Below are positions 1-48,813 of a stretch of 48,813 nucleotides of DNA, one piece after another. This DNA comes from a virus. The notes below the pieces were generated by a model, which searched no databases, was not told where the DNA came from, and was given only the letters and a program-made list of their open reading frames with translations. Every line of letters begins with the position of its first letter. Position 1 is the stretch's first letter. Where the stretch lies: IMG/VR virus record IMGVR_UViG_3300030329_001485, positions 1 through 48,813 of that record; one strand, 5' to 3'. Made by a program: the position numbers and the translations under genes.

Positions 1-144
1 ACCTTCAGCATCCATCACAACTTCACTTGTGTCAGTTGTAATAACTTCTTCGCTACCTGGGACAGGTACTTCTTGTTCTTTAAATTGTTCGTCTTTGATT
101 TCTTCGACTGTATTCGGTAATGATTTATCTATGCTATCGACCAT
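1..144 (-). CDS. Partial N-terminus of a structural protein, possibly the portal
   Basis: The first 48 codons of a minus-strand gene that leaves the window at its left edge. The start is an ATG at 144, 20 bases downstream of the previous gene's stop. The visible part is strongly acidic (many Glu/Asp, with VPVPGSEEV near the middle) and has no membrane segment. It follows TerL and two small genes in the same transcription direction, where many podoviruses carry the portal gene, and marine phage portals can have acidic N-termini. The portal call rests on position and composition only. A scaffold protein is the main alternative. Confidence 0.5.
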   Translation of the reverse strand, partial: MVDSIDKSLPNTVEEIKDEQFKEQEVPVPGSEEVITTDTSEVVMDAEG

Positions 145-164
145 ATCTCTATCCTATTATTAAA

Positions 165-1583
165 TTACACCTTGACTGAAGTTATACCTCCACTAGGCAC
201 AGAAGTAAAGTCTTCTTGTTCAAATAGCTCAAAGCCCTCTGGCTGTATTTGAGGCAAACCAGCTATTTGTTGTTTTCTAAATTCTGGTTCTTGTCTCATA
301 CGTCTAGCATCGGTAGCTATTTGAGCATCTCCAGTTATATATGCTCCTGCTAAATCAAAAGGATTTCTTTCGCCTGCTTTTATAGCAGTGTTTATTGCCG
401 CAAGACCAGTTAATACTCCAACTGGTTTAATTACTTTACCTGCACCTTTTAAAACTTTTCCTATAGCTCTTCTTAAAGCAGGGTCTTTATAAAATTTTGC
501 TCCTTCTGTTAATAAAGTTGTAGGAGTTGGTGTTCTTCTACCTACTTGTTGACCTTGAAAAAACAAACTAATTCCACCAGGTAATTTATCAACTTGCTTT
601 CCAAATTTTTTTAAAATAGATTTTTTTTGAGCTTGATTTGTAGCTGTTTTATATTCTCTCTCTAATTGATTATTAATTCTAATTAAATTACGATTTGCAT
701 CCCGTAAAGAAACTTGATTGTTCCACCAATTATTTTTTACACCATAGGGGTGATGAACTTCAAAAGCACTTAAAACTCCTTTTTTACCTTTCGTTCTAGC
801 AGCATCTCGTAAAACAGTTCCAAAATTTTGTTCCTTTCCTCTAACTTTAACTCTTAAATTTTTTAAATCATTTTTTAATCTATATCCATCTAAAGCTTTT
901 TCATAAGTTCCTTTGCCAAACTTTTTATTTAAATAACTTTTCATTCCACCAAAAGAAATTCTTTCTCCTGTTTTAGTATCTAAAAATTTTATCTTTTTAT
1001 GATATCCATCTTTAGACCAAGCTTTTATTCCATCTTTATTTCTTGGTATTTTGTCTATATATTTTTGTTCAAGAACATACCTTCCATCTCCACTTTTGGA
1101 AGACCGGTATAAATCCATCCACACATTTTCTTGGGGTGTTGTACCTGGTGGAAAAAATCCACTTTTCTTATAAAAATTTAATTGATTTTTTTTATTTAAT
1201 ATAGCTATCTTTTCTCTATGCGAAGGATCTGTTTCATATTTTTTTCTAGCTCTTTCTAATATATTTATTTTTTCTCTTTTGTAGTAATCAGCTGCTCTTG
1301 CTTTTTTTTGTTTTACTTTAATAGGATCTTTGCTTTCTCTAATTGTTCTCTCTTTTCTTTGAACATACCTCTTACCAAGATACCTTGCTGTCTCATAATC
1401 AGGATCTGATTTAGGCATACCAAATTTATATTTTTTAAAATCTAATTTTTTTTTAGGAAATCTGCTTTTAATTTTATTACGTTCAGCTATAGGTAAAGGG
1501 TCAAGACCTTGCTCTTTAAAACTTAAACCACCTTTTTGATAACCCGGTCTTATTCTTTCAAGTATAGATATAAATTCTGACAT
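165..1583 (-). CDS. Basic structural-operon protein with a degenerate HNH-like patch
   Basis: 472 residues. The first ~140 are very Lys/Arg-rich and probably helical. Around residues 268-305 lies FEVHHPYG, then WWNNQ, then NLIRINNQLE, which resembles the His-Asn pattern of HNH/colicin-type nucleases but lacks a clear full metal site. Residues ~375-400 are a Gly/Ala/Val-rich hydrophobic stretch (KVLKGAGKVIKPVGVLTGL). The C-terminus is acidic. The ATG at 1583 overlaps the upstream stop as TAATG, implying translational coupling. The position between terminase and the possible portal suggests a virion-associated or packaging role. A cleavage function would be speculative. Confidence 0.6.
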   Translation of the reverse strand: MSEFISILERIRPGYQKGGLSFKEQGLDPLPIAERNKIKSRFPKKKLDFKKYKFGMPKSDPDYETARYLGKRYVQRKERTIRESKDPIKVKQKKARAADYYKREKINILERARKKYETDPSHREKIAILNKKNQLNFYKKSGFFPPGTTPQENVWMDLYRSSKSGDGRYVLEQKYIDKIPRNKDGIKAWSKDGYHKKIKFLDTKTGERISFGGMKSYLNKKFGKGTYEKALDGYRLKNDLKNLRVKVRGKEQNFGTVLRDAARTKGKKGVLSAFEVHHPYGVKNNWWNNQVSLRDANRNLIRINNQLEREYKTATNQAQKKSILKKFGKQVDKLPGGISLFFQGQQVGRRTPTPTTLLTEGAKFYKDPALRRAIGKVLKGAGKVIKPVGVLTGLAAINTAIKAGERNPFDLAGAYITGDAQIATDARRMRQEPEFRKQQIAGLPQIQPEGFELFEQEDFTSVPSGGITSVKV

Positions 1584-2101
1584 TATCTATTTCTTTTGTT
1601 AAATTCTTCAAAGAGCTGTCTGTTACCAGGTCTTTTAATTTTATTAGCTGTTGTTATAGACTTCTTACCAAATCTTTTTTTAATTTTTTTAATTGCACTT
1701 GCAACACCACCCTCTGCTTTATCTTCTCTTGGTTTCTTTTTATCTCTTAATCTTTGTGCAGCTTCTTTGTTTTGTCTATTCATCCTAGCTATTGTTTCTG
1801 CTTCTGACTCTTTTTTTTTAAACTTCTTTCCTATGTTTTCCATTCGTTTTTTAAACAAATCTCCTAGTCCTCTTTCTGTTTTAATTCCTTTTATTATTTT
1901 TGTTTTAGGAGGTTGTGGTCTTGCTTTAAATGGATTTGTAATTCTTTCTGGTGGGAATTGTATAATTTTACCTCTTACGGAATCGATAGCTTTCTGTCTT
2001 GCTTTCATTTTTATTTTTAACAAATCAAGACCTTTAGGCATAAAACCTTTAGCTGCCTTATAGGCGCTGACCATTAATTGTAAAGCTCGTAGATAAGTCA
2101 T
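1583..2101 (-). CDS. Basic GG-motif protein downstream of terminase
   Basis: 172 residues, highly basic. The N-terminal ~45 residues look helical and amphipathic. A central Pro-rich stretch (QFPPERITNPFKARPQPPKT) follows, then a charged coiled-coil-like part (ERMENIGKK to QRLRDKKKP) and AEGGVASAIKK near residue 130. The AEGG element resembles the short GG motifs seen repeatedly in the virion proteins at 30-33.7 kb. It overlaps both neighbours by TAATG junctions and so belongs to the terminase operon. I know similar proteins only as unannotated marine phage proteins. Likely virion-associated; function unknown. Confidence 0.6.
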   Translation of the reverse strand: MTYLRALQLMVSAYKAAKGFMPKGLDLLKIKMKARQKAIDSVRGKIIQFPPERITNPFKARPQPPKTKIIKGIKTERGLGDLFKKRMENIGKKFKKKESEAETIARMNRQNKEAAQRLRDKKKPREDKAEGGVASAIKKIKKRFGKKSITTANKIKRPGNRQLFEEFNKRNR

Positions 2102-3564
2102 TAGTAATAGTTATATGTCTTCTTAGCTTGCGCTTGATCTTTTTCGTCTTCTGGATGCATGATAAAACCTCCCTGTCTAAATCGCATCACGGCTTGAGTC
2201 ATTGAATCTACTAAGTCATCATTATCCCCATAGGGAAATGCTGCACACTCTTCTATCACTTCTTCTGCAAATTTTTCATCGGGCGCCCAGATTTGCCCTG
2301 ACTCAAATAACGGGGCAACGGCGTTTACTCTAGCATGTTTGTCATTTCCTTTGCTAGGTACATAATTTATAACAGGTATCCCCATCTTTCTCAACTCATA
2401 AGTTAAAGGTAATCCAGATGCTTTACCCTCTATGATAACCGTATCAGGATTCCAATACTTCCACTGATCGTAAGCCACCTTCTTAAGATCTGGAAACTCA
2501 AGTCGTTCTTTGTGGGCATCAAGTAGAATTAGATTCGGTCCGCTATCCTCGTTTGGATAAAAGACGCCCCACGTTGTAATAGCAGAATAGTCAGCGGTTT
2601 CTTTTTTGAGGAACGCGGTATCATAAGATTGTATAATGTGTTCTAATTTAGGCACATAACCCTTGTCCCATTCTTTCCACCACTCACGTTTAATAATAGA
2701 TCCTTCTTCTGCTGTTGGGTCTTGCATCCACTGTGCACTCCATTTACCAACCGAGATAGAAGCTTTAACACCTTCAAGTTCGTCTTTCTTCCAATACTCA
2801 GGCCATACAGGATTACCTGATGGAAGTATAGCTGGGAACTCAATGACTTCCCATTGATCTGATTTTAATTCTTTCTGTGCTTTGATCAACGCTCCGGTAA
2901 GATCTTTTGTATTCCATCTAGTCATAACCACTACAATAGAACCACCAGGTTGAAGACGTTGTCTTGGTCCTGATGTATACCATTCATAAGCTCTCTCTAG
3001 TGCTTGTGCGTTCAACGCATCTTGTTCCGAGTGTGGGTCATCGATAATCAGTAAGTCCGCACCACGGCCCGTGATTGCCGAGCCAACGCCGGCTGCGTAG
3101 TATTCACCACCTTGTTCGGTTTCCCATTTACCAGCTGCTTGACTGTCTTCTCTGAGTCTTGTCTTGAACACCTGTTGGTACTCCGCGCTATCAATTAAAG
3201 TTTTAGCTTTACGTCCAAAGCGGATCGCTAATTCAGTTGTGTGAGTTGTTTGTATAATCTTAAGATCCGGTTTACGTCCTACCATCCACGAGGGTAAGAG
3301 ATAAGACGCAAATTCAGATTTAGTATGCCTAGGGGGCATATTAATTATTAGTCGTTTACATTCACCATTTGCCAAACGATTAAATTTTTCAGAAATTTTT
3401 TTATGATGATCACCTTCTATAAATTCAGGCCAGACATGTTTTACAAAAGTAAGGAAATCAGATTTGACTTTGTTTTGAGTTTTCTTCTGGTCAAGTTTTA
3501 TAGCATACTTCATAAACTCTTTACGGACGTCTGATGGAAGCTTGTCTATAATTTCTTGTTTCAT
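2101..3564 (-). CDS. terL: Terminase large subunit (DNA packaging ATPase/nuclease)
   Basis: 487 residues, a normal TerL length. It powers DNA translocation into the prohead and cuts the concatemer. The N-terminal ATPase has a Walker A-like loop MPPRHTKS (76-83) and Walker B LLIIDDPH with D175/D176. The C-terminal RNase H-like nuclease has QSYDTAF (D315), VIIEGKASG (E379) and GDNDDLVDSM (D450/D453). All expected catalytic acids are present. The start at 3564 is followed upstream by ~300 bases of non-coding sequence. The small-subunit candidate is not adjacent: it lies about 5.4 kb away on the other strand (8948-9448). Confidence 0.95.
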   Translation of the reverse strand: MKQEIIDKLPSDVRKEFMKYAIKLDQKKTQNKVKSDFLTFVKHVWPEFIEGDHHKKISEKFNRLANGECKRLIINMPPRHTKSEFASYLLPSWMVGRKPDLKIIQTTHTTELAIRFGRKAKTLIDSAEYQQVFKTRLREDSQAAGKWETEQGGEYYAAGVGSAITGRGADLLIIDDPHSEQDALNAQALERAYEWYTSGPRQRLQPGGSIVVVMTRWNTKDLTGALIKAQKELKSDQWEVIEFPAILPSGNPVWPEYWKKDELEGVKASISVGKWSAQWMQDPTAEEGSIIKREWWKEWDKGYVPKLEHIIQSYDTAFLKKETADYSAITTWGVFYPNEDSGPNLILLDAHKERLEFPDLKKVAYDQWKYWNPDTVIIEGKASGLPLTYELRKMGIPVINYVPSKGNDKHARVNAVAPLFESGQIWAPDEKFAEEVIEECAAFPYGDNDDLVDSMTQAVMRFRQGGFIMHPEDEKDQAQAKKTYNYY

Positions 3565-3800
3565 AAATTTTTGTGCAGAATTTTTTTTGAGTTCTGTTTA
3601 ACCTGAAAACGATTTTATAGCCTATCTATATCTAAAACAAGGCATAAAGGTAATCTGAGTGGGACCCCTTTTTGCGTTTGGGGGGTGGGGTCAATTGTGG
3701 CAAAAATAAGACGGCATTTTTTTGGGACCCCTCGGCCGCACAACCTGTGGTTGTATTAAAAAAGATTGTGGCAAAATTGTGGCGCACAACCTGTAGTTGA

Positions 3801-3818
3801 TCGGCCCGTTAGGGCCGA
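3801..3818. terminator. GC-rich hairpin downstream of the 3863 gene
   Basis: TCGGCCC, loop GTTA, GGGCCGA: a perfect 7-bp stem. Read on the minus strand it follows the stop of the 3863-4093 gene. There is no U-tract directly after it, so it is an imperfect rho-independent terminator; a T-run appears ~35 bases further on. Confidence 0.45.
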
Positions 3819-3833
3819 CCCATTTTGGACACA

Positions 3834-3852
3834 CAGCCTATTGACTAGGCTG
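3834..3852. terminator. Hairpin just after the stop of the 3863 gene
   Basis: CAGCCTA, loop TTGAC, TAGGCTG: a perfect 7-bp stem starting about 10 bases past the stop codon on the minus strand. With the hairpin at 3801-3818 it forms a tandem pair that probably ends or stabilises the early transcript before the terminase operon. Confidence 0.45.
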
Positions 3853-3862
3853 GGAAAATATG

Positions 3863-4093
3863 TTAGTCCAAAAGCACCATATATGCTTTCGCATTATGTT
3901 GTCTAAACCAAGACAATCTATCTCTCATCTCCTGCCAGTGTTTGCTGGCACCTTCTCCAAGTTCCTTATCTTCTAATGTTGCCAGTGCTTCATGATAAAA
4001 AATTTCATCATGTTTCTTTGCTTCTTCTGGCGTTAGTTCAATAGATTCCCCAGAGAATCTATTACGTCTTGTGTAGTCTTTATTGTCCGTCAT
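3863..4093 (-). CDS. Small conserved marine-phage protein (76 aa)
   Basis: Acidic and Trp-containing: NRFSGESIELTPEEAKKHDE followed by WFRQHNAKAYMVLLD at the C-terminus. This looks like a small family I recognise from uncultured marine phages, with conserved RFSGESI and WFR..NAKAYM..LD motifs and no assigned function. The ATG at 4093 is preceded by AGAAAGGAAAAT, the same ribosome-binding block used by four neighbouring genes. It lies 10 bases after the stop of the 4104-4286 gene and shares its promoter at 4312-4340. Soluble, no membrane segment; function unknown. Confidence 0.75.
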   Translation of the reverse strand: MTDNKDYTRRNRFSGESIELTPEEAKKHDEIFYHEALATLEDKELGEGASKHWQEMRDRLSWFRQHNAKAYMVLLD

Positions 4094-4103
4094 ATTTTCC
4101 TTT

Positions 4104-4286
4104 CTAACTTTCGCTGTTTATTTCAGTTATGCTTTTACCCTTTAAACCCTCTTCATCTTTAAACTTTTTTATTATTGGTTTAAGTTCATCAGCATACTGA
4201 GAGTACTGAGGTTTGCTTTGATAATATATAAGTCTATGCTCTAGCGATTGTCTTATATATTTTATTTCTTTTATATTTAGTTTCAT
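4104..4286 (-). CDS. Small hypothetical early protein (60 aa)
   Basis: The start at 4286 (MKLNIKEIKYIRQ...) is chosen over an upstream in-frame ATG because it has AGAAAGGAAAAT directly before it and because the promoter -10 (4312-4317) lies downstream of the longer start. The protein is charged and helical (KEIKYIRQSLEHRLIYYQ), ending acidic. It is the first gene after a near-perfect sigma70 promoter and is co-transcribed with the 3863 gene. No family recognised. Confidence 0.65.
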   Translation of the reverse strand: MKLNIKEIKYIRQSLEHRLIYYQSKPQYSQYADELKPIIKKFKDEEGLKGKSITEINSES

Positions 4287-4311
4287 ATTTTCCTTTCTGT
4301 TTATGTGGGAT

Positions 4312-4340
4312 ATTATAGCATAATTATTCGGCTGTGTCAA
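4312..4340 (-). promoter_or_regulatory. Sigma70 promoter TTGACA-17-TATAAT for 4286 gene
   Basis: On the minus strand TTGACA (4340-4335), a 17-base spacer, TATAAT (4317-4312): a perfect consensus promoter. The -35 lies inside the end of the upstream gene. The GGGATA element (plus strand 4307-4312) overlaps the downstream edge of the -10, as at the neighbouring promoters. Confidence 0.85.
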
Positions 4341-4656
4341 GCTTATTTATTTCAGTTCTTGTATAACTTCCATATGCATATTCATACTTAACTTTCTTTG
4401 GGTCCTCGATTCGTGTTTCTAATGGCTCGGTTCTTGGTGCGAGTGCAATGACTCTTTGTGCGTTTGCATTCCAAAAATCAAATATACAAGATTGACTACA
4501 GAAATAATTAAATATGCTGTTAGGGTTATACGAATCATATTGAGTATTTTGTTTCACCTTTCTAGTCCTTAGAACCTTAGAACCTTTAGTCCCTCGAACC
4601 CTGTCTTGTGTTCTGTAGGTATGGCAATTCGGACCATGACACCAAAAATGGCTCAT
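4324..4656 (-). CDS. Zinc-binding small protein with two Cys pairs (110 aa)
   Basis: The N-terminus MSHFWCHGPNCH gives a C-x4-C pair plus His, and YFCSQSCIFDFW (around residues 51-62) gives a second pair C-x3-C, so one treble-clef or zinc-ribbon-like site is likely. A hydrophobic-polar IALAPRTEPLETRIE segment follows. I recognise this as a recurrent marine-phage family without known function. The stop at 4324 overlaps the promoter of the next gene downstream. The ATG overlaps the 4653 gene's stop by 4 bases. A DNA- or protein-binding role is plausible from the zinc site only. Confidence 0.75.
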   Translation of the reverse strand: MSHFWCHGPNCHTYRTQDRVRGTKGSKVLRTRKVKQNTQYDSYNPNSIFNYFCSQSCIFDFWNANAQRVIALAPRTEPLETRIEDPKKVKYEYAYGSYTRTEINKLDTAE

Positions 4657-4814
4657 TGAGGTAATCCCCCCAACATTGACGCAACACCCCCAACGGAAAT
4701 CAAGATGCCTAAATAGACATCTTGACTGTGTATTGCGTAAATTAATCCTAGCATGGCAACGGCAAAGCCAACTAATATCATTAATAATCTTCCTATTAAT
4801 TCTGCTTTATTCAT
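4653..4814 (-). CDS. Two-pass small membrane protein (53 aa)
   Basis: Start set at 4814 (MNKAELIGRLLMILVG) because that ATG overlaps the upstream stop as TAATG; the longer reading would extend far into the neighbour. There are two hydrophobic segments: ~7-25 (IGRLLMILVGFAVAMLGLIYA) and ~32-50 (YLGILISVGGVASMLGGL). The short loop makes a hairpin membrane protein likely. Size and topology are holin-like, but it sits with early genes rather than lysis genes, so the function is open. Confidence 0.65.
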   Translation of the reverse strand: MNKAELIGRLLMILVGFAVAMLGLIYAIHSQDVYLGILISVGGVASMLGGLPQ

Positions 4815-5002
4815 TATGTTCTGACCTTTGCCTCTCCGACAGCCATTCTCCAACCGTCATTATCTAAATCCCAATATACTAAACAAGGTGTGCCTTGTTT
4901 TGATACAAAAGATTTTCCTTTCGTTCCGTCTGGTTTATCATACTGACCTTTCCTCGTGATAAACTTGCCGTGTTTTTTTGCGTAGTAAGTTATGTAGAAC
5001 AT
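4814..5002 (-). CDS. Small basic early protein (62 aa)
   Basis: Start at 5002 (MFYITYYAKKHGKF) is preceded by AGAAAGGAAAAT; the in-frame upstream ATG lies beyond the promoter -10. The N-terminal half is basic and Tyr-rich. The C-terminal half has TPCLVYWDLDNDGWRMAVGEAKV, a compact beta-like pattern. It has its own promoter at 5031-5059 with an inverted GGGATA repeat. Family not recognised. Confidence 0.7.
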   Translation of the reverse strand: MFYITYYAKKHGKFITRKGQYDKPDGTKGKSFVSKQGTPCLVYWDLDNDGWRMAVGEAKVRT

Positions 5003-5030
5003 ATTTTCCTTTCTGTTTGTTATATGGGAT

Positions 5031-5059
5031 ATTGTAGCATAATATCCCATATGTGTCAA
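5031..5059 (-). promoter_or_regulatory. Promoter TTGACA-17-TACAAT with palindromic operator
   Basis: Minus strand: TTGACA (5059-5054), 17-base spacer, TACAAT (5036-5031). ATGGGATATT and AATATCCCAT form a perfect 10-bp inverted repeat with a 7-base centre, spanning the spacer and covering the -10 (5024-5050). An operator occupying the RNA polymerase site is the simplest reading. Confidence 0.85.
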
Positions 5060-5062
5060 GTC

Positions 5063-5305
5063 TTAAAGTTCGCCTCTATTTACTGACTTTGCAATATGAT
5101 TTGCTTTTTCTTGTTGATATTCTGCGTCTGCTACTTTTTTTTCTCCCTCAACATCTACAACGAAAAAAGTTTTATCTTCTTGTGTGTTTAATAGTTGAAG
5201 AGCTTTTAACTTCTCATTTATTATGTTGAAGTCTGTGTCTTGTGCCTCAACAGAATAACTATCGTCGCTGATAGTGAACTCTAGTCTTGATATTATTAGG
5301 TACAT
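5063..5305 (-). CDS. Small acidic early protein (80 aa)
   Basis: Start at 5305 (MYLIISRLEF) follows AGAAAGGAAAAT and lies downstream of its own promoter (5337-5365). The protein alternates beta-like segments (LIISRLEFTI, TFFVVDVEGEKK) with a helix (NIINEKLKALQLL) and a polar C-terminus. Acidic and soluble. No family recognised. Its independent promoter suggests it can be expressed separately from the 5369 gene upstream. Confidence 0.7.
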   Translation of the reverse strand: MYLIISRLEFTISDDSYSVEAQDTDFNIINEKLKALQLLNTQEDKTFFVVDVEGEKKVADAEYQQEKANHIAKSVNRGEL

Positions 5306-5336
5306 ATTTTCCTTTCTATTTGTTATTAATGGGATA

Positions 5337-5365
5337 ATAATAACATATCCCATTAACAATGTCAA
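5337..5365 (-). promoter_or_regulatory. Promoter TTGACA-17-TATTAT with palindromic operator
   Basis: Minus strand: TTGACA (5365-5360), 17-base spacer, TATTAT (5342-5337). TTAATGGGATA and TATCCCATTAA form a perfect 11-bp inverted repeat with a 9-base centre (about 5326-5356), again overlapping the -10. The arm spacing is 2 bases shorter between GGGATA and TATCCC than at the 5031 promoter. Confidence 0.85.
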
Positions 5366-5368
5366 GTG

Positions 5369-6343
5369 TTAATTTACACTTTGTTTTTCATATTGTAGTC
5401 TTGCCTTAATCTTATCTTCCCTTGATACGTTTTTGTTTTTCATACCTTTAATTAAGTTTGCAAGATTACTAGGGTTATAGATTGTTAAGCCAGTGGAATT
5501 AGTTTTAATTAATTCTGCTTCATCAACATGAACACCCAGTTCAGTTGCAAGTTCGATACCCTCACTTAGATATCTGTATGCTTTCAAACCGATTTTTAAT
5601 TGGTCAGTTTGTTTTATGATACTATCAATCCAAGTTTGATGTGTGCTTACAACTTTTGCTTTTGCCTCTCGCCACATTAAAAAGATTTGATATTCTTTTT
5701 TAGTGCAAGCGATTGCCCTTGACCTGCAATGACTTGTACCAATGACATCAAGTTCAAATTGATTATCAAAAGTTTTAGTCATACCAATGTTATCACAATC
5801 ACTACGATAATGACTTGACCCTTTACCTAAAAACTTATCGTTTGCTTCAATGTGTTTAGTTTTATGTGGGTTGCTATCCTTACCAGATTGCTGTGCAATT
5901 ATATCTGGGTTAAGACCTTTTGCTTTAAGTTCTTCCCTATAATATGCGTGTGCAAAATGTTTACTATCCTCATCACCACCATACTCGTTGCCATTTAGAT
6001 TGCCATACAATCCAAAGTCAAAATGTGATTGAGTTTCTTTTTTCTCACCCTCATTATCAACATCTTCGCTATGTGCAAAGTAAAAGCATTTATCTTTTGC
6101 TACTACATCACATGGGTCGCCATACTTCTTTTTAAACTTTCGTAGTACAGCTACATCATCACTAGGATAAGACCTATTGACAACGGCTTTTGCAACATCA
6201 AAAGCATGTCCTTGCATTTCATTGAAAGTCTCTCTCGCTTCCATGAAACCTTGTCGTTCCTGAGTGTCCTCTTTTTCGAATACATCTTTTATACGATTGT
6301 ATAATTTGTTTCTGTATTCGGTGTTCATACGTATTTTTTGCAT
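5369..6343 (-). CDS. Large early protein of unknown function (324 aa)
   Basis: The longest gene of the early cluster. An N-terminal helical part (RMNTEYRNKLYNRIKDVFEKE) is followed by a polar, Asp/Glu/His/Asn-rich middle (about 95-190) with a FYFAHSED segment, then ELDVIGTSHCRSRAIACTKKEY and a long helical C-terminal part. No signal peptide or membrane segment. The layout faintly recalls Nmad5 (nucleotide-modification-associated) proteins, but I cannot confirm motifs. The ATG at 6343 follows GAAAGGACAAT and a promoter interlocked with that of the divergent 6404 gene. Possibly an early host-takeover protein (inference). Confidence 0.75.
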   Translation of the reverse strand: MQKIRMNTEYRNKLYNRIKDVFEKEDTQERQGFMEARETFNEMQGHAFDVAKAVVNRSYPSDDVAVLRKFKKKYGDPCDVVAKDKCFYFAHSEDVDNEGEKKETQSHFDFGLYGNLNGNEYGGDEDSKHFAHAYYREELKAKGLNPDIIAQQSGKDSNPHKTKHIEANDKFLGKGSSHYRSDCDNIGMTKTFDNQFELDVIGTSHCRSRAIACTKKEYQIFLMWREAKAKVVSTHQTWIDSIIKQTDQLKIGLKAYRYLSEGIELATELGVHVDEAELIKTNSTGLTIYNPSNLANLIKGMKNKNVSREDKIKARLQYEKQSVN

Positions 6344-6368
6344 ATTGTCCTTTCTTTGTTTTTTATAC

Positions 6369-6402
6369 TTGACATATTATCCCATAATTGATATATTGTC
6401 AA
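6369..6402. promoter_or_regulatory. Interlocked divergent promoters with GGGATA operator
   Basis: Plus: TTGACA (6369-6374), 17 bases, TATATT (6392-6397). Minus: TTGACA (6402-6397), 17 bases, TAATAT (6379-6374). The -35 of each overlaps the -10 of the other by one base, so both cannot be used at once. TATCCC (6378-6383) lies centrally within ATTATCCCATAAT. The plus-strand start falls on the A of the ATG at 6404. Confidence 0.85.
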
Positions 6403-6403
6403 T

Positions 6404-6607
6404 ATGAAAGAAGAAATAAAAAATTGGAAAGATAAAAGAATAAACGCAATTAACAGGAAATTAAAAAAATTTCCTTGTCGTGAGTTACACGAATATTATT
6501 CAGACGAAGTGTATAGAATTTACAACTCACAAGCGAGTAATAAAGAAGAGTACAAAGCCCAAAATGAACACTGTTGTAAATTTACAACATTGACATATCT
6601 GGGATAA
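6404..6607 (+). CDS. Small early protein, predicted leaderless (67 aa)
   Basis: Lys-rich and helical (KEEIKNWKDKRINAINRKLKKF) with Cys residues near 25 and at 57-58. No family recognised. The ATG begins six bases after the -10, so the transcript would start at or within a base of the initiation codon and there is no ribosome-binding site. Its 3' end carries the promoter of the next gene. Small size, early position and divergent control from the 5369 gene suit a regulatory protein, but there is no clear DNA-binding motif. Confidence 0.6.
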   Translation: MKEEIKNWKDKRINAINRKLKKFPCRELHEYYSDEVYRIYNSQASNKEEYKAQNEHCCKFTTLTYLG

Positions 6608-6618
6608 TATAATATAAT
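6590..6618 (+). promoter_or_regulatory. Perfect consensus promoter TTGACA-17-TATAAT
   Basis: TTGACA (6590-6595), 17-base spacer containing GGGATA (6601-6606), TATAAT (6613-6618), then GTTGTT and the ATG at 6625. The predicted +1 is the A of the ATG. It lies within the last codons of the upstream gene. Confidence 0.88.
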
Positions 6619-6624
6619 GTTGTT

Positions 6625-6837
6625 ATGTTAAATAAAGTTCAAATAAAAAAAGTTCTCAAAGTTTTACTAAGAAAAAGTAAAGGTCTTAGTAGACTAGAGA
6701 GAATAGAAGAGATGAGTAGAGGGTTGTCAGCTTTAAATCTGATTGTCTGTCGTGACAAGCGATATAAGGGATTCAGTTTTATTGAAGATTCAACAATCGA
6801 CTACATCGACAGCTTGTTAAAAAGAGCTAGAGTATAA
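6625..6837 (+). CDS. Small basic early protein, predicted leaderless (70 aa)
   Basis: Basic N-terminus (KVQIKKVLKVLLRKSKGLSRLERIEEMSRGLSAL), then CRDKRYKGFSF and a short acidic helix (DSTIDYIDSLLKRARV). The helix-rich basic N-terminal half could bind nucleic acid, but I cannot match a known HTH pattern. It is driven by a perfect consensus promoter with no 5' leader. It immediately precedes the structured, GC-rich non-coding stretch, so that RNA may be co-transcribed with it. Confidence 0.7.
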   Translation: MLNKVQIKKVLKVLLRKSKGLSRLERIEEMSRGLSALNLIVCRDKRYKGFSFIEDSTIDYIDSLLKRARV

Positions 6838-6840
6838 TTA

Positions 6841-7290
6841 AAAGCTTCTAGGTGGGAGACCACCTTTGAGCCCTGATCTATTCGGTATCGCGCCCTTTAC
6901 GGGATAAGCCATATGTCAGGATAGATCTGGGGTCAAGTAGATGTCGCGCGATAAGGTAAAACGCATCGCTTGACCCCTGATCCATTGGTGAGTCCGAACG
7001 CGGGAAGTTTTGGGATTCCGCCTATCAATGGATCTGGGGTCGAGTACACAGTGGCTGGCTGTTAACCACGGCTGGAGTTAAAACTTTGGGGTTGTAAAAT
7101 ATATCCATCTTGAGACTGTGTCGGGCCCAAGCTTTAAGCTTGCGTACCGGCCTGCTATTGCGAAAGCGTAGCTTATACTATGGGTTGTAATGTGATCGAG
7201 TGACTATGTCCCTCCAGTAATCTGATTTGGAGAGGGATCGCCCACAGAGGACCTTACGCAAGCCACAAGCTTGCCACAATTAAATGATAA
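6841..7290 (+). ncRNA. Candidate large structured RNA
   Basis: About 450 bases without a convincing gene. A hand count over 6841-7260 gives 210 of 420 G+C (50%), against 12 of 60 at the early promoter (6361-6420). Stems on the plus strand: AGGTGG-GAGA-CCACCT (6850-6865); CCC-T-GATCTAT (6871-6881) with ATAGATC-T-GGG (6921-6931); GGGGTCAAG (6929-6937) with CTTGACCCC (6969-6977); a 19-position helix 6969-6987 with 7026-7044 (one U-U mismatch, one G-U); CAAGC-TTTAA-GCTTG (7128-7142); GCTA-TGC-GAAA-GCG-TAGC (7154-7172, one bulge); and a bulged stem closed by CTCCA/TGGAG (7210-7235). Two loops are GNRA tetraloops only in the plus orientation. The second and third helices share bases with neighbours, so alternative folds are possible. 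Family not recognised; exact ends unknown. Confidence 0.6.
7260..7275. repeat. Short heptamer NCAAGCN cluster
   Basis: GCAAGCC-ACAAGCT-TG: two adjacent copies of the 7-bp unit that recurs at 7431-7510 and 8296-8461, placed just before the ribosome-binding site of the 7297 gene. Confidence 0.55.
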
Positions 7291-7296
7291 AGGAAA

Positions 7297-7533
7297 ATGA
7301 TGAAAAAAATAACTATAGAAGTGGACCGGGCTACGGATGGCCAGATAAAGACATTGCTGGGAGATCTGGCAATACAGATGGAGCCATGGCAGCGGTACAT
7401 TAAATATAAAATTAAAAACGGAAATACAACCTACAAGCGACAAGCGCTGAAAATGTCCCCAAGAGAATATGGCAAAAAAAAGAAGCTACAAGCGCCAAGC
7501 GACAAGCTTGACAAGTGGAGCATACTGGGATAA
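7297..7533 (+). CDS. Small basic protein with repeat-derived tail (78 aa)
   Basis: The N-terminal ~55 residues look like an ordinary small protein: KKITIEVDRATDGQIKTLLG gives a beta strand and helix, then EPWQRYIKYKIKNG. The C-terminus contains two stretches translated from the 7-bp repeat (YKRQAL, KLQAPSDKLD). Start at 7297 (or ATG at 7300) after AAAGGAAAATG. Its last codons carry the promoter of the next gene. Codon use is richer in G/C than in the early genes to the left. Function unknown. Confidence 0.65.
   Translation: MMKKITIEVDRATDGQIKTLLGDLAIQMEPWQRYIKYKIKNGNTTYKRQALKMSPREYGKKKKLQAPSDKLDKWSILG
7431..7510. repeat. Heptamer repeats inside the 7297 gene
   Basis: Two short runs: CTACAAGCG-ACAAGCG (7431-7446) and AGCTACAAGCG-CCAAGCG-ACAAGCT-TG (7484-7510). 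The unit is NCAAGCN with a strict 7-base period. Confidence 0.75.
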
Positions 7534-7536
7534 TAT
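7508..7536 (+). promoter_or_regulatory. Promoter TTGACA-17-TAATAT with GGGATA
   Basis: TTGACA (7508-7513), 17-base spacer ending in CTGGGA, TAATAT (7531-7536); GGGATA at 7527-7532. The sequence from CTGGGA through TAATATAATATAA closely copies the 6590-6618 promoter, so the element was probably duplicated. Its -35 is part of a heptamer-repeat run. Confidence 0.8.
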
Positions 7537-7560
7537 AATATAAAACAGAAAGGATAAAAT

Positions 7561-7749
7561 ATGAAATACTTTGTAATGAGAAAAATGAAATACATGCGTG
7601 GCCAAGAGCACGACATGCCAGCCAACGAAATGTGCAAGAACGGGTTCGCGGACCTGCAGAAGGCAAAGATGGCTAAGGCTGCTTTAGAGCACTTAGAATT
7701 TAGGCCTGATATGGTGAGCTTTATCATCGTTCAGGAGGTACAACAATGA
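7561..7749 (+). CDS. Small hypothetical protein (62 aa)
   Basis: Charged and helical with several Met: MKYFVMRKMKYMRGQEHDM, then NGFADLQKAKMAKAALEHLEF, ending in a beta-like SFIIVQEVQQ. The start is preceded by AGAAAGGATAAA, the same ribosome-binding block as the early minus-strand genes. The last four bases overlap the next gene (ATGA), so the cassette 7561-8464 is translated as a unit. Function unknown. Confidence 0.7.
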   Translation: MKYFVMRKMKYMRGQEHDMPANEMCKNGFADLQKAKMAKAALEHLEFRPDMVSFIIVQEVQQ

Positions 7750-8075
7750 GTACAGTTAGAAAGAGTGAGACCTGCGAAGGTAAGCTCCGCAGGATGTGCA
7801 AGAGCATCGCGGACGACATATCAGCAGGTAACCCTGAAGGCAAAGACAGTAAGACTGCCAGCGCCTGGATGGAAAGAACCTACGATATAAGATATTATGT
7901 GGACAGCAGCAAGCGTTACCTGGGCGCCGAGATCATGGTGGCCGGAGGTGGACCTACAGTCTGGGTAAACACGCACACGCAGCAGGTCGAAGGTTACTGG
8001 GGCGGGGACAAGGTCTTTGAACCATTCGCAGACGAACTAGGCCTCGATTACTATTGCGAGGAGATGTATGGATAA
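7746..8075 (+). CDS. Conserved phage hypothetical protein (109 aa)
   Basis: Predicted alpha/beta. An N-terminal helical part with two Cys (SETCEGKLRRMCKSIADDI) is followed by YDIRYYVDSSKRYLGAEIMVAGGGPTVWVNT and VEGYWGGDKVFEPFADELG. The strand pattern around YDIRYYV and AGGGPTVWV with a following GYWGGD is one I recognise from other phage proteins of this size, none characterised. Codons favour G/C in third positions unlike the AT-rich replication genes. Starts by ATGA overlap and is itself overlapped by the 8068 gene. Confidence 0.75.
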   Translation: MSTVRKSETCEGKLRRMCKSIADDISAGNPEGKDSKTASAWMERTYDIRYYVDSSKRYLGAEIMVAGGGPTVWVNTHTQQVEGYWGGDKVFEPFADELGLDYYCEEMYG

Positions 8076-8205
8076 AACAATTAAAATAGAAGTATACGGC
8101 GGCTGCGTGACGGAGGTCAGCGGCCTGCCAAAAGGTTGGGATTATGTAATCGTGGATCACGATGACATAAGCCAAATGAATGAAGCGGAGCAAGATGGCA
8201 GCTAG
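8068..8205 (+). CDS. 45-residue conserved small protein
   Basis: A short gene: MDKTIKIEVYGGCVTEVSGL... to QDGS. It overlaps the previous stop by 8 bases and is preceded by GAGGAGA. The pattern IKIEVYGGCV....LP.GW.Y.IVDHD recurs in many phage genomes as an unannotated ~45-60 residue protein: two strands with a central Gly-Gly-Cys and an acidic C-terminus. The next gene begins at 8195, overlapping by 11 bases. The compact pattern and tight overlaps make it a real gene. Confidence 0.8.
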   Translation: MDKTIKIEVYGGCVTEVSGLPKGWDYVIVDHDDISQMNEAEQDGS

Positions 8206-8464
8206 GCGTAAATACTACAACCTGATCAAAGTGATTCATGAAGAGTGGTGCGCGAAGAACGGTTACCCAACCGGGCGCAAACCATTCTTTACCAGCGGCA
8301 AGCTACAAGCGACAAGCGCCAAGCTCCATCCTAACGATCTCCTGGACTCAGAGAATGCTACGCGATTCGTTGAGAGCGCCAAGCCACAAGCTACAAGCGT
8401 CAAGCTACAAGCGACAAGCTACAAGCTTCAAGCGTCAAAGGGAAGGTCAAGCAACAAGCGCTGA
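8195..8464 (+). CDS. Basic protein with heptamer-encoded tail (89 aa)
   Basis: Start at 8195 (MAARRKYYNLIKVIHEEW), with GGAG just upstream; an ATG at 8180 would add five residues. The first ~35 residues look like a genuine helical domain ending YPTGRKPFF. From residue ~36 on, the sequence is a translation of the 7-bp DNA repeat (KLQATS, YKLQAS), low-complexity and probably unstructured. The 3' end overlaps the convergent nuclease gene by 37 bases. The tail is probably a by-product of repeat insertion. Function unknown. Confidence 0.6.
   Translation: MAARRKYYNLIKVIHEEWCAKNGYPTGRKPFFTSGKLQATSAKLHPNDLLDSENATRFVESAKPQATSVKLQATSYKLQASKGRSSNKR
8296..8325. repeat. Heptamer repeat run
   Basis: GCAAGCT-ACAAGCG-ACAAGCG-CCAAGCT: four in-register copies of NCAAGCN inside the 8195 gene. 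Confidence 0.8.
8375..8461. repeat. Main heptamer repeat array (~9 units)
   Basis: From GCGCCAAGCC through AAGCG: units CCAAGCC, ACAAGCT, ACAAGCG, TCAAGCT, ACAAGCG, ACAAGCT, ACAAGCT, TCAAGCG, then a decayed end. The period is 7 bases, so three units make seven codons. Two plus-strand frames remain open through the array, giving YKLQATS-like and YKRQATS-like heptads. Confidence 0.85.
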
Positions 8465-8805
8465 ACGTGCTCCCAATTATTGTTTGTGAGGGAAGGTGTT
8501 TCTCTGTGATCTATCAACAGACCGTGGATAGATTTACTCTCATAAAGTTTTATGGAGCGAGAAGAGGTATCTTCGAGCAGGATAAAATTACGTTTTGTCT
8601 TGGTCATGTGAAATAGTTTTTGATGTGGGCTGAATGATACTTTGTGAGTCTTTGTAACTTTTAACTCCAACATAAAAAATCCGCATGAATCATCATATCC
8701 AAGCAGATCAGGGACACCAAAAGAGGCCCAAGATTCTAGTCTAGTCCAACTTATTTTTGGGGTATTTTTCTTGAGTGAGAGCCATAGTTTCGTCTCTGCT
8801 TTCAT
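8428..8805 (-). CDS. PD-(D/E)XK nuclease-like protein (VRR-NUC/resolvase type)
   Basis: 125 residues. The core reads ETKLWLSL, then WTRLESWASFGVPDLLGYDD (the Glu and the PD motif) and FFMLELKVTKTH (E-x-K), followed by SPHQKLFH, the arrangement of VRR-NUC and archaeal-resolvase-like PD-(D/E)XK nucleases. It likely cleaves phage recombination or replication intermediates or host DNA. ATG at 8805 chosen over a GTG at 8814; AAGGTG lies upstream. It is convergent with and overlaps the repeat-bearing 8195 gene, and overlaps the small 8741 gene. The motif is clear; the precise substrate is unknown. Confidence 0.75.
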   Translation of the reverse strand: MKAETKLWLSLKKNTPKISWTRLESWASFGVPDLLGYDDSCGFFMLELKVTKTHKVSFSPHQKLFHMTKTKRNFILLEDTSSRSIKLYESKSIHGLLIDHRETPSLTNNNWEHVQRLLLDLPFDA

Positions 8806-8908
8806 CGTACACACCTTTGATAACTTTGTTCACTATAAGACTCGTCCCATCAAACGATTTGTCTGATGATGCACCAAGTAAACCAAGTAATATTAATAAT
8901 ATCTTCAT
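8741..8908 (-). CDS. Small signal-peptide-like protein (55 aa)
   Basis: Starts MKILLILLGLLGASSDK, a short hydrophobic N-terminus typical of a signal peptide or lipid-free membrane anchor, followed by a polar ~38-residue tail. It overlaps the start of the nuclease gene by 65 bases in another frame. A minus-strand promoter (TTGACT 8945-8940, TACAAG 8922-8917) sits 8 bases before the ATG and there is no ribosome-binding site. Real gene status is moderately likely from the promoter and N-terminus. Confidence 0.45.
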   Translation of the reverse strand: MKILLILLGLLGASSDKSFDGTSLIVNKVIKGVYDESRDETMALTQEKYPKNKLD

Positions 8909-8912
8909 CAAT

Positions 8913-8945
8913 TTGACTTGTACGTTAGATTACGATATAAGTCAA
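8913..8945. promoter_or_regulatory. Interlocked divergent promoters for terS and the 8908 gene
   Basis: Plus: TTGACT (8913-8918), 17 bases, TATAAG (8936-8941), ATG at 8948. Minus: TTGACT (8945-8940), 17 bases, TACAAG (8922-8917). The arms TTGACTTGTA and TATAAGTCAA form a near-perfect inverted repeat. The geometry matches 6369-6402 but lacks GGGATA. Confidence 0.75.
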
Positions 8946-8947
8946 GT

Positions 8948-9448
8948 ATGGGACTTCCAAAACAATTGACAGAACGACAAATTAAATTTGCAGAGTTATT
9001 GGTATATAACGAGGGCAGAAAGAGTGCAGCTGAAGCAGCTTATGAGGCTGGTTACAAGACAAGGCCTAGACAAGCAGCATCAGAACTCAGGAATCCTAGA
9101 GTATCTCCACTTGTAGTAAAATACATTGGTGAGTTAAGAGCAGAAGTGCAAGAGAAGTTTGGTATTGATCTTGGTAGACATCTTGGTGAACTTGCAAAGT
9201 TAAGAGATGATGCAATGAAAAAAGGTGCATGGTCTGCAGCCATAAACGCAGAGGTAGCCAGAGGTAAAGCCGGTGGACTTTACGTTGATCAAAAACTTAT
9301 ATTGTCTGGTAATTTAGATAATATGTCAGAAAAAGAATTGGAAGCCAAGATGGCCAAGATTCTAGATGATCATAAATCATTAATAGATATTACCCCAGAA
9401 GAGTCACGACAAGAATCAGGAACAAAACAGCTCCCTGTATCCGATTAA
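8948..9448 (+). CDS. terS: Terminase small subunit, predicted leaderless
   Basis: 166 residues. The N-terminus LPKQLTERQIKFAELLVYNEGRKSAAEAAYEAGYKT is the helix-turn-helix of Terminase_2-type small subunits, followed by ASELRNPRVSPLV and a helical oligomerisation part. TerS binds the packaging site and regulates TerL. The ATG at 8948 is preferred to an upstream in-frame start because the upstream one lies inside the promoter; the -10 ends six bases before this ATG, so the mRNA should be leaderless. It is unusual in being on the opposite strand and about 5.4 kb from terL. Confidence 0.85.
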   Translation: MGLPKQLTERQIKFAELLVYNEGRKSAAEAAYEAGYKTRPRQAASELRNPRVSPLVVKYIGELRAEVQEKFGIDLGRHLGELAKLRDDAMKKGAWSAAINAEVARGKAGGLYVDQKLILSGNLDNMSEKELEAKMAKILDDHKSLIDITPEESRQESGTKQLPVSD

Positions 9449-9672
9449 AGAACTCGTTTATTTTTACCCAAAGGCTTTTTACGAACGCTAATATTCTTCT
9501 TATTATTTCCATATGTTACTCCTTGTGAATCTGGCCCTTTTACAGGCGGTATAGCATTCCATTTTACATATGGCATGTTCTTCGTCAAGGTCTTATTCTT
9601 CATAGTATTATAGCACCAAGCACAAACCCAACTACAAACCATATGATTTCTTGTCGGTACACCATGTGCCAC
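9445..9672 (-). CDS. Small Cys-containing basic protein (75 aa or shorter)
   Basis: The C-terminal ~45 residues are a recognisable small conserved phage protein: MPYVKWNAIPPVKGPDSQGV followed by a Lys/Arg/Asn-rich tail. The N-terminal extension from a GTG at 9672 adds VCSWVCAWCYN, a possible C-x3-C-x2-C metal site. A start at 9603 (MKNKTLTK) is the alternative, with TATAAT three bases upstream in the sense strand. Convergent with terS, overlapping its end by 4 bases. Function unknown. Confidence 0.55.
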   Translation of the reverse strand: MAHGVPTRNHMVCSWVCAWCYNTMKNKTLTKNMPYVKWNAIPPVKGPDSQGVTYGNNKKNISVRKKPLGKNKRVL

Positions 9673-9697
9673 ACGTGAAACTTATCTATATATTTTT

Positions 9698-9988
9698 TCA
9701 TGTAAGTATCTTCTCCATTTTTTTTATTATTGATCTAGGAAAACAATTACGATCTGAGAACACAGCAGACTCTGTGTCGTAAGATGCAAATGTCCATACG
9801 TGATTTTTATCTTTATCAAATATGTATGCCTGAGAAACCATAACTGCAGGTTTTAACTTCTTCATTTCATCTACGTCTGCATGGCCCGCATCACCACACG
9901 GATCAACCCAGACTATCTTGTAGAAGTAATACTTCTTCTTACCAATCACTGCATATTTATATTTAGATTTCTTACGTCTCTTTGGCAT
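9698..9988 (-). CDS. Conserved marine-phage protein (96 aa)
   Basis: Very basic start (MPKRRKKSKYKYA), then YYFYKIVWVDPCGDAGHADVDEMKKLKPAVM, AYIFDKDKNHVWTFASY and SDRNCFPRSIIKKMEKI. The pattern W.D.CGD.....EM.KLKPA....A.I.....TFASY...FGDRN.FPr..v.Km is familiar from several marine phages with no function assigned. Probable alpha/beta fold with a conserved Cys-Gly-Asp. Its upstream 340-base gap probably holds its promoter. Confidence 0.75.
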   Translation of the reverse strand: MPKRRKKSKYKYAVIGKKKYYFYKIVWVDPCGDAGHADVDEMKKLKPAVMVSQAYIFDKDKNHVWTFASYDTESAVFSDRNCFPRSIIKKMEKILT

Positions 9989-10328
9989 ATTTCATTATAA
10001 GGCAAATATTTGGGCAAAAAAAGTTTTAAAAAAAACAAAAAGGGTCGCGCGCGCCGAATACCAACTCTGACCACGCCCTACCACGCAAAAACGCTGTCTT
10101 GGTAGTGCTACTATTCGCTTATACCAACACTTATAGTCCAAAAAAGCCTCTTTGACCACGTGACCACGCCATATTTTTTTACTCTGAAAAAAAAACAGTG
10201 CCCCCAATATTTCTCTTATGGTGGTCAGTGTCACATTTTTGCCACAGTATGTGTTGTATTTATGCAACACTAAGTTGTATTTTTGGTCTAAATTGTGTCC
10301 AAATTGTGTCCAAAATAAGAACACCCAA
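9989..10328. other. Intergenic region with short repeats
   Basis: 340 bases; the one long open frame here has an improbable composition and is not called. It holds repeated ACCACG units (around 10070-10170, including GACCACGTGACCACG), a CGCGCGCGCC tract near 10046, a hairpin GTGTTG-TATTTATG-CAACAC (about 10251-10272) and two direct repeats AATTGTGTCC (10291-10300 and 10302-10311). TTTTTGCCACA (10236-10246) and TGTGTCCAAAA (10305-10315) match, in inverse orientation, elements of the gap upstream of terL. Candidate regulatory or replication-associated site. Confidence 0.5.
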
Positions 10329-10559
10329 TTAACTTTGTTTAAAAGTTGGGGACATAAATCTCTTCATAGATTCTGCCTTAATTACAACTCTTGCGGGTTC
10401 TGGAGAGTTGATAAGTCTGCTCTCTTGTAACTCTACCTTTCTTATTTCTTCTAGTCTACCATCCATAGTTTCAATGTATATAGGACAATCTGATATAATT
10501 GTGCCTTTCTCATTGTTAGTAAACTTACCCAATATTTGTTGAAAGTCTCTTACTCTCAT
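10329..10559 (-). CDS. Conserved small replication-region protein (76 aa)
   Basis: MRVRDFQQILGKFTNNEKGTII, then CPIYIETMDGRLEEIRKVELQES and a C-terminal EPARVVIKAES..RFMSPTF. The mainly beta pattern and the IYIETMDGRLEEIRK core are typical of a small protein family common in marine phages next to a RecB-like nuclease, as here. The ATG at 10559 overlaps the nuclease stop by 1 base. No catalytic motif. It may be an accessory of the nuclease (inference from adjacency). Confidence 0.7.
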   Translation of the reverse strand: MRVRDFQQILGKFTNNEKGTIISDCPIYIETMDGRLEEIRKVELQESRLINSPEPARVVIKAESMKRFMSPTFKQS

Positions 10560-11251
10560 TAGTCTTTTCCTTTCAGTTCTTCGTAGTATTCATCCACTCG
10601 TTTTAAAAATTTGTGCATATACTTTTTCATCTCAAGTCCTTGTATAATAAACTCTTGATAGAAGTTGTCTTTACTGCACATCATAATCACACCTTTACTA
10701 ATACTTGTTTGGTATACGTAATTGTGTGCCATTGTATAAGCTGCTAACTGTATACAATAATCTTCAATCCACTCACGTCTCTTTGGTTTATTAGTTTGCT
10801 TGAAGTCTATTACTGCTAGATCACCTTTATGTAATCCAATTAAATCTGTTTGTCCTGCGTATAACCCAGGATAATATAAGGTTGCCTCTGACCCGTAATA
10901 TTCTGAAACATTACAAAGCCCCTCTTGTATAACTTTTATAGCCATGTTGTGTGCTTCTTTACCTACTTCTGTTTGGTCCAGATAACCTTGTTCTAAAATA
11001 TATTTTTCCAATATCTTGTGCATCGCTGTACCTCTGGCACCAGATGTAGCCACGATCCTCGCTGCGTTCTCCTCGCCTTCTCGTTTACGCCAGTTGGCCA
11101 ACGATTCGCGCTTCTCGGCTGACTGTGTGGCACCCAATATCGTAGTCACACTAGGTAGTTTCCATTTACCACCATCGATGTCATAGTGTCGTTTACCGTC
11201 GATCGTTGTTCTAACGGTCTTCGGATAGATGTAAGAATTATTATGTTTCAT
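10559..11251 (-). CDS. RecB/Cas4-like PD-(D/E)XK exonuclease
   Basis: 230 residues. Motifs in order: LPSVTTILG (~33-41), GTAMHKILEKY (~94-104, the motif-I His), YAGQTDLIG (Asp), LAVIDFKQTNKPKR (D..x-K catalytic core), and IQLAAYTMAHN (QLAAY motif). This set is diagnostic for RecB-family nucleases of phages and Cas4. Probable role: host DNA degradation or end resection for recombination. It overlaps the upstream gene by 11 bases and the downstream gene by 1. Some local codons near 11040-11170 are GC-richer than their neighbours. Confident in family, less in role. Confidence 0.85.
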   Translation of the reverse strand: MKHNNSYIYPKTVRTTIDGKRHYDIDGGKWKLPSVTTILGATQSAEKRESLANWRKREGEENAARIVATSGARGTAMHKILEKYILEQGYLDQTEVGKEAHNMAIKVIQEGLCNVSEYYGSEATLYYPGLYAGQTDLIGLHKGDLAVIDFKQTNKPKRREWIEDYCIQLAAYTMAHNYVYQTSISKGVIMMCSKDNFYQEFIIQGLEMKKYMHKFLKRVDEYYEELKGKD

Positions 11252-11486
11252 CGTTTCCCTTAAAAAATTTTTTTAAGTGGGCTCGATACTCTTCTTCCGA
11301 GTGTTCTTCAAACCGAATCATATCGGTAGGGAGATCTCCGTCGCGCTCGGTACTCGTCTCCTCTACCGCCGGGCCTCGTCGCTCCCCTTTCGGATCATCG
11401 CTTAGGTCCAGTGAAACGCCTTTGGCAGAATGTGTACCCCTATCCCGGTCAACCTGTTTAAATTTTATTCTTTGTTTTATTGACAT
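11241..11486 (-). CDS. Small charged hypothetical protein (81 aa)
   Basis: Start at 11486 (MSIKQRIKFKQVDRDRG); an upstream in-frame start would add an implausible Cys/Met stretch. Basic N-terminus, then an acidic Ser/Asp/Glu-rich, probably disordered centre and a helical end (SEEEYRAHLKKFFKG). The DNA around 11330-11410 is noticeably GC-rich (CGTCGCGCTCGG, GCCGGGCCTCGTCGC) relative to both sides. It overlaps the nuclease start and may be its partner. Function unknown. Confidence 0.6.
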   Translation of the reverse strand: MSIKQRIKFKQVDRDRGTHSAKGVSLDLSDDPKGERRGPAVEETSTERDGDLPTDMIRFEEHSEEEYRAHLKKFFKGNDET

Positions 11487-11590
11487 AGTTTTCTCTAAAA
11501 AGTTTAAGCATTGCACCATACGCGTACACTGCATTATATTTTTTCTTCTTTCCTTTTCTTTTTCTTTCCTTGTTCATTTGAGACATAGAT

Positions 11591-11962
11591 TTATGTTGCA
11601 TAATGTTTCAATACCCACTTACCTTTTTTAACTTTATCTTTATTACGTAAATAAGGTAATAGTTTCTTCAATACCTTTTCTACTTGTCTATGTGTAAGTT
11701 GCCAACGCTTTTGAGGTTTTGTTTTATTTCCAATCACGGTGATTCTTGGTTTGATATTACAGACATGTCCTATCTTACCAAAGAATTTGTAACAATCATC
11801 AATTAAACCAAAGTCTGTATTAGAGATCTCTGCCCTTATAGTTGTACACATATATCTTTTCTTCATTTGATAATTATATTTCATAATTTGACTTGTGGTG
11901 ATACATCCTTCACCATCAAATAAACCTGCTATATAACTTATATTTACTTTCTTTCTCTTCAT
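11591..11962 (-). CDS. LAGLIDADG-type homing endonuclease-like protein
   Basis: 123 residues. The N-terminal ISYIAGLFDGEGCI (residues ~8-21) is a clear LAGLIDADG helix with the catalytic acidic residue. RAEISNTDFGLIDDCYKFF and WQLTHRQVEKVLKKLLPYL follow, fitting a single-motif (dimeric) enzyme of about this size. No intron or intein boundary is visible around it, so it is free-standing. Stop at 11591 is followed by ordinary sequence; the start overlaps the upstream gene by 4 bases (ATGA). It may still cleave, or may serve as a DNA-binding regulator. Confidence 0.8.
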   Translation of the reverse strand: MKRKKVNISYIAGLFDGEGCITTSQIMKYNYQMKKRYMCTTIRAEISNTDFGLIDDCYKFFGKIGHVCNIKPRITVIGNKTKPQKRWQLTHRQVEKVLKKLLPYLRNKDKVKKGKWVLKHYAT

Positions 11963-12150
11963 ATTACACCTTTCTCTCTTAGTTGATGGGGTTCTAGATT
12001 ATCTTCAATCCAGAGTTCCCCAGTTCTATCACAATCTTCACATTGTGCATGGACTTCTTCTTCTGCCAGGTGATAAGGGACTCGATAGAATCCATTACCT
12101 TTACACTTTGGACAAAATATTTTAGTCCGCTTTTCCATTTTTGTAGCCAT
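11959..12150 (-). CDS. DnaJ-type zinc finger small protein (63 aa)
   Basis: Contains FCPKCKGNGF and AQCEDCDRTGEL: two C-x2-C-x-G/T-x-G units, like half of a DnaJ central zinc-finger domain, binding one zinc. The rest is short and acidic. A start at ATG 12138 (MEKRTK) is also possible. It overlaps the 12122 gene by 29 bases in another frame. Such single zinc-knuckle proteins are common in phages; role unknown, perhaps protein-protein interaction. Confidence 0.7.
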   Translation of the reverse strand: MATKMEKRTKIFCPKCKGNGFYRVPYHLAEEEVHAQCEDCDRTGELWIEDNLEPHQLREKGVI

Positions 12151-12298
12151 GTTTTTTTGCTTCTTTGTTAACTAGACTTTCTATTACTTTACTTATACTT
12201 AACTCAGTATCTAATATAATTTTATCTTTTAAAAAATTAGCCTTGTCCCAAGCGGGCTTTGGCACTGATACTGACTTATGATATTTTGGATTAGCCAT
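12122..12298 (-). CDS. Ribbon-helix-helix-like small protein (58 aa)
   Basis: A strong ribosome-binding site, GGAAAGGAGAACA, precedes the ATG at 12298. The sequence has a short strand with alternating residues (HKSVSVPKPAWDKA), a helix (NFLKDKII), and a second helix (ISKVIESLVNKEAKK): the order and spacing of Arc/CopG-type RHH DNA-binding proteins, which act as dimers on inverted repeats. Overlaps genes on both sides by 8 and 29 bases. RHH is a judgement from pattern, not an exact match. It is the best visible candidate for a repressor. Confidence 0.6.
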   Translation of the reverse strand: MANPKYHKSVSVPKPAWDKANFLKDKIILDTELSISKVIESLVNKEAKKHGYKNGKAD

Positions 12299-12473
12299 TG
12301 TTCTCCTTTCCTTTTATTGTAGCAACAATGAAGTTGCCTTTTTTGTTTATGTACTCCACACTATATTCTTTTGCGTGGTCTAACTTTGCTTTTAACTTTT
12401 TTAGAGACATTGCTTGCATTTCTTCTATTGGTTTGTCTGAGCTAAGTTCTCTAACTTTATATGTATAACGCAT
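12291..12473 (-). CDS. Small hypothetical protein (60 aa)
   Basis: Basic with a beta-helix-beta look: RYTYKVRELSS, then SLKKLKAKLDHAKEYSV, then EYINKKGNFIVATIKGKE. Soluble, no motif recognised. The start is preceded by AGAAAGGATAATA. Upstream (12500-12520) the sequence TTCCCATATT on the minus strand recalls the GGGATA element but is imperfect, and the promoter there is weak. Confidence 0.65.
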   Translation of the reverse strand: MRYTYKVRELSSDKPIEEMQAMSLKKLKAKLDHAKEYSVEYINKKGNFIVATIKGKENNG

Positions 12474-12593
12474 TATTATCCTTTCTATTGTTATGTTTTC
12501 TTATCATTAATATGGGAAACTATATTAAAAAAACAAGACTTGCAAGAAAATAATTTTTATTGTATTCTAGTGGTCTCTTCTCACACCTTTTGT

Positions 12594-12621
12594 TTGCCGT
12601 GAGCTTTCTTGCTCACGGCAA
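12594..12621. terminator. Perfect 11-bp hairpin after the 12625 gene
   Basis: TTGCCGTGAGC, loop of six, GCTCACGGCAA, starting 4 bases past the stop of the 12625 gene on the minus strand. No clear U-tract follows; probably a transcription end or mRNA-stabilising hairpin between 12625 and 12473. Confidence 0.65.
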
Positions 12622-12624
12622 CAA

Positions 12625-12837
12625 TTAAGTGTCCAATCTGGGTTCACATCTAAAACCAATTACAACCTGATTATTGTTGACATGATGTTGCCCCATTTGT
12701 GCCATCATTGCTTGGGCTATGCCATAACCTGTAGTTGCACATTCGTAATGTGTTGCATAAATGTCACTATGTGTTGTAGGTGGGAGACACGTGCCATAAA
12801 GTTGTGAACAGATACTAAAAATAATTATAAATTTCAT
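12625..12837 (-). CDS. Small secreted Cys-containing protein (70 aa)
   Basis: MKFIIIFSICSQLYGTCLPP is a signal-peptide-like N-terminus. The rest is polar with further Cys (YECATTG, GFRCEPRL), so disulfides in the periplasm are possible. It resembles in plan the proteins at 13301 and 24587: short hydrophobic start, 70-75 residues, Cys near the middle and near the end. Followed by a strong hairpin. Envelope-targeted role inferred from the signal sequence only. Confidence 0.65.
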   Translation of the reverse strand: MKFIIIFSICSQLYGTCLPPTTHSDIYATHYECATTGYGIAQAMMAQMGQHHVNNNQVVIGFRCEPRLDT

Positions 12838-12877
12838 ATGTACATTAGAATGATTCCAAACAAGATTACTAAAAACA

Positions 12878-13021
12878 CTAACGGCCTTGTCCCCGGTAGG
12901 GCTTATGCGACCTGCGTTTATGCTTGTTCATTTTTTGTAAACTAGGTCTACGTCCGATTGACGTTTTGTGAAAAATAGGTTCGTGTACTGACTTATTTAA
13001 AAAACCTTTAATCTTTGCCAT
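12878..13021 (-). CDS. 47-residue basic conserved small protein
   Basis: MAKIKGFLNKSVHEPIFHK, then TSIGRRPSLQKMNKHKRR and a C-terminal SHKPYRGQGR. The Arg/Lys-rich pattern HKTSIGRRPS.....NK.KRRS.K.YRGQG is one I recognise from many phage genomes, with no known role. Probably nucleic-acid-binding and largely unstructured. It overlaps the 13008 gene's end by 14 bases. Too short for default gene callers but the conserved pattern supports it. Confidence 0.75.
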   Translation of the reverse strand: MAKIKGFLNKSVHEPIFHKTSIGRRPSLQKMNKHKRRSHKPYRGQGR

Positions 13022-13232
13022 CGTTGATCATAGTTATCTTGGTGTTCTTATCTACCTTCATGTATTTAATCACACCATTTACCCATTGCTCAACGTCATA
13101 TCCGCAGTTTGTACATCTGTAAAAAGATCTATCTAAACCAACTAAGATAGTGTACATATTGCATTCAGGACAATGCCCCGATACGATTTCAGTCTCTAAA
13201 ACTCTCTGTTTCCATTTTTTTTCGTCGGACAT
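13008..13232 (-). CDS. Zinc-ribbon small protein (74 aa)
   Basis: HCPECNMY and YRCTNCGYDVEQWVNG form a C-x2-C ... C-x2-C zinc ribbon of the kind in transcription factors and many phage small proteins. The N-terminus is basic and the C-terminus (IKYMKVDKNTKITMIND) is beta-like. Soluble. Possible role in binding RNA polymerase or nucleic acid; unproven. The 13189 gene overlaps its start by 44 bases. Confidence 0.75.
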   Translation of the reverse strand: MSDEKKWKQRVLETEIVSGHCPECNMYTILVGLDRSFYRCTNCGYDVEQWVNGVIKYMKVDKNTKITMINDGKD

Positions 13233-13317
13233 ATCTTTTCTTATTCTTAAAAACTTTTGAAGTAAAGTGTTTTAATTGTCTTGCTATTGGATTTCTTTTT
13301 TTATTGGGCTTTTTCAA
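13189..13317 (-). CDS. Short basic protein with NPxA motif, TTG start (42 aa)
   Basis: KKPNKKRNPIARQLKHFTSKVFKNKKRYVRRKK: the pattern RNP.A+.....K.....KK.Y.RK matches small phage proteins I recall as DUF7230-like, all basic and ~40-70 residues. No ATG is available in frame; TTG at 13317 is the best start, overlapping the 13301 gene by 17 bases. It overlaps the zinc-ribbon start in another frame. Real gene status rests on the conserved pattern. Confidence 0.5.
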   Translation of the reverse strand: MKKPNKKRNPIARQLKHFTSKVFKNKKRYVRRKKMETESFRD

Positions 13318-13519
13318 TTATCTTAATGATCTTTTTCCGATCCATGTATATCTCTGTGTGAGCTTTTACTTTTTTACAAGAAAACACAACTCTCTCAGGA
13401 TTTACCTCGTTCTGGGCTATCCTTTTGGACTTTAAACAATCGCTGAGGTTTGGTTTATATACATGTTCTATCATCGTTCCGTTTAAAGTTAAGATAAGTG
13501 CGAATACAATTTCTGTCAT
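13301..13519 (-). CDS. Small secreted protein with Cys pair (72 aa)
   Basis: N-terminal MTEIVFALILTLNGTMIE is hydrophobic and signal-like. LSDCLKSKRIAQNEV and VVFSCKKVKAH place two Cys about 20 residues apart, then a basic helical end. I know similar proteins from cyanophages and pelagiphages (short signal, DC..., ...C+ +), uncharacterised. Overlaps 13516 by 4 bases and therefore belongs to the envelope-protein cluster 13301-14724. Confidence 0.7.
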   Translation of the reverse strand: MTEIVFALILTLNGTMIEHVYKPNLSDCLKSKRIAQNEVNPERVVFSCKKVKAHTEIYMDRKKIIKIIEKAQ

Positions 13520-14049
13520 TTTTTATAATTATCCAGTGTTATTATATCTGGATTCTCCTTCATATATTGTTCTTTTAATACTGTCCAGTAACTTACTTTT
13601 GGGTCAAAGTCTCTGTCTCCAACAAAATTAGATGGCGATATTACACCAACTTTCATACACATATTAATTAATTCAGCAAACTCTGGTGGAGGAGGATTAA
13701 TTCTAGGCACTCTTTTACACTCCTTGATAACTTCTAATTGTGTTTTAATTTTCATTTGCTTTTCTTGTTCAGCAATAAACTCATCTGTGCATGCTGTGCC
13801 TAAATACTTTCTCCACGTAAGTCTTACACTTCTATCATCCTCAGTGTTTTCATAATTATTACTAGGACTATAATGATTGTAGTTATATTGATCTTCTCTT
13901 TGTTCTATAGAAACATCAAAACTTCCCTGCGCGCAAGTGTTTGTACCGTTGTTAAGATACTCGTTTCTAGCTTGTACTGATGTGGCTATAAACAAAAAGA
14001 AAACAATCCAAAAAAAATTACCTGTTAAGATCTTTGATATCATATGCAT
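13516..14049 (-). CDS. Secreted protein of the envelope cluster (177 aa)
   Basis: A signal peptide (ISKILTGNFFWIVFFLFIATSVQARN) with cleavage likely after VQA. The mature part has Asn/Tyr-rich polar sequence, a pair of Cys (TCAQGS, TACTDEF), a helical charged stretch (FIAEQEKQMKIKTQLEVIKECK) and Pro-rich NPPPPEFAEL. Probably periplasmic with disulfides. It overlaps the 14018 gene by 32 bases; ATG at 14043 is an alternative start. Could be an outer partner in a spanin-like complex with its membrane-anchored neighbours, but no lipobox is visible. Confidence 0.7.
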   Translation of the reverse strand: MHMISKILTGNFFWIVFFLFIATSVQARNEYLNNGTNTCAQGSFDVSIEQREDQYNYNHYSPSNNYENTEDDRSVRLTWRKYLGTACTDEFIAEQEKQMKIKTQLEVIKECKRVPRINPPPPEFAELINMCMKVGVISPSNFVGDRDFDPKVSYWTVLKEQYMKENPDIITLDNYKK

Positions 14050-14332
14050 GTTCCCTTACTTGATCTGCTAATTGTCTGTATAAATTTTCTGCCATCTCCC
14101 ACGTTGCTTCAGCTGCAGATAATCTTGTAGCAACCTCTGTCAACTTATCTTCTGCTACTGTTAAATCTCTTGATAAATTAACGATAGTTTGTTTATTTGC
14201 TTCAATAGTATCAGTTAAACTTAATACATATCTAACTGATGTAAATGTTCCAGCTAATATGGCTGCCACAACAGGAACAATTACTATATTCTTTTTTACC
14301 CATTCAAATCTAGATAATTTATTTTTTTTCAT
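14018..14332 (-). CDS. Membrane-anchored coiled-coil protein (104 aa)
   Basis: Basic N-terminus (KKNKLSRFEWVKKN), one transmembrane segment (IVIVPVVAAILAGTFTSVRYVL, ~16-37), then a long helical coiled coil (NLSRDLTVAEDKLTEVATRL to DQVREHAYDIK). This N-in, C-out plan is that of inner-membrane spanins and of some superinfection proteins. It shares its start/stop with the 14332 gene. Not near the endolysin, which lies 11 kb away. Function open. Confidence 0.7.
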   Translation of the reverse strand: MKKNKLSRFEWVKKNIVIVPVVAAILAGTFTSVRYVLSLTDTIEANKQTIVNLSRDLTVAEDKLTEVATRLSAAEATWEMAENLYRQLADQVREHAYDIKDLNR

Positions 14333-14724
14333 TATTGATGACCACTTCCGTTTCTAATTAACTTCTCTACATCCTCTGTTAACTTCTCTGTTCTTTTCTT
14401 TAAAAATTCTATGTTAACGGCATTGTTTCTCATACCCTTAATTTCTACTTCTACATCCTCTAATAAACCACTAACATGCTCTACGATCATAAAAAGTTCT
14501 GCCTCTCCAGCTGATTGACCTAATTCTCCACGTGGGTATTTAATTCTAAACTCTGTGTTTTGTTCTAAATCTTTTTGCATTAATTCTATTTTTGTGGCGT
14601 GATTGTTGAGTGTTTCGTGCAGGCCAAAATAAGCCCATGTCCCGATGGCAACCATCGCGATCAAACTAGCAACCGTCTTCATTGGCATTTGTACGGATGC
14701 GGACTCAGAAATTTTTAACGCCAT
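14332..14724 (-). CDS. Membrane-anchored coiled-coil protein (130 aa)
   Basis: A transmembrane segment at ~19-36 (VASLIAMVAIGTWAYFGL) is followed by a coiled-coil-rich domain including RIKYPRGELGQSAGEAELFMIVEH and NIEFLKKRTEKLTEDVEKLI. The KYPRGELGQ..AE.E.FM motif is one I recognise from marine myo- and podophages, always with an N-terminal anchor. It pairs with the 14018 gene of the same topology. Likely an envelope-associated complex; spanin or lysis-timing role is speculation. Confidence 0.75.
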   Translation of the reverse strand: MALKISESASVQMPMKTVASLIAMVAIGTWAYFGLHETLNNHATKIELMQKDLEQNTEFRIKYPRGELGQSAGEAELFMIVEHVSGLLEDVEVEIKGMRNNAVNIEFLKKRTEKLTEDVEKLIRNGSGHQ

Positions 14725-14727
14725 AAA

Positions 14728-14805
14728 TTACTTTTTTTTGTTTGGGTTATGTTCATCAAACAACCATTGTACATAACGATTCCATAATTTTTTTATCCAT
14801 TTCAT
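14728..14805 (-). CDS. 25-residue Trp/Lys-rich micropeptide
   Basis: MKWIKKLWNRYVQWLFDEHNP..: a basic, Trp-rich amphipathic helix. A good ribosome-binding site (GGGAG, 10 bases upstream) precedes the ATG. Gap to the next gene is 3 bases. It resembles in size and composition the micropeptide at 15158. A membrane-active or anchor-like peptide is possible. Very short, so only moderately supported. Confidence 0.4.
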   Translation of the reverse strand: MKWIKKLWNRYVQWLFDEHNPNKKK

Positions 14806-14820
14806 ATCTGGACTCCCTTG

Positions 14821-14931
14821 TTAACATTTACACTCCTCACAAACACACACCCCATACTCATCAGCGTGTAAGTCCTCGTCGCAATGACACTCGTGATAAC
14901 AATCTTTACAAGTCTTCGTCTCTGTAGCCAT
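14821..14931 (-). CDS. 36-residue Cys-rich zinc-binding miniprotein
   Basis: Eight Cys and two His in 36 residues: TCKDCYHECHCDED, LHADEYG, CVCEECKC. The spacing (C-x2-C, C-x-C, then C-x-C-x2-C-x-C) is suited to one or two zinc ions in a miniature finger or metallothionein-like fold. It is preceded by AGGGAAAAAGG. It overlaps the end of the 14906 gene by 26 bases. The dense, ordered Cys pattern would not persist by chance in one frame, so I take it as a real gene. Confidence 0.65.
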   Translation of the reverse strand: MATETKTCKDCYHECHCDEDLHADEYGVCVCEECKC

Positions 14932-15097
14932 AGCCTTTTTCCCTATTTCCCCATCTTTTGTTCCATGCATAGACATTCATTTTACTACCTATAACTTCTA
15001 TCCAAGATAAAGGTACGTCTATTATGTTTTTAATTGTTTTTATTGTTCTTCTAATTAATCTTATTGTATCGTCTATTGCGTCAGGTATTGTTTTCAT
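14906..15097 (-). CDS. Small basic helical protein (63 aa)
   Basis: Start at 15097 (MKTIPDAIDDTIRLIRRTIKTIKNIIDVPL). The N-terminal half is a long amphipathic helix with regular Ile/Leu and Arg/Lys, which could lie on a membrane or form a coiled coil. The C-terminal half (NVYAWNKRWGNREKGYGYRDEDL) is aromatic and charged. Unknown function; it sits among other probable envelope-active small proteins. Confidence 0.55.
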   Translation of the reverse strand: MKTIPDAIDDTIRLIRRTIKTIKNIIDVPLSWIEVIGSKMNVYAWNKRWGNREKGYGYRDEDL

Positions 15098-15157
15098 AAT
15101 TTTAGTACCGAGTGTGTTAGTCTCCCAACACACTCTATCTTATACGGCCGATAAGAA

Positions 15158-15238
15158 TTATTTAATAAAATAACTTTTAATTTTTCTAGCCCATTTTTTG
15201 AACCAAAACCAAATTGGCTCTATAAATTTTTTATACAT
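15158..15238 (-). CDS. 26-residue Trp/Lys-rich micropeptide
   Basis: MYKKFIEPIWFWFKKWARKI..: three Trp, three aromatic neighbours and many Lys/Arg, strongly amphipathic. GAGG precedes the ATG by about 10 bases. The start overlaps the end of the 15231 gene by 8 bases. Compare the 14728 peptide. Composition resembles membrane-active peptides. Small size limits confidence. Confidence 0.4.
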   Translation of the reverse strand: MYKKFIEPIWFWFKKWARKIKSYFIK

Positions 15239-15881
15239 CTTTTTTTTCCTCAATTTCATAGAAGAAGTTATCCGTGTCTTCTGTTTTCCATTTACCAGTA
15301 TCCTCCACGTTCCACTCACTTGTTTGCACTTTCCAATCTGGAATATTATCTTTCACGGTAAAAGAAGGTAAATCCCAAATACATCTGTTGTTAGGTTGTG
15401 CTGCAAAATTGCCATCATCGAGAGCAATTATGTGAGCGCACTTGTGTTCGTGCGGGATCTCTGAATGATCAGTGTCTAGTATATTACCATCTGGATGGGC
15501 CCAGTCAACTGTAAATAGATATCTACCATGATGCCATTTTTTATCTTTACCAATGTATTTACCTGAAGCTGCGCTTAAAATATTCCAAGAAGTAACAGTA
15601 GGATAGTAAGAGAAAGAATTCCAAAGCTCCAACTCATCAAGTCTACGTTTAGGAACGTCCTTTGGGTCAAAGCCTCTTTGAATAAACGCAGATATCGGTA
15701 GACGATAGTAGATAGCTCCATTTTCCATAATTCCATGAAAAAGGATAGCACGCCCACCAAGACTCGATAAACCAAAGATAATGCAGTCTTCAACTTCTCC
15801 GTGATGTTTTTTAAGGTCATATAAATACTCTCTCCTTATTTGTGCATAGGTTGCTGGTATGTTTGCATTTAAGTATGCCAT
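15231..15881 (-). CDS. Conserved marine-phage hypothetical protein (216 aa)
   Basis: A soluble alpha/beta protein: VEDCIIFGLSSLGGRAILFHGIMENGAIYYRLPISAF, later FDPKDVPKRRLDELELWNSF, SWNILSAASGKYIGKDKKWHHGRYLFTVDW, and HKCAHIIALDDGNFAAQPNNR. I know this as a recurrent gene next to DNA polymerase in marine phages; no function is established. It lies 2 bases from the polymerase stop, so it is probably co-expressed and may assist replication. Rich in Trp and His in the second half. No catalytic signature I can name. Confidence 0.75.
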   Translation of the reverse strand: MAYLNANIPATYAQIRREYLYDLKKHHGEVEDCIIFGLSSLGGRAILFHGIMENGAIYYRLPISAFIQRGFDPKDVPKRRLDELELWNSFSYYPTVTSWNILSAASGKYIGKDKKWHHGRYLFTVDWAHPDGNILDTDHSEIPHEHKCAHIIALDDGNFAAQPNNRCIWDLPSFTVKDNIPDWKVQTSEWNVEDTGKWKTEDTDNFFYEIEEKKDV

Positions 15882-15883
15882 TA

Positions 15884-17746
15884 TTATTTGATTTCACCCC
15901 AATTCTCTCCCTTCTCATAATCAACCTTGTTAGGGACTTTTAATTCAACAGCAGCTTCCATAATCTGTATTATTTCTTCTGCTTTTTTGTCAGACTCTAC
16001 AGAGATATCTACCTCATCATGAATCTGTATGTGTGGTATTATACCATTTTCATATAAAGCTACCATAGATTTTTTTGTCATATCAGCCGCAGATCCTTGT
16101 ATTAATTTATTTAATGCTTTGTAAGTAAATGCTCTTTTTAATGGCTCATCATATTCTTTTCTTGCTTGTTCTAATGGTAAGGGTTTGAACACACCAAACT
16201 GCACTGGCTGCCATAAATCAAAATGACACGCACGACCTAATAAAGTTCTGATCTTACCTCTGTCATTTGCTTTACGAGATACATTATCCATAAGTTTTTT
16301 TACAAAAGGTGCTTTGATGTGATACTGCCTAATTAATTTCTCTGCTGACTCTTTCATCAAACCTAGTTCAGCCATCAATTTATTTTTACCCATCCCATAC
16401 ATAAGACCTAAATTAATCGTCTTAGCTTGCTTTCTTTTTATGCCTGCCATATCGGCCACGACCTGATGGAAATCAGCGTCTCCGGCGTTGTATGCGTCTA
16501 CAATTTCATCAACTCCCTCTAAATTTTGTAGTTTTGCGTAATGCACTAAAATTCTAGGTTCTTGTTGTGAGTAGTCAAATGAACCCCAAACATGTTTTTT
16601 TTCTGGAATAAATATAGATCTAATCATTGGGCCAAGTTCGGGATGTCTTGCAGGTATTTGTTGTAGGTTTGGATTAGACATACTAAATCTACCTGTAACC
16701 GTACCACCTTGGTCAGATCTAATCTGATTTATATCTGCATGTATTCTACCATTGTGTTCGTGTTTGGTAATAGAATCTATGAATGTTGTGTGTGCTTTGT
16801 TTAATTCCCTTGCTTCTGCAATTGATCTTGCTAATTCGTGTGGATGATTCTGTAGAAAGTTTTTTGTAAAGCTTGGTTCTTTACTTTTCTCAGTTCTATC
16901 ATATGGAAGTTTTAATTTATCAAAAGCTTTTGCTATACTTCTGGCTGCCATAATTTCTACGTCAACACCAGTCATTTTTTTAATATTTTGTATAATTTTT
17001 TCTTCCCTTTTAATTAAATTTTGTTTAATATTTTGTGCTTTTTCTAAATCAACTCTCACTCCTTTAAACCTCATATCAACAAGACAAGGAAATAATTTTA
17101 TTTCTAAATTAAATATGTCCATCAATTCTTGATTGTAGAGTTCTACTTTTAATCTTTGCCAAAGTTTTAAAGTTGCCTCTGCATCACGCTCTGCATATTG
17201 ACCCACAAACATTGGTGGCAATCTCCACATGTCTGCTTTAGCATCTAATCCATATTCTTTTGCAGCTTCTAATAAAATTTTTTCATCCTTACCTATGCCT
17301 ACATAAAATTTGGAGAGAGCATTTAATTGATATGACATTCTGTTTTCATCAATTAAAGACGCTGCTATCATGGTGTCCATTATGGGTCCTTTAATGGTCA
17401 GTCCTGCTGACCTTAACCAACAAATATCGTACATAGCATTGTGAAAAATGAAGGTCGTGTCCTCTTGTTTAAACAAATCTTTTAACCAGTTTAACACCAG
17501 ATTTTTGTCCATATTACCACCTTGCTCGTGGTGTATCGGATAATAGCCTGACCAGCCCTCTACGGCCACCGCAACGCCTGCAATGTGCCCTTTTCCAGTG
17601 ACATTACCAGAGCCTAACTCTTTCAAGTGCGGATCATTTGTTTCTAAATCTATTGCTATTTCTTTTGCGCCACGCAAATCTCTCAACTCATCTGGCATAA
17701 CCCATTCTGTTTCAGGAGTGAACAGAGGCATTTGAGTATTTCTCAT
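15884..17746 (-). CDS. polA: DNA polymerase A family with 3'-5' exonuclease
   Basis: 620 residues, the phage replicase. N-terminal DnaQ-like proofreading domain: EIAIDLETNDP (D33, E35), FHNAMYDICWLR and YAERDAEATLKLW. Polymerase domain: TVTGRFSMSNPNLQQIPAR, motif A GSFDYSQQEPR, motif B RKQAKTINLGLMYG, motif C IPHIQIHDEVDIS. All catalytic acids are present. There is no 5'-3' exonuclease domain, as usual for phages. The residue matching E. coli Phe762 is Leu (TINLGLMYG), the Leu762 class. It overlaps the DUF3310 gene by 4 bases in a tight replication operon. Confidence 0.95.
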   Translation of the reverse strand: MRNTQMPLFTPETEWVMPDELRDLRGAKEIAIDLETNDPHLKELGSGNVTGKGHIAGVAVAVEGWSGYYPIHHEQGGNMDKNLVLNWLKDLFKQEDTTFIFHNAMYDICWLRSAGLTIKGPIMDTMIAASLIDENRMSYQLNALSKFYVGIGKDEKILLEAAKEYGLDAKADMWRLPPMFVGQYAERDAEATLKLWQRLKVELYNQELMDIFNLEIKLFPCLVDMRFKGVRVDLEKAQNIKQNLIKREEKIIQNIKKMTGVDVEIMAARSIAKAFDKLKLPYDRTEKSKEPSFTKNFLQNHPHELARSIAEARELNKAHTTFIDSITKHEHNGRIHADINQIRSDQGGTVTGRFSMSNPNLQQIPARHPELGPMIRSIFIPEKKHVWGSFDYSQQEPRILVHYAKLQNLEGVDEIVDAYNAGDADFHQVVADMAGIKRKQAKTINLGLMYGMGKNKLMAELGLMKESAEKLIRQYHIKAPFVKKLMDNVSRKANDRGKIRTLLGRACHFDLWQPVQFGVFKPLPLEQARKEYDEPLKRAFTYKALNKLIQGSAADMTKKSMVALYENGIIPHIQIHDEVDISVESDKKAEEIIQIMEAAVELKVPNKVDYEKGENWGEIK

Positions 17747-17949
17747 GTGTAATCCCTTTCGATTATCATATCAATATAGTGCTTAGCTTTAAGAAGGTCC
17801 TCTTTCCCACCTTTTTTTGATGCTCTCACTATATATTTTATAGCGTTCCCCTCCGCAAATTGCAACCTATTCTTGTTAATAAATTCTGCTGGCTGAATGA
17901 CAAAATCCTGGTAGTGTTGTCCTCCAATTTGTTTTTTTAATGACTTCAT
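17743..17949 (-). CDS. DUF3310 protein (68 aa)
   Basis: Matches the short DUF3310 pattern: QIGGQHYQDFVIQPAEFINKNRLQFAEGNAIKYIVRASKKGGKEDLLKAKHYID, with conserved HY, EGNAIKY..R and DL.KA..Y. Such proteins are frequent in phage replication or nucleotide-metabolism operons; the biochemical function is not established. Overlaps polymerase and helicase genes by 4 bases each, indicating coupled translation. Confidence 0.85.
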   Translation of the reverse strand: MKSLKKQIGGQHYQDFVIQPAEFINKNRLQFAEGNAIKYIVRASKKGGKEDLLKAKHYIDMIIERDYT

Positions 17950-19457
17950 AATATATAAGCTCGATCAAAGTTCTTTGGATCTAACACATGCAGTTCACGC
18001 TTCGCTCTCGTCGCTCCAGTATAGAATAATCTATGTAATTCATCAGGGTCATGACTAAAAGTTTCTAACGCTGCATTGGTCAGATCTTGCATAAGCAAAA
18101 CCTTGTCGGCTTCTCCTCCTTTTGCTCCATGTATTGTTGACATAATGATACGCGGATTTTTGTTTATCTGTTCTCCATTCGCCCGCATGTTACGAATGTA
18201 GTTTTCTGTGATAGTATCTAAACCATCAAAGGCCTCATACCAAACATCTGAGGTAACCAAACCATGCTCAGCTCTACAATCTTTAATTAAATATTTTGTA
18301 TCAGAATGCAAAGTTTTACCAGATCTAAAACCAGGCAAGACTTTATCACCAAGATATTCGTATATATTTTTTATCTCTACAGTGTTTAAAATTTTTTCGT
18401 CTTTACGCCATTTCTCCCAGTTATTTAAAGCTATCAAAAGTTTTAGTGGCACAGAATTACACCCTTTGTGTTGATAATACCAACCTTGTAATTCACATAA
18501 ATCTTTTACGTCATCAAGGAAATGATTGGCTGAAGACAGGACCAACCAGTTCCCCTTTGACATGTTAACCTGTGTAACATCAGAATATCTTTTAAGTATT
18601 CCATGTTCAGTTCTAGGTTTATAATCTTTATCAAATCTATTTTGTACTTTACTAATTATCTTTTGTGATAGTTCGTGTATAGGTCCACCTGGTATTCTAT
18701 ATGATTGATCTAATACTTTGATGTCATTGACTTCTGTTTTCAACGCAATAAAATGATCAACGTCTGCACCGGCCCATTTGAATATAGCTTGATCATCATC
18801 TCCAGCAATGTAAGTTTTCTTTGCGTTTGTCCACATTGATCTAACCATGTCCCATTGTATTAAAGACAAGTCTTGTGCTTCATCAATAAACAATGCTTCA
18901 AAGTTTGGTTTGTTTTCTTGTGCAATGAATTCTTCTAGTAAGTCTGTAAAATCTTTTAGTCCTTTTTCTTTTTTATATCTTTTAAGTTCTTCGGATAATA
19001 AATAAAGTGTATCTCTTTCTATATCTAATATGTTCTGTCTAGAGTCATAGTATTCTAACAGGTCCATACGTTTAACCCTAGCTGTATTCATAATAGTTAA
19101 ATATTCATTATCAGAATTAAACGTGCCATCATCCTCTGAATGTTTACCTGTTTTTATGGGAATGCCAACTAATTTTCCAAACTCTTTATAATCTTCACTG
19201 GTCATCATCTTTTCTTTAGTCATAGCCAGACGACTAAAAGCAAAAGAGTGTAAGGTTCTAAAGTTTTCTAAATCTTTTTCTGCATCAAGACCAAACTTTT
19301 CAGCTGCTCTTGTTGCTGCTTCTCTTGCTGCTTTTCTAGTAAAAGAAAAGTATCCTATTTGTTTTGGCCTAATCCCCCGTTGGATGAATTGATCTACTAA
19401 ATTCAATAACGTTGTTGTCTTCCCTGTCCCCGGTGGGCCTAGTATTATAGTCTTCAT
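17946..19457 (-). CDS. UvrD/Rep-like superfamily 1 DNA helicase
   Basis: 503 residues. Walker A LGPPGTGKTTTL (residues ~6-17), motif Ia-like YFSFTRKAAREAATRA, motif II LFIDEAQDLS, motif III-like AGDDDQAIFKWAGA, motif IV LDQSYRIPGG, motif V STIHGAKGGEADKV and motif VI YTGATRAKRELHVL. This complete set defines an active SF1A helicase. Shorter than cellular UvrD, lacking much of the accessory 2B domain. Probably unwinds DNA at the phage fork, since no DnaB-type helicase is visible in the window. Confidence 0.92.
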   Translation of the reverse strand: MKTIILGPPGTGKTTTLLNLVDQFIQRGIRPKQIGYFSFTRKAAREAATRAAEKFGLDAEKDLENFRTLHSFAFSRLAMTKEKMMTSEDYKEFGKLVGIPIKTGKHSEDDGTFNSDNEYLTIMNTARVKRMDLLEYYDSRQNILDIERDTLYLLSEELKRYKKEKGLKDFTDLLEEFIAQENKPNFEALFIDEAQDLSLIQWDMVRSMWTNAKKTYIAGDDDQAIFKWAGADVDHFIALKTEVNDIKVLDQSYRIPGGPIHELSQKIISKVQNRFDKDYKPRTEHGILKRYSDVTQVNMSKGNWLVLSSANHFLDDVKDLCELQGWYYQHKGCNSVPLKLLIALNNWEKWRKDEKILNTVEIKNIYEYLGDKVLPGFRSGKTLHSDTKYLIKDCRAEHGLVTSDVWYEAFDGLDTITENYIRNMRANGEQINKNPRIIMSTIHGAKGGEADKVLLMQDLTNAALETFSHDPDELHRLFYTGATRAKRELHVLDPKNFDRAYIL

Positions 19458-19566
19458 ATTTTGCTAACCTCTTTCTTAATATATCTATTTTCATTCTTAA
19501 GATTTCGTTTTTACCTTTCTCTAACCGATATCTTAAATTCCAATTTATACCTCTTACGTTTTTCAT
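19369..19566 (-). CDS. Short basic protein overlapping the helicase start (65 aa)
   Basis: KNVRGINWNLRYRLEKGKNEILRMKIDILRKRLAKYED is basic and helical, compatible with a small nucleic-acid-binding or coiled-coil protein. The last ~30 residues overlap the helicase gene in another frame. Its ATG overlaps the primase stop as TAATG, the same coupling used elsewhere in this operon. This junction and the gap between primase and helicase favour a real gene. Confidence 0.5.
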   Translation of the reverse strand: MKNVRGINWNLRYRLEKGKNEILRMKIDILRKRLAKYEDYNTRPTGDREDNNVIEFSRSIHPTGD

Positions 19567-21095
19567 TAAAATGCCTCCTTGTGATACTCAACTTTTGATA
19601 TACTTGTTTCTACTTTTTTCATAGTTTTTATTTTGATGAGTCTTGGGTATTGTTTTTTAATTGGTATCCTGACCTCATCTACAAAAACATTTTCTAATCT
19701 TTTTATAAGATTACCTGTTTTAGTTTTATCTTGATCCCAATTATTCTTTTTGCAAAAGGCAAAAAAATCATCCATTCTAAAATATGTAAAACCCTCCTCT
19801 GTAAAAGGCAGCTTATTAAATATGTCGTCCATTGTTCTTGCTGATTGTCTATTGGTTGTCCAATCCTGTAGTAACCCTGTAATTTGATTCATGGGATCTA
19901 AAGACTCTAACGGCTCTACTTCTTGTAAATTCTGCATCATTGGTTTTAAAAAATATTGTTTCCAATCTTTTGGTTTTGGAACAGGCACAACTAAATTAGC
20001 TTGATCAAGACAGGCCAAAGCAAACAAAGGCGGACTATATAATTGTTCTGATTTTAATTCGATCCGCGTTCCACTTACATCTAAGAACCATTGAGGTGGA
20101 GTAGATTTGTATTTAGTAAGATTACCTAATACAGGCATCTCCTCTTCACCATAACCTACACCAAAACGTTTTGTTCTACACAAACCCGATTGACAGACCG
20201 CGTTAATTGGTGCGTCTTTACATCTATATTTATCATAGCCTTTTCTATTTACAGATTTAATTAATTGTTGAACCTCACTATTACTTAGTTTGGGCTCCAT
20301 ATATTTTAAATTAGCTTCTACAATTTTATCTTCCCAACTGTCTGGATGTGCTTGCTTGTAATATACAGCTATATTAAATAATGCATTGTTTCTTGACCCC
20401 TCACCAAAACCAACTGATGCCAGTTTGTTTAAGCAAGGAGGTCCACTAGGAAAAGCTTCTTCTATTGTTTTCTCTTCAATCTTGATCTCTTTGACTTGTG
20501 CTTCTGTGCACGCATGAACATCATAGAGCTTATAAAATTCCTCAAGTGTACAAGAGGAGCCACTATCGTTGATAGCATATCGTAATCCTTTTGTTCCATT
20601 GTAGTAGGGTAAGTTTAAGAAATTACCTGTGTCCCCACGTTCCACAAGTATTTCTGTTTGTTTGGGAAATATTTCGGATCCTTCGTATCCTAAAACTTTT
20701 GCAATTTTTTTAAGTGTGTTCTGCATGAGGGCTGCAGAAATAAAATCTTTTGTAAATAAAAATACGTGTGCGCCGCCTGATTTAGAACGGCAAACTATTA
20801 AGGGGAAATTAAGATTTCGTATGCTTTGAATGAGGCCGCCGTGGTCGAGATTGTAACTGTCAATATCAATACAGCCCCAACGACACGCATTGTCTTCGCG
20901 TATGGGGATGATGCCCAAAGCCGGACCTTTTCCCTGTAAATGGTTCTCCCACAAATCATCGCTAACATTCTTTCGAACAATGAATGCCTTGCCTTGTTGT
21001 TTTCCGTTTTCACTTCTTTCGCCTTTCTGGTATTGTCCATATGCTATTTTTAATCCTTCAAATATATTTTTAAATTTTTCTGTCTTCATTATCAT
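19566..21095 (-). CDS. TOTE-type archaeo-eukaryotic primase
   Basis: 509 residues. The N-terminal AEP domain has WGCIDIDSYNL (catalytic D-x-D), CRSKSGGAHVFLF (S-x..H motif) and SEIFPKQTEI followed by GNFLNLPYYNG, the FPKQ and LP.. signature of TOTE-family primases. A helical region (FGEGSRNNALFNIAVYYKQ, PriCT-like) and a Cys cluster (YRCKDAPINAVCQSGLC) follow, then a C-terminal part. It would make primers or act as primase-polymerase for the PolA replicase. ATG at 21089 is an alternative start. Confidence 0.85.
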   Translation of the reverse strand: MIMKTEKFKNIFEGLKIAYGQYQKGERSENGKQQGKAFIVRKNVSDDLWENHLQGKGPALGIIPIREDNACRWGCIDIDSYNLDHGGLIQSIRNLNFPLIVCRSKSGGAHVFLFTKDFISAALMQNTLKKIAKVLGYEGSEIFPKQTEILVERGDTGNFLNLPYYNGTKGLRYAINDSGSSCTLEEFYKLYDVHACTEAQVKEIKIEEKTIEEAFPSGPPCLNKLASVGFGEGSRNNALFNIAVYYKQAHPDSWEDKIVEANLKYMEPKLSNSEVQQLIKSVNRKGYDKYRCKDAPINAVCQSGLCRTKRFGVGYGEEEMPVLGNLTKYKSTPPQWFLDVSGTRIELKSEQLYSPPLFALACLDQANLVVPVPKPKDWKQYFLKPMMQNLQEVEPLESLDPMNQITGLLQDWTTNRQSARTMDDIFNKLPFTEEGFTYFRMDDFFAFCKKNNWDQDKTKTGNLIKRLENVFVDEVRIPIKKQYPRLIKIKTMKKVETSISKVEYHKEAF

Positions 21096-21111
21096 TTCTA
21101 ATTAATTTGTA

Positions 21112-21162
21112 AAGGGGAACCTCTCGATTCCCCTTCATAAAACTAAAACGGTGTTTTAGTTT
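21112..21162. terminator. Tandem hairpins at the end of the SSB-like gene
   Basis: First: AAACTAAAAC-GGT-GTTTTAGTTT (21140-21162), a perfect 10-bp stem including the stop codon. Second: AAGGGGAA-loop of 8-TTCCCCTT (21112-21135), a perfect 8-bp stem. Read on the minus strand they come one after the other between the SSB-like and primase genes. They probably reduce read-through or protect the 3' end of an abundant mRNA. Confidence 0.65.
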
Positions 21163-21913
21163 GTGATGTCTCTTCCACATCAGCTTTTGTTTGCACGTTT
21201 CCTTTTGAGACGTTTCCAGAGAAGTCCTTTGCATTTAAATACAAAGTCTTATCTTGTTGTCCCATGATTCTGTCCATGTTTACTACCCAACCATACCAAG
21301 AACCTTTATCGTTCTTTTGTAGATTTGATTGAAGTGTATACACTACCCCATGCATAGGAGGCACAGCAAATCCGCCTTTACCATCGTCAATCTGAACAGA
21401 CTTCATCATTGAATTCCATTTCTTACTGACACTCAACTGTGTTGATTTCATAGTAATTAAAGCAGGACTGTATCCGCCTTGTTTGTTTTCTACCATTACA
21501 TAGTAATAAGCAGTCTCTTCTAAGTAGTTACCGTTTGGTAATCTAATTTTAGAGCCATCTCTTTTACCTGTTTGGATAACCGGACTACCTGGTGAGTGTG
21601 TAGCCACAGGAGCACCTGGACCATCACCTCTATCAGACCATTCCGGATAGTCTTTTTTGTAGTAACAAGGAATAACCTTGATACCTTTTTTACCATCGAA
21701 CAAGTCGTTGGTAACAGTATTATAGATCATACCTGGTTTAGCACCATCTATAAACTTGCTATCACCGTCAGTCACCTGCGGAGATAGTTGTCCTAAGATT
21801 CTGATAAACGGTAACGCCATATCGTCTTGCGTCATGTTTTCAAAACCTTTTTGCAGATCGTTACCGAACAGGGCAACAGATCCGTTTTGTTTAGCTTTTA
21901 TTTCATTAGCCAT
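21143..21913 (-). CDS. Probable single-stranded DNA-binding protein (256 aa)
   Basis: Beta-rich middle with many aromatics and Gly (GMIYNTVTNDLFDGKKGIKVIPCYYKKDYPEWSDRG, AYYYVMVENKQGGYS, WYGWVVNMDRI). The end is polar to acidic and finishes TPF. A terminal Pro-Phe after acidic residues is the partner-binding tip of bacterial SSB and T7 gp2.5-type proteins. Neighbours are primase, helicase and polymerase. The OB fold is inferred, not proven by a motif. It ends in two hairpins, consistent with high separate expression. Confidence 0.55.
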   Translation of the reverse strand: MANEIKAKQNGSVALFGNDLQKGFENMTQDDMALPFIRILGQLSPQVTDGDSKFIDGAKPGMIYNTVTNDLFDGKKGIKVIPCYYKKDYPEWSDRGDGPGAPVATHSPGSPVIQTGKRDGSKIRLPNGNYLEETAYYYVMVENKQGGYSPALITMKSTQLSVSKKWNSMMKSVQIDDGKGGFAVPPMHGVVYTLQSNLQKNDKGSWYGWVVNMDRIMGQQDKTLYLNAKDFSGNVSKGNVQTKADVEETSQTKTPF

Positions 21914-21926
21914 TATTCATCCTCCA

Positions 21927-22490
21927 TTATTTTTTCCGGCTTATTTTTGTTTTGTCTTTAATCCATAGACTAAAAACATCAGAAGGCATGTCAAGGCCGG
22001 CCTTGACACGCTCCTCATATAGGGCTGTCAATGTATTCCACGCCACATCAGATTTCTGCTGTGGTGTAAAACCATTAGCAACCGCAAGGTCCAACAATTG
22101 TTGTGCCTTGTTATCTTCTCCTCTACCAAAACTTACAGAAACATTATTTTTAATAATATCTCCTAACCCCTGGTCTCGAAGCCATTGATAGGCAGCTTCT
22201 CTTCTTAAATTATCTTTTGGAAGAGTAGCCCTAAATTCTTTTTTTACAGAAACTTTACTACCATCTGCTAGTTTAATTTCTTGTAATCCCTGTTCTTGAA
22301 GAAGTTCTGGTATAACTCTAGAACTAATATCATCAGCTTCAGCTTTCTTTGCTTTCAACTTATCTTCTAGTTCTGCTACCTCGTCTTCTTTCTTTTTTAA
22401 CAATACACATTGTTGTGCAATGTCCGTTATTTCAATGTTATCTAACATATCTTTTGTGTCTTCTAACATCATATTTTTTACTTCACTCAT
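21927..22490 (-). CDS. Conserved replication-operon protein (187 aa)
   Basis: The N-terminal third is a coiled coil (KKKEDEVAELEDKLKAKKAEADDISS). Then comes a compact domain with EIKLADGSKVSVKKEFRATLP, YQWLRDQGLGDIIKNNVSVSFGRGEDNKAQQLLDLAV and a C-terminal KAGLDMPSDVFSLWI. I recognise the IKLADGSKV......AW LR..G.GDIIKN.V...FGRGED pattern from other phages beside the SSB-like gene. Possibly a binding partner of SSB or a nuclease inhibitor (the coiled-coil start recalls Gam); unproven. Confidence 0.7.
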   Translation of the reverse strand: MSEVKNMMLEDTKDMLDNIEITDIAQQCVLLKKKEDEVAELEDKLKAKKAEADDISSRVIPELLQEQGLQEIKLADGSKVSVKKEFRATLPKDNLRREAAYQWLRDQGLGDIIKNNVSVSFGRGEDNKAQQLLDLAVANGFTPQQKSDVAWNTLTALYEERVKAGLDMPSDVFSLWIKDKTKISRKK

Positions 22491-22492
22491 TA

Positions 22493-22900
22493 TTATCCTT
22501 TCTGATAGAGATCGAAATTTATTGGATAGTATTTAGCCTCTCTTCGATCCCATTTCAAGAGGTTAAATTTACCGTTTGTTTTATCACAAACGATTGCACA
22601 GGAGATACCAATAATAGCTGGATCACCTGTGAGCAATACATAATCTTGTTCTCTAAAATCTCGTAAATTTTTTTGCATCTTAAAAACAAATGGACTTGAA
22701 CTGAATATTATCTGTGAATCTGGGCCATAATTAGGCAAACAAATTACTAGATAACCAAAGTCTGATGCACCTAATATATTTATATTTGCAGGTGGATGCT
22801 GTAATACATACACAAATTTTTCATTAGGGTTGTTTTTACTAAAGTCTAAAAACTCCTTTAACGAATTTGGTTTATATAATTCAAAAATTTTATTCTTCAT
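22493..22900 (-). CDS. Conserved hypothetical protein (135 aa)
   Basis: An alpha/beta soluble protein: FELYKPNSLKEFLDF, KFVYVLQHPPANINILGASDFGYLVICLPNYGPD, DYVLLTGDPAIIGISCAIVCD and WDRREAKYYPINFDLY. Common in marine phages near replication genes, uncharacterised. First gene of the replication run on the minus strand; its promoter is shared in space with the divergent SNF2 gene (22913-22948). Confidence 0.7.
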   Translation of the reverse strand: MKNKIFELYKPNSLKEFLDFSKNNPNEKFVYVLQHPPANINILGASDFGYLVICLPNYGPDSQIIFSSSPFVFKMQKNLRDFREQDYVLLTGDPAIIGISCAIVCDKTNGKFNLLKWDRREAKYYPINFDLYQKG

Positions 22901-22912
22901 TCTATTTTGCTC

Positions 22913-22948
22913 TTGACATAGATATAAACATTCTTATATATATGTCAA
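22913..22948. promoter_or_regulatory. Divergent promoters for replication genes and SNF2
   Basis: CTTGACATA and TATGTCAAG (22912-22920 and 22941-22949) are a perfect 9-bp inverted repeat giving a -35 on each strand. TATATA-type -10 boxes lie at 16-18 base spacing. As at 6369 and 8913, each promoter's -35 is close to the other's -10. Confidence 0.7.
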
Positions 22949-22959
22949 GTAGAAAGTAT

Positions 22960-24393
22960 ATGAATTATAAATTTAAAACAAGACCATATAAGCATCAGCT
23001 TACTGCGTTGAAAAAATCGTGGGATAAAATAGAATATGGCTATTTTATGGAGATGGGTACAGGAAAATCAAAAGTGCTCGTCGATAATATGTCTATGCTT
23101 TATGATAAGGGCAAAATAAATGGGGCATTGATTATAGCACCAAAAGGTGTTTACACCAACTGGTTGTCTCAAGAAATACCAAATCATTTAGTTGACCACA
23201 TAAAACCCAAAATGGTACTATGGACTGCAACAACATCCAAAACAAAGGATAAAGAGTATCAACAATTATTTGAACCAGACCTAGACCTTCACATCCTTAT
23301 CATGAATGTTGAAGCTTTTAGTACAAAAAAAGGTGTAGAGTTTGCGTATAAATTTTTAAGAACCCATAAAACAATTATGGCTGTGGATGAGTCTACAACT
23401 ATTAAAAATCCAAATGCTAAAAGAACTAAAAACATATTGTTGCTTGGTAAGCACGCAAAATACAGACGTATTCTTACAGGATCACCCGTAACTAAATCAC
23501 CACTAGATTTGTATAGCCAATGTGCTTTTTTAGATGAACAACTCTTGGGACATGTATCTTATTATACATTTAGAAACAGATACGCTGTAATGGTAGATAG
23601 AAATTTTGGTGGTAGAAGAGTACAAATCGTAGGTAGTTATCAAAGATTAGATGAATTAGAAGAGATACTTAAAGAGTTTTCTTACAGGGTGCAGAAAAAA
23701 GATTGTTTAGATCTACCTAAAAAAATATTTATGAACAGAACAGTAGAACTAACTAAGGAACAAAAAGAAGCTTATGCCACAATGAAATCCGCGGCCCTCG
23801 CTCAACTAAAAGGTAAGATGGCTACAGCTCCTCACGTATTGACACAACTGATGCGACTACACCAAATTACATGTGGTCATTTAAAATCTGACGATGGTGT
23901 GATTACTAATTTTAAACACTCAAGAATAGAAGAATTGATTGATGTTATAGATGAAATGGAAGGTAAAGTTATTATATGGGCTAACTATGTACACGATATC
24001 AAAGAGATTACCAAAGCGTTAGAAAAAGAATATGATGAAGGATGTGTGGCTCAATATTATGGAGAAGTATCTTCGGAAGATAGACAAAAAGCAATTAAAG
24101 ATTTTCAAAACCCTAAATCAAAAGTTAGATATTTTGTAGGTAATACTCAAACTGGTGGATATGGTATTACATTAACGGCAGCTAGTAACGTAATTTATTA
24201 CTCTAATAGTTATGATCTAGAAAAAAGATTACAATCAGAAGATAGAGCACACAGAATAGGTCAACATAAGCCAGTAACATACGTAGATCTCATAGCAGAA
24301 AAAACTGTTGATGAAAAGATTATTAAGGCGCTAAGAAAAAAAATTAATATTGCATCTACGGTAATGGGTGATACAGTCCAAGATTGGATATGA
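22960..24393 (+). CDS. SNF2/DEAD-like superfamily 2 helicase
   Basis: 477 residues from the ATG at 22960; an ATG at 22942 lies on the promoter -10 and is less likely. Motifs: Q-like KTRPYKHQLTAL, Walker A MEMGTGKSKVLV, motif II MAVDEST, motif III ILTGSP, then the C-terminal helicase half with KVIIWANYVHD, NTQTGGYGITLTAASNVIYY (V) and QSEDRAHRIGQ (VI). This is the full SNF2-type core; such phage enzymes may remodel protein-DNA complexes at the fork. It is the longest plus-strand gene, convergent with the structural genes. Confidence 0.92.
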   Translation: MNYKFKTRPYKHQLTALKKSWDKIEYGYFMEMGTGKSKVLVDNMSMLYDKGKINGALIIAPKGVYTNWLSQEIPNHLVDHIKPKMVLWTATTSKTKDKEYQQLFEPDLDLHILIMNVEAFSTKKGVEFAYKFLRTHKTIMAVDESTTIKNPNAKRTKNILLLGKHAKYRRILTGSPVTKSPLDLYSQCAFLDEQLLGHVSYYTFRNRYAVMVDRNFGGRRVQIVGSYQRLDELEEILKEFSYRVQKKDCLDLPKKIFMNRTVELTKEQKEAYATMKSAALAQLKGKMATAPHVLTQLMRLHQITCGHLKSDDGVITNFKHSRIEELIDVIDEMEGKVIIWANYVHDIKEITKALEKEYDEGCVAQYYGEVSSEDRQKAIKDFQNPKSKVRYFVGNTQTGGYGITLTAASNVIYYSNSYDLEKRLQSEDRAHRIGQHKPVTYVDLIAEKTVDEKIIKALRKKINIASTVMGDTVQDWI

Positions 24394-24590
24394 AATACCC
24401 CTTTTACATAAGAATGGCTATACTAGTATGTGTTGGTGCGTTTGCACCCATAATAATTCATCACATTGTACACAAACTTTGGGATGTGAGTATATTGAGA
24501 GCAGCCGAAATAACTTTTATACTATGTATTCCAATTGCATATTGGATGTCTAGTAAGATTAATGAACGATGGCATGATGATAGAGAATGA
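24390..24590 (+). CDS. Two-pass small membrane protein (66 aa)
   Basis: Starts by ATGA overlap with the SNF2 stop. Hydrophobic segments at ~8-26 (AILVCVGAFAPIIIHHIVHK) and ~37-50 (AEITFILCIPIAYWM), then a charged end. Probably inner membrane with both ends on the same side. Function unknown; superinfection exclusion or lysis timing are possibilities only. Confidence 0.65.
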   Translation: MKYPFYIRMAILVCVGAFAPIIIHHIVHKLWDVSILRAAEITFILCIPIAYWMSSKINERWHDDRE

Positions 24591-24802
24591 AACCCATAAT
24601 GATCACATTACTTTATCTCACCTTTGGTGGAGATATAAAATTAGACACATTTGAAATACAAGATAGTTGTAGTAGTTGGTTTCATTCTAATATTACCACT
24701 GTTGAAAAGAAAAAGAAAACGTTTATGACTAATCATTATTATCATACCTATAAGGGTAAAAAGGTTATAGGTTATATTTGTGAGGGAGATGAACCTCAAT
24801 GA
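24587..24802 (+). CDS. Small secreted Cys-pair protein (71 aa)
   Basis: N-terminal MITLLYLTFGGDIKLDTF is hydrophobic and signal-like, then DSCSSWFHSNITTVEKKKK, NHYYHTYKGKKVIGYICEG. Cys pair about 40 residues apart (Cys28, Cys65). I recognise this LITLLYLTF..D.KL.TF...DSC.SWFH......HTY.GK.VIGYIC pattern from marine phages; function unknown. Starts by ATGA overlap. Its stop touches the convergent speD stop with no gap between. Confidence 0.7.
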   Translation: MKPIMITLLYLTFGGDIKLDTFEIQDSCSSWFHSNITTVEKKKKTFMTNHYYHTYKGKKVIGYICEGDEPQ

Positions 24803-25180
24803 TTAGAGATCAACTAATCCTGTTTCTCGGTTCAAGTATTTATATTCTATTTTGTGTATGTCAAAATCTTTCATAAGTTTATTACAAATATCTGTAGGAC
24901 TAAAATCACCACAACTATAAACATCCATTTGCATTAGTGCAGGTTTAGGCTCATCCCAAATATGCATGGCAATGTGAGATGTTTCTATAATTGCAATAGC
25001 TGTAATACCTCTGTTACCTGGCATATTACAATACTTTACATAAGGACCCATAAATACTTTCATATCTATAGACTCTATAAAACCTCTCATCCATTCTTGT
25101 AATTGTTCTTCGTCTGTTGGTGGTCTTACTGCCTCCGCACGAATAATTAAATGTTTATGAACCAGGAGGCTGTTCTTCAT
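24803..25180 (-). CDS. speD: S-adenosylmethionine decarboxylase-like pyruvoyl enzyme
   Basis: 125 residues, typical of small (class 1B) prokaryotic SpeD. The processing and active site is IETSHIAMHIWDEP, with Ser as the future pyruvoyl group and His as proton donor, followed by MDVYSCGDFSP with the catalytic Cys. The residue before Ser is Thr rather than the usual Glu. It would feed host polyamine synthesis; some SpeD homologues have become ornithine or arginine decarboxylases, so the substrate is uncertain. Start at 25180 is four bases after the endolysin stop; a longer start would run into it. Confidence 0.82.
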   Translation of the reverse strand: MKNSLLVHKHLIIRAEAVRPPTDEEQLQEWMRGFIESIDMKVFMGPYVKYCNMPGNRGITAIAIIETSHIAMHIWDEPKPALMQMDVYSCGDFSPTDICNKLMKDFDIHKIEYKYLNRETGLVDL

Positions 25181-25184
25181 GACG

Positions 25185-25637
25185 CTAGATCTCTTCGTAT
25201 TGAGTTTTACCTGCATCATTACGGAAGGCACGTAAAGTTTGTTTTCGGTTGCCTTCTTCGTTGTATGATACATGTAGCCATCCGCTATTTGCGTCGCCGT
25301 CGTAAAATTCTAAAATCGCTTGATCAAACTCTAGGTTTTGAGTGATCCAGTCAAATAATTCTCTATTGTCAACTCCATAACATTCAAAGTCGGCTGCCTG
25401 GCCACGGCAGTGCTGGGATTTTCTACTACTCCCGATTTTTTCTGATAAAATTTCAGAACGGTATCCTGATGATACACTTACAACTCCCCACTCATCTCTT
25501 ACAGGTTGCAATACATTTTCACAAAGCAACTTCAAATTTTCTATGTGTTCATCTGTAGGTTGATTAGAAATACCATGACGATCCGCTGTTTGCGAAGCTA
25601 CTAATTCTTTTAAAGAAAAGTTCTGACTTAGTTTCAT
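25185..25637 (-). CDS. Peptidase M15 endolysin (D-Ala-D-Ala type)
   Basis: 150 residues from the ATG at 25637, which overlaps the holin-like stop as ATGA. The zinc site is complete: SQHCRGQAADFEC (His and Asp ligands) and WLHVSYN (third His), with VSSGYRSEILSEKIGSS before it. M15A enzymes of this size cut peptide cross-links in peptidoglycan. No signal peptide after the chosen start, so export would need a holin, which precedes it. Lysis cassette order: holin-like, endolysin, speD. Confidence 0.88.
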   Translation of the reverse strand: MKLSQNFSLKELVASQTADRHGISNQPTDEHIENLKLLCENVLQPVRDEWGVVSVSSGYRSEILSEKIGSSRKSQHCRGQAADFECYGVDNRELFDWITQNLEFDQAILEFYDGDANSGWLHVSYNEEGNRKQTLRAFRNDAGKTQYEEI

Positions 25638-25828
25638 CCAAACATCCTTTCCAACACAAAGATTACTGCAGTTCCCGCAACAGTTAAAAGAACCCAATAG
25701 ATTTTATCTATCTTGCCGCCCAAATTTTCTACATCTTGGTGTACGTGTTTTAAATTTTTCTTGACACCTGAAATGTGTCCATACAAAGATAAAATGTGTT
25801 CTCGTGTTGTTTTAGGTTCTATTGCCAT
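25634..25828 (-). CDS. XhlA-like holin candidate (64 aa)
   Basis: An N-terminal coiled-coil-like part (HISGVKKNLKHVHQDVENLGGKIDKI) and one C-terminal membrane segment (YWVLLTVAGTAVIFVLERMF). This matches the plan of XhlA/haemolysin-type proteins often found beside endolysins. It overlaps the stop of the 25828 gene as TAATG and the endolysin start as ATGA. Membrane assembly and endolysin release are the likely job; a single membrane pass is minimal for a holin. Confidence 0.65.
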   Translation of the reverse strand: MAIEPKTTREHILSLYGHISGVKKNLKHVHQDVENLGGKIDKIYWVLLTVAGTAVIFVLERMFG

Positions 25829-28800
25829 TAGCCAATGCCTCTTTGTTTTAATCTTATTGCTCGTTCGTCGGGCGATAATAATGCAGTTTCTGCTACTGTC
25901 AACCCTGTCTCTGGTATTATATTTGTTGCTGTTGGTTGCACTACCGGTTCTGGTTGCTTGGGTAGTGGTGGGGTTTTGATTTCTGGTTGTGGTGTTTCTG
26001 CTACTTGTTCTACTTCTATATTCTCTACAGGAGCTTCACCTCTTAAATCTTGTTGGTCATAGTAGAACCCTTCACTTAGAGAATTATATTTTAAGTTAGA
26101 TATAACATCTTTTAACTCATATTTTGGATATAAATCATCATCAGATAAATTATATGAATAACCAAATCGTTCTTCGTTGTCTCTAATCTTTTTAATTTTC
26201 TTTTTAAATCTGGGTTCAGAAAAAGTTACTGGTACAAACTCACCGTTTAACAAACTGTTAATAGTTTTTCTACTTATACCTTTTCTCTCTTTAAATTTTT
26301 GTCTAATGTCGTACTCATCAATATCAAATCGTTTAGCTGCTTGAATAGCTTCATAGACTTCTTTTTGTAATCTAAATGCTTCTCTTTGCACAGCTATAAA
26401 TTCATCAACTAAAACTTGTCCTGTTCTTGCTCTAATATCTAACGGCGTATAAAACTTTTCAGCAGTATAAACTTCACTTCTAATTTTACTATAATCTGTA
26501 ATAATGCCATCTATACTCTCCAGAATATCTACGTTGTATGGTTTCAATCCTGTGCTTGCGCCAATAGCCACGTCAGAAGATTCTTTTATTGTTCCATACG
26601 CGGAGGGTTGTCTTATTATAGCATCTCTAACTTTTTGACTTGTTGAAATTATACCTGGCTCTATTACATCACCTATATGTTTAAGACTTTTTGTAAACTT
26701 TTCCCAATCACTATCTGAACCACTCCAAATTCTTCCTCCTGTTTTTTTTCTCCCACTAAATACTTCGGCGAAAGGTTGAAAACCAATAGGTTGTGAAATG
26801 TAAGGTTCAAGAAAAGTTCTAACAGGACCTCCTTTTCCAAAAATAATATTAGCATAGTCTCCAAAATTTAAGTTTTCTTTTACTATTTCTTTTTCTCTTT
26901 TCTTTGCAAAGAAAGCTTCAATAGGTTCTGTTACAGCATGTTGAGGAACAAAGTCTCCTAAACTTACAGCTTTAAATCTTCCTTTGTCTGCTTTAGTCAA
27001 CGCAACAATGTTATCGTTTCTTTGATATTCTGGTGCAAAAAATTGTCTATAAGCTGCCATGTCTTCTTCATTTAATTTTGTAAATTGACTATACAGTCCT
27101 TTTACTCCCATATTTAATCCACCTAACACTGTGTATAAACCAAGCAGTCCTCGAAGACCCATTGCTCTTAATTCTGGATTAGTTGATGAAGCTTCTTTCA
27201 TTGATATAAAAAGATTGTTTGCAGTAGTTCTTGTCATTTCTGCGGGAAAGGCAACGAAGTTACCAAAAGGTGTTCTTCTTAAACCAATAATAGCTTTAGG
27301 AACTTTACTATAAGTTGGAATTGTATTTCTTGTGTACCAAGCAGCTGCTTGTCTGATAGCTTCATTAATATCTACTTTTTGTCCAGTTAAAGTTGTATCT
27401 AATAAATCTCGTCCTGCTATTTCTTTAAACCATTGTCTAGCGTTACGTATATCATTTTTAAATAAATCTTTTGTAAACGATTTGTACCAATTATATGTAA
27501 ACCATTTCCAAACGTTATCACCTCCAGCATACATTCGTGCTGCTTTTTCTGTAAATGGATTTTTTTCTAAAAATTTAGCCAATCCTTCTACACTTGCAAA
27601 CTTACCATTTCTTACTTCTCTTAATACTGCTTGAAGCTCTGACGCTACAATGTTTTCATCTAACACACCGTACTTAATTCCCTCATCAATATTAGCCAGT
27701 AATTTTAATTCTGCTTGTGCATTACCTTTACCAGCATTAAATATATCATCTGCTACCATTGCAATGGCATCTGTTGCTGAAGCTCTTCCACCAATTACCC
27801 CTCTTGCAAGAGGGAACATCATAGCAGAATAAAAGTTTCTAACTTGTGTCTCTGGAGATAATACAGTCTTACCATATTGTGCTCCTGCTTTTAATTGTAA
27901 AGCATTTTTATAAACACCACTTTGTAAAAGACCATCTAACATTCCTTTAGAAGAAGTGATAGCTTCTACTAAATCTGGGGCTCCGTACAAAGGATTTCTT
28001 TGTGATTGTAATAATGTTTTCATAGTACCAATACCTCTAGCACCAGAAACAATTGTAGGAGCAGCAATCCCCGCTCTTTTAGCAGCTTCTTCTGATTTAA
28101 ATAAAATACCCGCTCTTTGTAATTCTTTAGCTAACCTATCAAACAACATTTTATTTGTTGACTGAGTTACCATTGAAGACATGGTTGTCATAACAGAAGC
28201 TTTTAAATTATTTTTTTGTCCTAATAAATTTTTAATAACAGTAGGTAATTCATCACCTGTTGCTATAAAGTTTTTTATTTTTAAGTATTTTCCAATTTCG
28301 TTTAAATTTTGAATAGGATCATATCTATCTACTTTACCTAATCTTAAAACTTCTCTTACCATAGCTTCGGCTTGTAGTTCTCTAGCTCTACCTTGAGATA
28401 CCCCCGAACCACCAAAAACTTTTCTTGCTTCAACTCTAAATACAGCACCACCCTTTCCATTAATTAAATTAAGAGCAAACTGTTTTGCTTTTTTAAATAA
28501 GGGTGAAGTTTCTTTTACTGCGTAACCAGGGTTTTCAAATATAGCAAAAGACTTTCTCATGTAGCCTTTTAAATTTTTTAACACTGCAGTTTTTAAATCA
28601 CCCGCTGGTAATAAATCACCAAATGTTTTTCGTATTTGATCTATATCTTTTTTTAAAGCTTGTGCTGTAACCTGTAATTCTTTAGGTAAAGCTCTTAATG
28701 TTTTTTGTCCTTTTAAAAATTCTAACACACCATCCAAATAATAATCTTGACTAGCCGGTGAGTTGTGTATCCCTTTGTTATATCTGCCTTCAAATGATTT

Positions 28801-30087
28801 AGCTAAATTGTAAGATCTTTTTTGTATGCTTTCTAATAATTTTTCTGTTCTTCTTGCAGCTCTTTTTATTTCTTGTCTGGCTGCTGTGTTTAAAGAATAT
28901 TGAACACCTGTTTGAGTATCTAATGATCTAAGATAAGCTAATTTATTATCTAATTTTTTTAAAGCTGCTTCTATTGGTTTTGCACTTTCAACAGAAAACG
29001 TTCTCCATTTAGAAAATTCAGGTAGTGTTGCTTTCCATGTAGCTTTTACTGGTGCACCAAACGCAGGTAATACAACTTTTGTTCCTAAACCAGCTATAAA
29101 GTCTGCACCTCTTAACGTTTGTTTTGGAATCTGTCTTAATCCAGGCACTCTTGCACCTAGATATGATATAGGTTTAAGTACAGTGTCAGCTGTTTTAGCT
29201 CCTATACCCAAGACAAAAGACCCAGGCTTATACAATCCATATTTAGCACCAATAGGTAATCCTTTACCTGCAAGAGCAAATCCAACACCAAACGTTGCAC
29301 CTTCAGCTCCAAATTTTAATTTGTTTATAAATTTAGCTGCTGCTAAATCTTTACCTGTTTTACCTTCTTCACTTACAGGTTTAAAAAATACAACTGGTCT
29401 ATTAGGTTCTGCAACTACAAAGTCAGCTACACCTAAAGATAAACCACTTTGACCAGATCTTCTAGCTATACTTGTAACAGTTTTAGCTGATCTTCTTAAA
29501 AATTTGTTTTCTATTTTAGATAATGATGCTCTTAACGCATTATATTTTTTACGAATATTAAATAGTTTAGGAATTTGATTTACAAGTTTTAAAGTTAACG
29601 TGCTAGGTACACCATATTGAACTCCTATTCTAATAATATCACCGGTTAAAGTTTTAGGACTACCATGATCCCTAACAAAATCTGTTTGAGCTTTTTGTAG
29701 TTTTTGTGTAAAATTTGTATCAGCAGCATAATCAACAGGTATAGTTAGTAAACTTAATGAACCTCCTACTATATTCGCACCTGCTCCTACTAAGGCAGAT
29801 TGAAATTCTTTACCAGCTGTTGTTTGATCTGATTCTAGTTGTTCATCTAAAATTAAATCTTCGCCTCTTTCTTTTCTTTTTTTATTAATATAATCTAAAG
29901 CAAATCCAAATCCAAAAGACATGGGCTCACGTCTTAATTGCTCTGCAATATTTGCTCCTGTTGTTTTAGGTTTTACAACTTTTACTTTATCACCAGGATT
30001 GGTTTCTATTATGTTCTTTCTTGTATCAATATCTTTTACAGTTTGTTCAAACTGTTCTAAAGTTATATCTTTAAATGGATCGGCCAT
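25828..30087 (-). CDS. Large internal virion / DNA-ejection protein (1419 aa)
   Basis: The longest gene. Mostly helical and basic with Ala/Gly-rich hydrophobic stretches at ~105-120 (LVGAGANIVGGSLSLL) and ~245-262 (GAEGATFGVGFALAGKG). Features of the second half: SPETQVRNFYSAMMFPLARG, NTIPTYSKVPKAIIGLRRTPFGNFVAFPAEMTRT and GLRGLLGLYTVLGG. A Pro-rich C-terminus (about 1370-1400) ends in SPDERAIRLKQRGIG. Such giant proteins follow the tail genes in podoviruses and are injected with DNA; parts resemble phage polyvalent proteins. No lysozyme-type active site is visible. Confidence 0.7.
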   Translation of the reverse strand: MADPFKDITLEQFEQTVKDIDTRKNIIETNPGDKVKVVKPKTTGANIAEQLRREPMSFGFGFALDYINKKRKERGEDLILDEQLESDQTTAGKEFQSALVGAGANIVGGSLSLLTIPVDYAADTNFTQKLQKAQTDFVRDHGSPKTLTGDIIRIGVQYGVPSTLTLKLVNQIPKLFNIRKKYNALRASLSKIENKFLRRSAKTVTSIARRSGQSGLSLGVADFVVAEPNRPVVFFKPVSEEGKTGKDLAAAKFINKLKFGAEGATFGVGFALAGKGLPIGAKYGLYKPGSFVLGIGAKTADTVLKPISYLGARVPGLRQIPKQTLRGADFIAGLGTKVVLPAFGAPVKATWKATLPEFSKWRTFSVESAKPIEAALKKLDNKLAYLRSLDTQTGVQYSLNTAARQEIKRAARRTEKLLESIQKRSYNLAKSFEGRYNKGIHNSPASQDYYLDGVLEFLKGQKTLRALPKELQVTAQALKKDIDQIRKTFGDLLPAGDLKTAVLKNLKGYMRKSFAIFENPGYAVKETSPLFKKAKQFALNLINGKGGAVFRVEARKVFGGSGVSQGRARELQAEAMVREVLRLGKVDRYDPIQNLNEIGKYLKIKNFIATGDELPTVIKNLLGQKNNLKASVMTTMSSMVTQSTNKMLFDRLAKELQRAGILFKSEEAAKRAGIAAPTIVSGARGIGTMKTLLQSQRNPLYGAPDLVEAITSSKGMLDGLLQSGVYKNALQLKAGAQYGKTVLSPETQVRNFYSAMMFPLARGVIGGRASATDAIAMVADDIFNAGKGNAQAELKLLANIDEGIKYGVLDENIVASELQAVLREVRNGKFASVEGLAKFLEKNPFTEKAARMYAGGDNVWKWFTYNWYKSFTKDLFKNDIRNARQWFKEIAGRDLLDTTLTGQKVDINEAIRQAAAWYTRNTIPTYSKVPKAIIGLRRTPFGNFVAFPAEMTRTTANNLFISMKEASSTNPELRAMGLRGLLGLYTVLGGLNMGVKGLYSQFTKLNEEDMAAYRQFFAPEYQRNDNIVALTKADKGRFKAVSLGDFVPQHAVTEPIEAFFAKKREKEIVKENLNFGDYANIIFGKGGPVRTFLEPYISQPIGFQPFAEVFSGRKKTGGRIWSGSDSDWEKFTKSLKHIGDVIEPGIISTSQKVRDAIIRQPSAYGTIKESSDVAIGASTGLKPYNVDILESIDGIITDYSKIRSEVYTAEKFYTPLDIRARTGQVLVDEFIAVQREAFRLQKEVYEAIQAAKRFDIDEYDIRQKFKERKGISRKTINSLLNGEFVPVTFSEPRFKKKIKKIRDNEERFGYSYNLSDDDLYPKYELKDVISNLKYNSLSEGFYYDQQDLRGEAPVENIEVEQVAETPQPEIKTPPLPKQPEPVVQPTATNIIPETGLTVAETALLSPDERAIRLKQRGIG

Positions 30088-30088
30088 G

Positions 30089-31189
30089 TTAGGCCTCCTG
30101 TGGTAATACTAATTCGACTCCGTATTTAACATTGAAATTGTCCACGTCTGCTTGTGTAGAGATCGCAGCAAAATCAGCAAGAGCTTCATAGCTGTTAGCG
30201 AGTAATGTTACAATATCATCACCAATTTCTTTTGGTAATCTTGCTCTTAGTTCATCATATGAAACTTGCATAGGTTGAGGATTATTGGGATCCATTGTTT
30301 CTGTTTCTTGTATGTTTACATCAGCAATGCCACCTGGTGTTTGTTCCATAACATTAACATCTTCAGTCATTGTTCCTGTTAAACCGCCTTCTGCTTTTGT
30401 TTCTATCTCTACATTAAATTTAGCTGTTTCTCTTAAAATTCTAAACTTCTCTTCATTTTTCTTTTCTGTAAATCCTTTATCTGTTGTTTTCCATTTTTCA
30501 CCTGTGGCTTCATTAATTGTATTTTTAACTATACGTTGTGCATCACCTTCAGCTTGCTCTAAAGCTGTTGGGTTTCTTAAAATTGCAAGGAAGTCCGAAT
30601 CATCTTGACCTCTTATAATATAATCTCTTATGTAATCTTGTTTTTGTTTTTTCAAATTCTCAGCAGTCTCTTTATCCCCAGCAGCTATTGCTGCTTCAAT
30701 GTCAGGATTAAATAATTCGTTTATTTTCTTTTCTATAAATCCAGCAACACCTTTAGCTTTTTCTAAACCTACATCATACTCTGCTTGAGCTGCTGTTAAA
30801 GTTTTAACTAAGTCTTCTCTTCCTTCTCTACCTTTGGCTGCTCTTGTGTCTATTGACGTTCCAAGATCCGCTCCTAATTTAGCAAGAGGTCGCGATGCTG
30901 TAGCAAGTGCTCCGCTAATACCACCACCTTCTGAGGGCCTGCCTAATACATCTAAACCTGCACTAGCTATTCTTAAGTAATCACCAGTTGATAAACCTCG
31001 TGGCTCATATGCTGGAATTTGTTCTTGCATTTGTTCATAAATATCCACTATTCCTGCGTAACCACCAGGGCCATCTACTAATCCTCTTTTCTTTGGCATA
31101 CCTCCGTCAGCTAAACCAGATGCAATACCAGTGCCATAACTAGATACCTTACCACCTCTAAACATTGGTCTTCTTAAAATTCTACTCAT
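30089..31189 (-). CDS. GG-motif virion protein (366 aa)
   Basis: N-terminal MSRILRRPMFRGGKVSSYGTGIASGL with further GG and GPGGYAGIVD repeats in the first 55 residues is a strong recurring marine-phage signature. Then a helical Ala/Lys/Glu-rich middle (AAKGREGREDLVKTLTAAQAEYD) and an acidic C-terminus. Its place between the two internal virion-like genes suggests a virion or ejection role. Its ATG touches the next stop by 1 base. Function not known. Confidence 0.7.
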   Translation of the reverse strand: MSRILRRPMFRGGKVSSYGTGIASGLADGGMPKKRGLVDGPGGYAGIVDIYEQMQEQIPAYEPRGLSTGDYLRIASAGLDVLGRPSEGGGISGALATASRPLAKLGADLGTSIDTRAAKGREGREDLVKTLTAAQAEYDVGLEKAKGVAGFIEKKINELFNPDIEAAIAAGDKETAENLKKQKQDYIRDYIIRGQDDSDFLAILRNPTALEQAEGDAQRIVKNTINEATGEKWKTTDKGFTEKKNEEKFRILRETAKFNVEIETKAEGGLTGTMTEDVNVMEQTPGGIADVNIQETETMDPNNPQPMQVSYDELRARLPKEIGDDIVTLLANSYEALADFAAISTQADVDNFNVKYGVELVLPQEA

Positions 31190-31929
31190 TATATTAATCC
31201 TCTTACCGCTCCTGCTAATCCAGCTGCACCAATACCTAATCCTAATAATTGTTGTGTAGCACTTGGTGGAGGTGTTGATTGAACTTGTGTTGCTGCTGGG
31301 AATCCACCGATAACTGATGCTAATTGTGGACCTATTAATCCTAATTGTGTGTAATCTGCAAACGCTGCTTCTCTAGCGGCTTCTTGATCTGCTGCTAATT
31401 TAGCTTGATCTAATTGTCTCTGACCTGCCCCTATTGCAGTTTGAAATTGTCCTAAACCTTGTCTTGCTTGAAGATCAGCTGCCGCTGCTGCTCTTGCTTG
31501 TTGAAATCCTTGTTGTCTTAATTGTGCTTCTTGTGCTGCTCTAGCTATATCAGCTGTTGCTTGATATTCACCCAAAGCTGCTGCTTCTCTACCACCACCA
31601 AAAGCTCCAGCTTGTGCTGCTCTTTGTCTTAAAGATGTGATTCCTTTTGCTTGTTCTCTATCCATAGCTGCAAGCGATGTATCAATAACTTCTTGTTGGT
31701 ATGGGGACATAAATTGTTTGTAAGCATCTGCTCCAACTAAAGTATCTAAACCTGCTGCAGCTGTTGCTGCTTGTTGCTCTAATGCAGAGGAATCTTGTAC
31801 AAATTGTCTACCTGTATACGTAGTTGTAGGAATAGGATCTTTAAGAAGTTTTAACCCTCTATCTGTAATACCTAAACCAGCTGATTCTACAAATGGTTCA
31901 CGGAGTTGTCTTGTTATTGTTTCAGCCAT
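31189..31929 (-). CDS. Ala/Gln-rich internal virion-like protein (246 aa)
   Basis: Residues ~55-190 are an almost continuous Ala/Gln/Arg helix (ALEQQAATAAAG, REQAKGITSLRQRAAQAG, ARAAQEAQLRQQGFQQARAAAAADLQARQG) typical of internal core or ejection proteins that form long tubes. The C-terminus is Gly/Ala/Leu-rich (LLGLGIGAAGLAGAVRGLI) and could insert in a membrane. Overlaps both neighbours by 1 base. Role in DNA ejection inferred from composition and place. Confidence 0.7.
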   Translation of the reverse strand: MAETITRQLREPFVESAGLGITDRGLKLLKDPIPTTTYTGRQFVQDSSALEQQAATAAAGLDTLVGADAYKQFMSPYQQEVIDTSLAAMDREQAKGITSLRQRAAQAGAFGGGREAAALGEYQATADIARAAQEAQLRQQGFQQARAAAAADLQARQGLGQFQTAIGAGQRQLDQAKLAADQEAAREAAFADYTQLGLIGPQLASVIGGFPAATQVQSTPPPSATQQLLGLGIGAAGLAGAVRGLI

Positions 31930-33725
31930 TATATTTTTCCTTCTAGTTGATACATCATATCATACATTCTTTTTGCACCTTCATTAACACTTCCACCACC
32001 TGCTCCTCTAACAGCATCTGCTGTCATTACAAATTCATTTTTACTTAATCTTGCTGGTACATCATCAGCTCTTTCCTTTGTACCTTCAGGTATAAATCCA
32101 CCACCTCTCATATCTTTTTCCATTATACCACCATCAGCTGCTCCTAGAATCCCTTGTTTTTTTGGTCTTGGCATATTATCTATAAAAATTTCTTCTTCTG
32201 TTTCTATAATCTCATCTTCTGGCTCACCTTTTTTTCTTCTTTTTACTTTACCACCACCAGCCATACCTGCTCTTTCTCTAGCTAAAAATTGTGAAAAAGA
32301 CATTGGTTGTAGTCCTTGTTCTTCCATTTCAAAAACATATTGCTCATACATTTCTTCTATGTCAGTTTTATATCCTGATGCCATTTGCATAATACCGTCT
32401 TTAGATTTTTTAGAATCTCTCATTATTTCTAAAAATTCATCAAACTCCATGTCCATTGGAATTAAACCTCTTTTTCTGTAATCTTGGAACATATCAAACG
32501 AGTCAGACATTGCCTCATCATAACCATATGATGCTTGTTCACCATATTCAATTCCTTGATCTTTCATAAAATCTAGAATATTTAAATCATCTGTTTCTTC
32601 TTCTATTTCTATTTCACCACCTTTAGCATAGCCTTTTCGTTTTAATGCATCGCCTAATTTAGTAAAGTCCCCTGTTCCTAAAAATTCTATATACAGATCC
32701 ATTAACTCATCATCACCCGTTGACTCTATAAAGTCTTTATAACTTTCATAGTTACCACCACCTGCTAAACCTATTCTACCACCTTGTGCAAATTTTAACA
32801 TTGGTACAGGCTCTACATTACCAAAAGCTCTACCAAAAGCTTTTTCAATTCCTGATGCTGCTGTTTGTAAATCTGTAGGGCTTACTTCATCAGGTAAAAT
32901 TTCATTTGCTTTATCAACAGCCTCTTCATAAGAATATATTAAATTTCCATCTGCATCTTTTATATTTAAAAGACCTGTAATTATTTCTGCTCTACCTCCT
33001 CTATTAAAACCTATTCTACCTCCACTAGCTTTTTTCTCTTTTTTCTTTTTTTGTTTTTTCCTTATTTCTTTTGCAAAATCTTTTAAACTCATTCTAGCTG
33101 CAGCTGCTCCCAGTATACCACCTTCAGCATATCCATATCTGTCTAACATATTATTTACATAGTCAGGTTCATAACCTGCGTTTATGTAAATATTATATAT
33201 GGATGTTCTTCTTTTAGTTTTATCTAACACACCTTGTTTTCTTAATTGTTCGTTGTACTTATCTATTTCATCTTGATTAATTTCTGCTAACTTTGCTGCT
33301 TGGTCTACTGATGCTTGTGCACCAAGAATTTTTGCTGTGCTCATATTTAAACCAGGATTATTTAAAGTTGTTTCTAATCCCGTTCCTTTAGAAACTAAAA
33401 ATTGTGCTAGTTTAGATTCAGGATTTACATTACCTAAAACTCTACCAGCACTGCCCAAACCTTTAGATAATACATCAGGTGCTCCGGCTAATAATGCTGT
33501 TCTTAATGGATTACCTTGTTCATCAGTGGCTGCTGAAGTTATTCCAGCTATTAATGCTTTTTGAAAAGCTGGATTCATTGTTGCAAATTGTGTCCCTGCT
33601 AAACCTGCTGGCCCAAAGGCAGCAGCAGCGTAAGGTAAAAAAGGTTTTATTTCTTTAGGTATAATCTTCTTTACTACTTTACGAACTGGTCTGAATACTC
33701 TTTTAAATGCTTTTCCGAATCCCAT
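31929..33725 (-). CDS. GGRIGF-repeat virion protein (598 aa)
   Basis: Basic N-terminus (KAFKRVFRPVRKVVKKII), a Gly/Ala hydrophobic part (~30-60), then a long region with repeated short motifs: ASGGRIGFNRGG, AQGGRIGLAGGGN, YAKGGEIEI, GMAGGGKVKRRKK, AADGGIMEKDMRGGGF. The end DDVPARLSKNEFVMTADAVRGAGGG..EGAKRMYDMM is a widespread phage C-terminal tag. Acidic and basic blocks alternate between motifs. Likely an internal or ejected structural protein. Upstream intergenic gap carries a hairpin (33747-33796). Confidence 0.7.
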   Translation of the reverse strand: MGFGKAFKRVFRPVRKVVKKIIPKEIKPFLPYAAAAFGPAGLAGTQFATMNPAFQKALIAGITSAATDEQGNPLRTALLAGAPDVLSKGLGSAGRVLGNVNPESKLAQFLVSKGTGLETTLNNPGLNMSTAKILGAQASVDQAAKLAEINQDEIDKYNEQLRKQGVLDKTKRRTSIYNIYINAGYEPDYVNNMLDRYGYAEGGILGAAAARMSLKDFAKEIRKKQKKKKEKKASGGRIGFNRGGRAEIITGLLNIKDADGNLIYSYEEAVDKANEILPDEVSPTDLQTAASGIEKAFGRAFGNVEPVPMLKFAQGGRIGLAGGGNYESYKDFIESTGDDELMDLYIEFLGTGDFTKLGDALKRKGYAKGGEIEIEEETDDLNILDFMKDQGIEYGEQASYGYDEAMSDSFDMFQDYRKRGLIPMDMEFDEFLEIMRDSKKSKDGIMQMASGYKTDIEEMYEQYVFEMEEQGLQPMSFSQFLARERAGMAGGGKVKRRKKGEPEDEIIETEEEIFIDNMPRPKKQGILGAADGGIMEKDMRGGGFIPEGTKERADDVPARLSKNEFVMTADAVRGAGGGSVNEGAKRMYDMMYQLEGKI

Positions 33726-33746
33726 AATATGTCTCTAATTAATTTA

Positions 33747-33796
33747 GTGAAATGCAAGGCTGCCACGCTTGATATATGCAGTATCGTGCATTTTAC
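33747..33796. other. Intergenic stem-loop in the structural operon
   Basis: GTGAAATGCA (33747-33756) pairs with TGCATTTTAC (33787-33796), 10 bp with one G-U and a 30-base loop. It lies between the 33820 stop and the 33725 start. Possible processing or partial-termination site; no U-tract. Confidence 0.4.
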
Positions 33797-33819
33797 TTGT
33801 TTTTTTACTCGCAGTCAAT

Positions 33820-34068
33820 CTAGAATATATTAGTAGCAGCGCCCAAAGGTACCTCTTCAACAGTCACTTTTACATCTCTTCTGATGTGTCCAGATTCCGT
33901 AGAAGTTTCAGGATTTTGCACGTCTGCCAACGCTTCTGCGTCTGACATATATTCTTTACCTGTAACTGTATTGGTTAATGTTACCTCACATTTAGGCGTA
34001 ATCACTGGCACTCTTTTACCATTGATTGTTTCATACCTAATAGAGGCTTCTGTTTCTATAAACGACAT
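33820..34068 (-). CDS. Small beta-rich virion-region protein (82 aa)
   Basis: FIETEASIRYETINGKRVPVITPKCEVTLTNTVTGKEYMSDAEALADV ... VKVTVEEVPLG: alternating strands, acidic, soluble. I recognise this as a common companion of the 34068 gene in marine phages. It shares its start/stop base with that gene. Structural or assembly role probable; no function known. Confidence 0.7.
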   Translation of the reverse strand: MSFIETEASIRYETINGKRVPVITPKCEVTLTNTVTGKEYMSDAEALADVQNPETSTESGHIRRDVKVTVEEVPLGAATNIF

Positions 34069-34400
34069 TATTTGTCCTCCCTATTTATTTCTAATATTGA
34101 TGCAATGACGTCCACCGCTCCACTAGCCGCTTGCACTTTTAATATCTCACTTTCTTCCATAATTAAAGGTTCTGTTAACACTTGTTCTTTTTGGTTAGCA
34201 GTTAAATTTATATCATTATCAATTACGAAAGCTGTGCCTGATGAGTTAGTTAAAGTTAGTTTTACAACTGATGTACTGCCAGCGTCTTCTGCTACGTTTA
34301 TAGATTTAACAATGGCTCTTGAATTAGTGGGTACAGTATACAAAGTTGTAAGTGCTGTACTTGTTAAACTTGTTTTTTCGTTCTTATATATATTTGCCAT
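34068..34400 (-). CDS. Beta-sandwich-like virion protein (110 aa)
   Basis: Start at 34400 (MANIYKNEKTSLTS) overlaps the upstream stop as TAATG; six residues upstream in frame are unlikely. ALTTLYTVPTNSRAIVKSINVAEDAG, VVKLTLTNSSGTAFVIDNDINLTANQKEQVL, and EILKVQAASGAVDVIASILEI give a regular strand pattern with Thr/Ser/Asn-rich turns. Similar in plan to the 46204 protein, so the two may be paralogues. Probably a small decoration or tail protein. Confidence 0.65.
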   Translation of the reverse strand: MANIYKNEKTSLTSTALTTLYTVPTNSRAIVKSINVAEDAGSTSVVKLTLTNSSGTAFVIDNDINLTANQKEQVLTEPLIMEESEILKVQAASGAVDVIASILEINREDK

Positions 34401-34567
34401 TACCCTAATCCTAACCAAGTAAATCGTTCTTGGTCTTCTTTTTGTTGTCTTAAAAATGTAGAGTTTAATTGTTCTACTATCGAAGCTAAAGATCTATTAA
34501 TCTGTCTTTGATTATCTTCACTGTATTCTTTTTTAGGTTCTGGTAATCTTACTACTATTTTTGTCAT
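34400..34567 (-). CDS. 55-residue conserved tail-region protein
   Basis: MTKIVVRLPEPKKEYSEDNQ, then RQINRSLASIVEQLNSTFLRQQKEDQERF: a short strand, Pro-Glu linker and an amphipathic helix. The VRLPEPKKEY...Q......I..QLNSTF pattern is familiar from marine phages next to the tail gene. GGAAG precedes the ATG. It overlaps neighbours on both sides by TAATG junctions. Confidence 0.7.
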   Translation of the reverse strand: MTKIVVRLPEPKKEYSEDNQRQINRSLASIVEQLNSTFLRQQKEDQERFTWLGLG

Positions 34568-36777
34568 TATCTTCTTCCATCGGGTTGCAAGTCAGCTTGG
34601 AATGTACCAAATCTCCAAGATTCACCTGAACTTGTGTTTTCTATTTTTACGTTAGCGTATCTACCTCTTGCTCTTGTATCTACTTTAGTTGTAGACGATG
34701 TAATTGTAAAGGGACTTAAAGTAGTAGCTGTTGCATCTTCTGACGGATAATCAGAAACTGATACTGTTACTTGGTTATTTCCGGTCAATACTTTGAAGTT
34801 AGGTAAAAATCTTCTCATAGCTAAAAAGTATTCACCAATACCTTGATCTGTTTGTAAAGCAAAATTGTATGATTGTATAAAAGAAAGTAAAGCGGTTGTA
34901 GTACCATCAGGGTTTATCTGATCTGTACCTATTTCATGTTCAAATAAAACACTTTGACCTAATCCAGTTTCACCTATAATTGCAGGAAAAGTTCCTGTGC
35001 TAGAACTATTGTAAGCAGTCGCATAAGGTTTTGGATATATTAATGAATCAATCCAAGTTGTTCTGTTAAAATTAGTATTTGTATTTGTGTACCAATTACC
35101 CATTTCACCTGGAGGTGCTTTTGCTCCATAATTATAAATAACAGATCTATCATTAAATGTAGCACTAGATGTTGGATACCACCATATAACTTCTGTAAAC
35201 AAATTATTAATACCAGCACAAACTTGTTGTCCTTTAGTTGTGTTAATATCATCATAAACATAATCTTCTACTGAACACGGTAAAGAGTTAACGGTACCAT
35301 CAAAAGAAAAGAAACCATTATTGGACATCCAGTATGCAACACCATCTATCTCAACAGCTGCATTCTGTCCTATTAATCCACAGTTTGTACCTACTTGTTC
35401 AAATCCAAATGTAAATGGTGCACCTACAAACTTCATTGTATATAAAGCATTATCAGTCCAAACTAGAATATTTTCTTTTGCAACTAACGCACCCATGATC
35501 CGCGTTCCGTCTTGAAGTCTTTGCGAACCGGCTGTATTGGTTGCTTGAATAGTATACTCATTAATACTTTCATCTGCAGAGAATCTGACAAACATATCAT
35601 CTTGAGTCGCTGGTGAACCAATAGTTATTTCAGTTCCGAAATGTATTAAGTGTCTTGTTGTTGGAGATATCAAAGTTGTTCGTGTTGCTGTAGGAGCGTT
35701 CGTAGTTTCAAATCCACTTGTTGATGTTGATGCTCTATTACTTGTAGGACTTGCAACACCTGCATCCCAAGTAAAAGTTTTACCATTTAATATTGTAGCA
35801 ATTAAAACTTCACCAAAAGAATTTAATGACCAAAGACCAGGTTCAAGTGTAACTGTAGATGCTAAAACTGCACTACCATATCCTGTAAAGTTAGTTGCGT
35901 CTGTAACAGTTGCACCATCACTATGTGCTTGACCATTTGATGTGCCTGCTGTTGCTGTACCTAAAGCACCTCTTGTTATACCTGTTAACTCATTACCAAC
36001 TACACCAGTATAAGTTATTAATTCATCACCAACAGCTATTGTACCTGCTGGACTTGGAAAACCTGTTGTTGATGTTAATCTAATTTGTGTTGCTGAACCA
36101 TTATTACCAGCTGTGTCTGCGCTCAACGCTCCGTCTAAATCATTTTGTAAAGCACCTGTAATGGTACCACCATAGTTTCCAATACCAAAACCATAACCAT
36201 AAGATTGTGCACTCGGACCTACGGGTTCATAAGGTTTTAAAGTTATACTACCACCTGTCGCAACTGTACCGGTTGCAGCTGATCCCATTGTAATTGTAAA
36301 AGTAGTTGGAGTTGGAACAGTAATAATTTGAAACTTCTTATCTTCAAAGTCTGACGCAGAAAAACCTGTACCACCTGGTAAAGTAACACTATCAAATAAA
36401 ACTATATCTCCTACATTCATTCCATGTGCTGCTGAAGTTGTTATTGTAACTGTTGTTGTAGAGTTTGTTGAAAGTGTTGCACCAGTAATATCAGCTTTCA
36501 AAGGTGTAATATCAAAAAGTTGACCTTCAAAATAAATTAATAAAAATTTGTCTGTGCCTAACGCTACGTATCTATTTCCATCTAAATCTACAAATGCAAA
36601 TTCTTTTCTCACTACACCTACAATAGTGTCGGTAAGAAGTGATTGCCACCCACCTATTTTTTCTGGAAGTCCATATCTAAATCGTGCTAAATCAGAATCG
36701 GTCCAACGACCAACGGCACCAACAGAAGTATCCTGTCGATCTATTCCTGGCGCAAATTTAATTTGTTGAAGAGCCAT
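34567..36777 (-). CDS. Large tail protein, P22 gp10-like (736 aa)
   Basis: FAPGIDRQDTSVGAVGRWTDSDLARFRYGLPEKIGGWQSL at the N-terminus is the hallmark of P22 gp10/SU10-like stabilisation or tail-hub proteins: RFR.G.PEKIGGW. The rest is beta-rich with YVALGTDKFLLIYFEG, an inserted Ser/Thr-rich middle (about 100-300), MTTRH-like and DNALYTMKFVGAPFTFGFEQVGTNCGLIG, and a conserved C-terminus ending GRYANVKIENTSSGESWRFGTF. It probably closes the head-tail connector and anchors fibres. The middle looks like an insertion relative to shorter family members. Confidence 0.75.
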   Translation of the reverse strand: MALQQIKFAPGIDRQDTSVGAVGRWTDSDLARFRYGLPEKIGGWQSLLTDTIVGVVRKEFAFVDLDGNRYVALGTDKFLLIYFEGQLFDITPLKADITGATLSTNSTTTVTITTSAAHGMNVGDIVLFDSVTLPGGTGFSASDFEDKKFQIITVPTPTTFTITMGSAATGTVATGGSITLKPYEPVGPSAQSYGYGFGIGNYGGTITGALQNDLDGALSADTAGNNGSATQIRLTSTTGFPSPAGTIAVGDELITYTGVVGNELTGITRGALGTATAGTSNGQAHSDGATVTDATNFTGYGSAVLASTVTLEPGLWSLNSFGEVLIATILNGKTFTWDAGVASPTSNRASTSTSGFETTNAPTATRTTLISPTTRHLIHFGTEITIGSPATQDDMFVRFSADESINEYTIQATNTAGSQRLQDGTRIMGALVAKENILVWTDNALYTMKFVGAPFTFGFEQVGTNCGLIGQNAAVEIDGVAYWMSNNGFFSFDGTVNSLPCSVEDYVYDDINTTKGQQVCAGINNLFTEVIWWYPTSSATFNDRSVIYNYGAKAPPGEMGNWYTNTNTNFNRTTWIDSLIYPKPYATAYNSSSTGTFPAIIGETGLGQSVLFEHEIGTDQINPDGTTTALLSFIQSYNFALQTDQGIGEYFLAMRRFLPNFKVLTGNNQVTVSVSDYPSEDATATTLSPFTITSSTTKVDTRARGRYANVKIENTSSGESWRFGTFQADLQPDGRR

Positions 36778-36787
36778 CTGTTAGCTC

Positions 36788-37510
36788 CTATGCTGTGTTT
36801 GTTTTATAAGCCCAGCCTCTTGTAGAATCTACGTAGACAAGTGTAAAAGATTGACCTGCTGTATTTAGAGTTAGATTAGAAGTTCCTGTATTAATTGGTT
36901 GACCATTTCTATCAACGATTAAATTGTTAGAAGCAAATGTTCCTCTTGCATCTAAAAATGAAACTTCATCACCTGTGGCTGGTGAAGCTGGTAGTGTTAC
37001 TGTGATTGGGTTGGCTGTTGTGTTAGCAAGGATTTGATCACCTGCTACAGCTGTGTATGTTGTTACGGATGATGAATCAATTGTGTAATATCCTTTTTCT
37101 ATAATTCTTGTAACTGTATTTGTACCATCAGATACACATAAAAGAGTAGCAGCATTTGGAACTGGCACTGCTGTACCACTAGCTGTTGTTACACTTAAAG
37201 TATATTTAGCTGATGTTCTATTAGTTTCATCACTAATTACCCAAACTCTTTCAGAGCCAGAAGGCATAGTTAAAGTTGTGTTAGTAGATAAATTACCTGA
37301 TAGTTTTAAATAAAAATTTTTACCATTAGAAGCTGCACCATCAGATAAGAGTAAAGTTACACTACCACTAGCCAGACTTAAATCTAAATAACCACTAGCG
37401 CTTTGTTCTAATATCTGTAAATTTGTATTTGTAATAGTTCCCCAGAGACCTGCTTTTTCACCGGTTGCTACTAATTCTAATTTTAAATCTGTTGAAAATG
37501 TTGATGCCAT
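36788..37510 (-). CDS. Tail fibre/appendage protein (240 aa)
   Basis: N-terminal STFSTDLKLELVATGEKAGLWGTITNTNLQILEQ is a conserved marine tail-appendage head. The C-terminal ~70 residues (NPITVTLPASPATGDEVSFLDARG ... NLIVDRNGQPINTG ... FTLVYVDSTRGW) are the same module found in the three Gly-rich adhesins at 41.6-46 kb. Ser/Thr/Asn-rich throughout. Lacks the Gly-rich C-terminus. Probable virion surface protein. Confidence 0.75.
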   Translation of the reverse strand: MASTFSTDLKLELVATGEKAGLWGTITNTNLQILEQSASGYLDLSLASGSVTLLLSDGAASNGKNFYLKLSGNLSTNTTLTMPSGSERVWVISDETNRTSAKYTLSVTTASGTAVPVPNAATLLCVSDGTNTVTRIIEKGYYTIDSSSVTTYTAVAGDQILANTTANPITVTLPASPATGDEVSFLDARGTFASNNLIVDRNGQPINTGTSNLTLNTAGQSFTLVYVDSTRGWAYKTNTA

Positions 37511-37514
37511 AATT

Positions 37515-37964
37515 TTAACTTGGATCTATTGGTGTCCAAACCATATTTGCTCCAGGTACAATCTCATTCCATGTAATAACGCCTGCTTCGTTAGTATTTA
37601 ATGTTAAACCACTTCCTGTAGGATTTACTAAAGCAGTTCCGGTTATTGTAACACTTCCGGTTGCTAACGTCAATGCGTTTCCAGTGACTGTATGATTAGC
37701 GTCAGCTGTTACCGTAAACGACCCTAAACCTAAAGATGTAGCGTTTCCAGTTACACTAAAGTTAGCATCACCAGTAATGGTTAAAGTCCCTAACCCTAAT
37801 GTTACTTGATTTGGATCAGGATCTTGAACAACAGAATCAGCAATAATACCTACACTTCCTATTGTGATAGTTAATGCATTACCCGTAGTTGATACTAGTA
37901 CATCTGAATCGGGTCCTGATGTAGCGAATGGTAATGCTGATATTGCGTCAAATCCTAAACTCAT
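37515..37964 (-). CDS. Beta-repeat fibre protein (149 aa)
   Basis: LGFDAISALPFATSGPDSD at the N-terminus, then four or five ~21-24 residue repeats: TGNALTITIGSVG, LGLGTLTITGDANFSVTGNATS, LGLGSFTVTADANHTVTGNALT, LATGSVTITGTALVNPTGSGLT. These suggest a stacked beta-strand shaft. Between the 37980 hairpin and the appendage gene. Probably a thin fibre or decoration. Confidence 0.7.
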   Translation of the reverse strand: MSLGFDAISALPFATSGPDSDVLVSTTGNALTITIGSVGIIADSVVQDPDPNQVTLGLGTLTITGDANFSVTGNATSLGLGSFTVTADANHTVTGNALTLATGSVTITGTALVNPTGSGLTLNTNEAGVITWNEIVPGANMVWTPIDPS

Positions 37965-37979
37965 AAATAATCCTTAAAA

Positions 37980-38015
37980 GGGAACAGTGAGGTATGTGGT
38001 GGATTCACTGTCCCC
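37980..38015. terminator. Hairpin between oxygenase and fibre genes
   Basis: GGG-A-ACAGTGA (37980-37990) with TCACTGT-CCC (38005-38015), ten paired bases. Read on the minus strand it is followed by TTTTAAGG, so a weak rho-independent terminator or processing site separating the oxygenase array from the next structural genes. Confidence 0.6.
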
Positions 38016-38029
38016 ATCTAAAGACTATA

Positions 38030-38683
38030 TCACTTTTTAAACCAGGCTGGAAGTCCTAAATGACGTCTTCTGTCGTATATATTTTGATCTGCATTTTTAG
38101 ATTTTTGATTATTATAATGAAGAAAAACTTGAGCGCAGTCATCTCCTTGAAACTCTTCTCTCCAATGTTCTAGTTCCATCCCTCTATAAACCAGCATATC
38201 ACCAGGTTTTAAATTAACTGTTATACCTTTGTTATCACTAGATACGGTTATTTTTTTACCATCAGGGATACCTACATTTTTCTTTGGTTCTAAATGTATT
38301 GGCCAAGGATCACCACCAAGGTTTAAGGTAGTAGATATTTCACAGCTAAATCTGTCTTTGTGTCTTTTTAAAACATCACCAGCTTTATATATTCTTGCAT
38401 ACGAATAAGTTGGATTTAATTTTAATCCTGTTTTCTTTTCCATAATAGGTAAGGTTCTCATTAACAAAGTTTCCATAGCTATATCTGCATAATGAGAATA
38501 AGTGTTAGGCACTTGCTGATCGCTCCACGTTCCCCATTCTTCTGTGAATTGAGATATATATCTTTCATCAAATAAAGTTCTAGCGACTTGTCGTTTCATT
38601 AAAAAATAATTGTACACAAATGTTGCTATATCTTTTGGTACAGCTTCTTTAATAACTATGTATTTATTTTTTTTAAAACTCAT
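38030..38683 (-). CDS. 2OG/Fe(II)-dependent oxygenase (217 aa)
   Basis: The core motif AGDVLKRHKDRFSCEISTTLNLGG supplies H-x-D. MLVYRGMELEHWREEF gives the distal His. VFLHYNNQ follows, where an Arg that binds 2-oxoglutarate is not obvious. An N-terminal helix and VPKDIATFVYNYF. Similar proteins are widespread in cyanophages and other marine phages. A prolyl/aspartyl-hydroxylase-like role on protein or other substrates is possible. ATG overlaps the next stop by 4 bases. Confidence 0.78.
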   Translation of the reverse strand: MSFKKNKYIVIKEAVPKDIATFVYNYFLMKRQVARTLFDERYISQFTEEWGTWSDQQVPNTYSHYADIAMETLLMRTLPIMEKKTGLKLNPTYSYARIYKAGDVLKRHKDRFSCEISTTLNLGGDPWPIHLEPKKNVGIPDGKKITVSSDNKGITVNLKPGDMLVYRGMELEHWREEFQGDDCAQVFLHYNNQKSKNADQNIYDRRRHLGLPAWFKK

Positions 38684-39399
38684 TTAATACTCTTTTCTTT
38701 TGATATTGCTGTTTCAACAACTTTTATATTCCAATGTATAAATCTAAAAGGTTCTAAACCCGGATCTACTGCATATTCATGTGGAACATAACCTGGAAAA
38801 ATAACCATTGTTCCTGGTGTAGGTTTAAAATTTACTATACTGGTACCCATTGATAATTGATTCTCATTTTTTAATGGTAGCTTTGTCATTATAGCACCAG
38901 GTCTTGGATCGTGAAAAAGAGGAAAGGATGTCTTTTCGCTACACTTTAAAAAATAGAATCCTGATACATGCTGATTCCAATGTGCGTGAGTTGAATGATG
39001 TCCTCCACCTTTTTCACTAAACTCTTGAACCCAAAATTCTGTAAAATGTAAACTATGATTCTGTAAATTAAAACCTGACCAATCTAAAAATTCATAAGAT
39101 CTTTGTCCTATAAATTGAACTAAATCTTTTATTTTAGGATCTTGAGAAAAACTTTCACTATGATATGATAAACCAAATGTTCCTATGTCTCTCTTCCATT
39201 TAGGTTCATTCTTTAATTTATCTCTTAAATTTTTTTCTGCTTTCTTTATATATTTATCTGTTACTTTAATTGCATTTTTCAAAAACATAGGAGCTTCTGC
39301 AGTCCACACAGGTGTTTGAAAATAAAATGCAGATTTAAAATCTACATGTCCTTCTGGTTTTTGCGGTGTGCTACTTCCACCTTGTTTTATATTATTCAT
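38680..39399 (-). CDS. 2OG/Fe(II) oxygenase, PF13759-like (239 aa)
   Basis: GGGHHSTHAHWNQHVSGFYFLKC, then LFHDPRPGAIM, and a second half with GTMVIFPGYVPHEYAVDPG and EPFRFIHWNIK. The pattern H.H....SG.YYL ... DPRPG ... PG.M..FP...PH....  ...R......N is that of TIGR02466/PF13759-type enzymes. Iron ligands and the Arg for 2-oxoglutarate are all visible. Second of the tandem set; probably acts on a phage or host protein. Confidence 0.8.
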   Translation of the reverse strand: MNNIKQGGSSTPQKPEGHVDFKSAFYFQTPVWTAEAPMFLKNAIKVTDKYIKKAEKNLRDKLKNEPKWKRDIGTFGLSYHSESFSQDPKIKDLVQFIGQRSYEFLDWSGFNLQNHSLHFTEFWVQEFSEKGGGHHSTHAHWNQHVSGFYFLKCSEKTSFPLFHDPRPGAIMTKLPLKNENQLSMGTSIVNFKPTPGTMVIFPGYVPHEYAVDPGLEPFRFIHWNIKVVETAISKEKSIK

Positions 39400-39400
39400 A

Positions 39401-40045
39401 TTATTTAAATGGATAACCTAGATTCCATATTACTAGACTATTCCTTTCTCCTTTAGTTACTGGTTTTACTCGATGCCATACAAATGAAGGGAATACAACC
39501 AAAGAGCCTTTTGGTAATATTTCTGTACACGTTCTTAAATTAGGTTTTTTATCAGGATCTTCATTTCTTAAATCAAACTCTAATTCTCCACCTTTGTATT
39601 CTTTTGGATCTGTTAACGTCAACGTCACAGATAATTTTCTAATTTTTCCTTTTATAGGTCCTTCTTGCGCATAAGGTTTATCCCAACTATCACAGTGCCA
39701 ATCATAGTATTGACCTTTTTTATAAATTGTAAATTGACAGGATTCTGAATAATCCCAATCATAATTCCAACCTGCATTTTTATTTGCCATATGAACATAA
39801 GGTTGTATTTCTTTATATATCCACCTATCATTCATCCATATAACATTTGAATCTCTTTTCTTTTGTAAATCTTTTATTTCATCTTTGTTAAGAGGATTTT
39901 TATTTAAATCTCTATCTCTACCAAAGCCACCTGTAATGGCCATGATCTCTCTTTGTTTTTCAGCTTTGCCATATTGTACAATCATATCGCATATTCTTTC
40001 GGGCACAGCAGATTGAAAGTACCAATAGTAATTAGTTATATTCAT
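39401..40045 (-). CDS. 2OG/Fe(II) oxygenase, P4H type (214 aa)
   Basis: QYYDWHCDSWD (H-x-D), KLSVTLTLTDPKEYKGGELEFDL (typical DSBH strands with GGEL), LVVFPSFVWHRVKPVTKGERNSLVIW (distal His and Arg). The full iron and 2-oxoglutarate site is intact. It is of the prolyl-4-hydroxylase/PKHD family of about normal length. Starts by 4-base overlap with the previous gene. Confidence 0.88.
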   Translation of the reverse strand: MNITNYYWYFQSAVPERICDMIVQYGKAEKQREIMAITGGFGRDRDLNKNPLNKDEIKDLQKKRDSNVIWMNDRWIYKEIQPYVHMANKNAGWNYDWDYSESCQFTIYKKGQYYDWHCDSWDKPYAQEGPIKGKIRKLSVTLTLTDPKEYKGGELEFDLRNEDPDKKPNLRTCTEILPKGSLVVFPSFVWHRVKPVTKGERNSLVIWNLGYPFK

Positions 40046-40587
40046 TTTATTTCAAACCACCCTGTTACAATATATTTTTCCTCATCTTCTGATATCACTC
40101 CATGGTGAGGATGTGTAAAGTGAGCAGGCCATAAGACCAGATCTCCTTTTATACAATCAAGTTTTTTGTTTTGAAATGGAAAATTAGTTCCTCCTTCTTT
40201 AACATCATTACAATATAACATGTAAACTATATCTCGTGGAGCAGCGTCTCTGCTCATTCTTTCATAATGAGTTTGATAAAACCCTTCTTTCTTTTTGTAA
40301 TGTTGAATAAAATGATGGTCTTGAGTTTTTAAATTTACTGAAACTTTATATTTATCTGTATAATGTATAAGAGCTTTTGTAAGTAAATCAAAAAAATCTT
40401 TTATAAACTTTACATTTACTGGATTAAAAAAAATTACATCAGTAGATTGTTTAATATCTTTTCTTATATTACCATTACCAACTTTACCCTCTTGTTTATA
40501 TTCTGTGTTTTTCTTATGATATTCTATAAAATTATCACATAAGTGAGGAGGAAATTTATAAACTTCTATAAAATCAAATGTATTCAT
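40042..40587 (-). CDS. 2OG/Fe(II) oxygenase with HxE site (181 aa)
   Basis: GFYQTHYERMSRDAAPRDIVYMLYCNDVKEGGTNFPFQ gives H-x-E rather than H-x-D, then GDLVLWPAHFTHPHHGVISEDEEKYIVTGWFEI with the distal His. The 2-oxoglutarate-binding Arg position appears to be Lys. H-x-E sites are tolerated in some family members. Sequence otherwise matches the P4H-like fold with GGTNF and VLWPA. Activity plausible but changed ligands should be noted. Confidence 0.78.
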   Translation of the reverse strand: MNTFDFIEVYKFPPHLCDNFIEYHKKNTEYKQEGKVGNGNIRKDIKQSTDVIFFNPVNVKFIKDFFDLLTKALIHYTDKYKVSVNLKTQDHHFIQHYKKKEGFYQTHYERMSRDAAPRDIVYMLYCNDVKEGGTNFPFQNKKLDCIKGDLVLWPAHFTHPHHGVISEDEEKYIVTGWFEIK

Positions 40588-41125
40588 AATTAATTGTTAA
40601 AATTATATTTAAACCATTAGAAGTATTGGGTGAAATAGAATATCTATTGTTAGCAGGAAACATAATAAAATGATTATTCTTTATAGGCATCTGCCAAGTT
40701 CTATTTTTTCTTCTATTATCATCATACTCAACAATACATTTTGAAGAATCTTCGTTAACATTAACACCATAAATAAGTGTGTAATCTGGTGAATGACGCA
40801 AGTCAACAGGATCAACCCGATGTCTTGTCCACGACTGTTCTTTGGGGTGTAAAATGTTAGCACATATAGTTTGTGGAACTAATGTGCGTTCATATTCTAC
40901 TCTCCAATGATCTCTAATGTAGTCTTGCATCCATTGTAATGGTTGAGAGAAAGGCACTTTGTAATCTTTATAAGAATAAGATTGAGGATTATTATTTATT
41001 CTATCTGAAGTAACAAATGATTTTAAGATATCATTTTTTATTCTATTACGATCAATTTCAAAGCCTTTTGGCATAGCCACTTCACCGTAATATAAGTCAA
41101 CTTCTGTTAATACTTTCTTGTGCAT
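40574..41125 (-). CDS. Degenerate DSBH/2OG-oxygenase-like protein (183 aa)
   Basis: Similar length and place to its neighbours, with RHRVDPVDLRHSPDYTLIYGVNVNEDSSKCIVEYDD and a C-terminal HFIMFPANNRYSISPNTSNGLNIILTINYEY. The FPA..R.S segment aligns with FP..WH.V in the active enzymes, but His is replaced by Arg and the H-x-D is not clear. It may be a non-catalytic relative or have another role. Overlaps the next gene by 14 bases. Confidence 0.5.
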   Translation of the reverse strand: MHKKVLTEVDLYYGEVAMPKGFEIDRNRIKNDILKSFVTSDRINNNPQSYSYKDYKVPFSQPLQWMQDYIRDHWRVEYERTLVPQTICANILHPKEQSWTRHRVDPVDLRHSPDYTLIYGVNVNEDSSKCIVEYDDNRRKNRTWQMPIKNNHFIMFPANNRYSISPNTSNGLNIILTINYEYI

Positions 41126-41169
41126 ACCTATTTAGTATGTAATTAAATCTAATTAAAATGTCAATATGA

Positions 41170-41586
41170 TTATATAGCTACTTTATCCCAAGCACCTGTA
41201 GATTCATTCCACGCATAATAATGTGTGCCTTTTTCTTCTTCAGATAGTGCTGGTGCATCACCTACTGGTGATTGCCATCTTGCTTCTGCCACATTTAAAG
41301 TCCAACTTGCATAAGGTTTTTTACTAATGAAAATATCATTATCTTCATCGTAAGTCATACCTATACCAGCATAATTACCTCTAAAAGGTGTTCCGCCTAA
41401 TCTATGTTGGGCGTGAAATGTATTATAAGATGTTCTTTTCCAAAGAGGCCAGCTGTGGATTCTTTCCAAAAACTGTCTTCCTACTTCTTCATCTTCAATA
41501 CCATCAGCATTTTTACAATCTTTGTCAGCTACAACTTCTACGCTGATAACTTTATTGTTTGCGCCTAGTTTTGCATAATGTGCCAT
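41170..41586 (-). CDS. Small fibre-associated protein, paralogue 1 (138 aa)
   Basis: AHYAKLGANNKVISVEVVADKDC, then FLERIHSWPLWKRTSYN, NYAGIGMTYDEDNDIFISKKPYASWTLN, and HYYAWNESTGAWDKV. The pattern AKLG..N.V ... W..TSYN ... YAGIG..YDe..D.F ... PY.SW.L ... Y.W.E....W is widespread in marine phages beside fibre genes. Paralogue of 43066-43413. Role may be fibre folding or a fibre subunit; unknown. Confidence 0.8.
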   Translation of the reverse strand: MAHYAKLGANNKVISVEVVADKDCKNADGIEDEEVGRQFLERIHSWPLWKRTSYNTFHAQHRLGGTPFRGNYAGIGMTYDEDNDIFISKKPYASWTLNVAEARWQSPVGDAPALSEEEKGTHYYAWNESTGAWDKVAI

Positions 41587-41624
41587 AATATTTTCCTTAT
41601 ATATTATTTTTAATTATCATTCAA

Positions 41625-43073
41625 CTACTGATATCTATACCTAATTAAAACTACTCCAGATCCTCCACTTAATCCATTTTCGTTATTTTGTGCACCACCG
41701 CCACCACCAGTATTTGCAGTTCCTGCTGTTGCTGCTAAAGGGGCTGGAGGTCCTGAACTACCTCTGCCTCCACCACCTACTCCTCCATCAACATTAATAG
41801 ATGTACAAGCTGCGCCTGCACCTCCACCACCAAAAAATCTTCCTGCTACTGGACCCGGTGTTCCATAACTTGCAGATGTTGGTCCAAACCAACCAGTTGG
41901 TACAAAAGTTCCGTCTCCACCTTGTCCACCTGTATTAGGGTATGATCCGGCAGTTCCTGCATCAACTGCACCGCCGCCACCTCCAAAACCTCTTTGACTT
42001 AAATTTGGACTTCCTCCAGTAGAATTACCACCATTAGTTCCTTGCGCTGGAGTTACTGGTGGATCATTACCTGTGCCACCTGTAGCTGAACCGGCTCCAC
42101 CACCACCGCCTGAACCGCCTGGTCTTGCTCCACCTGAAGTATTATAGTTTCCGCCACCACCACCTCCGGCTGATGTTATTGTTGAAAAAGTTGAAGCTGA
42201 ACCTGTTGTACCAGGTTGAGTTGTTGAATCTGAATCACCACCTGGTCCTCCAGCACCTACGGTAACTGGATAACCTTGAACTGATACGGGTAAAGTTGCG
42301 GGACCATTAGCAGGACTTGCAGGTGAACAAGCATTATAACTTCTCCAACCACCAGCGCCACCACCGCCTCCTGATCTACCTGCCCCACCACCACCAGCTA
42401 CTACCATATATTGAACTACATCGTTAGCTGGTGCACACGCTAAAGCTGAAACTGTAAAAGTTCCACTTGATGTAAATACATGTGTTTTAAAATTACCACA
42501 AGTTAAAATTGTATTACCTCCAGAGGCAGTTAAATATCCTTCTGTTAATCCTTCATCTGTTTGTGAACCTGTAAATACTATTCTCCATCCTTCAGTAGCA
42601 TCTACATAAATAAATTGAACTGTTACATTACTTTTACCAATAACAAAATTATTAGCTGCACCATTTATGTTTGATCCATTTCTTGCTATAGTTAAACTAT
42701 TACTACCAAAAGTTCCTGTATAGTCTGATACAGCCACAACTGCGCCAGCACTTGGTGAACCCGGTAAAGTTACATTAAATGATCCTGAACTTGTATCACA
42801 AAAATATCCAACTCCAGAAACTGCTGGACCTGGATCTGCTGTAATTTTTGTTGTGTTCCATGATACTTCACCTGTAGATCCAAAACCTGCAGCTGTAGCA
42901 CCTGAAGCTAATGAAACTGTTGCACCACATCTACCTAAAGTTACTGTTGTACCATCTACAACAATTGTTTGACCAGAACCTGATCCAACTGTAGTTGTTG
43001 ATCCACATTTTTTTACAATTGTTGAATCATCTGAAACTTTGTTAATATTATCTACTTTAATTGTACTAGTCAT
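41625..43073 (-). CDS. Glycine-rich tail fibre/adhesin 1 (482 aa)
   Basis: Three parts. (a) N-terminal STIKVDNINKVSDDS ... GFGSTGEVSWNTT (about 1-80). (b) A ~75-residue module NVTLPGSPSAGAVVAVSDYTG ... LTIARNGSNINGA ... FIYVDATEGWR shared with the other fibres. (c) A Gly-rich half from YMVVAGGGGAGRSGGGGGAGGW to GGSGVVLIRYRY, the arrangement of receptor-binding Gly_rich adhesins (as T4-like gp38). Many GGG loops separated by Asn/Ser/Thr. Likely receptor recognition at the tail. Confidence 0.85.
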   Translation of the reverse strand: MTSTIKVDNINKVSDDSTIVKKCGSTTTVGSGSGQTIVVDGTTVTLGRCGATVSLASGATAAGFGSTGEVSWNTTKITADPGPAVSGVGYFCDTSSGSFNVTLPGSPSAGAVVAVSDYTGTFGSNSLTIARNGSNINGAANNFVIGKSNVTVQFIYVDATEGWRIVFTGSQTDEGLTEGYLTASGGNTILTCGNFKTHVFTSSGTFTVSALACAPANDVVQYMVVAGGGGAGRSGGGGGAGGWRSYNACSPASPANGPATLPVSVQGYPVTVGAGGPGGDSDSTTQPGTTGSASTFSTITSAGGGGGGNYNTSGGARPGGSGGGGGAGSATGGTGNDPPVTPAQGTNGGNSTGGSPNLSQRGFGGGGGAVDAGTAGSYPNTGGQGGDGTFVPTGWFGPTSASYGTPGPVAGRFFGGGGAGAACTSINVDGGVGGGGRGSSGPPAPLAATAGTANTGGGGGAQNNENGLSGGSGVVLIRYRYQ

Positions 43074-43413
43074 TTAATTCCCATTGTGTCGTTGTTTCAT
43101 CCCATTTATAATTTTTTCCATCATCCGGATAAGCAACAGGTGCTTCCCATTGACAATTTGTTTCATTTAAAACCCAAGATGAATAAGGTCCATATTTTGC
43201 TCTAAAAGCATCTCTATCATCATCATAAATCATTCCTTTTCCAGCAGGATTTTTTCTAGTTCCATCTGTAAAAGATTGTTTCCAAAAAGGATAATTATTA
43301 AAAAGTTTTTGTAAATAGTCTATACCAGCTTTTTCATTAATTGCTATACTATCGTCAACTAAATAAATTTCTTCTACTTTACCATTTAAACCTAATTTTG
43401 CAAATCTAGCCAT
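43066..43413 (-). CDS. Small fibre-associated protein, paralogue 2 (115 aa)
   Basis: ARFAKLGLNGKVEEIYLVDDS, YLQKLFNNYPFWKQSF, GMIYDDDRDAFRAKYGPYSSWVLNETNCQWEAPV and YKWDETTTQWEL: same ordered motifs as the 41170 gene but about 23 residues shorter. Sandwiched between two adhesin genes, overlapping the upstream one by 1 base. The adhesin/small-protein alternation suggests duplicated fibre units. Confidence 0.8.
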   Translation of the reverse strand: MARFAKLGLNGKVEEIYLVDDSIAINEKAGIDYLQKLFNNYPFWKQSFTDGTRKNPAGKGMIYDDDRDAFRAKYGPYSSWVLNETNCQWEAPVAYPDDGKNYKWDETTTQWELND

Positions 43414-44687
43414 TATGCTACAAAGCTCCCACTTGCTGTATATGTTATTATTGTGTCACCACCATCTGTGGTAACTGACCCTCCAGTTTGTGTTCCAGAA
43501 TAATCTGAAGTTGCCATTCTAATTATAACAGTTCCATTTGAACCTGTTCCACCTGCAGCACTATTACTTGCTCCACCACCACCCGAGCCAACGCCCGTTG
43601 CATTAGAACCTGCTCCACCAAAACCGCCGTTTCCTCCACCGCCAGAGCCACCACTTCCACCACCAGAAGAATAACCACTTTGACCAGCACCACCACCGCC
43701 TCCAGCATAAGTTACTGAAGCTCCTGATATTGAGTTTGCTGTACCATTTCCTCCATTACCAGCAGCACCTCCTCCTACTGAGTTTGCACCAACACCACTA
43801 GAGCCACCTCCACCTCCACCTTCGGTTGCTGATCCATTACCACCAGCATATCCTTGTACTGGACTCGTTGATGGAGTATTTCCAGCACCACCACTTTGGT
43901 TGCGTCCTCCGCCACCACCCGATCCACCAGCGGCACCAGCTGAATTTGCACCTCCACCACCACCTCCAGTAGCAGTAAGGGTTGTTATTCCTGTACCTGC
44001 AAGTGAACTATCACCACCATTTTCAGCAGCATTACCTAAAGTCTTATCGTCTGTTCCACCAGCACCAACAGTAACAGTATAAGTGCTACCTTGTGTAATT
44101 CCTAAAGCAGTTCCTCCAAAATTTGTTCTGTATCCTCCAGCACCACCACCACCTTGACCTTCTCCACCACCACCAATTCCGCCACAACCACCACCACCAA
44201 CAATTAAATATTCAATATCTATGCTTTGTGGTGTTTCCATAGTAACATCATCATCACTAGTTGGAATCCAACCTTTAGTTGCTCCTGAATAAACAATAGC
44301 AATGGCTTGACCATTTGTATCATATACTGGATTAGGTGAAGTATTACCTTGATAATTTAAACTGTTTTGATTTATAGTTAATGCGTTAGTTGCAAAATTT
44401 CTTGCATAATCAACGAAATATAATTGATCCCCTACACTCGCTGAACCTGGTAAAGTAACTGTACAAGCATTTGAACTTGTGTCAATCCAATATCCTTTAT
44501 TTGCATCAGCGGTTAAAGTTGCTGCTGTAACAATACTTGATTGCCAAGCAATACTAGCAAAACCTGTAGCAGTACCACTGTTAGCTAGAGTTGCGCCTGA
44601 AGGAATAGTTATAGTGTCTCCACTATCTCCTAGTTGTAGACCTGTTCCAGATCTTGGGCTTACTTTATTTACTTTTACTTCACTCAT
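43413..44687 (-). CDS. Glycine-rich tail fibre/adhesin 2 (424 aa)
   Basis: Same three-part plan: SEVKVNKVSPRSGTG ... ATGFASIAW; module TVTLPGSASVGDQLYFVDYARN ... LTINQNSLNYQGN ... IAIVYSGATKGW; and a Gly-rich region EYLIVGGGGCGGIGGGG through NGTVIIRM. After that it has an extra ~30 residues (TSDYSGTQTGGSVTTDGGD...). The module is the most divergent of the three. Probable receptor-binding protein. Confidence 0.85.
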   Translation of the reverse strand: MSEVKVNKVSPRSGTGLQLGDSGDTITIPSGATLANSGTATGFASIAWQSSIVTAATLTADANKGYWIDTSSNACTVTLPGSASVGDQLYFVDYARNFATNALTINQNSLNYQGNTSPNPVYDTNGQAIAIVYSGATKGWIPTSDDDVTMETPQSIDIEYLIVGGGGCGGIGGGGEGQGGGGAGGYRTNFGGTALGITQGSTYTVTVGAGGTDDKTLGNAAENGGDSSLAGTGITTLTATGGGGGGANSAGAAGGSGGGGGRNQSGGAGNTPSTSPVQGYAGGNGSATEGGGGGGSSGVGANSVGGGAAGNGGNGTANSISGASVTYAGGGGGAGQSGYSSGGGSGGSGGGGNGGFGGAGSNATGVGSGGGGASNSAAGGTGSNGTVIIRMATSDYSGTQTGGSVTTDGGDTIITYTASGSFVA

Positions 44688-44694
44688 AATTTAT

Positions 44695-46026
44695 CTATTG
44701 AAATTTATATCTTATTATTACTACTCCTGATCCTCCAGTACCAGCACCACCACCAGCGCCACCACCTGTGTTAGCTGTACCATTTCTTGATGGACCTGGC
44801 GCTCCTCCTGGGGCACCTCCACCAGTTCCTCCACTACCATTACTTGAACATGTGTAAGTTCTGCCACCACCTCCTCCAGCTCTTACAACTGCTGATCCTG
44901 ATATTTCAGTTGATGCTCCTGCACCACCATCTCCTGAAGCACTTGTAGTTCCAGTAACACCAGATGCTGTTGCTCCACCTCCACCTCCAGAACCTAATTG
45001 TGGAAATGCTCCAGGACCTGAACCATTACCACCTGAATTACCTTGAGGTGGACTTACGGGTGGAGTATTACCTGCACCTCCAGGATTGCCCGAAGTTCCT
45101 GATGCTCCACCACCACCTGAACCACCAGCTTGACCAGTTGCAACTGGACCACCACCTGTTGAATCTCCACTTTTACCGCCACCGGCACTTGTTATTGATG
45201 AAAAAATAGAATCAGCACCATTTGCTGCACAAGCAAAAGCACCTCCTACGCCTCCAGCACCTACTGTTACTGGGTAAGTTGTACTTGCTGAAACAGGTAA
45301 TCCTGCTGGAGCTACTAATGGGCTAGATGTATAAGGTGTTGCTGGAGTTTTACCTTCTCTAAATCCTCCTGCACCTCCACCTCCACCAATATTTTCAGAA
45401 GCTCCACCTCCTCCTGCAACAACCATATAAGATATATTATTGTTTGCTGGTGTAGGTGCTGTACAAACTGTAAATGTGCTTGTTGAATTAAATGTATGAA
45501 TTTTAAAATCTCCTGATTCTGTAACTGTTCCTCCACAAGCGACTATAAAAGTAGGTACACCTGAAACATTAGCAGTTGAATCATGGATATCTTGCCAACC
45601 TTTAGTTCCATCAACGTATATTAAAGTTACTGATTGTGATTTTGTGTTTAAACTACCATTAAAACAACCACCATTAATTTTTGATCCACCTCTACAAATA
45701 GTGACTGCATTTGTTTGCCAAGTGTTTCCATAATCTTTGAATGCCACAATATCGCCGGCGCTTGGTGATGAAGGCAGAGTTACGGTAATTCCTCCGGCAC
45801 TGGTGTTAATAAAATATCCATTGCCTGAAGCAACTGTCAAAGGAGAAGTTTTAGCCGTTGTACACCAGTTAACAGTTCCTGTTCTACCAAATCCTGTTTG
45901 TGTGGCTCCACATCCCAAAGTTACACTTTGGCCTGATGTCCCTAAAACTATATTTGTACCAGGACCACCAACGGTAACCGTTGAGCCATTTTGTTTATCA
46001 ATTGTATTTACTTCTATTTTAGACAA
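44695..46026 (-). CDS. Glycine-rich tail fibre/adhesin 3 (443 aa)
   Basis: SKIEVNTIDKQNGSTVTVGG ... QTGFGRTGTVNWCTT; module GITVTLPSSPSAGDIVAFKDYGN ... VTICRGGSKINGG ... VTLIYVDGTKGWQ; Gly-rich part SYMVVAGGGGASENIGGGGGAGGF to GGSGVVIIRYKF. The GFGRTG..W and IRYKFQ ends are closest to adhesin 1. First of the three in transcription order, next to the 46019 small protein. Confidence 0.85.
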   Translation of the reverse strand: MSKIEVNTIDKQNGSTVTVGGPGTNIVLGTSGQSVTLGCGATQTGFGRTGTVNWCTTAKTSPLTVASGNGYFINTSAGGITVTLPSSPSAGDIVAFKDYGNTWQTNAVTICRGGSKINGGCFNGSLNTKSQSVTLIYVDGTKGWQDIHDSTANVSGVPTFIVACGGTVTESGDFKIHTFNSTSTFTVCTAPTPANNNISYMVVAGGGGASENIGGGGGAGGFREGKTPATPYTSSPLVAPAGLPVSASTTYPVTVGAGGVGGAFACAANGADSIFSSITSAGGGKSGDSTGGGPVATGQAGGSGGGGASGTSGNPGGAGNTPPVSPPQGNSGGNGSGPGAFPQLGSGGGGGATASGVTGTTSASGDGGAGASTEISGSAVVRAGGGGGRTYTCSSNGSGGTGGGAPGGAPGPSRNGTANTGGGAGGGAGTGGSGVVIIRYKFQ

Positions 46027-46195
46027 TGACTAATACTCCTGTTACGGTTACAGTTCCTGGGAAAGTAACTGGACCTGCGAGAACAGCGTTCTCAACAGTT
46101 TGTGTACCATCAATAGTACCAGCTTGATTGTTTATAAATTCATTTGCCGATGTTTGGCCGCCAATGTATTGAATGCCATTTATTACTGCTGTCAT
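46019..46195 (-). CDS. 58-residue conserved structural protein
   Basis: TAVINGIQYIGGQTSANEFI, NNQAGTIDGTQTVENAVLAG, PVTFPGTVTVTGVLVIV: beta-rich with repeats of GT(I/V)...TV. A strong GGAGG precedes the ATG. The VTF.GTVTVTG ending is common in marine phage fibre-associated proteins. It overlaps the adhesin 3 start by 8 bases. Perhaps a small fibre base or coupling protein. Confidence 0.72.
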   Translation of the reverse strand: MTAVINGIQYIGGQTSANEFINNQAGTIDGTQTVENAVLAGPVTFPGTVTVTGVLVIV

Positions 46196-46203
46196 AATTC
46201 CTC

Positions 46204-46530
46204 CTACGAACTAATTGTGTCAATATAAGAAAGAGTTACATCTAAGCTACTAGCTGTATCTGAAACTGCTTCTAATGTATCGCCACTTTGTAAAACAATC
46301 TTAGCGCCACCTTGAATTAATTCAATAGCGCTATTTGGTGGAATACTAACTCCTTTAGCTATAAAGTAATCAGCTCCGCCTTTAGCAATTTTAACGTCAA
46401 CAGCAATAGTTGATGTTAAAATATTGCAACATCTAATACCTATTACCGCGTCATAATTTCCTGCTGCTAATAAAGTAGTATCACTTGTTCCAATTGTTCT
46501 AACTAGTACGTTTCTAAAATCTTGTGCCAT
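46204..46530 (-). CDS. Beta-sandwich-like virion protein (108 aa)
   Basis: FRNVLVRTIGTSDTTLLAAGNYDAVIGIRCCNILTSTIAVDVKIAKGG, YFIAKGVSIPPNSAIELIQG and LEAVSDTASSLDVTLSYID: the pattern (v.ltatn.... ll.ag...v.gi...n.......vdV.i...g..y.ia....ip..sa.el) also fits the 34068 protein. Small decoration, neck or tail protein is likely; no catalytic sign. Confidence 0.65.
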   Translation of the reverse strand: MAQDFRNVLVRTIGTSDTTLLAAGNYDAVIGIRCCNILTSTIAVDVKIAKGGADYFIAKGVSIPPNSAIELIQGGAKIVLQSGDTLEAVSDTASSLDVTLSYIDTISS

Positions 46531-46543
46531 ATTTTTTTCCTAT

Positions 46544-46927
46544 TTATAACGCCACCGCCATTGCTAATGCAAAGCCAGCTGACGCTGCTCCTACTGGATT
46601 ACCTGATGCATCTAGGTAAACCGATTTACTTGCTGGTAAAGTACAAAATACATCTTTTGTGCCCGCAGAAAAGTCAACAGCAGAATCTGAGTTAGAACTG
46701 GAGATAACTTGAGTTCTAGCTAAGTTAGCACTTGTTCCATCTAATGTACCACGTCCTACTTCAAACTCACTTGTACCTTGATTAAAGATACAATAATAAG
46801 TTTCATTGCTGTTTCCTATTCCTTGTGCAAAAGTTTCAAAACCAGTTACCGCTGAACCAAGTGCAAATGCACCTGTTCCAGTAGTTGTGCTTGTTACTTT
46901 TACTCTATCATTAATTACTAAAGCCAT
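46544..46927 (-). CDS. Conserved structural protein (127 aa)
   Basis: ALVINDRVKVTSTTTGTGAFALGSAVTGFETFAQGIG, ETYYCIFNQGTSEFEVGRGTLDG, SSNSDSAVDFSAGTKDVFCTLPASKSVYLD. This motif order (RVKvTSTTTGTG...GFetF...G.gn...TYY.I....EfEvG.GTl......ARt.v.sSSN....V.FsaGTKdVFcTLPA) is one I recognise in many marine phages. Probable tail or decoration protein. Confidence 0.75.
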   Translation of the reverse strand: MALVINDRVKVTSTTTGTGAFALGSAVTGFETFAQGIGNSNETYYCIFNQGTSEFEVGRGTLDGTSANLARTQVISSSNSDSAVDFSAGTKDVFCTLPASKSVYLDASGNPVGAASAGFALAMAVAL

Positions 46928-46936
46928 TTAATCTCC

Positions 46937-47359
46937 TTAACTCATACTTATAATTGCATTAGCGGGTGTTGATGGATCTGGGTAAGAAACTGTAAATGTA
47001 CCATTAGTACAAGTTTTGTTTCCGCCAAAATCTAACACCACACACAATTTATCTGATTTGTCATCATTATAAATAGCTGCAAACGCTGCAGTAAAAGTTG
47101 CACTACTCCATGTAGAATCAGCAAAGTCAACTGAAGCAACTGCTGTGCTCGAAGCTACTGCTTGTGAACCTAAAGCTTTTCTTGTGTAGTTTGAACCACC
47201 AGCTGAAGAAACTTCATCGGTTGCACTTACAGTCGTACTTGCTGTTGTGTATGGATTAGCCGTATACAACGCTATTTTAAATGCGTCACCTCCAGATGCA
47301 AAATTGTGAGTACCTGAAAAAAGTTCTCCTCTAAATGCGAATGGAATAATGTTTGCCAT
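46937..47359 (-). CDS. Structural protein near the adaptor (140 aa)
   Basis: PFAFRGELFSGTHNFASGGDAFKIALYTANPYTTASTTVSATDEVSS, GSQAVASSTAVASVDFADSTWSSATFTAAFAAIYND, and CVVLDFGGNKTCTNGTFTVSYPD. The FK(I/V)ALYT........T.YS.T.EV.G.GY and VDFaD..W...T..a..a.IYN segments are familiar from marine phage structural genes. Located between adaptor and fibres. Mostly beta. Confidence 0.72.
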   Translation of the reverse strand: MANIIPFAFRGELFSGTHNFASGGDAFKIALYTANPYTTASTTVSATDEVSSAGGSNYTRKALGSQAVASSTAVASVDFADSTWSSATFTAAFAAIYNDDKSDKLCVVLDFGGNKTCTNGTFTVSYPDPSTPANAIISMS

Positions 47360-47370
47360 ATTTTATCTCC

Positions 47371-48048
47371 TTATTTATTGCTTGATGGATTTTTGGATTC
47401 CAAAACGGTACGAATAACTCCATCAGCATATTCGTCTCGGCGTCTTCGACCTTGTTGTTCGATCGCATACGATAGTAAAGCTTTTTCGTAAGCCTGTGAA
47501 TAGTATTGTAGCATATCTGCTGGACCTTTCAAGTACCCATATGCGTTTACTAGACAAGCATATAAAAGTAAATCTGCATATTTATTTGACAGAAAAGTCC
47601 CTGCGGTGTCTGTTACAATGCTTGTAGGTTCCTTATTATAACCTAAAGTAATTTCGTAGGTTTTATCAGGTGTAGGGGCTACTACCCAGAAATTTTCATC
47701 CCAATTAGCATAGTATTTAGGTATATCCACAGAACTACTACCTGGATCAGAATAGTATTCTGCCATAAAAGTCGTATCTCTTTGTTCTAAATAGTATTGA
47801 TTACCGGCTGAATCTTTAAGTTGAACATATCGAATTAATCTTAAGTCTGAGGGTATCGTAACGTATCTGTTACCTATAATTAATGAAGATGTTGCGTAAT
47901 GCCTATCTTGATCAGAATCAACTTCTCTGTAAATTTTATTTTCAGCATTTTTTATAATTCTGGAGAGAACAGCATCAGTAAATACATTACTATCTACTTC
48001 TGTGTATCCTCTTATATCTGTTTGTAATTCTGCTAAAGTATATGCCAT
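47371..48048 (-). CDS. Head-to-tail adaptor protein (SU10/P22 gp4-like)
   Basis: TLAELQTDIRGYTEVDSNVFTDAVLSRIIKNAENKIYREVDSDQ at the N-terminus is the helical pattern of podovirus adaptors; then RYVTIPSDLRLIRYVQL, PKYYANWDENFWVVAPTPDKTYEITLGYNKEP and SNKYADLLLYACLVNAYGYLKGPADMLQYYSQAYEKAL. 225 residues fits adaptors of SU10 and related phages. It forms the ring below the portal. Ends in Arg/Lys-rich C-terminus. Confidence 0.82.
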   Translation of the reverse strand: MAYTLAELQTDIRGYTEVDSNVFTDAVLSRIIKNAENKIYREVDSDQDRHYATSSLIIGNRYVTIPSDLRLIRYVQLKDSAGNQYYLEQRDTTFMAEYYSDPGSSSVDIPKYYANWDENFWVVAPTPDKTYEITLGYNKEPTSIVTDTAGTFLSNKYADLLLYACLVNAYGYLKGPADMLQYYSQAYEKALLSYAIEQQGRRRRDEYADGVIRTVLESKNPSSNK

Positions 48049-48695
48049 TATCCGTTTACTACTCCTAATGTTACTGGGCCTGCTGAAGTATTATCTCCAC
48101 CGCCTGATATACCGCCAGTTGTTGCAGCACTTGTACTTGTTATATAAAAATAATTTATTGGATCTGTTAAAGGATCAGAAGTTGTAGCTCCTGTAACAGT
48201 TCCTGAAGAATCTATTTGACCCAAAGCAATTGTAAATCCATTTGCATTATTTAAATCACTTACATTATCAAATGTTGGAATAGTTGCAAATGCTTGTAAG
48301 TTTCTTAATTTAGGTTGTTCAATTAAATCTGATCCAGCGGGTCCTGCTGAAGTTACAACTGGTGCTCCTCTAAATCTAACAACAGAGCCTGCTGCTCTTT
48401 GATGGTCTTCTGAAAAAACATTTACATAAGTCGTTCCACCATAAATTACACTTGTAAAGGGATTAGAGTCTAAAAGAATTAAACTTGCCTTTGATGCGGG
48501 TTGTGGTCTCGGATTAAATAAAGCTTGTGGATCAGAACCAACTGGTTTTGGTTCAAGTTGTGGTTGCTTTGGTTCATATTCTGAAGTGTGAACTAAAGAT
48601 CCATTCCACTCTCTAACCATTTCAGTATATGGAAAAGCCATACCAGACCTATCTGATATTGCTAATGATCTCTTACCTGATGCATACTTACCCAT
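48048..48695 (-). CDS. Conserved head-tail region protein (215 aa)
   Basis: N-terminal GKYASGKRSLAISDRSGMAFPYTEMVREWNGSLVHTSEYEPKQPQLEP is a strong marine-phage signature (SGK.a..ISDRSG..f.Y.eM..EWNG..V...E.E.KhPQL). The second half is Ser/Thr/Gly-rich with NYFYITSTSAATTGGISGGGDNTSAGPV. Overlaps the adaptor by 1 base. Structural, perhaps a head decoration or joining protein; not characterised. Confidence 0.75.
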   Translation of the reverse strand: MGKYASGKRSLAISDRSGMAFPYTEMVREWNGSLVHTSEYEPKQPQLEPKPVGSDPQALFNPRPQPASKASLILLDSNPFTSVIYGGTTYVNVFSEDHQRAAGSVVRFRGAPVVTSAGPAGSDLIEQPKLRNLQAFATIPTFDNVSDLNNANGFTIALGQIDSSGTVTGATTSDPLTDPINYFYITSTSAATTGGISGGGDNTSAGPVTLGVVNG

Positions 48696-48813
48696 TATAC
48701 TCCATCTCCATAGAATGTTTGTGGTGAAATGAAACTAGATGTTCCTTGGTTATCAGCATCTAATGCTCTTAACATTTCACTTTCATATCTTCGTTCTAAT
48801 TCGCCAGATCTTT
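48695..48813 (-). CDS. Partial C-terminus of a head-tail region protein
   Basis: The last ~39 codons of a gene that enters from the right edge: SGELERRYESEMLRALDADNQ and FISPQTFYGDGV, then stop TAA overlapping the 48048 gene's ATG (TAATG). The start lies outside the window. Acidic helix then a short tail; no family recognised. The upstream gene order outside the window should include the capsid. Confidence 0.5.
   Translation of the reverse strand, partial: RSGELERRYESEMLRALDADNQGTSSFISPQTFYGDGV

Follow-up and report, generated by a model that had tools for sequence, protein, structure and literature searches.

Within a viral DNA of 48,813 nucleotides, hereafter the window, the stretch at positions 6841-7290 almost certainly represents a real class of structured noncoding RNA of HTVC023P-type pelagiphages, as judged from sequence comparison. 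A large structured noncoding RNA had been predicted here from the letters of the window, and relatives indeed showed strong compensatory change, which exceeded chance in the frame hairpin (H1), the insert stems, the alternative helix S2, the three-way-junction domains, and the hairpin at the 5′ end. Both the class and its build, in which fixed frames hold exchangeable folded inserts, are apparently categorically new, and a known mechanism could lie behind them; we know of no RNA family built in this way.

The structured region and its genomic setting

The stretch comes from an HTVC023P-type pelagiphage, that is, a SAR11 phage, and the best matches of one large protein of the window were phage 023Pt_psg01 and the Pelagibacter phages HTVC027P and HTVC023P. 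The structured stretch sits between the genes for the large and small terminase subunits, on the strand of the latter (Table 1). In the tabulated relative loci, the arrays of frames were always located 5′ of the small terminase gene and on its strand; L111 carried an additional array copy on the opposite strand.

A recount gave 50.0% G+C for 6841-7260, exactly as first reported, compared with 36.0% for the whole window, and the 49-50% G+C of 6841-7290 was matched by just 3.3% of 450-base segments. The stretch is gene-free as claimed, since no plus-strand ORF runs across it and each plus frame contains 8-9 stops. Both GNRA tetraloops noted earlier, GAGA at 6856-6859 and GAAA at 7162-7165, were found in place. 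The four GATC(T)GGGG-type elements were also correctly located, but they are not independent repeats: they form the arms of two hairpins of one frame, 6865-6937 and 6969-7044. The predicted plus-strand fold was borne out, with an energy of -161.2 kcal/mol (z = -3.3) that none of 100 dinucleotide shuffles equalled; the minus-strand fold of the same stretch was weaker (z = -2.7).

Table 1. Positions of the features discussed, in window coordinates
Feature	Position	Strand	Details
Large terminase gene	2101-3564	minus	phrog_38
Sigma70-type promoter nearest 5′ of array	6590-6618	+	TTGACA 6590-6595, 17-base spacer, TATAAT 6613-6618; regular-expression scan
Small ORF between promoter and array	6625-6837	+	sequence
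Leading hairpin, GAGA tetraloop	6850-6865	+	AGGTGG-GAGA-CCACCT; sequence, fold
Frame hairpin H1a	6865-6937	+	arms 6865-6878/6924-6937; G.G 6870/6932, U.U 6874/6928
Insert A1 in H1a	6879-6923	+	recurs in L091, L099
Alternative helix S2	6929-6937 with 6969-6977	+	predicted transcription intermediate; S2 helices covary in relatives
Insert B1, enclosed by S2	6938-6968	+	recurs in L051, L098
Frame hairpin H1b	6969-7044	+	arms 6969-6982/7031-7044; U.U 6978/7035
Insert A2 in H1b	6983-7030	+	recurs in L001, L002
Insert B2 and closing bases	7045-7128	+	ACACAGT/ACTGTGT, then GGGCCC; recurs in L097, L132
Three-way-junction domain (C)	7138-7264	+	outer stem 7140-7146/7254-7261, GAAA-tetraloop hairpin 7162-7165, helix GGGU/GCCC, two inner hairpins
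Small terminase gene	8918-9448	plus	phrog_51

The promoter call in the window is a consensus match only. This perfect TTGACA-17-TATAAT site stands so near the ATG of ORF 6625-6837 that the mRNA of this ORF may be leaderless. In relatives, a hairpin other than that at 6850-6865 precedes the array. Many of them have the start of the RNA directly behind TTGACA...TATATT, with the hairpin TTAGGAAT-insert-AGTCCTTT, whose insert stem covaries (103/156 versus 65, maximum 84). On reading by eye, inserts of this 5′ hairpin reappear elsewhere as A or B inserts, for example in L135/L003 and L119/L139.

Several further elements neighbour the arrays. Upstream of arrays in L009, L013, L084, and others, a dyad, TTGACAAA-n-TTGTCAA, contains the -35 box of the array promoter, arranged as if for repressor binding. 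A palindrome, TTTAGAATNATTCTAAA, adjoins many arrays on their 5′ or 3′ side (L006 2480-2490, L014 3480-3490, and others) and looks like an operator. Tandem heptads (CAAGCNN)n occur in the window at 7489-7507, 8299-8324, and 8380-8433, as well as at many array loci. Neighbouring CAAGC pairs numbered 1207 at spacing 7, as compared with 112 at most at any other spacing, and heptad runs numbered 317 on the array strand versus 4 on the opposite one. They occupy the interval from the array to the small terminase gene, frequently immediately ahead of a TTGACA box, and are candidates for packaging sites, activator sites, or RNA-binding repeats.

Frame hairpins, inserts, and competing helices

In relatives fetched via the neighbouring gene, a hairpin CTTGAGCCCTGATC-insert-GATCTGGGGTCAAG recurred at the locus in one to several copies. 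The complete frame reads CUUGAGCCCUGAUC-insert A-GAUCUGGGGUCAAG-insert B-CUUGRCC, with conserved U.U and G.G mismatches. Scanning viral contigs for both arms yielded at least 119 stretches. A tolerant scan of the fetched loci returned 240 frame copies, as against 5 on reversed or complemented sequence, all of these with at least 6 mismatches.

Because choosing loci by the motif itself was to be avoided, we used 80 loci fetched by the gene at 5369-6343, of which 55 were independent and had enough sequence. H1 was present in 50 of these 55. Nearly all of the 70 distinct copies obtained had the arms CTTGAGCCCTGATC/GATCTGGGGTCAAG; 62 retained the U.U mismatch and 60 the G.G mismatch, and pair 12 covaried (A-U in 54, G-C in 14). 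In the remaining five loci, reading by eye revealed H1-like hairpins beyond the limits of the scan in L199, L195, and L218, a junction domain within an H1-like stem in L226, and a divergent hairpin in L177. The same motif was found in two sequenced phages, 023Pt_psg01 and the cultured HTVC027P. In the latter, the arms differ yet both pairings are kept (ACTGATCCC/GGGATCAGT, then ACTGATC downstream), and the predicted RNA would span about 17,760-18,150 on the minus strand of MN698241. HTVC023P gave no match in the tolerant frame scan or in the junction-domain model search.

The insert stem adjoining the frame was nearly always paired despite differing sequence. Indeed, over six pairs in 88 non-redundant inserts, 410 of 528 were Watson-Crick, versus 202 +/- 10 after re-dealing. 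In the first five pairs, G-U outnumbered A-C by 37 to 7, an excess that indicates single-strand folding of the plus strand and thus points to the terminase-strand RNA as the folding one. GNRA loops numbered 11 on the plus strand versus 0 on the minus strand, counts too small to stand alone.

The 294 distinct inserts (165 A and 129 B) fell into 196 families, 141 of them seen once, and 17 families occupied both A and B positions. The Chao1 estimate for A inserts was ~341 families, with loose clustering underneath. Insert A2 of the window was identical over 46/46 nt in L001 and L002, where it stands within another frame and the small terminase is only about half identical to that of the window. 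Likewise, L097 and L132 carry B2 with 98% identity over 84 nt. As far as these sequences go, the insert library is large and open-ended, with identical inserts reappearing in more than one position.

The original prediction also held that two stems are mutually exclusive, and this was upheld: one strand pairs with both its neighbours, relatives covary, and predicted co-transcriptional folding agrees. The S2 helix (GGTCAAG with downstream CTTGRCC) uses the 3′ arm of H1, so that one strand is common to two helices, and its covariation reached 241 versus 140, the maximum of 1000 shuffles being 170. All transcript prefixes tested that end at or before 7020 gave pairing 6929-6937/6969-6977 a predicted probability of 1.0. 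With the prefix extended to 7050, this had dropped to 0.0, the alternative standing at 0.97, and imposing the pairing on the full stretch cost 3.1 kcal/mol. A co-transcriptional switch is therefore predicted, wherein S2 would form first and S1 once the 3′ arm of the second hairpin has been transcribed.

Homologues of the junction domain at 7138-7264 were found in six loci (L063, L104, L127, L130, L153, and L156); 12 of its 34 pairs covaried, and 0/500 shuffles scored as high. Other phages carry two more subtypes, located ahead of H1, and all three share one predicted topology. Covariation scores were 0.402 versus 0.172 and 0.314 versus 0.128 for two subtypes tested, neither value being reached by any of 500 shuffles. 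A model of one subtype detected a second subtype, as well as L130 and, weakly, L104, which both have that of the window. The same model also matched HTVC027P beside its H1 (E = 0.0012), and its search gave no match in most loci. By eye, L195 combines the outer part of one subtype with an inner stem resembling that of another.

Comparison with known RNA families and elements

The covariance-model search proposed with the prediction was carried out, and revealed nothing beyond chance in the region. No family of Rfam 15 matched 6841-7290 at the gathering threshold, four chance-level matches alone appeared there at E<=10, and a search of 29 relatives found no family. As claimed earlier, no tRNA or tmRNA is present, ARAGORN finding neither. 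Ribozymes, pRNA, and riboswitches were set aside, as they gave no Rfam match. Elsewhere in the window, Rfam reported Flavobacterium-1 RNA (RF02976; 11325-11448, minus strand, 84.8 bits), unexpected in a pelagiphage and overlapping ORF 11241-11534.

The stretch had been suggested to be of the GOLLD/ROOL kind or a new class; the new class stood and the membership did not. At gathering score, the window matched none of the GOLLD, ROOL, and OLE models of Rfam 15, and neither did 6600-7600 at E<=10. GOLLD and ROOL are often encoded near tRNA islands and form RNA-only nanocages. Like the pelagiphage RNA, GOLLD is a large structured RNA encoded by phages, and ROOL a large structured RNA encoded by phages and prophages. 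The pelagiphage RNA differs from both in lacking an Rfam match, from GOLLD by the absence of a tRNA in the window and by its repeated frames and interchangeable inserts, and from ROOL by the absence of a tRNA island and by short modules in place of one conserved fold. It does not appear to be ROOL or GOLLD. The functions of these two RNAs are unknown, and GOLLD has a less conserved 5′ region next to its conserved part (PMC12286853).

BLASTN of the region or array against GenBank phages gave no real match, so that homology is visible only via the short arms and structure. When 84,980 bacterial and archaeal genomes were scanned for the exact motif, it turned up in just three contigs, of which two carry a SAR11 label and one comes from an Actinomycetota MAG. 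The terminase genes of the phage group were established for L139 (the MAG) and L140 (SAR11) only, L141 being the third; host mimicry with the exact motif was therefore not seen. Since the array of L139 (PBPX01000001.1) stands with those terminase genes, this contig probably stems from a pelagiphage and was assigned to the wrong genome in binning. We found no paper on such an RNA in pelagiphages among open-licence papers, and the terms ncRNA, non-coding, and intergenic are absent from the main text of PMC12753301.

Other elements share part of the build. Integron attC sites have conserved ends around a variable self-complementary centre, a mismatched stem, and cassette exchange, all of which recall the frames. 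However, the attC R box pair RYYYAAC/GTTRRRY expected at hairpin ends was not in the arms of the 70 motif-independent copies, the G-U excess and promoters point to RNA, and there are no gene cassettes. Type III toxin-antitoxin RNA repeats and HK022 put RNA are likewise repeated or paired structured RNA elements of phages; the pelagiphage RNA differs from them by having no Rfam match, no adjacent toxin gene recognised, and inserts that are not mutual repeats. Dispersed mobile hairpins of the REP/MITE kind were rejected, as the two frame copies of the window both lie at one locus within 48.8 kb and the arrays of relatives lie between terminase genes.

Possible function

Our best guess, to which we give somewhat less than an even chance, is a trans-acting multivalent RNA scaffold or decoy. 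In this view, a noncoding RNA of large size and modular build would be made as such, in the direction of the small terminase gene. Comparison shows that its fixed base frames are the promoter-adjacent 5′ hairpin in many relatives, H1, S2, and the three-way-junction domains, and that the variable inserts on these frames preserve their pairing and reappear in different frames and phages. The conserved, mismatch-marked base helices would act as repeated grips to which a single partner binds, probably a protein of the host or the phage: one partner is suggested by the identity of the grips, and variable targets by the exchangeability of the tips. The array would make the RNA multivalent while interchangeable tips vary further targets, and S1/S2 competition would set folding order during transcription. 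Such an RNA would act in trans in early to middle infection. Counted against this explanation are the rarity of intrinsic terminators behind the array, the missing match in HTVC023P, and the ORF that in the window, at variance with many relatives, lies between promoter and array. A bolder version, which we hold to be rather unlikely, is an RNA analogue of a hypervariable display scaffold, whose base helices would be gripped by one partner and whose tips would be continually exchanged from a shared pool of hundreds of families.

It is unlikely, albeit conceivable, that the array is instead a cis-acting leader, that is, the 5′ or intergenic mRNA part of the small genes that extend as far as the small terminase gene; it would control termination, translation, or decay, and S1/S2 would be its co-transcriptional switch. 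The arrays of the tabulated loci do lie upstream of these genes on the same strand, a folding switch is predicted, and two HTVC027P genes that adjoin the array on its downstream side, gp33 and gp34, show high expression at 6-9 h (PMC12753301). Intrinsic terminators 3′ of the array are also few: they were found in 5/104 loci, versus 24 on the antisense control, and are therefore too rare to demonstrate a separate transcript. On the other hand, the first downstream gene belongs to 39 families among 109 loci and a promoter-like site intervenes in 60, which makes control of one gene by the array unlikely, and insert variation without visible limit is unnecessary for a single-gene switch.

That the structure exists for its own sake, with frames that, for example, stabilise or protect a transcript and inserts that are neutral filler spread by recombination, seems improbable to us. 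The predominance of insert families seen once and a conservation of frames far above that of inserts fit this idea. Near-identical inserts in other phages speak against it, although recent transfer could also explain them, as does the covariation that preserves the structure of the junction domain.

We consider a packaging RNA working like phi29 pRNA very improbable. The position between both terminase genes and the three-way junction resemble that system, but the pelagiphage RNA is modular and has no Rfam match, the phi29 pRNA model included, its junction domain escapes model detection in most loci, and its phages have a small terminase, whereas phi29 is not known to have one. Least probable of all is a DNA-level element with hairpins as recombination, replication, or packaging sites: inserts are exchanged, repeats lie close to terminase genes, and single-stranded DNA could likewise prefer G-T over A-C, but the strand-specific G-U excess rules out a cruciform in which both strands count, and both the GNRA loops, confined to the plus strand, and the promoter directly ahead of the 5′ hairpin argue for RNA.

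HTVC023P-type phages are the most abundant known group of SAR11-infecting ocean viruses, and it seems that a structured RNA sitting at one locus throughout the group has so far escaped notice. Not contained in the original prediction were the modular and repeated nature of the RNA, its synteny with the terminase genes, and its occurrence across the whole phage group. Expression can be checked at once, as there exist a cultured phage with its host and public directional RNA-seq of HTVC027P on HTCC1062 (PRJNA1253180). If the hypervariable display scaffold were true, the RNA could meet changing host or competitor factors.
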